DNA of 41,703 nucleotides from Planctomycetia bacterium (GTDB taxonomy: Bacteria; Planctomycetota; Planctomycetia; Pirellulales; UBA1268), in the NCBI GenBank assembly GCA_026401075.1, contig JAPLNQ010000267.1:1-41703 (forward strand), written 5' to 3'. Below, one piece after another: positions 1 to 41,703 of the stretch. The translations under genes were made by a program, and so were the position numbers. The notes beneath the pieces are model-generated. The model was not told where the DNA came from, ran no database searches, and was given only the letters and a program-made list of their open reading frames with translations. The stretch's first letter is position 1, and the number at the start of each line of letters is the position of its first letter.

Positions 1-1074
1 GCCCGCGGCACCAGTTTCGAGGTGCTTGAATACTCGCTCGGCGTCGACTTCGCACTGGCCAACAACCCCAGCTACCTCGCCAACTACCTTGCGTGGAAGC
101 AGTTGCCCTACCTGCCAACCATCAGGGCCGGCCACTACTTCGAGCCCTTCTCGCTCGAACGCGTCACACAGAACCGCAACAACTCGTTCATGGAGCGGTC
201 GCTGGTCGACACGTTCGCTCCTGCGCGAAACATGGGGGTGATGACCTACGGCAACACGGAGAACGAACTGGCGACCTGGGCCATCGGCACGTTTCGCACC
301 AACAGCGACAACGTCGGAAACGACTCGTTCGACAGCGGCCAGGCACTGACGATGCGGGGCACGTGGCTGCCCTGGTGGGACGAGGAGAGCGACGGCCGTT
401 TTTACATGCACCTGGGCGCGGCCTACAGCTATCGCAAGGCCTATCAAAACCAAGTCCGCTTCCGGAACACTCCGGAAATCCGCAAGCAGCAGCCGCCCAC
501 CACTTTTGGTCCCGTGGGGCCACCGACCCCCAGCAACTACATCAACGGCGTGCCGGGACCGTTCGCCCCGATTTTCGTCGACACGGGCAACATCAAATCG
601 GACCACTTCCAAATCTTCGACCCCGAGTTCGCGCTGATCCTGGGGCCCCTCTCGCTGCAGTCGGAATACGCATTTGCCATCGTGGACCAGACCAAGGGTG
701 AGCCACTGTTCTTCAATGCCTACATGGCCCAGGTGAGCTACTTCCTCACCGGCGAGCACCGCCCCTATGACCGGAAGCTGGGCATCCACAAGCGGCTCGA
801 GCCCTTCGAAGACTTCTTCCGCGTGCGGACGAGGTCGCAGGGCATTCAGAACGGCCTCGGGGCCTGGGAGGTCGCGGCCCGGTACTCCAACATCGTGCTC
901 AACGACAAGAACGTGCAGGGCAACAACCTGACCGACTTCACCATCGGCCTCAACTGGTATCTCAATCCCTACACGCGTTGGAAGTTCAACTACATCCGCG
1001 CCTTCCTTCAGGACGAGCGCAAGGGAAACAGCCTCACCGATATCTACGGCACCCGGATCGACTTCGACTTTTGA
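1..1074 (+). CDS. Phosphate-selective porin O/P-like outer-membrane protein (5' truncated by window edge)
   Basis: Open frame from base 1; C-terminal beta-strand-like repeats (GAWEVAARYSNIVLND..., TDFTIGLNWYLNPYTRWKFNYIRAFL) typical of OprO/OprP-type porins. Confidence 0.75.
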   Translation, partial: ARGTSFEVLEYSLGVDFALANNPSYLANYLAWKQLPYLPTIRAGHYFEPFSLERVTQNRNNSFMERSLVDTFAPARNMGVMTYGNTENELATWAIGTFRTNSDNVGNDSFDSGQALTMRGTWLPWWDEESDGRFYMHLGAAYSYRKAYQNQVRFRNTPEIRKQQPPTTFGPVGPPTPSNYINGVPGPFAPIFVDTGNIKSDHFQIFDPEFALILGPLSLQSEYAFAIVDQTKGEPLFFNAYMAQVSYFLTGEHRPYDRKLGIHKRLEPFEDFFRVRTRSQGIQNGLGAWEVAARYSNIVLNDKNVQGNNLTDFTIGLNWYLNPYTRWKFNYIRAFLQDERKGNSLTDIYGTRIDFDF

Positions 1075-1081
1075 GGGCACC

Positions 1082-1714
1082 ATGCATTCCTGCACCATTC
1101 TCGCTGCGCTGATTCTGCTGCTGGCAGGCGGCCCCGCGGTCGCGGCCGATGCCGTCGTTGCCACGGTGCCGGAGGCGCTTGTGCCGGTGCACGAGGCCGC
1201 GGCAGGCGACGCCGACAAAAAAGACAAAAAGCAGGACGGCGAGAAGAAGGCGACGGATGGCAAGGACAAAGCCAAAGATGGCAAGGACAAGGAGAAGGGC
1301 AAGGACAAGGAGAAAGAGAAGGCCAAGGAAGAGCCACCTAAGTGCATGCACTGCGGCGCCAAGTGCGGCCTCGAGGCGGTGTGCGTGTGTGAGTGCGGCA
1401 CGAAGAAGAAGCCGAAAACCGAATACGAGGCCAAGTGCGACCCGATCTGTGTGCCCCGCTGCAGCGGCCTACCGTGGCCCTTCTCACGCTGCCGTCACGG
1501 TGGCGGATGCACTGATTGCCAGTCCGACGCATGTCGGGCCTGGGTGCGGTACCGCAAGACGCTCGTCAAGGAGACGAAGGACGAGGAGGTCTCCGTGATC
1601 GAGCGGAAGGTGAAGTACGTCTGCTGCCAGTGTGCAGCCACCGGCAAGACCGGCTGCTGCGGCGGCGAACCGGCCGAGCATGGCGGCTGGTGGCCGCACT
1701 GGCTGCGGTGGTAA
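1082..1714 (+). CDS. Secreted Lys-rich / Cys-rich hypothetical protein
   Basis: Signal peptide-like N-terminus (ILAALILLLAGGPAVAA), a K/D/E low-complexity segment, then many CxC/CxxC motifs; starts 8 nt after the porin stop. Confidence 0.7.
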   Translation: MHSCTILAALILLLAGGPAVAADAVVATVPEALVPVHEAAAGDADKKDKKQDGEKKATDGKDKAKDGKDKEKGKDKEKEKAKEEPPKCMHCGAKCGLEAVCVCECGTKKKPKTEYEAKCDPICVPRCSGLPWPFSRCRHGGGCTDCQSDACRAWVRYRKTLVKETKDEEVSVIERKVKYVCCQCAATGKTGCCGGEPAEHGGWWPHWLRW

Positions 1715-1755
1715 TGGCCCCAGCCTGCACGGACTCATATGGGAGCGAGGAAGGC

Positions 1756-2205
1756 TCAGTCGAGCGGATTCCAGACTCGGTCGAATCCGACGTCCGTAAA
1801 ATCCTTGACGTTCGCCGTGGCGAATTCCCGGACGCCCTGGTCGATGAGAACCATGGCTGTGCGGAGGTCGATGATCTTGCGCCGAGGAAAGTCATGGTTC
1901 CCGGCTTCCTTCCACAAAGCATCGTGAATCCGCAGCGAACTGCCGGGCCATCCCAAGATCATCCAGCGTGGATGGCTGCGATAGGAAGCGATCAGTCCCG
2001 TGGCCTCGTCAGGATTCAATGGTCGCTTCAGAACCGCAGGATTTCGCACCAGCAGATAGAGTTCAACAAGAATGAACTCGGAGATGGCCACGTCGCTGCG
2101 ATCGACCAAGCCACTGAGAAAGTCTTCGGCCCGACGCTGCTCCGGACAGTCTTCGTTTGCGGCGTAGAGCAGGATGTTGGCGTCGATCGAAATCATCGCG
2201 GCCAC
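1756..2205 (-). CDS. PIN-domain toxin (VapC-like)
   Basis: MISIDANILLYA start, conserved acidic residues (D...E...D), LRTAMVLIDQGVREFATANVKDF; adjacent to an RHH antitoxin. Confidence 0.85.
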   Translation of the reverse strand: MAAMISIDANILLYAANEDCPEQRRAEDFLSGLVDRSDVAISEFILVELYLLVRNPAVLKRPLNPDEATGLIASYRSHPRWMILGWPGSSLRIHDALWKEAGNHDFPRRKIIDLRTAMVLIDQGVREFATANVKDFTDVGFDRVWNPLD

Positions 2206-2232
2206 TCCCCAGGCGACGGTCTCGAGGGCCGC

Positions 2233-2502
2233 TCACCGAATCGACTTTGTCTCACCACGGGACTGATCAATATCGTCGAGGGTGATCTTGTGGAGGGCCG
2301 ACGCCGACAGCCCCTGCCAGCCGGCAGGACGGATTTTTGGCACTTTCCACGCATTGGGACGTTCCGACGTCGATGGATACCGCTCGAACATCTGTTCGAC
2401 GGCCCGGCGGAACGTTTCCGCCAGCGACCACTCCCGCTGCTCGGCGAATGCCTTCACTCGCCGATAGAGGTCGTCAGGCAGTTGAATCTGCGTCTTGATC
2501 AT
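2233..2502 (-). CDS. Ribbon-helix-helix antitoxin (VapB/CopG-like)
   Basis: MIKTQIQLPDDLYRRVKAFAEQREWSLAETFRRAVEQMF; upstream partner of the PIN toxin; start re-placed at the internal Met. Confidence 0.8.
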   Translation of the reverse strand: MIKTQIQLPDDLYRRVKAFAEQREWSLAETFRRAVEQMFERYPSTSERPNAWKVPKIRPAGWQGLSASALHKITLDDIDQSRGETKSIR

Positions 2503-2596
2503 GATGGAGATTTTACGTCTCCATCGTTTTTCCGTCAATAAAACTTCCGGCTGCCAACGGGCCTAACAGGTCATGGTGCCGTTGCCAGCATCCTGT

Positions 2597-2960
2597 TCAG
2601 GCTCGATCAGGGCCGGGCTCGGTCATGCCTGCCTGTTCGTCCGCCCGTCGAAAGAGTTCCGGTAGCGGCACGGAGAAGCCGGGCAGGCGGTCGCCCCAGT
2701 TGCGATGGCTGAACTTGATGAACCGCCGATCTGGTGCCGCCTCGGGACGGGCGGCACAGCGAATGCGGATGATGTACTCGCCGGGCGGCCAGTCGGCCGG
2801 GATATCGAGGTTGAGATGCAAGTTCGAGCCGGGCCCGCGCGGGCCGGCGTGAACAGCGAGGTAGGCCCCGGTGTCGAGGCCCGGCATCGACAAGTAATGC
2901 TCTTCATACGGAATGAACTGTTTCTCCTCGAGAATCGCGGTCAGGAACTGCGGGCTGCAG
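2597..2960 (-). pseudogene. Fragment of a DUF1592-type planctomycete cytochrome c protein
   Basis: IPADWPPGEYIIRIRCAARPEAAPDRRFIKF resembles [31 protein letters not shown] in the full-length gene at 16193-18895; the frame stays open upstream as ...QFLTAILEEKQFIPYEEHYLSMPGL but no complete gene is present. Confidence 0.65.
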
Positions 2961-3080
2961 CGTCACGTCGAAGCGAGGGTTCGAGACAACACGGAGCCCC
3001 GGGAGCGCGAAAGAGTACCGGAAAAGAATGCGATATGGTGCGCTGGAAATTCGCGAAACGGTTCACTGCAATGCGTTCCT

Positions 3081-4298
3081 ATGAGGGGATCATCCTACAT
3101 TTCAAGGGTTTTAGACGAGGAGCTTCAGGTTCTTCTCAAAGCCGTTCCAGCCCTCGCCCTGGAGGGCCCCAAAGGGGTGGGTAAGACCGAGTCGGCAGCG
3201 CGGCTCGCGGCGACCATTCGCCGGCTCGATGTTCCTGCCGAACTTTCCGTGGTCGCCGCCGACCCGAACCTCGCGCTCGAAGGGCTTCGCCCCGTGCTGA
3301 TCGACGAGTGGCAGCGGTTCACGCCGATCTGGGATGCCATCAAACGAGCCGTTGACGACGGTGCCGAGCCGGGCAGTTACTTGCTCACCGGATCAGCGAC
3401 GCCCGGTGACTCAGCGACCCACTCCGGCGCCGGAAGGATCGTGACCATCCGCATGCGGCCGCTCTCCTTCTTTGAGCGGCAGCGGCAGACGCCCGCGGTC
3501 AGTCTGGCAACGCTGCTTGGTGGCGGACTCCCTGTTATCGGAGGACAAAGCGGCGTCTCGCTCCGCGACTACGTCGACGAGATCGTGCGATCCGGGTTTC
3601 CTGGGCTCCGGACTCTCTCGGGCAGGCCCCTACGAGCGCAACTCGACGGCTATCTCGCACGGATTGTCGATGCCGACTTCGAAGAGATGGGCATGCGGGT
3701 CCGCCGTCCGGAACTCGTCCGCCGCTGGCTCCGGGCCTATGCCGCGGCCACATCCACCACGACGTCGTATGAAACCATTCGCGATGCGGCCACGGGTGGC
3801 GAAGGCACCAAGCCCAGCAAGCGTACGACGATGCCATACCGCGATATCCTCGAACGACTCTGGATTCTCGATCCTGTACCGGCGTGGATTCCGAGCCGAA
3901 ACCCCATCTCTAGGCTGTCGCACTCGCCGAAGCACCAGCTCGCCGATCCGGCGCTGGCAGCGAGGCTCCTCGGGGCGACTGCCGAGACGCTCCTTGCCGG
4001 TGAGGAGACCGAACAGCCGGGCAAAGAGCCGTTGGTTGGGACGCTCTTTGAATCGCTGGCCACGCTGTCCGTCCGTGTGTACGCCCAGGCAGCCGAGGCA
4101 CGCGTTGGGCACCTGCGCACCTTTAGCGGCGAGCGGGAAATCGATCTCATCGTTGAGCGCGGCGCCCGGACGGAGTCGCCGTCATCCCGCTTGCTCTCCT
4201 CGGACCATGAATGCCAGGGATGTGGCCACACCGCTGAACAGATAGACCCGCAGGCACCGATCACGGGCTCGTGTGTGCCTTTCGCCATGCGGCGATGA
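3081..4298 (+). pseudogene. AAA+ ATPase with DUF4143 domain, probably frameshifted/truncated at the C-terminus
   Basis: Walker A GPKGVGKTESAA, LIDEWQR Walker B, LLTGSA sensor, DUF4143-like GEREIDLIVERG; sequence after ~4160 looks off-frame. Confidence 0.6.
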
Positions 4299-4914
4299 AG
4301 GCCTCGGCAGCGCGGCGAACGTCGGGTGGCGTCATGCCGGGCTTGTAGATCGCCGAACCGAGGCCGAAGCCGGCGGCACCGGCGGCCACATACGCCGCCA
4401 TCGAGTCGGGCGTGATGCCCCCAACCGGCACCAGCGGCATGCCCTTGGGCAGCACCGCCCGCCAGGCCTTGACGATCGCCGGCGGTAGTTGCTCGGCGGG
4501 GAAGAGCTTGAGAAAGTCGGCGCCCGCCTCGATCGCCGCGAAGGCCTCCGTCGGCGTGGCAACGCCCGGGCCGCTCATCAGGCCTGCCTGCTTCGTGGCC
4601 CGAATCAGCTGCGGGCTCATGTGGGGAGACACGATCAACCGGCCACCGGCGGCTGCCACCTCGGCCACCTCGGCGGCAGAGCGCACCGTGCCGGCCCCAA
4701 CCGTCGCGCGATCGCCGAGAGCGGCGGCCAGGCGGCGGATGCTCTCGATCGGCTCCGGCGAATTGAGCGGCACCTCGATGACGCGGAAGCCGGTCTCCAC
4801 GAGGGCGAGGCCGATACCGATCGCCTCGTCCGGCGTCACCCCACGGAGGATGGCGATGAGCGGCAGCTCGGCGAAGTCACGGTGTGCGGTGTCAGGTTGA
4901 GCCACGAGATTCAT
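4261..4914 (-). CDS. dgoA: 2-dehydro-3-deoxy-6-phosphogalactonate/KDPG aldolase
   Basis: LPLIAILRGVTPDEA, TVGAGTVRS, FLKLFPAEQLPP, PVGGI motifs of the KDPG/KDPGal aldolase family; overlaps the dgoK-like gene. Confidence 0.88.
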   Translation of the reverse strand: MNLVAQPDTAHRDFAELPLIAILRGVTPDEAIGIGLALVETGFRVIEVPLNSPEPIESIRRLAAALGDRATVGAGTVRSAAEVAEVAAAGGRLIVSPHMSPQLIRATKQAGLMSGPGVATPTEAFAAIEAGADFLKLFPAEQLPPAIVKAWRAVLPKGMPLVPVGGITPDSMAAYVAAGAAGFGLGSAIYKPGMTPPDVRRAAEAFIAAWRKAHTSP

Positions 4915-5890
4915 CCTCTTGCATGGTGTCAGGAGCATGTGCCACAAGGCCGGCCGCCTCGCCGATTCGCCACAGGCCCAGCGGGCCCGTCTCGTTGAGA
5001 GCCTGCACGTCATCGATGCCGAATTGAGAGAGGGCCAGTCGGTAGCGGTTGCAGAGTGTGGGGTCGCCCAGGAGCGCGATTGAGGGGCAGACAGCATCTG
5101 CCAGCCCGGCAACCACACTGCGAATCTCCTCGCCGATGAGCAGGCCGGAAAGATAGTCGAGCGTCTGCGGCGCGGCGAGCACGCCGGTGAGGAACAGGCT
5201 CCGGGCCGTGAAGAGCCACGGCGCAATCCCCACGGCACCGCTCTCGTGAGCCGACTTCACCCCACGCGTGAACGCTTCGTGATCGAATTCCAAGCCCGCG
5301 GCCGTCACCCCCATCTCCTTCGCAGGCCTGCCAATGATCGAATGGTCGCGGAGCATCGCGAAGAGTTCGCCGGTGAGATACGTGGTGAACCGCACCACGC
5401 GATCCCGCTCGACGACGGCCCACTTGCAGTGCGTGCCCGGAAGCACCAGGAGCGATCGTTCGGCCAGCGCCGGCTGCATCGCCAGCACCCCGACGATCTG
5501 CATCTCCTCGCCCCGCATCACGTCGGGCAGCGGACCACCCTGCATCAGGCCGGGCACGAGATGGATCGTGCCACAGCCCGAATCAAACGCCACGAGCCCG
5601 CTCGCTATCGAGGCTGGGTCGGCCGGACATTCCACATACGGCACCTCGCGCCAGCCGTTGCGGCTCCCTACCATCCCCGCCGCCAGCACCGGCAGCCCAG
5701 GCCAGCGGTCGAGCCACTCGCCCGCGACACCGCGGAAGGCGGCGGCATAGCCGCCCTCGGGAAGATGCTGGATGCCCCAGCCCTCGGCACGCCGGTCGAT
5801 GAGCGTGCCATTTCCGCCGAGCAGATAGGCCCGCAGCGACGACGTGCCCCAGTCGAGCCCGATCAGGGCGGGGTGCTGTGATCTGTTCAT
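4892..5890 (-). CDS. dgoK: 2-dehydro-3-deoxygalactonokinase
   Basis: IGLDWGTSSLRAYLL, AAGMVGSRNGWREVPYVECPA, LVLPGTHCKWAVV motifs. Confidence 0.9.
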   Translation of the reverse strand: MNRSQHPALIGLDWGTSSLRAYLLGGNGTLIDRRAEGWGIQHLPEGGYAAAFRGVAGEWLDRWPGLPVLAAGMVGSRNGWREVPYVECPADPASIASGLVAFDSGCGTIHLVPGLMQGGPLPDVMRGEEMQIVGVLAMQPALAERSLLVLPGTHCKWAVVERDRVVRFTTYLTGELFAMLRDHSIIGRPAKEMGVTAAGLEFDHEAFTRGVKSAHESGAVGIAPWLFTARSLFLTGVLAAPQTLDYLSGLLIGEEIRSVVAGLADAVCPSIALLGDPTLCNRYRLALSQFGIDDVQALNETGPLGLWRIGEAAGLVAHAPDTMQEDESRGST

Positions 5891-6035
5891 GCGAATTCCT
5901 CAGGCGTCAGGTGACCATGGTACGACGCGGTCGAGGATCGCGATCGGCCCCTTCTTTCGAGGGGAATGGCCAGGAGAATACGGCTTCGAGGCGGCTTGAC
6001 GGGTTGCCGCATGCCGCTACGCTGTATTTGTTTTC

Positions 6036-6061
6036 CAAATGATGCAAGGCGGCATCATTTG
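6036..6061. promoter_or_regulatory. Perfect 10-bp dyad, candidate operator between dgoK and the LysR gene
   Basis: caaatgatgc-aaggcg-gcatcatttg in the divergent intergenic region. Confidence 0.5.
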
Positions 6062-6135
6062 ATTTCATGATCGGACGGGTGTCAGGGAGGGCACGCACCG
6101 CTTTTTCATTATTTCCGGCTGTTTTCTGGGCATCC

Positions 6136-7083
6136 ATGAACCTCAAGTCCCTGAAAATCTTCTGCGACATCGTGTCTCGCCGCAGTTTTTCCCGCGCGGC
6201 CGAGGATAACGGCATTTCGCAGTCCGGCGCCAGCCAGGTCGTGAGCCAGCTGGAAAACAGGCTCGGAGTGCAGCTGATCGAGCGGTCGAAGCGGCCGCTC
6301 TCGCCCACCCGCGAGGGGCAGGTCTTTCTCGACGGCTGCCGGAAGATCATCGACCGCTACGACGCCCTTGAGGACGAGGTGCGGTCGCTCCACGAACAGG
6401 TGGCAGGCAGGGTGCGGGTGGCCGCAATCTATTCCGTCGGGCTCCACCACATGAGCCGCTACCTGCAGGAATTCATGAGCCAGCATCCGAAGGCGAACGT
6501 CCGCCTCGAATACCTCCACCCGGAGCGGGTGCTCGAAGCGGTGGAGAGCGGTGAGGCCGACATCGGCGTCGTCAGCTATCCGCGGAGCACGCGAACCATC
6601 CATGCGGAGCCGTGGCGTGAGGAGCCGATGGTGCTCGCCTGTGCCCCGGGGCATGCGTTCGCCGGCCGCGAGACGATCCAACTTGCGGACCTCGACGGAC
6701 AGGCGATGGTGAGCTTCGATCCCGACCTCGTCATTCGCCACGAGATCGACCGCGTGTTCGCGGCCCATCATGTCGAGCCAAACGTCGTCATGGAGTTTGA
6801 CAACATCGAGACGATCAAGCGGGCGATCGAGATCGATGCCGGCGTGGCGCTTCTGCCGGAGCCGACCGTGCTCCGCGAGGTGGCGGCCGGCACGCTGGCC
6901 AGCGTGCGGATCGACGACGAAGAACTCGTGCGGCCGCTGGGCATCATCCATGCCCGCGGCAAGCCGCTCGCCCCCACCGTGAGGCGTTTCATCGAACTGC
7001 TCCGCGGCCACGCGCACGACACCGACTCGCCATTCGCCGATGCGGCGGAGCCGGATGCGGTCCACGCCGCCGCCCACTCCTGA
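6136..7083 (+). CDS. LysR-family transcriptional regulator
   Basis: N-terminal HTH MNLKSLKIFCDIVSRRSFSRAAEDNGISQSGASQVVSQLENRLGVQL plus a substrate-binding domain. Confidence 0.92.
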   Translation: MNLKSLKIFCDIVSRRSFSRAAEDNGISQSGASQVVSQLENRLGVQLIERSKRPLSPTREGQVFLDGCRKIIDRYDALEDEVRSLHEQVAGRVRVAAIYSVGLHHMSRYLQEFMSQHPKANVRLEYLHPERVLEAVESGEADIGVVSYPRSTRTIHAEPWREEPMVLACAPGHAFAGRETIQLADLDGQAMVSFDPDLVIRHEIDRVFAAHHVEPNVVMEFDNIETIKRAIEIDAGVALLPEPTVLREVAAGTLASVRIDDEELVRPLGIIHARGKPLAPTVRRFIELLRGHAHDTDSPFADAAEPDAVHAAAHS

Positions 7084-7180
7084 CACTCCCAACCGCCTTT
7101 TTTCAGTCCCCGGTGTCCTTTCAGACGGTTCTGCATAACGTTCTCCGGTCCTCACAGTTTCCCTTCACTCGAGTTTCGCA

Positions 7181-10100
7181 ATGACGCGTTCCCACGGACT
7201 TCCCCCAGCCCAGGGCCTCTACGATCCCGCCAATGAGCATGACGCCTGCGGCGTGGGGTTCGTCGTCAACCTGCACGGGCGGAAGAGCCACCAGATCGTC
7301 CGGCAGGGGCTCGAGGTGCTCGAAAACCTCACGCATCGCGGCGCCTGCGGCTGCGATCCGCTCACGGGCGATGGCGCCGGCATCCTGATCCAGATGCCGC
7401 AGGAGTTTTTCACGGCAGTGACGCCGCAGGCCGGCATCAAGCTGCCGGCCCCGGGCGACTGGGCCGTGGGCAACGTTTTCCTGCCGCCGTCGGATGGCGA
7501 CCGCGAGGCGGCGGAGATGTTCTTCGAGAAACTCTGCCGGGAAGAGGGCCTCGAGTTCCTCGGCTGGCGGAGCGTGCCCACCGACAACCGCTTCATTGGC
7601 GGCACGGCCCGCGAGGTGGAGCCGGTCGTCCGGCAGGCCTTCGTGGGCCGCGGGAAGAAGACCGCCCGTGATCACTTCGAGTGGAAGCTGTTCGTGCTGC
7701 GGAAGCGGTTCGGGATCGAACTCGGCAAGCTCGGCCTCACCGAGCAGACCTTCGTCTACGTCTGCTCCCTTTCGTCACGGACGATCGTCTACAAGGGCCT
7801 GCTGCTGGCCGATCAGGTCGACAAGTATTACCCCGACCTCTCCGACCCGAAGATGACAAGCGCGATGGCTCTCGTGCACCAGCGGTACAGCACCAACACG
7901 TTTCCGACCTGGGACCTCGCCCATCCCTTCCGCTTCATCGCACACAACGGCGAGATCAACACCGTTCGCGGCAACATCAACGGGATGCACGCACGGGAGA
8001 GCATGCTCGCGCACCCCGTGTATGGGCCCGACCTCGACAAGATCAAGCCTGTGATTCGTGAGGGGGGCAGCGACTCGGCCACCTTCGACAACGTGCTGGA
8101 ACTGCTCGTGCTCGCCGGCCGGCCGATCGAGGAGGCTGTCAGCATGCTCATCCCCGAGCCGTGGAGCGGCCATGAGAGCATGGCCGACGACCTCAAGGCC
8201 TACTATGAATTCCAGGCCTGCTTGGTGGAGCCGTGGGACGGCCCGGCCGCCCTCGCCTTCACCGACGGCACCCGGATCGGCGCCACGCTCGACCGCAACG
8301 GTCTGCGGCCCGGTCGCTGGTGGCAGATGAAGGACGGGCTCGTCGTGATGGCGAGCGAAGCGGGCGTGTTGCAACTGCCCGCCGGCGAAGTGGTCCGCAA
8401 GGGCCGGCTGCGTCCGGGCCGCATGTTCCTGGTCGACACCAAGGAAGGGCGGATCGTCGAAGACGACGAGGTCAAGCGGAAGCTCGCTACCGCGAAGCCG
8501 TGGCGGGAATGGATTGCGGCCGAGCAGGTGCGGCTCGATCAGATTGCCGATCCGGCGAACGTGGCAGACGTGACGAAGTCGCGGGCCGTGCTGCCCGAGG
8601 ACTTGTTGGGAGCTTCGAATGGGAATGGCAACGGCACGAATGCCGCGGCCCATGCCGTCGACTCCTGGCGGGCGGCGGGCGTTGCGGGTGAGCCGTCGAG
8701 CCTGCTCGAACTGCAGCGGGCCCACGGCTACACGCTCGAGGATCTGAAGGTGATCATCGGACCGATGGCCACCGACGGTGCTGAGCCGAGCGGTTCGATG
8801 GGCAACGACACGCCGCTGGCCGTGCTCTCCGACCGGCCGCAGTTGCTCGCCAACTACTTCAAGCAGCTCTTCGCGCAGGTGACGAACCCGCCGCTCGACG
8901 CCATTCGCGAGGAGATCATCACGTCGATGATCACGACGATCGGCAGCGAGGGGAACCTGCTCGACTCGAAGCCCGAGCAGTGTCGGCTCCTGCGGCTGGA
9001 AACGCCGGTGATCACCAACGCCGAATGCGCGCGGATCAAGGCCCTCAATCAGCCGGGAATCGTCGCGAAAACCATCTCGCTGCTCTTTCCGGCTGCGGAA
9101 GCGGCGGCCGGGATGCGGAAGCGGCTCGACGCGATCCGCGACGAAGCCTCCCGGGCCGTTGCAGGCGGCGCGACGATCATCGTGCTCTCCGACCGCGGCA
9201 TCTGCCGGGAAAAGGCCGCCGTGCCGGTGCTGCTCGCGACCGGCGGCGTGCACCACCATCTGGTGGGCGAGGGATCGCGGACGCGGTGCGGCATCGTCGT
9301 CGAGACAGGCGAGGCCCGCGAGGTGCAGCACTTCGCGCTGCTCACGGGCTACGGCGCCGGCGCCGTCAATCCCTATGTCGCCTTCGCCACGATCGACCAG
9401 ATGCAGGCGGAGCGGATGATCTCGGCCGAGTATCCGCGTGAGAAGCTCCACAAGAACTTCGTCAAAGCGGCCACCAAGGGCCTGCTGAAGGTGATGAGCA
9501 AGATGGGCATCTCCACGCAGCAGAGCTACCGCGGAGCGCAGATCTTCGAGGCGGTCGGCCTCGAGCAGGGGCTCGTCAATGAATTCTTCACGCGGACGCC
9601 GAGCCGGATCGGCGGCATCGGCCTCGAGGGCGTGGCCGAGGAGAGCTCCAATCGTCACGAGCATGCCTGGCCCAAGACCAGCGTGCCCCAGACGCTCGAA
9701 CTCGACGTCGGCGGCCGCTACCAGTGGCGGCGGAAGGGGGAGGCGCACATGCTCTCGCCGGACGTCGTGTCGACGCTCCAGCGATCCACCCAGATCAACA
9801 GCCGCGCCGAGTTCAAGAAGTATCAGCAGCTGATCGACGAGCAGCAGACGAAGCTGCTCACGCTCCGTGGCCTGCTCGACTTTCAGTGGGCCGATGCGTC
9901 TTCGGGGGGACAGGGAGCGATTCCGCTCGACGAGGTGGAGCCGGCCAAGGAAATTGTGAAGCGGTTCGCCACCGGCGCGATGTCATATGGGTCGATCTCG
10001 AAGGAGGCCCACGAGACGCTCGCCGTCGCGATGAACAGGCTCGGCGGCCGCAGCAACACCGGCGAGGGGGGCGAAGACCCGGTGCGGTATCAGCTGGAGC

Positions 10101-11899
10101 CGTCTGGTGACAGCAAGAACTCCTCGATCAAGCAGGTGGCCAGCGGCCGCTTCGGCGTGACGAGCCTCTATCTTGTCAACGCGAAGGAGTTGCAGATCAA
10201 GATGGCGCAGGGCGCGAAGCCCGGCGAGGGGGGACAGCTTCCCGGCCACAAGGTCGACCGCGAGATCGCGCGGATTCGCCACAGCACGCCGGGCGTGGGC
10301 CTGATTTCGCCGCCGCCCCACCACGACATCTACTCGATCGAGGATCTCGCGCAGCTGATCCACGACCTCAAGAACGCCAACCACCACGCGCGGATCAGCG
10401 TGAAGCTGGTGGCGGAGGTGGGCGTGGGCACGGTCGCCGCGGGCGTGTCGAAGGGGAAGGCCGACGTGGTGCTCATTTCCGGCCACGACGGTGGCACCGG
10501 TGCGAGCCCGCAGACCTCGATCATGCACTGCGGGCTGCCGTGGGAGCTCGGCCTCGCCGAGGCGCACCAGGTGCTCGTGATGAACGACCTCCGCGGGCGG
10601 ATCGTCGTGCAGACCGACGGCATGATCCGCACGGCCAAGGACGTGGTGATCGCCACCATGCTCGGCGCCGAGGAATTCGGCATCGCCACGGCGTCGCTCG
10701 TCGTGATCGGCTGCATCATGATGCGGAAGTGCCATTTGAACACCTGTCCGGTGGGGGTCGCCACGCAGGATCCGGAGCTGCGGAAGAGGTTCACCGGTCA
10801 GCCGGAGCACGTCGTCAACTTCTTCTTCATGCTGGCCGAGGAGATTCGTGAGCTGATGGCCAAGCTCGGTTTCCGCACGATCGACGAGATGGTGGGCCGG
10901 GTGGACCGGCTCGACACGCGGGCCGCGATCGCCCACTGGAAGGCAAAGGGCCTCGACCTCTCCACGATCCTGCACAAGCCCGTGGTGCCGAAGCACGTGA
11001 AGACGCACCATGAGTCGTCGCAGGATCACGGCATCGAGGAGTCGCTCGACATGACCACGCTGCTCGACCTGTGCAAGCCGGCCCTGGAAGACCGCAAGCC
11101 CGTGAAGCTCGATCTGCCGATCCGCAACATCAACCGCACCGTCGGCACGATCCTCTCCAGCGAGGTGACCCGTCGGCATGGGGCGGCCGGTCTTCCCGAT
11201 GGCACGATCCAGATCACCTTCACCGGCACGGCCGGGCAGAGCATCATGGCGTTTGGCGTGCCCGGCGTGACCGTGACGGTGGAGGGCGACGTCAACGACT
11301 ACTGCGGCAAGGGGCTCTCGGGCGGCCGAGTGATCGTGCGGCCCGCTCGCAACGCCGGCTTCAAGGCGGAGGATAACGTCATCGCCGGCAACGTCGTGGG
11401 CTACGGAGCCACCAGCGGTGAGATCTACATTCGCGGCATCTGCGGTGAGCGGTTCTGCGTGCGAAACTCCGGCGCCGAGGCGGTTGTCGAGGGCACGGGC
11501 GACCACGGCTGCGAATACATGACCGGTGGCCGGGCCGTGATCCTCGGCGAGACGGGCCGCAATTTCGCGGCGGGCATGAGCGGCGGCATCGCGTATGTCT
11601 GGGATGCCAAGGGCACGTTCGGCCAGAAGGTGAACAAGGAGATGGTGGAACTGGAGCCGCTCGATGCGGGCGACCTCGAGTATGTGAAGGGACGGATCGA
11701 GAAGCACGTCGAATACACCGACTCGACCCGCGGCCGCGCGATTCTCGATGGTTGGAAGACGGAGCAGTCACGCTTCGTGAAGGTGATGCCGATCGACTAC
11801 AAGCGGGCTATCGCGGAACTCCGCAAGCTCGCGGAACAGGAACAGCAGGAAGCCAAAAAAGGGGACGCAGCTCTTTTCGAGTCTGCTGCCCGTAGTTGA
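7181..11899 (+). CDS. gltB: Glutamate synthase large subunit
   Basis: 1572 aa; EHDACGVGF class II amidotransferase nucleophile region, FMN/Fe-S region CHLNTCPVGVATQDPELRKRF, C-terminal GXGXG repeat domain. Confidence 0.97.
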   Translation: MTRSHGLPPAQGLYDPANEHDACGVGFVVNLHGRKSHQIVRQGLEVLENLTHRGACGCDPLTGDGAGILIQMPQEFFTAVTPQAGIKLPAPGDWAVGNVFLPPSDGDREAAEMFFEKLCREEGLEFLGWRSVPTDNRFIGGTAREVEPVVRQAFVGRGKKTARDHFEWKLFVLRKRFGIELGKLGLTEQTFVYVCSLSSRTIVYKGLLLADQVDKYYPDLSDPKMTSAMALVHQRYSTNTFPTWDLAHPFRFIAHNGEINTVRGNINGMHARESMLAHPVYGPDLDKIKPVIREGGSDSATFDNVLELLVLAGRPIEEAVSMLIPEPWSGHESMADDLKAYYEFQACLVEPWDGPAALAFTDGTRIGATLDRNGLRPGRWWQMKDGLVVMASEAGVLQLPAGEVVRKGRLRPGRMFLVDTKEGRIVEDDEVKRKLATAKPWREWIAAEQVRLDQIADPANVADVTKSRAVLPEDLLGASNGNGNGTNAAAHAVDSWRAAGVAGEPSSLLELQRAHGYTLEDLKVIIGPMATDGAEPSGSMGNDTPLAVLSDRPQLLANYFKQLFAQVTNPPLDAIREEIITSMITTIGSEGNLLDSKPEQCRLLRLETPVITNAECARIKALNQPGIVAKTISLLFPAAEAAAGMRKRLDAIRDEASRAVAGGATIIVLSDRGICREKAAVPVLLATGGVHHHLVGEGSRTRCGIVVETGEAREVQHFALLTGYGAGAVNPYVAFATIDQMQAERMISAEYPREKLHKNFVKAATKGLLKVMSKMGISTQQSYRGAQIFEAVGLEQGLVNEFFTRTPSRIGGIGLEGVAEESSNRHEHAWPKTSVPQTLELDVGGRYQWRRKGEAHMLSPDVVSTLQRSTQINSRAEFKKYQQLIDEQQTKLLTLRGLLDFQWADASSGGQGAIPLDEVEPAKEIVKRFATGAMSYGSISKEAHETLAVAMNRLGGRSNTGEGGEDPVRYQLEPSGDSKNSSIKQVASGRFGVTSLYLVNAKELQIKMAQGAKPGEGGQLPGHKVDREIARIRHSTPGVGLISPPPHHDIYSIEDLAQLIHDLKNANHHARISVKLVAEVGVGTVAAGVSKGKADVVLISGHDGGTGASPQTSIMHCGLPWELGLAEAHQVLVMNDLRGRIVVQTDGMIRTAKDVVIATMLGAEEFGIATASLVVIGCIMMRKCHLNTCPVGVATQDPELRKRFTGQPEHVVNFFFMLAEEIRELMAKLGFRTIDEMVGRVDRLDTRAAIAHWKAKGLDLSTILHKPVVPKHVKTHHESSQDHGIEESLDMTTLLDLCKPALEDRKPVKLDLPIRNINRTVGTILSSEVTRRHGAAGLPDGTIQITFTGTAGQSIMAFGVPGVTVTVEGDVNDYCGKGLSGGRVIVRPARNAGFKAEDNVIAGNVVGYGATSGEIYIRGICGERFCVRNSGAEAVVEGTGDHGCEYMTGGRAVILGETGRNFAAGMSGGIAYVWDAKGTFGQKVNKEMVELEPLDAGDLEYVKGRIEKHVEYTDSTRGRAILDGWKTEQSRFVKVMPIDYKRAIAELRKLAEQEQQEAKKGDAALFESAARS

Positions 11900-11942
11900 G
11901 CACGATGGGGAGTGGCAAGAAAAGAGCTGCGTCCCCTTTTTT
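11855..11942. repeat. 88-bp element bounded by a perfect 24-bp inverted repeat
   Basis: aaaaaaggggacgcagctcttttc (11855-11878) and gaaaagagctgcgtcccctttttt (11919-11942), 40-nt spacer. Confidence 0.85.
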
Positions 11943-11956
11943 ACGAGGAGAAGCTG

Positions 11957-13450
11957 ATGGGTGAGCCACGCGGATTCATGAAGTACGAGCGGAAGGTGAG
12001 CGGCTACGCGCCGGTTCCCGACAGGCTCAAACACTACAACGAGTTCCTCACGATTCTCCCGCAGGAGGAACTCACGAAGCAGGGCGCCCGCTGCATGGAC
12101 TGCGGCGTTCCCTTCTGCCACACCGGCTGCCCGTTGGGGAACATCATCCCCGACTTCAACGACCTCGTGTACCGCCAGCAGTGGCACGAGGCCAGCCAGC
12201 GGCTGCATGCCACGAACAACTTTCCCGAGTTCACCGGCCGCGTCTGCCCCGCGCCCTGCGAGGCCGCCTGCGTGCTCGGCATCAATGAAGATCCGGTCGC
12301 GATCAAGCAGATCGAAATGACAATCGCCGACCGCGCTTTCGATGAGGGCTGGGTCGTGCCCGAGCCGCCGGCAGTGCGCACCGGCAAGCGGGTGGCGGTG
12401 GTGGGCAGCGGACCGGCGGGGCTGGCCGCGGCACAGCAGCTCAACCGCGCCGGACATCTGGTCACGCTCTTCGAGCGGGCCGATCGGCCGGGCGGCCTGC
12501 TGATGTATGGCATCCCCGATTTCAAGCTCGAGAAGTGGCGGGTTTGGCGGCGGGTCGAGCAGATGCGCGAGGAGGGAGTCGAGTTCCGCTGTGGCGTGAA
12601 CGTCGGCGTGGACGTGAGCACGCAGTCGCTGGCGGATGAATATGATGCCATCCTGCTCACCGGCGGGGCGACGCTTGGCCGCGATCTGCCGATCCCGGGC
12701 CGTGAACTCAAGGGCGTGCACTACGCGATGGAGTTCCTGCCGCAGCAGAACAAGCGAAACGCTGGCGATGAGTTGCAGGGGCAGATCGTGGCCGAGGGCA
12801 AGGACGTGGTCGTGATCGGTGGCGGCGACACCGGCTCCGACTGCGACGGCACGAGCAATCGGCAGGGGGCGAAGAGCCTGACGCAGTTCGAACTGCTCCC
12901 GCAGCCACCGGACCTCGGCAAGTATCCGCGCCGCAGCCAGCGGCCGGAGAACACGCCGTGGCCGCTCTGGCCGGTCATCCTGCGGACGACTTCCTCGCAC
13001 GAAGAGGGCTGTCGGCGCGAGTGGGGCATCCTGTCGAAGGAGTTCCTCGGCGACGACAAGGGCCACGTGCGGGCGGTGAAGACCGTGCGGATCGAATGGT
13101 ATACCGACGAAGCATCGGGCCAGCAGAAGTTTCGCGAGGTGCCGGGCAGTCAGCAGGAGTGGCCCTGCCAGTTGGCGCTCTTGGCCATGGGCTTCATGGG
13201 GCCTGAGAAGCAGGGCCCGATCGCGGACCTTGGGCTCGAACTCGATCCACGTGGCAACGTGAAGACCGGCAGCGATTACAAGACCAGCCGGGACGGTGTG
13301 TTTGCCGCGGGCGACTTGCGGCGCGGGCAATCGCTCGTGGTGTGGGCGATTCACGAGGGCCGCGAGGCGGCCCGTTCGGTCGACCTCTGGCTGATGGGCC
13401 AGACGAACCTGCCGAGCCTGTCAGCGGGCGAGTTTGCCGTGCACGCGTGA
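11957..13450 (+). CDS. gltD: Glutamate synthase small subunit (start may be annotated at 11912)
   Basis: [13 protein letters not shown] start, [51 protein letters not shown] Shine-Dalgarno-like tract upstream of 11957. Confidence 0.95.
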
Positions 13451-13454
13451 GCAT

Positions 13455-13480
13455 CCCCCGGCTCACGCCGGGGGCTTTTA
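13455..13480 (+). terminator. Hairpin terminator, repeat family copy 1
   Basis: cccccggc-tcac-gccggggg followed by cttttat, between convergent genes. Confidence 0.75.
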
Positions 13481-13552
13481 TGCGAACGGACGTTGCCGTC
13501 ATACAAGCCCTGAGCGTCAGCGACGGGATCACGGCGGGACTATCGCCCGCCC

Positions 13553-13969
13553 TCATTTCGCGGTGAGTGGAAAGTCGAAGACGCCGTTGTTGCGGACGTC
13601 GATCTGCAGCGGCTCTTTGTCATACTTCCGCGGGGTGGCGTTCGGCGTCTCGTCTTCCGGGGCAAGCCCTTCTCGACTGCCCGCGATGGCGAACCTTACG
13701 GTCTTCGGCCCTGGCGAGACCCACGTCTGGTATCGCCCGTTGATGATCACTGCACCGCCCGGAACGTCACCTGTTTTCACGATGTCGAACTGGATCCCAC
13801 CCTCTTGAACCGGCACTCCGTCGAGTGTGACCGCTCCGGAAATCCGGCAGTTGCGCGGCCCTGATTGTCCACAGCCGGTGCAGATGACAGAGGCCAGCAA
13901 CACGGCAACAGCCACGGTCCCACGCCGGGCCAATCGTCCTCCAGCATCACGCTGACAACGGGCTTTCAT
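13553..13969 (-). CDS. Planctomycete-type lipoprotein/carboxypeptidase-regulatory-like small protein
   Basis: Lipobox-like VICTGCGQ; SGAVTLDGVPVQEGGIQF motif. Confidence 0.65.
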   Translation of the reverse strand: MKARCQRDAGGRLARRGTVAVAVLLASVICTGCGQSGPRNCRISGAVTLDGVPVQEGGIQFDIVKTGDVPGGAVIINGRYQTWVSPGPKTVRFAIAGSREGLAPEDETPNATPRKYDKEPLQIDVRNNGVFDFPLTAK

Positions 13970-13979
13970 GGAGATCTCC

Positions 13980-14975
13980 TCAGTCGCCAAAGGGTGGTGA
14001 AACTGCCTGGCCGTCGTACCTGCACGCAAGTTTCTGCCAGACACCCATTTTCGTCGGGTCGAGCGTGGTGTTCCACGCGGTCGGCACTCCTCCCACCGCC
14101 CAACTCTCGACCGAATTGGTGACGAATCCCACCGACCCGTCCATCATGGCTACCTGGACGCCACCCAGATGGCGGCTCCGGGCGGCTGTCGACCTCCCAG
14201 TTGAGCTTACCGTTGTGCAGGGCGTCCATTGCTGCCATTCAGAGTCGGAACTGGTCTGGCAATACTGAATGCTGTCGATCGTGCCGGAGTTGGGCTCGTT
14301 CCTCGCGTTGAAACCATACCCGATCAGTTCGGCATCCCAGATGCACCCGCGGGGCTCGTAGTTGCTTCCCAATGAATTGCTCACCAGAGTCTCTGCGATC
14401 ACCATCGTCTTCGACAGCCCGTCGGTGACTTTCTTCATTTGCATCTGCGATTCTTTGTAGAAAATTCCGTCGGTTCCGCTCCCCCAGGCATAGTCGATCG
14501 CCATGGCGCCCACGTTCCCGCTGTAGTTCCCGAAAATCCCGCGAGGCTTCACGTTTCGGGAGTATGGATCCGACGGACACCACACGACAGGGACCGGCGA
14601 CGATGAACAGCTGCTCAAATAGCCTAGGGTTGACCAATTTATTTTCGAGTAGACATCGGCGTACTCGACAAACGGCAGCAGATACACGAACCAACTGGCC
14701 CTTTTGCCGGCAGTCGGCCCTGATGTCGTCTGCCCCGACGGCAGGCATCCTTTGGCGTCGTGATGGTTTTGAAGCCCCAATGCGATTTGCTTCATGTTGT
14801 TGCTGCAGCTCGACCGCCGTGCGCTTTCGCGGGCGGCCTGCACCGCGGGGAGCAACAGCCCCACCAAGGTGCCGATGATGGCAATCACGACGAGGAGTTC
14901 GACGAGTGTGAATCCGCCGCCCCCGGGCAGACGAACTGGCTGCCGTTCTCCCCCGCGCACGAATGATTGAGCCAT
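13980..14975 (-). CDS. DUF1559 prepilin-like protein
   Basis: GGFTLVELLVVIAIIGTLVGLLLPAVQAARESARRSSCSNNMKQIALGLQNH; C-terminal HLGGVQVAMMDGSV (H-X9-DG motif). Confidence 0.93.
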   Translation of the reverse strand: MAQSFVRGGERQPVRLPGGGGFTLVELLVVIAIIGTLVGLLLPAVQAARESARRSSCSNNMKQIALGLQNHHDAKGCLPSGQTTSGPTAGKRASWFVYLLPFVEYADVYSKINWSTLGYLSSCSSSPVPVVWCPSDPYSRNVKPRGIFGNYSGNVGAMAIDYAWGSGTDGIFYKESQMQMKKVTDGLSKTMVIAETLVSNSLGSNYEPRGCIWDAELIGYGFNARNEPNSGTIDSIQYCQTSSDSEWQQWTPCTTVSSTGRSTAARSRHLGGVQVAMMDGSVGFVTNSVESWAVGGVPTAWNTTLDPTKMGVWQKLACRYDGQAVSPPFGD

Positions 14976-15016
14976 AGATCCCCCCAAGAAAAGTAAAAGA
15001 CGATAAATGAAATCGT

Positions 15017-16069
15017 TCAGGTCAACGATACCGACGCGCACGAATCACGGATCACAAATTCAGGCATCAACTGAATCGCTCGCGGCGTATTCGACGAGAC
15101 GCGGGCCTCGAGCCTGTCGAGGAGTAGTCTCGCTGCGTTGGCACCGATCGCGGTCGCGTCCTGCCTGACCGTTGTCAGCCGCGGTCGCAGCCCGTGGGCC
15201 TCGATCAGGTCGGCGAATCCGACGACCGACAGGTCGCTGCCGACTCGCAGCCCAGCCACCTCGGCAGCCGCGTAGACATGAATTGCCATCTTGTCCGATG
15301 CAGCGAAGATTGCCGTCGGCCGGTGTGGACCCGTCAGGATATCGCGGGCGATGGCCTCGCAGTCGCTCTTCGCGCATTCCACGCAACGATAGGCCACGTC
15401 GTTCCGGCCTCGGATGACTTCCTCGAAGCCGCGCCTGCGGTCCACGTAGGTCGAGACCCAGGGTTCTCCGGTGATTTGCGTAATGCGTCGATGGCCGAGG
15501 GACAGCAGATATTCGGCCACCATGCGGCCGCCCGCCGCGTCGTCGGTGCCGCTGAAGTCGGCATTCGTCCGGGCGAGCCGGCGATCGACTGCGACGAGCG
15601 GCAACGCCCGTTCCCAGACCTCTTTGAGGTAGTTCTGCGGCACCGATTCGTCCGACGGGAAGAAGATGAGCCCGTCGACCCGGTGTTCGATGAGGCGGTG
15701 CACGAACTTGAGTTCTTCGTTGTCCCGAAGTGCACCTGGGCCGTTGCCATGGAAATGGACGATGGACAGATAGGCTTGCTCGGAGAGCGTGTCGTGGATG
15801 CCGCGGATGACCTGTGCCTGAAACCACGATCCGATCGGCACCATGACACCGACGGTTCGGGTTCGGCCGCCCATGATCGCCGGCACGAGCCGATTGGGCC
15901 GGTACTTGAGCCGCTGAGCGACTGCCAGGACTCGCTTGCGAGTTGCCTCGGCGACGATCCCCCGGCCGCTGATTGCCCGCGACGCGGTGATCAAAGACAC
16001 GCCAGCCCCCTCAGCAACGAGCCGGATGTTGGGTTTGCGAGCGATTGATCGTTTCAACACCGGCATCAC
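15017..16069 (-). CDS. LacI-family transcriptional regulator
   Basis: N-terminal HTH NIRLVAEGAGVSLITASRAISGRGIVAEATRKRVLAVAQRLKYRPNRLVPAIMGG; periplasmic-binding-like effector domain. Confidence 0.9.
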   Translation of the reverse strand: MMPVLKRSIARKPNIRLVAEGAGVSLITASRAISGRGIVAEATRKRVLAVAQRLKYRPNRLVPAIMGGRTRTVGVMVPIGSWFQAQVIRGIHDTLSEQAYLSIVHFHGNGPGALRDNEELKFVHRLIEHRVDGLIFFPSDESVPQNYLKEVWERALPLVAVDRRLARTNADFSGTDDAAGGRMVAEYLLSLGHRRITQITGEPWVSTYVDRRRGFEEVIRGRNDVAYRCVECAKSDCEAIARDILTGPHRPTAIFAASDKMAIHVYAAAEVAGLRVGSDLSVVGFADLIEAHGLRPRLTTVRQDATAIGANAARLLLDRLEARVSSNTPRAIQLMPEFVIRDSCASVSLT

Positions 16070-16192
16070 GTTGCCTCAGCACAGTACCAATGCACAGCAC
16101 GAATTTCTGTTTGGTTGTCCGCCCTCGATCGACTATGGTACATGTGTCATTCCGCGTTGGCAAGTATTCTTTTGTCGAAATTATTCGCGAAC

Positions 16193-18895
16193 ATGGTCAA
16201 GTTCCCGGCCGTCAGCCTGCTCCTCGCGACCCTTGCGGCCACCGCCGCCGGGGCCGCCGAGTCTACGGTCGTGGCCAGGGTCAAGGCCTCGACCCCGCCG
16301 CTTCTGGCCGCCCATTGTGCCGACTGCCACGGCCCCGATGACGCTGGCGGCGGATTTCGAATCGACACGCTCCCGGCGGAGATCGACTCAGCCGGCACGG
16401 CCGACCGCTGGCGGAAGGTGCTCAACGTCTTGAATGCGGGTGAGATGCCGCCGAAAGACGCCGAGCAGCTCACGCCCGCTGCCAAGGCCGACCTGCTGGA
16501 GGATCTCTCCAAGGCGATCGTTGTGGCCGGCAAGGCGCTCGCCGACACCGGCGGCCGCACCACGATGCGACGGCTGAACCGTCGCGAGTATGCCAACACG
16601 CTCCGCGAGCTGCTGGGTGTGCAGCCGCGTCCCGATGGGCTGCCCGCTGATGGCGGCTCGGGCACGTTCGATACCGCGGGCGAAAGACTCTTCATCTCGG
16701 CAGATCAGATCGAGCAGTACCACGAGATCGCCGCGGCCGCGATCCAGGAGTCGTGGCGGCGGTATGGCACGGTGCATCCGTCCCGCACCCATCGGGTCGA
16801 GGCCGAGACAAGCACGCCGGGTGTACGGAGCAGACTGGCCAAGCGGCTGGACGAACGCCGGCGGTTTGTCCTTTGGAAGAATGCCGTGGAGGCTGCCTCC
16901 CGCAAGCCTGAGAATCAGGCCGCCGCCGCCGACATTCGCAAGGCGAATCCCAATCAGCCCGAGCCACTCCTGCACGGCTGGAAGAAGTTGCAGGGGGCCC
17001 CGTCACCGACCGATTTTCAGTTCAATGACTCCGTGCACGCAGTCGAGATGGGCAGCCGCGACTGGAATCTGCGGGTGCCCTACCACACGGCCTATGCGTC
17101 GCATCCGGCCATTGAAAAAGGGGCGTTCCTCGGCGTCAACGACCCCTATGTGAACATCCACCTGCAGTTTCGCGTGCCCGGGGAATGGCCCCCGGGCGCC
17201 TACGTGCTCAGGCTCCGCGTAGCGGCGACCGAGGAGTCGCTCCCCGACCGACGGTTCATCGTCTGTGGCCGCGCAGGGGCCGAGGACGGGCCTGCCGACT
17301 GCTGCGAGGTCACGGGCTCGATGAAGGAGCCGCAGATCGTCGAGATCCCGGTTGAGACTGAAGGTTCGCAGATTTTTGTCTTCAGGGAGAAGGGTAGCTA
17401 CGACAACGACAATCGGGGGCATCGCATCTTCTTCGACGCCTTCAACGCCAACGGCATCGGTCCGCCGCTGGGCATCTGGATCGACTGGATGGAGATCGAG
17501 GGGCCTCTGCCCGCGAAGCAGCAGGCACCGTCGGCGCTCGCCGAACTGCTGACCGTGCCGGCCGCCCCGCAGCCGACCGCGACGCAGCCGACCGCGACGC
17601 AGCCGACCGCGACGCAGCCGACCGCGACGAAGCCCTCCGCCGAGCAGGATATTCGCGGCGTGCTCGAACGGTTTGCCACACAGGCATTCCGCGGCCGCCG
17701 GCCCGAGCCGGCGTTTCTCAACCGTCTTCTCGCGATCTACGAGCGGGAGCGGGCTGCCGGCCAGCCGTTTCGCGAGGCGGCGACGGAATCGCTGGCGACC
17801 ATGCTCTCGTCGCCACACTTTCTTTATCTGGCAGAGCCGACGGAGTCGCAGGAGCGAAGGCCGCTCGACGGGCTCGAACTCGCCAGCCGGCTCTCCTATT
17901 TCCTGTGGAGCGGGCCGCCCGACGACGCCCTGCTCGAGTCCGCCCGTTCGGGCGAGCTTCTGAAGCCGGAAGGACGGGCCGCACAGGTCGAGCGGATGCT
18001 CGACGATCCGCGATCGCGGGAGTTCGTCACGGCGTTCACGCATCAGTGGCTCGGAGTCGAACGCCTCGACTTTTACCAGTTCAAGGACAGCGTGTATCCC
18101 CGCTACGACCCGAAGACCAAAGACGCTTCTCGGCAGGAAATCTACGAGACGGTCGCGATGCTCCTGAAGGAAAATCTGAGCCTCCGCAACCTTCTGAAGA
18201 GCGACTTCGTGGTCGTCAATTCGATGCTGGCGAGGTATTACGGCCTCGATGGGGTCAGCGGCGACGCGTATCGGATGGTGAAGCTGCCGGACGGCTCGCC
18301 TCGGGGCGGGCTCCTCGGCATGGCGGCCGTGGCCGCCATGGGAAGCAATGGCGAACAGACGAGCCCGGTGGAGCGGGGCGCATGGGTGCTACGGAAACTG
18401 CTCCACGACCCGCCGCCTCCCGCCCCACCCAACGTGCCGCAGATCACGAGGCTCGAGGGCCAACTGCTCACCACGCGCGAGCGTCTCCGGATGCATCAGG
18501 AAGAGCCGCAGTGCGCGTCGTGCCACCGAACGATCGACCCGATCGGGTTCGGCCTGGAGAACTTCGATGCCGTCGGCATGTGGCGGTCGAAGGACTCCTA
18601 TCAGAAGACCGGTCTGGGCACGAAGGAATGGGAGATCGACCCGTCCGGGGCGTTTCACAACGGTCCTGCGTTCAAAGATTTCAATGAGCTGCGGGAGATC
18701 GTGGCCTCTCGGCACACCGACTTCGCGACGGGCTTCGCCGAGGCCCTGCTTGCATACGCCCTTGGCCGGCCGGTTGGGTTTTCAGACGACGACCTCGTGA
18801 AGACGATCGTTGACCGGGCCGCTACCAAAGACTTTTCCGTTCGCGAGTTCATTCATGCGGTCGTCCAGAGCCCGGCCTTCTGCACGAAACAATAG
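16193..18895 (+). CDS. Cytochrome c-domain protein of the DUF1587/DUF1592/DUF1588/DUF1585 architecture
   Basis: CADCHG heme motif, [60 protein letters not shown]. Confidence 0.9.
17570..17629 (+). repeat. 15-bp minisatellite, four exact tandem copies
   Basis: cagccgaccgcgacg x4 encoding (QPTAT)4 inside the DUF1592 gene. Confidence 0.95.
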
Positions 18896-18934
18896 ACCTG
18901 ACACGCCGCCGCCACACGTTCCGGAGATGCCCCC

Positions 18935-20203
18935 ATGCCCATGCCATCCCGCCGCCGGGTGCTCCAGGCAGCGACTACGCTCCTGGCCCTCCCCTCGCTT
19001 GAATCGCTCGGCTTCCGCAGGTTTGCACGGGCGGCAGCAGCGGCGGCCAGGCCGAAGCGGATGGTCTGTCTTGGCATCGGCTACGGCGTGACCGAGGAGA
19101 CATGGTTTCCGAAGAAAGACGATGTCGGCGCCGGCTACACGCTCACCGATGGGCTCGCGCCGCTCGCCCGGCACAAAGACAGCTTCACGGTCGTGCAGGG
19201 CTGCACGCATGCGTTCGCGGGCGACCCGCACGGCGGCAGCACGGTGTGGCTCACCGGCGCCGGCCCCACAAAATCGCTCTCGATGGACCAGGTCGTGGCC
19301 GGCCAACTCGGCAGCGACACACGGTTTGCGTCGCTTCAACTCAACGGCAGTGAGCCCGGCCTCGACGGTGCTGGACACGGACCTGGCCTGTCCCTGGCCT
19401 GGGATCGCCGCGGGAAGCCGATCGCGGGTTTCAATAGCCCCGTGATCGCCTTCCACAAGCTCTTCTCGGCCGACGACGTGCCGCTCGCACAGCGGCAGCA
19501 GATGCTCGTCAAAAAGCGGAGCGTGCTCGACGCGGTGCTCGAAGACGCGAAGAGCGTGCAGCGCGGGCTCAGTGCCGCCGACACCGACAAGCTCGACGAA
19601 TATTTCCAGGGAGTCCGCGATATCGAGACGCGGCTCGCGAAGGAAGAACGCTGGCTGGGTGCGGCCAAGCCGAAGACGCCGCTCCCGCAACCGGGCGAAG
19701 GCTTGGTCGGCCGAGAGGAGGTCTTGATCATGTACGACCTGCTCGTGGCGGCTCTGCAGACCGACAGCACACGCGTCGTCACCTACCGTCAGCCAATCCA
19801 GCACCTGCTCAAGAGCCTGGGGATTGCGGTGGCCTCCCACGACATGAGCCACTACCACCCCGGCGACCGGATGGCGGCCTCGCAGAAACGCGACCTCGCG
19901 CAGAGCGAGATGCTGGCCACGCTTCTCGACAAGCTGAAGGCCACGAAGGAGACGGATGGGTCGAGCCTGTTTGACCACACGACCGTGGTCTTTGGCAGCA
20001 CGATCCGCTCGATCCACTATCTCGACAACTGCCCCACCCTGATCGCGGGCGGCGGCGCCGGCATCACACTGGGCCACCATGTCGTCCAGCCGAGGAATAC
20101 GCCGCTGTGCAACGTCTGGCTCACGTTGCTCAAGGGCACGGGAGTCGAGACCGACGCCTTCGGTGACAGCACGGGCACCGTGAAAGAACTGACGGTCGGA
20201 TAG
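18935..20203 (+). CDS. DUF1552 family protein
   Basis: Tat-like SRRRVLQAATTLLALPSLESL start; the DUF1552 partner normally follows DUF1592-type genes. Confidence 0.85.
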   Translation: MPMPSRRRVLQAATTLLALPSLESLGFRRFARAAAAAARPKRMVCLGIGYGVTEETWFPKKDDVGAGYTLTDGLAPLARHKDSFTVVQGCTHAFAGDPHGGSTVWLTGAGPTKSLSMDQVVAGQLGSDTRFASLQLNGSEPGLDGAGHGPGLSLAWDRRGKPIAGFNSPVIAFHKLFSADDVPLAQRQQMLVKKRSVLDAVLEDAKSVQRGLSAADTDKLDEYFQGVRDIETRLAKEERWLGAAKPKTPLPQPGEGLVGREEVLIMYDLLVAALQTDSTRVVTYRQPIQHLLKSLGIAVASHDMSHYHPGDRMAASQKRDLAQSEMLATLLDKLKATKETDGSSLFDHTTVVFGSTIRSIHYLDNCPTLIAGGGAGITLGHHVVQPRNTPLCNVWLTLLKGTGVETDAFGDSTGTVKELTVG

Positions 20204-20332
20204 GCCGGGGAAGCCCGGCTCACGAACGTGCACGGGAACGTCGTGAAGCGTATTCTCTCCTGACCTTTGGTTCGTGACTGGTCACACCACGACTCACCTC
20301 GACCCCCAACCTCAACGCCTGCACACTCCGCG

Positions 20333-21283
20333 ATGCTGACCATGCGCCTGCTTTCAACGACCGCATGCAAGGCCCTGCTGACGGTGATCGCCTTGGCGAT
20401 CATGCCACGCGACGGCTTGGCCGCCGAGATCGTGCGGGTCGTGGTCTGGGACGAGCAGCAGCCTGCGCAGAAGGAGGCCTACGATAACTTCCTCGGCGAC
20501 TGCATCGCTGATCACCTGAAGAAAGTGCCTGGGCTCGAAGTGAGGTCGGTCAACATCAACGACGGCGAACAGGGGCTCTCCCCCGCGATCGTCGATTTTG
20601 CCGAGGTGCTCGTGTGGTGGGGCCATGTTCGTCAGGCAGAGATCAAACCCGAGACGGGCCGCGACATCGTGGCCCGCGTCAAAGCGGGCCGTCTCACGCT
20701 GGTGGCGGTCCACTCGGCCCACTGGGCGATGCCCTTCATGGAGGCGATGAACGAGCGGGCCCGCGAGGATGTTCGTAGGTCGTTTGCCGACGTACCGGCC
20801 AACATGCTCTCGATCGAAGAGGTGCCCGTGATGGGCCGCAAAGCACCGCTCCGCGAGGCCCGACTGACGCCGGCCAGCGACGTGCAGAAATTTCCCGATG
20901 GCCGCGTACAGGTCCGGCTGCAAATGCCGAACTGCTGCTTTCCGGCCTACCGCAACGACGGGCGACCGAGCCAAGTGAGGGTGCTGATGCCTGGCCATCC
21001 ACTGATGGCGGGCCTTCCGGAGGCGTTCACGTTGCCGCGTACGGAGATGTACGACGAGCCATTTCACGTCCCCGCTCCCGACCTTGTGCTCATGGAGGAA
21101 CGCTGGGAGTCAGGCGAGTGGTTTCGCAGCGTCATGGTCTGGCAGGTGGGCGAGGGACGGGTGATCTACATCCGCCCCGGTCATGAGACGTATCCGATCT
21201 ACAAAGATAGAAATATGCTGCGGCTGGTTGAGAACGCCGCGCGTTGGCATGGCGAATCAGTGGTACCGGCAACACCACAGTGA
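20333..21283 (+). CDS. ThuA-like domain protein
   Basis: VRVVVWDEQQPAQKEAYDNFLGDCIADHL, VLVWWGHVRQAEI, GEGRVIYIRPGHETYPIYKD. Confidence 0.85.
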   Translation: MLTMRLLSTTACKALLTVIALAIMPRDGLAAEIVRVVVWDEQQPAQKEAYDNFLGDCIADHLKKVPGLEVRSVNINDGEQGLSPAIVDFAEVLVWWGHVRQAEIKPETGRDIVARVKAGRLTLVAVHSAHWAMPFMEAMNERAREDVRRSFADVPANMLSIEEVPVMGRKAPLREARLTPASDVQKFPDGRVQVRLQMPNCCFPAYRNDGRPSQVRVLMPGHPLMAGLPEAFTLPRTEMYDEPFHVPAPDLVLMEERWESGEWFRSVMVWQVGEGRVIYIRPGHETYPIYKDRNMLRLVENAARWHGESVVPATPQ

Positions 21284-24200
21284 GAACCCATTGAGATCCG
21301 ATTTCCGCCGCAATCACCTGATTCAACGAAAAAGCTTCGCGACATGCGGCCTGTTCGTCGTCGTATTCGCTACCGCAATCGGTGGAGGGCCGTCTCCGCT
21401 CCCCGCCGCAGAGCCGGCGACGCTGGCCGAGCAGCTCACCCGCGAGGGTATCGCAGCGCTGGCCACTGCCGCCGAGCAATTGGGCGATCCTCGCAAGGGG
21501 GCGGTGCTCTTTCATACGCAGCACCTCAGTTGCACCAAATGCCATGCCGCTGGCACGGGGGCATCGCCGCTGGGCCCGAATCTCGCGGAGGTCCGGAAGG
21601 TTGAAAAAGGTTCGCCGGGAGCAACGCAGCCGGCCAAGGGAGCCACGCCGTCCCTCGTCGAGGACCTCGTGGAGTCATTGCTCGAGCCGTCGAAGACGAT
21701 CCGTCCCGAGTATCGTCCGGTCACGATCCTCACGGAGGAAGGGCAGAGCGTGTCGGGGATCGTCGTCAGCGAGTCTCCAGAGGCGATCGTGCTTCGCGAC
21801 GCCGCGGACCCGGGCCGGGAGATGACGATTCCCCGCACTGACATCGAGTCGCGGACCGAGTCGCCGGTGTCGCTCATGCCCGCGGGCTTGGTCAACCTGC
21901 TGGCCGATCGGCAGCAGTTCCTCGACGTCGTGTGTTACCTCGCCGAGATCGGCCGCGGTGGGCACGACCGGGCGGCCGAGTTGCGACCCGACCCCGCGCT
22001 CCTGGCCCCGCCCACTCCAGCAGCCTATGAACGCGACATCGATCACGCTGGATTCATCGCCGACTGGGACGATCCCGCGAAGGCGGCCGATGCCTTCAAG
22101 CGGGGCGAGAAGATCTACAGCATGGTCTGTGTCAACTGCCATGGCACGAAATCGTCTCCCGGATCGCTTCCCACGGCACCGCGGTTTGCCACTTCGCCGC
22201 TCAAGGCCGGCGCGGATCCCTACGCGATGTACCGAACGCTCACCAACGGCGTGGGGCAGATGGTGGCCCAGACATGGATGGTGCCGAGTCAGAAGTACGA
22301 CGTCATCCACTACATCCGCGAGGCTTATTTCCGAACCGACAAGCCGAACCACTCTGGCGGCGTGACCGGCGACTATCTCGCCGCACTGCCGAAGGGCTCG
22401 AGCCGGGGCCCCGCTCCCACCACCATCGAACGCTGGCGAACCCATGACTATGGGCCATTTCTGTCTGCCAGCATCGAGGTCGGGGACGACGGCACGAACG
22501 TGGCGCGGAAGGGGCTGGCGGTGAGGCTCGATACGGGATCGGGTGGGATCGCCCGCGGTCGGACCTGGATCCTCTACGAACTCGACACGCTGCGGGCGGC
22601 CGCCGTCTGGTCGGGCGACGGCTTCATCGATTGGCACGGGATCAATTTCGACGGGATGCACGGCCGGCATCCGCGGATCGAAGGGCGGCTCCTCGCGTCC
22701 ACGCCCACGCTCCCCGGCTGGGCCGATCCGCAGAGTGGATCGTTCGCTGACCCGCGGCCACTGGGACGGGACGGGCAGCCCTACGGACCGCTGCCAGCAT
22801 CGCGTGGGAGGTTCCATTCGCTGCATCACGCTGGCGATCGCGTCGTTCTGGAATACACGATTGGCGACACGCGGGTGCTGGAGACGGCGAGGCTCGAGCC
22901 GGGAGAGTCCGACGCCGCCGATCCCACGGTGACTCGGATCTGGTGGATTGAGCCGCATGCCCAGCCGCTTGCCGTGCGGGTGGCGAGGGTCGATGCCGGG
23001 AAGGGCACGGTGGCCGCAGCGATCGTCGGGAGGATGCCTACCAGCGACGCGAGCGTGGCGGAACAGGACGGATTCCACGTGCTCACTCTGCCGCCACGAG
23101 CCGCTTCGCTCGTCATCGGCGTGGCCTTGGCAGCAGGCGGACGGCAATCGCTCGCCGAGCAGGTCGCGAAACTGCCGGAACCAGATGATCTGGCGGCCCT
23201 CGTCCAGTTGCCGGCTCGAAACAACTGGAGCACGGCCGTGGAAACAGCCGTCGTGCCGGCCGCGGATCTGGCCACTGATTTGCAACCGTTTGCGACCGAC
23301 GTGCTGACGCCCCCTTCCCCGAACCCCTGGAACGCCCAGGTGCGATTCAGCGGGATCGACTTTCTTGGCAACGACGTCGCGGCGCTGAGCACCTGGGATG
23401 GCGACGTGTGGACCGTCGCCGGGCTGGCGGCAACGAACGGAAAGCTGTCGTGGCGTCGGATCGCGTCGGGGCTGTATCAGCCGCTCGGGCTGAAGGTGCT
23501 TGACGGCGCCATTCATGTCTCCTGCCGCGATCGGATCGTCGTGCTGCGCGATCTCGACGGTGATGGCTGCACCGATCGCTACGACACGTTCAACAGCGAC
23601 CACCAGGTGACGGAGCATTTTCATGAGTTTGCGATGGGCCTTGAGACCGATGCGGAGGGCAATCTTTATTACGCCAAAAGCGCACGTCATGCGCTTCCGG
23701 CGGTCGTGCCGCATCACGGCACGCTATTGAAGGTCGCACGTGATGGCTCATCGACCGAGATCGTCGCGACCGGCTTCCGCGCGGCCAACGGTGTCTGCGT
23801 CGAGCCCGACGGCACGTTCTTTGTGACCGACCAGGAGGGGCACTGGAACCCGAAGAACCGGATCAATCATGTCCGCCGCGGCGGCTTCTACCGCACCATG
23901 TTCGGGTATCACGACGTGACCGACTCGAGCGACTCTGCGATGGAGCCGCCGCTGGCCTGGATCACGAACGCGTTCGACCGCTCGCCCGCGGAACTGCTGC
24001 GGGTGCCGCCGGAAACGTGGCATCCGCTTCAGGGCGGACTGCTCGAACTCTCCTACGGGCAGGGACGCATTCATTTCGTGCTCCCCGAGCAGGTGCCCGC
24101 GGCTCAGCCGGACAGCCGGCAGCTGCTCCAGGGTGGACTGGTGCAGTTGCCACTCGCCGACCTGCCCACTGGCATCATGCGCGGACGCTTTTCCGCCGCC

Positions 24201-24623
24201 GATGGCCAACTCTATGCCTGCGGCCTGTTCGCTTGGGCCGGTAACCGCACTGAACAGGGAGGCTTTTTCAGGATCCGTCGGACCGCCGCGTCGCTGAGGC
24301 TGCCGCTCGAGATGGCCGCCACGGCCAAAGGCCTGCGGCTCACCTTCAGCGATCCGCTCGATGAGGAGCGGGCTGCCACTGCGGAACAATGGACATACAC
24401 GTCGTGGAGTCTCAAGCGGACGGAACGATACGGCTCGGACCACATCGACGAGCGCCGCCATCGAGTGGAGTCCGTGCAGGTGTCGAGCGACGGCCGTAGC
24501 GTGACGATCGGCATCGAGGACTTTTCCCCGACCATGGGCTACGAACTCTCTTGGAACGTGCCCGCAGCCGACGGTAGACCCCTCAGGGGCCGCATCCATG
24601 GCACGGTGCATGCCACGCCGTAG
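21249..24623 (+). CDS. Large secreted c-type cytochrome/membrane-bound dehydrogenase-like protein
   Basis: Two CxxCH motifs (CTKCHAAG, CVNCHGTK), NHL/PQQ-like propeller segment (DLDGDGCTDRYDTF, GLETDAEGNLYYAKS). Confidence 0.8.
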   Translation: MANQWYRQHHSENPLRSDFRRNHLIQRKSFATCGLFVVVFATAIGGGPSPLPAAEPATLAEQLTREGIAALATAAEQLGDPRKGAVLFHTQHLSCTKCHAAGTGASPLGPNLAEVRKVEKGSPGATQPAKGATPSLVEDLVESLLEPSKTIRPEYRPVTILTEEGQSVSGIVVSESPEAIVLRDAADPGREMTIPRTDIESRTESPVSLMPAGLVNLLADRQQFLDVVCYLAEIGRGGHDRAAELRPDPALLAPPTPAAYERDIDHAGFIADWDDPAKAADAFKRGEKIYSMVCVNCHGTKSSPGSLPTAPRFATSPLKAGADPYAMYRTLTNGVGQMVAQTWMVPSQKYDVIHYIREAYFRTDKPNHSGGVTGDYLAALPKGSSRGPAPTTIERWRTHDYGPFLSASIEVGDDGTNVARKGLAVRLDTGSGGIARGRTWILYELDTLRAAAVWSGDGFIDWHGINFDGMHGRHPRIEGRLLASTPTLPGWADPQSGSFADPRPLGRDGQPYGPLPASRGRFHSLHHAGDRVVLEYTIGDTRVLETARLEPGESDAADPTVTRIWWIEPHAQPLAVRVARVDAGKGTVAAAIVGRMPTSDASVAEQDGFHVLTLPPRAASLVIGVALAAGGRQSLAEQVAKLPEPDDLAALVQLPARNNWSTAVETAVVPAADLATDLQPFATDVLTPPSPNPWNAQVRFSGIDFLGNDVAALSTWDGDVWTVAGLAATNGKLSWRRIASGLYQPLGLKVLDGAIHVSCRDRIVVLRDLDGDGCTDRYDTFNSDHQVTEHFHEFAMGLETDAEGNLYYAKSARHALPAVVPHHGTLLKVARDGSSTEIVATGFRAANGVCVEPDGTFFVTDQEGHWNPKNRINHVRRGGFYRTMFGYHDVTDSSDSAMEPPLAWITNAFDRSPAELLRVPPETWHPLQGGLLELSYGQGRIHFVLPEQVPAAQPDSRQLLQGGLVQLPLADLPTGIMRGRFSAADGQLYACGLFAWAGNRTEQGGFFRIRRTAASLRLPLEMAATAKGLRLTFSDPLDEERAATAEQWTYTSWSLKRTERYGSDHIDERRHRVESVQVSSDGRSVTIGIEDFSPTMGYELSWNVPAADGRPLRGRIHGTVHATP

Positions 24624-24714
24624 CAGGCACGCCCAATAACTCGCCGCGCGGACCGCTTGAACTCGTCAATCGCCGGTTCCTGATGGCACGTGGGGCAGTG
24701 GTCATTCCCGGAGT

Positions 24715-24740
24715 CCCCCGGCTTCCGCCGGGGGCTTTTA
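24715..24740 (+). terminator. Hairpin terminator, repeat family copy 2
   Basis: cccccggc-ttcc-gccggggg followed by cttttatt. Confidence 0.75.
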
Positions 24741-24771
24741 TTCCAGCGATACGCTCCCTCAATCGGTTGCG

Positions 24772-26136
24772 TCACTCAGGTTCGATCTCGACCATGAGTT
24801 GGCCATCGTTGTCGGCCAACTCGCCCGGCGGGTCGTTGAGCTTGCAGAAGACCGTGCCGTCAGTGGCCGCGGTGAACTCGCGGCGCCCACCTTCAGCGAC
24901 CACGACAAACCGCGGGCGGCCGCCGTCGGCTGGGTTCTCCACCCACTGTGCCACGAGCAGCTTGCCGAGCGGCCGTCCGCGATACCACCGCAGTGAGATA
25001 CCATCGGCCTCTGTTTCCAGCCGCAGCGGGGGCTCGGCGGCAGGCCCGGTCAGCGTGCCGATCGTGCAGCGGCCCGTCGCTTGCAGCGAATAGCGTGCCC
25101 CCTTGCGGAGCGACCAGCCGGAGTTCTGCCAGCCGCGGTCCGCGGCGACGCTGATCGTTTGCCGGGAGTCGAGCGGCCGGCCAGAAGCAGAGGTCCAGTC
25201 GATGCCGGAACGGGTGAAGTCGTAGCCGTAGTCGATCTCGGCGGTGAAGGCATCAAAATCTCGTTCGGCCTGATCGCCGTCCCAGCCGGTTGTCCCCATG
25301 AGCCGCTGGTTGAAGTTTCCATCGAGCGGGCCGCGTTCGGCCGCGGCGAAGACGGCCGCGTGCCGCGGATGCAGTGAGAGCAGCGCCACGGCTGCCCAGC
25401 TGCCGGCATAGGCAGAGAGATCGCGGTGGTTCGCTCCCGGCGTCATGAAGATGTCGGCGAGACCGGGACACTCGCCGGCGGCTCGCAATGCCCGGATCTT
25501 TTCGATGCGACCGAGCTGTTCGACATCGGCAGCCCGCTGCGGCAGCGGCGTCGACACGAAGCGACCGATCGTGCCTCCGGGATTGTGATTGTCGTCGTCG
25601 AGACGATGCGTGGCGAGGCACTCGGCGATGCCCTCCGTATACCACGGCGGCGTGTCGAGCGACCGGAGCGTGAGCGTGAGGGCGTGCACGCCCTCGTGCA
25701 GCAGCAGATGACGACGGTAGGCCGGATTCGACTGGTCGGCCATCCAGAATCGATGGCCGTGGCAATGGCCGTTGGCAAAGTCGGGGATCTTCTCAGGGAG
25801 CAGACCGGCCGCACGAAACCGCTCGCGATCGACGACGAGGCAGCCGAAGGCCCGCCACTTTTCATGCGCCGCGGGATCGAGGGCGTAGTGTGCGCACCAA
25901 GCCGCCCACGCCTCGTCGAAGACGCGGGGCAGATCCTCGACGCCGTCGCCGGCGCGGGCCGGTCGATCGGTGACGAGCACGAGGTGGTCGCCCTCCAGCA
26001 CCCGGAGTCCTGCCCGTCGTGCCGACGCCGTGAGGGAATCGACCGAGGGTGCATCGATCGCGTCGGCAGCAGCGCACCACATGCCGGGCAGACAGACAGC
26101 CAGAACCGACACGACGATGAGCGACCAGAACCGCAT
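24772..26136 (-). CDS. Secreted zinc metallopeptidase-like protein (HExxH)
   Basis: Signal peptide MRFWSLIVVSVLAVCLPGMWCAAA; LLLHEGVHALTL...WYTEGIAECLA gluzincin-like arrangement. Confidence 0.7.
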   Translation of the reverse strand: MRFWSLIVVSVLAVCLPGMWCAAADAIDAPSVDSLTASARRAGLRVLEGDHLVLVTDRPARAGDGVEDLPRVFDEAWAAWCAHYALDPAAHEKWRAFGCLVVDRERFRAAGLLPEKIPDFANGHCHGHRFWMADQSNPAYRRHLLLHEGVHALTLTLRSLDTPPWYTEGIAECLATHRLDDDNHNPGGTIGRFVSTPLPQRAADVEQLGRIEKIRALRAAGECPGLADIFMTPGANHRDLSAYAGSWAAVALLSLHPRHAAVFAAAERGPLDGNFNQRLMGTTGWDGDQAERDFDAFTAEIDYGYDFTRSGIDWTSASGRPLDSRQTISVAADRGWQNSGWSLRKGARYSLQATGRCTIGTLTGPAAEPPLRLETEADGISLRWYRGRPLGKLLVAQWVENPADGGRPRFVVVAEGGRREFTAATDGTVFCKLNDPPGELADNDGQLMVEIEPE

Positions 26137-26345
26137 GGGCGTCGAGTGTAGGCCGCGGATGGAGCAGATTTCCAACCCGATCAAACCCCGCAGCTTGCCA
26201 TGGTTACCTAGTCGATGCCGGCGAGGCAAGGCGTGCCGTGAGCCGCCTACGCATTCCACCGGATTCGTTGGAAAACCCGATGTTTCGTTGCGGCACCCGC
26301 GGCTCCCTGCGCGCGGAGTCATGAAAAGTCCTCTCGGGGCTTGGG

Positions 26346-27737
26346 GTGGTGGCCTGTTACAACCCTGGCGTTGCCAGGAGGGCGAACAACGTGCGGCATG
26401 GACGCCGACATCGCTGGGGTTCTCTGTTCGTCCGGCTCGTAGCAGTGGGCATCCTCTGCGCGGCCGGCCGTGATGTTTCCGCGCAGACACCGGCCGCCAC
26501 AACGTCGGCCACGCAGGGGGTGAATGCCTGGGCCACCGGCGGCGTGTCGGGCACGGCGGCACCTGCAGGCGGCCCGCATCCCTACTGGCAGGCGCCAGCG
26601 CTTCCATCGACTGTGATCCAGGGCGGCGTCATTCCCACCGGCTGGACGCCGCAGGCCGTTCCCTACCAGGGCGTCGGACCGGATGGCCGCCCGCTGACGA
26701 TGTATTACTCGCCCACATACGTCTTCACGTATCAGATCGGGCCCCCTGTGATCGCCGCTGCGGCGGCGCCCGTGCCCAACACGTCGCAGGTGAATCGGCG
26801 TCAGGCGATGCCGATGGGGGCGCAGCCAGCGTCGATGCAGGGCTGGAACTATCAGACGCAGGGCGCGCCGGCGGCGACCTACACGCTGCCGCCGGCCACC
26901 GTGGCCCGCTATCAGCCGGTGCCATACCAATATCCTCCGGGGTCGAAAGCCCTCAGTGGAACGCCGATCGTGCCGCCGCAGGGAACGCTGCCGGCCACGT
27001 CGCTGGCGTCGGCGCCCCCGAGCTTGCAGCCACCACCGAGCCAGTGGGCAGCCTCAACGGAAGCCGCGCCTCCAGGCCTGATGCCGCAGGCGGCGTCGGC
27101 ATCAGCGCCGCAGAATCCCGGCGGCCAGGCGTTTGCCGCCGCGGCGCCGCCGATGGTGGCAGGCTCGGCGGCCGCCATCGCCGCGGCCACACAGCCGTCG
27201 GCCGCTGCCCAAGCACCAGTTGCGGCCCCCGCCTCGTCGTTCCCCACGCCGATCTCGTCATCGTCGACCCCCGCGCAGCCGGTGAGCTCGTCGCCGATGC
27301 AGTCGTCGGCGAACCGCTCCGTTGGTCCGCATCTCTGGCGGGTGGTGGGCGTGCACGACGGCGACACGGTGACATGCCTCGACGAGTCGAACCAGCAGCA
27401 GAAGGTGCGGCTGGCTGAGATCGACGCGCCGGAGATCGGCCAGGACTACGGCAAGGTGTCTCGCGAGGTGCTGGCGGAGATGGTGTTTGGCAAAACGGTT
27501 GAGGTGACGGAAGACGGCAAGGACCGCTACGGCCGCTGGATCGGCCACCTCTCCTCGAACGGCGTCGACGTCAACCGGCAGATGATCGCCACCGGCAACG
27601 CCTGGCACTACGTCGACTATTCCCGCGACACATCGCTCGCGGCGCTGCAATCGCAGGCCCAGTCGCAGCGGCTCGGCCTGTGGGCCCAGCCCAGCCCGGT
27701 CGCGCCCTGGGACTTCCGCAAGAGCGGCCAGCCGTAG
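26346..27737 (+). CDS. Secreted thermonuclease (SNase-like) with long Ala/Pro-rich N-terminal region
   Basis: VVGVHDGDTVTCL, VRLAEIDAPEIGQDYG, DRYGRWIGHL, VNRQMIATGNAWHY SNase motifs; start codon uncertain. Confidence 0.85.
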   Translation: MVACYNPGVARRANNVRHGRRHRWGSLFVRLVAVGILCAAGRDVSAQTPAATTSATQGVNAWATGGVSGTAAPAGGPHPYWQAPALPSTVIQGGVIPTGWTPQAVPYQGVGPDGRPLTMYYSPTYVFTYQIGPPVIAAAAAPVPNTSQVNRRQAMPMGAQPASMQGWNYQTQGAPAATYTLPPATVARYQPVPYQYPPGSKALSGTPIVPPQGTLPATSLASAPPSLQPPPSQWAASTEAAPPGLMPQAASASAPQNPGGQAFAAAAPPMVAGSAAAIAAATQPSAAAQAPVAAPASSFPTPISSSSTPAQPVSSSPMQSSANRSVGPHLWRVVGVHDGDTVTCLDESNQQQKVRLAEIDAPEIGQDYGKVSREVLAEMVFGKTVEVTEDGKDRYGRWIGHLSSNGVDVNRQMIATGNAWHYVDYSRDTSLAALQSQAQSQRLGLWAQPSPVAPWDFRKSGQP

Positions 27738-27881
27738 GCGACGCGTCGGGGAAACAGCCGTTGGGCCGTTGAGCCAGTTGTGGCTTATGATAGGAGGGCA
27801 TCGCGTTGAGCGAAATGCTGCCGGCCGATGCTGAATTCATTACCGAGAGGCGCAGGAATCTGTCCTGCGGAGGTTCATCAC

Positions 27882-28124
27882 ATGACCCGAATCACGCTCG
27901 ACGCCGCCGTCTGCCAGCGGCTGGATGAGATCGTCGATCACACGGCCGAGATCTGTGACTCAGAGGGACGGGTCATCGGCTATTTCGTACCCGATGGCCG
28001 GCGGCCAGGGCAGCCTCCCAAGGGGCTGGAGATTCCGCTCTCGACGGAAATGACGGAGCAGCGCCGCGGCAAGCGGACAGGCCGCACGCTCGATGAAATC
28101 CTCCAGGATGTCGACGTCCGATGA
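27882..28124 (+). CDS. Small antitoxin-like protein
   Basis: MTRITLDAAVCQRLDEIVDHTAEICDSEGRVIGYFVP; 4-nt overlap with the downstream RelE-like ORF. Confidence 0.6.
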   Translation: MTRITLDAAVCQRLDEIVDHTAEICDSEGRVIGYFVPDGRRPGQPPKGLEIPLSTEMTEQRRGKRTGRTLDEILQDVDVR

Positions 28125-28381
28125 AGCATTTCGTCTTCTGGGCGCCAGAGGCGGACGAGAGGCTGCGGTCGTTGGTTCGTGGCGATGACTCGGACGGCCG
28201 CGTCGTGCGGGCGGTACGGGAGATCGATTTCTGGCTCGCGCGGGGGCCTCTCGACTTTGGCGAGTCCCGGTACGACACGGTGCGAGCGGGATTCGTGGCG
28301 CCGATCGCCGTACAGTTTGACGTGCTCGCCGACCCGCCGACGGTGATCGTGCTCGACATCTGGCGGATCGGAAGGGACTGA
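28121..28381 (+). CDS. RelE/ParE-like toxin
   Basis: 86 aa, RAGFVAPIAVQFDVLADPPTVIVLDIWRIGRD; coupled to the antitoxin-like gene. Confidence 0.5.
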   Translation: MKHFVFWAPEADERLRSLVRGDDSDGRVVRAVREIDFWLARGPLDFGESRYDTVRAGFVAPIAVQFDVLADPPTVIVLDIWRIGRD

Positions 28382-28425
28382 GGCCCGAGGCGTTAAACCC
28401 GATCCGGTTGAAGGAATAATGCGCA

Positions 28426-29718
28426 ATGCAGGACGCGATGGACGCTGATCTGAAGCACGTCATCCTCTGCGCGATCGGCAGCTCGGGAGACGTGCATCCG
28501 TTCGTCGGACTGGGGCGGGCGTTGCGGCGGCGCGGCTACCGAGTGACTGTCATCACCGCCGGATACTTTCGTAGCCTCGTCGAACAGGCGGGCCTCGAGT
28601 TCGGCGATCCGCTGCCAGAGAGCGACTTCCGGGAGATGATCCGCAACCCACGGATCTGGCATCCGCTGCAAGGCACGCGGACGATCATCGATCTGGCGAT
28701 CCGGCCGCTGCTCGAGCCTGTGTATCGCAGCATCCTCGACCACCAGACACCCGGACAGACGCTCATCTGCGGGTCGAGCCTCGCCTTTGGGGCCCGCGTT
28801 GCCCAGGAAGCGCAGGGCATCCCGCTTGTGAGCGTCCACCTCTCGCCGATGCTCTTTCGCAGCGACTTCGAGGGGCCAAGGCTGCCGGTGCTGCAGGTGC
28901 ACCGCGGGCCGGCCTGGTTTCGCCGACTGCAGTGGCGGCTCATCGATAGTGTCTCCGATCGCGCGATCTGCCCGTGGCTCAATGAGTTTCGAGGCCGCCT
29001 TGGTCTGCCGCCGGTCCGCGGTGTGTTTCGCGATTGGATGCATTCGCCGCTGGGGCTGGTCGCCATGTTTCCCGAGTGGTTCGCGCCGCAGCAGCGAGAC
29101 TGGCCTCCTCAGACGCGGCTCGCCGGCTTTCCGCTCTACAGCGAGGAGGGGGTGGTCGAGCCTGCACGTGATGTCGAGCAATTCATCGACGCAGGCCCGC
29201 CGCCGCTGGTGTTCACGCCCGGCTCGGCGAATGTGTTTGGTCGCGACTTCTTCGTGGCCGCCGCCGAGGCCTGCCAGCGGCTCAGGCACCGAGGCCTCTT
29301 GCTCACGCGGTTTCCCGAACAGGTGCCGACGGCGCTGCCCGACGGCGTGCGGCATGTCGACTTCGTGCCGTTCCGTTGGCTGCTCACGCGATCGGCCCTG
29401 CTCGTGCACCACGGCGGCATCGGCTCCATGTCGCAGGCGCTCGCGGCGGGCGTGCCGCAGGTGATCATGCCGATGGGCTTCGATCAGTGCGACAACGCAG
29501 CCCGCGTCGAACGGCTCGGCGTGGGAAAGAGCCTGCCGCCCAAACGCTTTCGCGGACCGGCCCTCGCCGAGATGATTCGCGGGCTGCTCGACGATTCGGC
29601 CGTGACGACCCGCTGCCGCGATGTCGCCGCCCGACTCGCGGACGCCGATGGCCTCGAACTCGCCTGCGATGAGGTCGAGGCCGCGTGGACTGCGCAGCGG
29701 AGGGCCAGCCACCCGTGA
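28426..29718 (+). CDS. MGT/GT1-like glycosyltransferase
   Basis: CAIGSSGDVHPFVGLGRALRRRGYRVTVIT; LLVHHGGIGSMSQALAAGVPQVIMPMGFDQCDNAARVERLGVG. Confidence 0.9.
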   Translation: MQDAMDADLKHVILCAIGSSGDVHPFVGLGRALRRRGYRVTVITAGYFRSLVEQAGLEFGDPLPESDFREMIRNPRIWHPLQGTRTIIDLAIRPLLEPVYRSILDHQTPGQTLICGSSLAFGARVAQEAQGIPLVSVHLSPMLFRSDFEGPRLPVLQVHRGPAWFRRLQWRLIDSVSDRAICPWLNEFRGRLGLPPVRGVFRDWMHSPLGLVAMFPEWFAPQQRDWPPQTRLAGFPLYSEEGVVEPARDVEQFIDAGPPPLVFTPGSANVFGRDFFVAAAEACQRLRHRGLLLTRFPEQVPTALPDGVRHVDFVPFRWLLTRSALLVHHGGIGSMSQALAAGVPQVIMPMGFDQCDNAARVERLGVGKSLPPKRFRGPALAEMIRGLLDDSAVTTRCRDVAARLADADGLELACDEVEAAWTAQRRASHP

Positions 29719-30482
29719 CCAACGCTCATCTGTTGTCGTTTGCTAACCGCCGCTACCGCGGGTCGCTGTCGCGGATCCGCCGCGAGGCGAAGGTGATGAA
29801 TCGATTCGCGTCGATTCACACTGTCGACGAGCGATGGCTTGGGACCGATTACTGGCAGCAGCATGCCGACACCGTGCGGCGGCACCGCCGTGGCTATGGC
29901 CTGTGGACATGGAAGCCACACGCCATCCGCCGCCACCTCGAGCAACTGCCCGCCGGCGACATGCTCGTCTATTGCGATGCCGGTTGCTCGCTCAACGCCG
30001 AGGGACGATCGCGACTGGAGGAGTATGTCGCGCTGGCCGCCGGCCATCCGACGGGCGTGCTCGCCTTCAAGCTTGACGGCCTCGTGGGGCAGTGGACGAA
30101 GCGGGCCACACTCGCCGCTTTCCATGCCGACGATCCTGCGATGCGTGCGCGGGAGATGGTGGCGGCCACGGCACTCGTGTTGCGGGCCGGGCCCGAGACA
30201 TTCGACCTCGTCCGGGAGTGGGAGTCGCGGATGCGGAATGTCTCGCTCATCGACGACTCACCTTCGCCGCAGGGGGAGCACCCGGAGTTTCGCAACCACC
30301 GCCACGACCAAAGCATCTTCACGCTCCTGGCTCACGAGCGGGCGTTACAGCGGATCCCCGATGAAACCTGGTTTGGTGGCGAGTGGGATGGCTTCCGCCA
30401 GTTTCCGATCCACGCCCGCCGCTGGCGTCACTCGCTGCCCTGGAGCCAGGGCTGGATGCGGCGCGGGCTGTGGCGCGTGTAA
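29715..30482 (+). CDS. Glycosyltransferase-like hypothetical protein
   Basis: RRGYGLWTWKPHAIRRHLEQLPAGDMLVYCDAGCSL; GTGA overlap with the preceding GT. Confidence 0.65.
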   Translation: MTNAHLLSFANRRYRGSLSRIRREAKVMNRFASIHTVDERWLGTDYWQQHADTVRRHRRGYGLWTWKPHAIRRHLEQLPAGDMLVYCDAGCSLNAEGRSRLEEYVALAAGHPTGVLAFKLDGLVGQWTKRATLAAFHADDPAMRAREMVAATALVLRAGPETFDLVREWESRMRNVSLIDDSPSPQGEHPEFRNHRHDQSIFTLLAHERALQRIPDETWFGGEWDGFRQFPIHARRWRHSLPWSQGWMRRGLWRV

Positions 30483-30611
30483 GCAAAAAGCAAAAAGGTG
30501 CCTCTGCCCCGGGTGTCTTCAAGCAGGCAGATGCTTCCCGGCTTGAGATTGCATAGGCTGCCGTCGCTTGCGCGAACAGTGGCTTGTCCGGCGCTCCCGT
30601 CCCCGATTTCT

Positions 30612-30881
30612 CTATCGCAGCGACTTCACGAGCGTGTCGTAGTCGGCGTGCGATCCGATCCAAAACCACGTGATCGTGTCATCGTCGACTAAACCGAGAG
30701 CCCTCCAGCCGATCCCGACGCGGACTGACCACACGCCGGTCGAACCTATCTGTTTGAATGCGAGGCTCGGATGCCGGGGATCATCGAGCCAGAGTCGATA
30801 ATTCTTGCGAGCGGTTTGCCTGACGGCATCGGGGAGTCGTTTCAGGCAGGCAAGAAATTCATCTTCCAGCTTCGATTTCAC
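30612..30881 (-). CDS. ParE/RelE-like toxin (GTG start)
   Basis: KSKLEDEFLACLKRLPDAVRQTARKNYRLWLDDPRHPSLAFKQIGSTGVWSVRVGIGWRALGLVDDDTITWFWIGSHADYD. Confidence 0.75.
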   Translation of the reverse strand: MKSKLEDEFLACLKRLPDAVRQTARKNYRLWLDDPRHPSLAFKQIGSTGVWSVRVGIGWRALGLVDDDTITWFWIGSHADYDTLVKSLR

Positions 30882-31096
30882 AGGTCTTCGATCCGCATGT
30901 CGCGGGTTTGGCCAGAGCGAGTCTTGGCCCGAACCTTTTCGGCGAGCTGCTCGATCTCGGGCTGCGAGGCAGCGAACGCCTCGTCCCAGCGGGTTTCGTC
31001 CGCGAGTTCCTCGAGAATCAAGGCTGCGATGGTGTCCTGCTCGGCGGGACTGCACTTCCGCAGCTGGTCGATCGCTTGTTCAAGAAGCGTTGTCAT
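30878..31096 (-). CDS. Antitoxin partner
   Basis: MTTLLEQAIDQLRKCSPAEQDTIAALILEELADETRWDEAFAASQPEIEQLAEKVRAK; 4-nt overlap with the toxin. Confidence 0.7.
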   Translation of the reverse strand: MTTLLEQAIDQLRKCSPAEQDTIAALILEELADETRWDEAFAASQPEIEQLAEKVRAKTRSGQTRDMRIEDL

Positions 31097-31365
31097 CGGT
31101 CGCGTCTTCGCCGGGGTTCGCATGGGTGAGATCACGCTCACTGATTTTAGCAGCAGGAGAAAAAGGACGGCAGCCATTGTCCCGTCTGTTTCGCAAAAGT
31201 CGTGCCTGTCCGCGGTTTTTCGCGGATTCCTCTCGCTTGCGCTTCGGGCTTGCATGAAATCCCTGCTCATCCAAGCCCGCAGCGCAAGCACGGGAATGCG
31301 GGCCGCCTACGAAACCCGTACCAAACACGTGCCGATCCCGTCCCCGATTTCCCCCCAAAATGACG

Positions 31366-31397
31366 CCGGGCTGGGCATCTTGCGATGCCCAGCCCGG
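31366..31397 (-). terminator. Perfect 13-bp hairpin terminator of the PEP-CTERM-like gene
   Basis: ccgggctgggcat-cttgcg-atgcccagcccgg, with cattttgggggg following on the minus strand. Confidence 0.75.
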
Positions 31398-31428
31398 TTG
31401 TGGATCGTCATTCGACCGACGTGCTCGT

Positions 31429-32073
31429 TCAGGCAGTCAGAGCGGTGGCCTTGCCGCGACGGCGACGCCGCTGCTCGATCATCGCGATCGCACCGCCGAC
31501 GAGCGAGAGGGCGCTGCCACCCGTGGCGGGGTCGATCTCGGGGACACTTGAGGGTGCGGGAGGAGCAGCGTTGGTGCCGATCGTCCACGCCGAGCCTTCC
31601 GTTGGGGAATACGTCGATGAACGAAATTGCGGTCCTCCGCCAGAGGTTGCGGCGAGGTATTCCGAGGCGCCGTAGAGATTGTTTCTCCAGTTGAGCGATC
31701 CCACGTAGGGGCTGGAATACAGTGAAAAAGAGTTTTGATCTGGCAGATTGAGACTCGTCAGGGTCGCGTCCAAATGGGCGGTCCCGATGCCGGAGTTCAG
31801 GCTTGCCAACGACCCATTTCCCGAGCCGCCGAAACTCGTCGTGCCACTCGTTGCGGTCCAAGAGAAGGAAAGAATCTTGTCCTGTGTGATCGTGCCGAGT
31901 TGCGAAACAGTCATCGACCCACTGATGATCCAGCCGCTTTGGCCAGCCGTATAGTTGTTCCAATTGTAGGTGACTGCCTCTGCGAGAACGGCGTGGGCCG
32001 AACCCAACGTGACCGCTATCGCCAACGCAGAAAATTGGGCCGCCGATGCCCACGATCGTCGCACTGCATTCAT
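31429..32073 (-). CDS. Secreted protein with planctomycete-type PEP-CTERM-like sorting signal
   Basis: Signal peptide; C-terminal VPEIDPATGGSALSLVGGAIAMIEQRRRRRGKA. Confidence 0.75.
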   Translation of the reverse strand: MNAVRRSWASAAQFSALAIAVTLGSAHAVLAEAVTYNWNNYTAGQSGWIISGSMTVSQLGTITQDKILSFSWTATSGTTSFGGSGNGSLASLNSGIGTAHLDATLTSLNLPDQNSFSLYSSPYVGSLNWRNNLYGASEYLAATSGGGPQFRSSTYSPTEGSAWTIGTNAAPPAPSSVPEIDPATGGSALSLVGGAIAMIEQRRRRRGKATALTA

Positions 32074-32254
32074 TGGATTGTCCGTTGTGAAGGATTTAGT
32101 GATTGGGACTGCAAAAGACTATGCGGCACGTTGCGTTTCGCGACGTTCGTGCCACACCGAACCGAGAGGCGCGGGCGTCAAGTGCACGTGAAAGTAGTCC
32201 TTCTCGCCCTCTTCACAAGCGGTCGAAGACCACAAAAGGACGAAACGGGAAAAA

Positions 32255-32312
32255 CGCGCACTAATCAACACCGGCGCGCACGAATCAGCACGCCGGCGCG
32301 CACGAATCGACA
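32255..32312. promoter_or_regulatory. Three ~21-bp-spaced direct repeats, candidate LytTR operator
   Basis: cgcgcactaatcaaca (32255), cgcgcacgaatcagca (32275), cgcgcacgaatcgaca (32297). Confidence 0.45.
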
Positions 32313-32350
32313 CGGGACGATAGTGCGGCTCGCGCTTTGCGGTCATACTG

Positions 32351-33616
32351 ATGGTGCGGACTCGGGTGATCCCCACCCCACGCTCAACAGTGATCACCCC
32401 TCGGCGGCAGGTTCCATGGATTCGACTTCAAACGACCGCGTGCAGGCTGCGAACGTGCCGAGGATCGCGGCGCTTCCTTCGGCGGTCGCTGCCGAGGTGG
32501 CGGAGGCGGATCTTCTGGGCATTCCAGGCCGTGTTCTGGCTGGCAATCGGCGCGGCCGTGCTGGGGATGAGCATGGCTTTAAAGCCTAATGAGCCGATGC
32601 CGTGGCTACCGGTCATGCTGCGGGTGGTCACCGGCTTCGTGGTGTCGAGCCTTGTCTATCAGCTGTTCGAGATGCCACGGCTCAGCGAACTACCGCGGCA
32701 GGTGCGGTGGCCGCTGATGGTGGGCGTGGCGGCGGCAGCGCTCGCAGCATCGATTCTGCTGCTCATCGGCGGCGGCGTGGGCGGGCCCACCAACTGGACC
32801 CGTGAGACGACGCTCGGGCTGCTCGTGCCGCGGCTGATCGCGGCGGGCCTCTGGTGCTTGATCGTCTTCGGGCTGGAGCTGATCGAGGATCTCTACCGGG
32901 CAAAGATTCTGCTCGCGGAGAACGAGGCGACAGCGATGGATCTGGAACTCCGGATGCTCAAGGCGGAGGCGGCAGCCCGAACGTTCGAACTGCGGCAGCT
33001 GCAGGCGCAGATGAATCCCCACTTCCTCTTCAACGCGCTCAACGCCGTGGCGGCCAGCAAGAATGATCCTGAGGCCGTCGAGAGCGTCACCCGCGACCTC
33101 GCCGACTACCTGCGGTTCACGCTCGGAGAGGCCCGCACGTTTGAGCCGCTGTCGCGGGAACTTCAGGCGCTGGAGAAATACCTCGCCGTCCAACAGGCCC
33201 GGTTCGGCGATAACCTCGTCTGCCGTTTCTCCTGCGACAGGGCGGCCCATGCCGTGATCGTGCCGCCGATGCTGATTCAGCCGATCCTCGAAAACGCATT
33301 GCACTATGGTGCCCAGACGAGCAGCATGCCGCTGCGGGTGAGCGTGACGGCCAAGGTGGCCGATGGCTGGCTCGAGGTGGTGGTCGCCAACACCGGCCGA
33401 TGGGTGCCGCCAGACAAGACGCGTTCGCCCTCCACGGGCATTCGTACGCTTCGCAAGCGGCTGGCCCTGCTGGTCGACGAAGCGGCGACCGTCGACACGC
33501 TGATCGACCCGGATCTCGACGGCGGCTGGGTGCGGGTCGTCATCCGGATGCCCGCGACGCTCACCCAGCCCGCGCCGGCCGCCCACGAACCGACCCCAGC
33601 TGCGGAGCTCGTCTGA
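32351..33616 (+). CDS. LytS-type membrane sensor histidine kinase
   Basis: Several TM helices, LRQLQAQMNPHFLFNALNAVAA (His_kinase family), MLIQPILENALHYG ATP-binding N-box; start codon uncertain. Confidence 0.88.
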   Translation: MVRTRVIPTPRSTVITPRRQVPWIRLQTTACRLRTCRGSRRFLRRSLPRWRRRIFWAFQAVFWLAIGAAVLGMSMALKPNEPMPWLPVMLRVVTGFVVSSLVYQLFEMPRLSELPRQVRWPLMVGVAAAALAASILLLIGGGVGGPTNWTRETTLGLLVPRLIAAGLWCLIVFGLELIEDLYRAKILLAENEATAMDLELRMLKAEAAARTFELRQLQAQMNPHFLFNALNAVAASKNDPEAVESVTRDLADYLRFTLGEARTFEPLSRELQALEKYLAVQQARFGDNLVCRFSCDRAAHAVIVPPMLIQPILENALHYGAQTSSMPLRVSVTAKVADGWLEVVVANTGRWVPPDKTRSPSTGIRTLRKRLALLVDEAATVDTLIDPDLDGGWVRVVIRMPATLTQPAPAAHEPTPAAELV

Positions 33617-33617
33617 C

Positions 33618-34049
33618 ATGCCTTCACCCTCATCAGCCGGCACTCCCCCGGACAGCACGACGATCACGGCCCTGCTCGTGGATGACGAACCTCGTGCCAA
33701 TGAGCGGATGCAGCAACTGCTCGCCGCCCATCCGGAGATCGTCGTCTCCGGCATCGCCGGGAACATCGCTGAGGCCCGGGCCTTTCTCGAAACGCATTCG
33801 CCGGATGTTCTGTTTCTCGACGTGGAAATGCCCGGGGGCAGCGGTCTCGGCCTGCTCAACGACGTGCCCGCCAGCACGCAGGTGGTGTTTGTCACGGCCC
33901 GCGAGAAGTATGCGGTCGAGGCGTTCGCCGTTGCGGCCCTCGACTATCTCGTGAAGCCGGTCGACCCCGAGAGGCTCGCCGACACGGTCGCCCGCATTCA
34001 TCAAAAGCAGACTGCCAGTACGGGGGCCCAGTCGACGGGGGATCGATAG
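33618..34049 (+). CDS. Response regulator receiver domain (N-terminal part of a LytTR regulator)
   Basis: ALLVDDEPRANERM, VLFLDVEMPG, VFVTAREKYAVEAFAVAALDYLVKPV; ends at TAG 34047-34049. Confidence 0.85.
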   Translation: MPSPSSAGTPPDSTTITALLVDDEPRANERMQQLLAAHPEIVVSGIAGNIAEARAFLETHSPDVLFLDVEMPGGSGLGLLNDVPASTQVVFVTAREKYAVEAFAVAALDYLVKPVDPERLADTVARIHQKQTASTGAQSTGDR

Positions 34050-34088
34050 CCGGGCACCGACGACCTCGACGCCGACGAGGCCTCCGCA

Positions 34089-34454
34089 GTGACGGTCCTG
34101 GGGCTCGGCGACGTGGTGAGCGTGCCACTGGCCGGGAAGACCACGTCGTTGGCGGTGACGGTTGGCGACATCTGCTGGATCGAGTCGCTTCGCAACTACA
34201 CGCGGGTCGCGCTCAAGCCCCCGGCAGGCTTGCTGTTCTTCCGTCGCCGGCTGAGCTACTGGGACAAGGTTGTGCCGACGAGCGCGTTTGCGCGGGTGGG
34301 CCGGTCGTACCTCGTTCAAGTCGCAGCGATCGAGCAGATCGAGTGGGCGTCACGGACCGAGACGGCGGTCACCTTTGGCGAGGGTGTGGAGCCGCTCGCC
34401 CTCGGCCGGCTCCCGGCCATGCGGCTACGGGAGATTCTCGGCGGCCATGCCTGA
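34089..34454 (+). CDS. LytTR DNA-binding domain (C-terminal part of the same regulator, same frame)
   Basis: ICWIESLRNYTRVAL...FFRRRLSYWDKVVP...FARVGRSYLVQVAAIEQIE; possible GTG start at 34089. Confidence 0.8.
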   Translation: MTVLGLGDVVSVPLAGKTTSLAVTVGDICWIESLRNYTRVALKPPAGLLFFRRRLSYWDKVVPTSAFARVGRSYLVQVAAIEQIEWASRTETAVTFGEGVEPLALGRLPAMRLREILGGHA

Positions 34455-34545
34455 CCACCGAGACAAGCAGGCGGTGTATCGTAGCGGTAAGATGCATCGA
34501 GAACAGCGGCCCACGCAGTAGATCCAGTGAAGGCTTTGGTAACCC

Positions 34546-35568
34546 ATGTTTCTATCAGTCCGCCATCTTCTCGCCACATTGTTCGATCGGCTGGCGGAAC
34601 ATTCGAAACAAGAGTGGTTCGAAAAAGGTGTCGTGATGGCCGCCACAGGCGGCTTTCTCATGCATCTCCTGCTCATCGCAGCCGTCCGGAATCTGCCCGA
34701 CATGCCGCAGACGATCCTTGAAGGCGTCGACCGCAGCCCGCTTCATGCGGTCTACACGCCGTTTAGTATCATTCTCTTCTACGAGGTCATTCTCCTCGTT
34801 TTCGCGATCGCGAATTCACACACCGGAGAAATCGCCAAGCAGTATCAGATCATGTCGCTCATCATCGTACGCCGTGTCTTTAAAGACATCGGGGGCTTTG
34901 AAGACATCGACAACTGGCTGGCAGAATCTGAAGCGGCCAGCCTGGTGCTGCTCGACATGGTGGGTGCTGTGGCGATGTTCGTGATCGTGACCGTATTCAC
35001 CCTGATTCGCCAGAGGACGCCCAAGATCTCGATTGAGAGAAATCTCGACGGCTTCATCGAGCTGAAAAAAGCCGTTGCCGTGTTGCTGCTCTTCGTCCTG
35101 GTAGGACTCGCCGCACTCAATTTCGCGAGTTGGTTGCGAATCGTGCCGGCGACGGTCATCGGTCAGCCGCATCCGCCACAGAATCTTGACCTGTTCTTCT
35201 TCCCGCTCTTCTTCGAGTTCATGATTTTTTCAGACGTGTTTCTTCTGATCGTGTCACTGGCCTACTACGATCGGTATGAGTATGTCTTTCGGAACGCGGG
35301 GTTCGTCATCTCGACGGTGCTTCTCCGTGTATCCTTGTCGACACCAAAGCCTTACGATCTTGGCGTTGCGCTCGTCGCCATGGTCTATGGTGTCGTGGTT
35401 CTCGGCGTGTTTAGCTGGTTCAGTTCGATCGCCAGGCTGGAACATGGGAAAGTGGCAGGCAATACCCTGTCCGCCTTGAAAAAGAAGGACTCGCACGGTG
35501 AAATCCCGGAACGTGCCCCAATCCCAGAACGTCCCTCAATTCCAGAGCGTCCCTTAGGGGAGTCATGA
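34546..35568 (+). CDS. Polytopic membrane protein of unknown family
   Basis: Multiple hydrophobic helices; ends with a P-rich EIPERAPIPERPSIPERP repeat; 6 nt before the reductase gene. Confidence 0.75.
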   Translation: MFLSVRHLLATLFDRLAEHSKQEWFEKGVVMAATGGFLMHLLLIAAVRNLPDMPQTILEGVDRSPLHAVYTPFSIILFYEVILLVFAIANSHTGEIAKQYQIMSLIIVRRVFKDIGGFEDIDNWLAESEAASLVLLDMVGAVAMFVIVTVFTLIRQRTPKISIERNLDGFIELKKAVAVLLLFVLVGLAALNFASWLRIVPATVIGQPHPPQNLDLFFFPLFFEFMIFSDVFLLIVSLAYYDRYEYVFRNAGFVISTVLLRVSLSTPKPYDLGVALVAMVYGVVVLGVFSWFSSIARLEHGKVAGNTLSALKKKDSHGEIPERAPIPERPSIPERPLGES

Positions 35569-35574
35569 TGCACC

Positions 35575-36699
35575 ATGGCCGAATTCCCTACCCCCGCGAC
35601 GGCTTTCGGTCGGCAAAACCCGTTTGCCTCGCGCCTTCGTGAAAATCGCCGACTCAACCGACAAGGTTCGAGCAAAGACACCCGCCACATCGTCGTCGAA
35701 TTAGGGTCCTCGGGTCCGACGTACACCTGTGGCGATGCCCTCGGCGTCTTCCCGCGGAACCCCGAACCTTTGGTCCGTGAATTCATCGAAACGTTGGGCC
35801 TTGAAAACGATGCTGCCCTGCACAAAACCATAGCAACCTCTGCCGTCCTCAACCGTGTCAGGAAAAAGTTTGTTCGAGCTGTGGCGGAAAAAGCTGTGGG
35901 CCCGGCAAAGCAGAGATTCCAGGAAATCGTTGCCGACGACAAAAAGTTCGACCACTATATTTTCGACCGGGATGTGATCGATGTTCTTCGTGATGCTCCG
36001 GGAGTTCATTTTGAGCCCGCGGACATTCCCGGTCTCCTGAACACGATCGCACCGCGACTCTACTCGATCGCATCGTCACCCGATCACCGTCCCGGAGAGG
36101 CTCACATGTGTGTGGTCCTCGTCCAGTACACCTCCCACGGCCGCCAAAAACAGGGACTCGCCTCGGGTTACCTTGCTGATCTGGCCGACCAGTCGTCGGT
36201 TCCCGTTTATGTCCAACCCACCCGCCATTTTCATCTTCCGCCAGCGGACCGCGACATGATCATGGTCGGCCCGGGGACCGGTGTCGCCCCTTTTCGGGCC
36301 TTTCTCCAGCACCGTGCCATCCATGGCCATGCGGGTCGCAATTGGCTCTTTTTCGGAGATCAGCACGAGAAAACCGACTTCCTTTACGGCGATGAATTCC
36401 TGGCTGCCCAGAAATCCCGACTCCTTCACAAACTCTCCACTGCGTTTTCCCGAGATCAGGCCGAAAAAATCTATGTACAGCACCGCATGGAAGAAGAGGG
36501 TGCTGAACTCTGGCGCTGGCTGGACGAGGGTGCGTTCTTCTACGTCTGCGGCGACGCAAAGCGAATGGCCAAAGACGTTCACGCATCCTTGGTGACGATC
36601 GTTGCCAAGCATGGCGGTAAAACGCTTGATCAGGCCGACGAGTGGGTCTCGGAAACCCTCATGAAAAATGAAAAACGCTATTTGAGAGACGTCTACTGA
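35575..36699 (+). CDS. CPR/CysJ-type FAD- and NADPH-binding reductase lacking a flavodoxin domain
   Basis: RLYSIASSP (FAD), MVGPGTGVAPFRAFLQHR (NADP), FFGDQHEKTDFLYGDEF, YVCGDAKRMAKDVH, C-terminal aromatic Tyr. Confidence 0.9.
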   Translation: MAEFPTPATAFGRQNPFASRLRENRRLNRQGSSKDTRHIVVELGSSGPTYTCGDALGVFPRNPEPLVREFIETLGLENDAALHKTIATSAVLNRVRKKFVRAVAEKAVGPAKQRFQEIVADDKKFDHYIFDRDVIDVLRDAPGVHFEPADIPGLLNTIAPRLYSIASSPDHRPGEAHMCVVLVQYTSHGRQKQGLASGYLADLADQSSVPVYVQPTRHFHLPPADRDMIMVGPGTGVAPFRAFLQHRAIHGHAGRNWLFFGDQHEKTDFLYGDEFLAAQKSRLLHKLSTAFSRDQAEKIYVQHRMEEEGAELWRWLDEGAFFYVCGDAKRMAKDVHASLVTIVAKHGGKTLDQADEWVSETLMKNEKRYLRDVY

Positions 36700-36998
36700 G
36701 GCCAGCGGCCCCCCTCCTGCCGAGCCGGGCAAGAGCGTAGCAAAGCCGGTCTGTCCGCTGTTGCTGCGTCGCCGCCGTGGTGCAGATGCCGCTTCTTGGC
36801 CGGCATTCGCTTGCCGAGGTACCCCTCACTGGCTATATTCTTGGCGACGTTTAAGGAGTCGTGAAGAGTCTCTCGGTGGGGAAATCATCCGTTGCTAGCG
36901 GCCTGCTGGATAAAGCGGGCTGATGGCTCTGATGACCGTTGCCGAGATCGCGAAGCGGCTGAATTTTTTCTAGCACCACATTCAAAACAGGTGAAGCG

Positions 36999-37856
36999 AT
37001 GATTGAATGCTTCTGTTTGCTCGGGGCGGCGATGCCCGATCTGTCAGTGTTCCAATACAATGCGGTTGACAACATCTTTTCGATGACGGTCGCGACGATG
37101 GGGGCGGCCGCCCTGTTTCTGTACATGTCCCGGTCGCACGTCGATGCGGAATACCGGCCGGCTCTGCTCGTGTCGGGCATCGTGGTTTCGATCGCCTGCT
37201 ACCACTACTTCATGATCCGCCACAGCTGGCACGACGCCTACTCGCTGGTGGGCGCTGCTGGGTACAAGGGTACCGGCGCTGCCTTCAACGACTTCTATCG
37301 GTACGCCGACTGGATCCTGACGGTGCCGCTGCTGATGGTCGAACTCGTGTCCGTCCTCCGACTGCATTCGGCCAAGGCGACGAGCCTGCTGACGCGGCTT
37401 GTGATCGCGGCGGCCTTGATGATCGCGCTCGGCTATCCGGGCGAGGTGATCGCCGACCCGTCGCGGTGGTCTGAGCGAGTTATCTGGGGTGGGCTCTCGT
37501 CGATTCCATTCTTCTACATCCTCTACGTGCTCTGGACGGAACTGACGAATTCGCTCGACAGTCAGCCGCCCGCGGCCCGCAAGCTTCTTGAGGTCGCTCG
37601 GCTGGTGATTCTGCTCACCTGGGCGGTTTACCCGATCGCTTACGCGCTCGGTGGCACGCCCGATGCATTGGCCGCGAAGGCTGGGACCGCGAATGCCGCC
37701 GATGGCGTCGTTGGTGCCAATGGTGTCGTTGGCCTGCAGATTGGTTACGCGATTGCCGACATGACCGCCAAGGCGGGCTTCGGCGTGCTGATCTATCTCA
37801 TCGCCAAGGCCAAGAGCACGAAGACTGCGGCAGCTGAGGCTTACGGCGCCGCCTGA
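36999..37856 (+). CDS. Xanthorhodopsin-like proton-pumping microbial rhodopsin
   Basis: RYADWILTVPLLMVEL (D104/T108/E115), CYHYFMI (H69), ADMTAKAGFG (K258 Schiff base), IWGGLSSIPFFYILYVLW (G164); AGGTGA ribosome site upstream. Confidence 0.96.
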   Translation: MIECFCLLGAAMPDLSVFQYNAVDNIFSMTVATMGAAALFLYMSRSHVDAEYRPALLVSGIVVSIACYHYFMIRHSWHDAYSLVGAAGYKGTGAAFNDFYRYADWILTVPLLMVELVSVLRLHSAKATSLLTRLVIAAALMIALGYPGEVIADPSRWSERVIWGGLSSIPFFYILYVLWTELTNSLDSQPPAARKLLEVARLVILLTWAVYPIAYALGGTPDALAAKAGTANAADGVVGANGVVGLQIGYAIADMTAKAGFGVLIYLIAKAKSTKTAAAEAYGAA

Positions 37857-37891
37857 GCGGCGGGAACCTCTGCGAAAGAACAGCGTTTGAC

Positions 37892-38851
37892 ATGCACGCG
37901 GCCTCGGTAATCTTGCTCTCTTGGGCTATTATCGGGGCCGCGTTCTTTTTTTCTCAGGCCACGGCTGGAATCACCGCCGGCGTTTTGGCGGCTCTCGTCG
38001 CGCTGATCGGCCTGCCGCACGGCGCAGCCGATCATCGCTTTGCCCGGCCGCGGCTCGAACCGGTTCTGGGCATGACGTGGCTGCCGGTGTTTCTGGTCGG
38101 GTATCTGGCGGTTGCGGTGTTGGTCGTGTGCGGCTGGTTCGTGGCGCCGACCGCCACAGTTGTGGCATTTTTTCTGGCTTCAGCCTGGCACTTCGGCCAG
38201 GAGGAGCCACGGCTCCCGGTCGGTCCGCGGGGCATGCGGAAGGTGTTCCGATTCGCACGCGGAGGGCTCGTGATCTGGACGCCGCTGGTGTTTCACGCTG
38301 GGAACGTCGCCACGATCCTCGGCCTGGCCGCGCCAGGGGGCTCGGGCCCAGCCATCGAGCAAGCCATCAGTCTGCTGACGGCTTGCTCGTGGATCATGCT
38401 GCCTGTTGCGGCGGCCGCCTGGGTTCTTCAAGGCCTGGCGGCCAGCAAAAGCACCGGGCGGAGGCGGCGGGTCTTGCTTGCCGACAACGCGTTGGTCGCG
38501 TCACTGGTGGTGCTCTTTGCCGTCACGAGTCCGCTGGTGAGCTTCCCAGTCTATTTCTGTGGCTGGCATTCGGCGCGGGGCCTTGAGCGACTCCGTCGGG
38601 AACTTGGAGAAAGCTGGCCAGAACTCGTCCGAAGCCTCGCGCCCTTGACCGTGGGGGCGATCGCTCTGGTCGGGCTGGCCGCGTGGCTCGTGCTCGGCGG
38701 GGCGGGCTGGAATGGCACGCTCATTCGGGCGACCTTTGTCGGCCTGAGCGCCGTGGCCGTGCCGCATCTGCTCCTGCACGGAGTCGCCCCGCTGTGCGAG
38801 GCGTCAGCCAGGCGGCGGACGCAGTCTCTGCAGTTGGAGGGCCCCGCATGA
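37892..38851 (+). CDS. blh: Beta-carotene 15,15'-dioxygenase, Brp/Blh family
   Basis: IGLPHGAADH, SAWHFGQEE, YFCGWHSARGL, VPHLLLH conserved His motifs in a multi-TM protein. Confidence 0.93.
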   Translation: MHAASVILLSWAIIGAAFFFSQATAGITAGVLAALVALIGLPHGAADHRFARPRLEPVLGMTWLPVFLVGYLAVAVLVVCGWFVAPTATVVAFFLASAWHFGQEEPRLPVGPRGMRKVFRFARGGLVIWTPLVFHAGNVATILGLAAPGGSGPAIEQAISLLTACSWIMLPVAAAAWVLQGLAASKSTGRRRRVLLADNALVASLVVLFAVTSPLVSFPVYFCGWHSARGLERLRRELGESWPELVRSLAPLTVGAIALVGLAAWLVLGGAGWNGTLIRATFVGLSAVAVPHLLLHGVAPLCEASARRRTQSLQLEGPA

Positions 38852-39930
38852 CATCGGCCGCGGAGTTCGACTATTCTGTCGTGGGCGGCGGCCTTCAAGG
38901 TTGTCTCTTGGCTCATGCTCTCGCCTGGCACCGGCCGGAGGCGACAGTCCTGCTTGTCGAACGGGCCGATGAACTGTGCGGCAATCACACCTGGTCATTT
39001 CACGAGACAGACGTCGCCGAGCAGGCAAGAAGCTGGTTCGACCCGCTGGTCACACACCGTTGGCCCGGCTATCGCGTCAGGTTTTCGACGCTGTCGCGGC
39101 GGGTGAACATCTCCTACGCGACGATCACGTCCGACCGCCTCCGCGAGGCGACGCTGTCGCTGGCAGGCGGAGCGGGTGGCCCGGGTCGCGCCGGACGGCT
39201 CGTCGTTCGCACAGGCGAGTCGTGTGAGATCCTCTCGCCGACCGCGGTAAGACTCGGTGGGACCACCGACGTTTCCTGCCGTGCGGTCCTCGACTGTCGC
39301 GGTCGGGCGGAGGCAGGGTCGCCGGGCGGAGCGGGCTATCAGACCTTCATCGGCCACGAGTATGAGACTGCTCAACGCTGGCCGGCATCGGAACCGACGG
39401 TCATGGATGTCCCGGCAGACCAGGCCGCGGGCTTCGAGTTTCTCTACGAACTCCCGCTCGGCCCCGATCGAGTGCTGCTCGAGTACACCCGGTTCCACGA
39501 GGAGCCGGCGTGTGACGAATCGCGGGCCGTCTCGCTGATCGCGGCTCGGCTGGCCGAGGCCGACGCAGGGTCGGCGAAGCTGATCCGGAGTGAGCGGGGG
39601 TGTCTCCCGATGCCGGAACTCGTCGCCCGGGCATGCCCGGACAGGGTCGCCGCGGAGATCGCCTCAGCAGCCGCGGAGGACCGGCTGCGGCGAGGATTCA
39701 CCCGCTTTCTGAACCGGCTGCTCTTTTGTCTGGTGAGGCCCGAAGACCGCTGGAAGATCTTCCAGCGGTTCTACCGCGTCCTGCCGGAAGAGCGAATCTC
39801 CCGGTTTTATGCCCATCGCTTCACGTTCACCGATGCGGCTCGGATCATGATCGGCTGGCCGCCCATGGGCCTGGCGCCGATTCGTTTTGCAAGGTCGTTT
39901 GTCTCACTCCCGGGGCCACTGCCGACATGA
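38848..39930 (+). CDS. crtY: Lycopene beta-cyclase
   Basis: FDYSVVGGGLQGCLLAHAL FAD motif, CGNHTWSFHETD; ATGA overlap with blh. Confidence 0.92.
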   Translation: MTSAAEFDYSVVGGGLQGCLLAHALAWHRPEATVLLVERADELCGNHTWSFHETDVAEQARSWFDPLVTHRWPGYRVRFSTLSRRVNISYATITSDRLREATLSLAGGAGGPGRAGRLVVRTGESCEILSPTAVRLGGTTDVSCRAVLDCRGRAEAGSPGGAGYQTFIGHEYETAQRWPASEPTVMDVPADQAAGFEFLYELPLGPDRVLLEYTRFHEEPACDESRAVSLIAARLAEADAGSAKLIRSERGCLPMPELVARACPDRVAAEIASAAAEDRLRRGFTRFLNRLLFCLVRPEDRWKIFQRFYRVLPEERISRFYAHRFTFTDAARIMIGWPPMGLAPIRFARSFVSLPGPLPT

Positions 39931-40925
39931 CAAAAAATCTCCTCGGCTTCGCCGGCGCGATGCACCAGACCGCCCGCACGGGGCACGGCTGGTCCAAGGC
40001 CCTCCAACTCTCCCCCGACCTTTATCCCGGCGTGGGCGGCAAGCGGCTTCGGGCCACCCTGCTCGAGGAGGCCTACGCGTTTGCCGGTGGCCGTTGCGAG
40101 GCTCCCTCGCTGATCGTCGATGCGGTCGAGCTTCTGCACGCCGGGTCGCTCGTGATCGACGACTTCGAAGACGACTCGCTCACCCGTCGCGGCCAACCGG
40201 CGCTCCATCAGGTGATCGGACCGGCCCGCGCCGTCAACGCTGGCAACTGGATGTATTTCCGCGCACTGGAGCTGGTGTCAGTCGCCTTGGACGATCCCGC
40301 CCGGTCGGCGGCGCTCGTGGGCAGGTTTATCGCGGTGGCACGGCAGTGTCACGAGGGTCAGGCGATCGACCTGGCCACGCGGATCGACGAGGTCACGCCG
40401 CGGCAGGCCCAGGTCACGGCGCTGGCGATCTCGCGTTGGAAGACCGGACGCCTCGCGTCACTGGCCGCGTGGTGTGGTGCCCAGGCCGCTGCGGGAGACT
40501 CGCAGACGCTGAAAGCCGTTGCCGCCTTCGGCTGCCGGATCGGCATCTGCCTGCAGATGAAAAACGACCTCGACGAACTCTGCGAACTGCTCGACGGTTC
40601 GGATCGGTGCGACGACCTCCGCAACCGCCGCGTCACCTGGCCCTGGGCCTGGGCCGCGAGCGAGCTTTCGGCCCGGCAGTTCACAGCCTTGCAACGCCGG
40701 CTGCGGCAGCCGGAAGAGCAGCAGGCCGAGTTTCGCCCACTCGCCAAGGATCTGCTCAACGCGACCCACCGCCGGGCGTCGGCTGCGATCAACGCCCGGC
40801 TCGACCGGGCAATCGACAGGCTCACCGCCGCGACGGGAGGAGCTCCTGAAGCCGGCCCGCTGGCCGCGATCTGCGATGCTCTACGGATGGCCATCGAGCC
40901 AACGAGGGCGGAGGCTCTTTCGTAA
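39927..40925 (+). CDS. crtE: Geranylgeranyl/polyprenyl diphosphate synthase
   Basis: GGKRLRATLLEEAY, LLHAGSLVIDDFEDDSLTRRGQPALH (first Asp-rich motif), QMKNDLDEL second motif; ATGA overlap with crtY. Confidence 0.88.
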   Translation: MTKNLLGFAGAMHQTARTGHGWSKALQLSPDLYPGVGGKRLRATLLEEAYAFAGGRCEAPSLIVDAVELLHAGSLVIDDFEDDSLTRRGQPALHQVIGPARAVNAGNWMYFRALELVSVALDDPARSAALVGRFIAVARQCHEGQAIDLATRIDEVTPRQAQVTALAISRWKTGRLASLAAWCGAQAAAGDSQTLKAVAAFGCRIGICLQMKNDLDELCELLDGSDRCDDLRNRRVTWPWAWAASELSARQFTALQRRLRQPEEQQAEFRPLAKDLLNATHRRASAAINARLDRAIDRLTAATGGAPEAGPLAAICDALRMAIEPTRAEALS

Positions 40926-40927
40926 AT

Positions 40928-41703
<776 letters not shown>

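Follow-up and report, generated by a model that had tools for sequence, protein, structure and literature searches.

The closest described systems to the rhodopsin reported here are Kin4B8, a xanthorhodopsin of freshwater Bdellovibrio (PDB 7YTB/8I2Z) that binds zeaxanthin and lutein, the xanthorhodopsin of Salinibacter ruber (SrXR; 3DDL), which binds salinixanthin, and Gloeobacter rhodopsin (GR; 6NWD), which binds echinenone, canthaxanthin and salinixanthin. The primary sequence criterion for a carotenoid site is a glycine, with a tyrosine at Kin4B8 position 204 as an additional one, and selectivity has been tied to TM6 positions 205/208/209, which read A/S/Y in Kin4B8, M/M/A in SrXR, L/M/L in GR and M/T/D in KR1 (PMC12308411). 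In Kin4B8, the S208A substitution lowers zeaxanthin binding to 2%, and β-carotene is not bound (PMC12308411). In GR, the G178W substitution blocks the carotenoid, yet the protein is more stable and pumps better, and T179G/T182G mutants bind much less carotenoid (PMC9151804).

An antenna is often read from one glycine in fenestrated rhodopsins. Green rhodopsins proposed to be proton pumps have been described from freshwater planctomycetes (Andrei et al., 2019; PMC6461901), in a text that makes no mention of carotenoids or retinal genes, and the rhodopsin analysed here is like them in phylum, habitat, green type and proposed pumping. Both these proteins and fenestrated xanthorhodopsins are thus already known, and what is new is the clade to which the present sequence belongs.

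The rhodopsin gene

The window, by which we mean the whole 41,703-nucleotide stretch of planctomycete DNA that was analysed, contains at 36999..37856 an ORF of 285 aa (on the + strand, as are all features given below) that matches PF01036 (E = 1.3e-39) and, in phmmer, 3DDL (E = 1.6e-65). Its top solved relatives, at 49-54% identity, are psXR, 3DDL (50%), GR (52%), Thermus rhodopsin (5AZD; 50%) and Kin4B8 (49%). An AlphaFold2 model (pLDDT 89) has seven long helices, with helix 5 at residues 154-186 and helix 6 at 191-218. Alignment places the proton acceptor at D104 (37308..37310), which forms with T108 and E115 (37341-37343) a DTE motif as in Kin4B8, and the second counterion and retinal lysine at D254 and K258 (37758..37772); the pump residues are the same as those of 3DDL. 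With its Bac_rhodopsin fold, retinal lysine, DTE motif and nearest relatives in SrXR, GR and Kin4B8, the ORF is by sequence a xanthorhodopsin-type rhodopsin. L112 (37332..37334) occupies the spectral-tuning position inside the helix-C motif RYADWILTVPLLMVEL, and this alignment supports the green absorption that the original prediction had read from it; taken together, the residues predict an outward light-driven proton pump of green colour.

A further rhodopsin, with about 34% identity to this one, is present as a second or sole rhodopsin in about 20 genomes of the family (G003, G004, G030, G045, G055 and others); a search of the window's own genome did not find it there.

The fenestration glycine

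The original prediction held that this rhodopsin retains the glycine needed for a carotenoid antenna, within an interval (37488-37542) that begins exactly at the G164 codon (GGT, 37488..37490). The peptide IWGGLSSIPFFYILYVLW, encoded at 37482-37535, aligns without gaps in both phmmer and MAFFT to LWGFLSTIPFVWILYILF, the xanthorhodopsin segment given in the original prediction, which is genuine 3DDL sequence. G164 accordingly falls, as predicted, at the position of SrXR G156, Kin4B8 G153 and GR G178, and the residue at the fenestration is glycine and not a bulky one. Thermus rhodopsin has the same glycine, LWGALSSIPFFYILYVLW being the nearest helix-E match.

Conservation of this position was examined across 80 related loci taken from genomes in GTDB and across 30 that belong to the window's own family. 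Glycine is present in 29/29 distinct sequences sampled from the family and in 56/59 related planctomycete sequences, in which it is encoded by GGT (23), GGC (19), GGA (11) and GGG (3), and the adjacent residue 165 varies among G, A, V, T, S, I and M; the use of four codons beside a variable neighbour indicates that mutation reaches the site and that glycine is kept. In a phylogeny from which the columns under test were left out, the state of position 164 changes four times, each time between glycine and phenylalanine or tryptophan. Phenylalanine occurs in three Pirellulaceae-like sequences (L071, L074, L076) and in Fimbriimonadales, and tryptophan in three Isosphaeraceae-like sequences (L084-L086) and in Poly30. 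Since G178W makes GR more stable and a better pump, long retention of the glycine without benefit would be odd; the retained glycine suggests a use, and as judged from these substitution patterns the opening at G164 is maintained by selection in the planctomycete clade.

A residue of the fenestration wall, S168 (37500..37502; Kin4B8 T157), is Ser or Thr in 73/78 sequences with glycine at 164, as compared with 0/13 of those with Phe or Trp. Fisher's p for this association (4e-12) was dropped as proof, there being only four independent changes, and an independent-pairs test was not significant. In the six Phe- or Trp-bearing planctomycete sequences named above, the position of Ser168 is occupied by Cys, Val or Met.

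The rest of the putative carotenoid pocket

The tyrosine of the second published criterion is also present, as Y215 (37641..37643; SrXR Y207, Kin4B8 Y204). The original prediction, that the glycine needed for an antenna is retained, holds in the sense of a necessary condition, and both published criteria are present (PMC12308411). Similarity to GR extends to the equivalents of its G178, S181, F185, P226 and I227 (PMC9151804), and an equivalent of Kin4B8 A205 is present as A216.

The polar anchors are a different matter. In Kin4B8, 3-hydroxy carotenoids are held by N188 and Y191, the partners of ring B, together with S208 and Y209; these four are replaced by V199, L202, G219 and T220, of which G219-T220 (37653..37658) lie at or adjoining the S208/Y209 anchors and differ from the residues of Kin4B8, KR1 and SrXR. 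The alignment at Kin4B8 209 is less sure, as sequences differ in the length of the loop that follows TM6, which is longer here than in Kin4B8. G219 is kept across the whole family of this rhodopsin. At TM6 205/208/209 the protein therefore reads A216, G219 and T220. Rhodopsins of the 3-hydroxy type have polar residues at 208/209 (S/Y in Kin4B8, T/D in KR1, T/E in EinA29G6), where this one has G219 followed by T220, which is polar and less surely aligned; those of the 4-keto type have bulky hydrophobic residues at 205/208 (M/M in SrXR, L/M in GR), where it has A216 and G219. The predicted pocket thus fits neither the hydroxy nor the keto type. Unlike SrXR, whose hydrophobic M/M/A stand at 208/211/212 in its own numbering, it has A/G/T; unlike GR, it has G165 for T179 and S168 for T182; and unlike 5AZD, it lacks the T/W found there at 208/209. 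Conservation at the known groove positions does not exceed that at other TM5/TM6 positions (p = 0.63). A carotenoid ring is predicted to fit into the opening.

The retinal operon

Downstream of the rhodopsin gene lie blh (37892..38851), encoding a retinal-making β-carotene 15,15'-dioxygenase (PF15461, E 2.4e-48; TIGR03753 over cut-off), crtY (38848..39930), a lycopene β-cyclase gene (TIGR01789 over cut-off), a crtE-type polyprenyl (GGPP) synthase gene (39927..40925; PF00348, E 8.8e-38) and the N-terminal half of crtI (40928..41703; TIGR02734 positions 1-238), which is cut by the contig end. The blh/crtY and crtY/crtE junctions are stop-start overlaps, and the starts of crtY and crtE are inferred from the overlap ATGs. 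A 2598 b contig of the same genome (C202) begins about 20 residues further into crtI than the window contig (C68) ends, and carries the rest of crtI (TIGR02734 258-497), crtB and then a gene on the opposite strand. The two contigs are accordingly probably neighbours, and relatives show the same gene order on single contigs; this order, rho-blh-crtY-crtE-crtI-crtB, holds in about 40 planctomycete loci for which enough flanking sequence was available.

From their assignments, crtE, crtB, crtI and crtY would lead to β-carotene and blh from there to retinal, and the cluster ends at these products, with no hydroxylase or ketolase gene within it. The original prediction had taken carotenoid genes in cis as making an antenna plausible. 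The genes are indeed there (rho-blh-crtY-crtE-crtI), and the argument built on them is weakened, as their products are β-carotene and retinal only; it is weakened further by the failure of Kin4B8 to bind β-carotene (PMC12308411), by the searches described below, which found no CrtZ and no clear CrtW, and by the replaced polar anchors. The presence of these genes in cis gives the antenna no support.

Two genes upstream of that of the rhodopsin were also noted. Directly upstream is one for a CysJ-like flavin reductase without the flavodoxin part (35575-36699), which is likewise upstream in two other loci (L031, L068), and before it one for a 340-aa all-helical membrane protein (34546-35568), for which searches of Pfam, the PDB and known folds gave no match. 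Among 73 family genomes, 26 have both the 340-aa protein and a xanthorhodopsin gene, 5 the rhodopsin only, 8 the 340-aa protein alone and 34 have neither (Fisher p 5.5e-8, without correction for kinship). In Phycisphaerae (L089), Bdellovibrio (L092) and Oligoflexia (L107), a homologue is encoded no more than 10 kb from a xanthorhodopsin gene. The 340-aa protein is possibly an uncharacterised partner of rhodopsin phototrophy.

Search for a xanthophyll pathway

A search of the genome for crtZ and crtW had been proposed as a check on the antenna, and its outcome is unfavourable. No PF04116 (CrtZ family) match was found in the window's genome, in a search whose controls were positive; the MAG is 92.8% complete, and a gene may be missing from the assembly. 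With a CrtZ query sequence not drawn from a database record, the Oligoflexia control (L107) alone matched among 28 xanthorhodopsin-bearing genomes; 26/26 planctomycete genomes in this set, of unstated completeness, were negative, including that of the cultured Rubripirellula obstinata (L054), whose rhodopsin is fenestrated. A CrtW query of the same kind gave no clear match in 73 family genomes, with one weak partial match (E 7e-5, 84 aa) in another genus. Clear homologues were recovered with these queries near rhodopsins in L107, L092 and L110. Weak PF04116 matches in relatives (190-220 aa), by eye without the CrtZ histidine pattern, were not counted, and the strong ones look to be of sterol-desaturase type.

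The window's genome encodes five PF00487 proteins, none of them a ketolase by NCBIfam: two are DesA-like desaturases, one is weakly DesB-like, one weakly CrtR-like and one without assignment. The CrtR-like protein, on contig C294, reaches 26.9 bits where the cut-off is 475, and its neighbours are unrelated genes. A single P450 is encoded on contig C121. Neither a CrtZ-type hydroxylase nor a CrtW-type ketolase was thus found in this 92.8% complete MAG; the lack of a ketolase match sets it apart from the SrXR system, and a retinal operon without crtZ from that of Kin4B8. By known enzymes, it seems, neither 3-hydroxy nor 4-keto β-carotenoids are made in this cell.

Discussion

The reading that we favour, and consider probable, is that of a green xanthorhodopsin-type pump that obtains retinal from the neighbouring operon and has an opening kept by selection, with any antenna either scavenged or made by an unrecognised enzyme. 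The rhodopsin would absorb green light and pump protons, its retinal being supplied by Blh cleavage of the β-carotene made through crtE, crtB, crtI and crtY, and G164 would leave a side opening beside the β-ionone ring of the retinal. As no CrtZ/CrtW route was recognised, an antenna carotenoid would have to come from algae or cyanobacteria or from an enzyme not recognised as such. An antenna is possible, and we put the chance that some carotenoid fills the site in nature at slightly short of even.

The opening might instead be empty or filled with lipid, an inherited xanthorhodopsin trait kept for reasons of the retinal pocket. The dearth of xanthophyll genes in this genome and its relatives, the replaced anchors, the ordinary conservation of the groove and the occurrence of the same glycine in Thermus rhodopsin all agree with this, and we regard it as a serious contender, albeit one that is rather less than an even prospect; it sits poorly with a glycine kept across many synonymous changes while Phe and Trp arise elsewhere, and with the greater stability and better pumping of GR G178W without carotenoid (PMC9151804), which would lead one to expect more frequent loss of an opening that serves no purpose. 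Uptake of lutein or zeaxanthin from algae or cyanobacteria and its loading onto the rhodopsin would be in keeping with the presence of both published sequence criteria (PMC12308411), with the failure to find CrtZ and with the record titles of many related MAGs, which point to lake samples. Against it stand the Gly and Thr at the equivalents of S208/Y209, the S208A substitution costing Kin4B8 98% of its zeaxanthin binding (PMC12308411), and no uptake system was identified. Scavenging by itself seems somewhat unlikely.

An unrecognised route to a hydroxylated or keto carotenoid within the cell, through a PF00487 protein or the P450 on C121, is improbable: the CrtR-like match of the C294 protein and the existence of the P450 speak for it, but the CrtR score is far under the cut-off, the gene adjoins unrelated ones and the conserved rhodopsin cluster holds no such gene. 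The operon does make β-carotene, and this could in principle be the antenna in a pocket that has lost its polar anchors, the anchor positions being V, L, G, T or similar throughout the clade. Kin4B8, however, does not bind β-carotene (PMC12308411), and Blh would consume it. We consider this reading very improbable on its own. To our knowledge, β-carotene has no precedent as a rhodopsin antenna.

Our favoured reading, of a selected opening served by operon-derived retinal, leaves as the unusual feature what appears to be a carotenoid opening retained across a clade without the canonical xanthophyll pathway. The bolder proposal, that the clade keeps this opening with neither its own xanthophyll pathway nor the known anchors and uses a scavenged, unknown or unmodified β-carotene antenna in an undescribed binding mode, we hold to be doubtful. 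In these planctomycetes the glycine is separated from the antenna-making genes in many genomes, one cultured species included, which makes the clade a good test both of the glycine alone as a predictor of an antenna and of carotenoid borrowing. If bacteria do borrow carotenoids, then xanthophyll genes in the host should not be made a condition when antenna-assisted phototrophy in lakes is counted.

A second set of carotenoid genes was also noted. On contig C203 (L020), an HpnE-like frame comes after a pair of SQS_PSY-family genes, and contig C195 carries (L019) two crtI-family desaturase genes together with those for a glycosyltransferase and an acyltransferase-like protein. A squalene route to C30 carotenoids has been reported from planctomycetes (cited in PMC12078418), and the gene set on these two contigs looks like such a route, the products of which would be expected to be acyclic.
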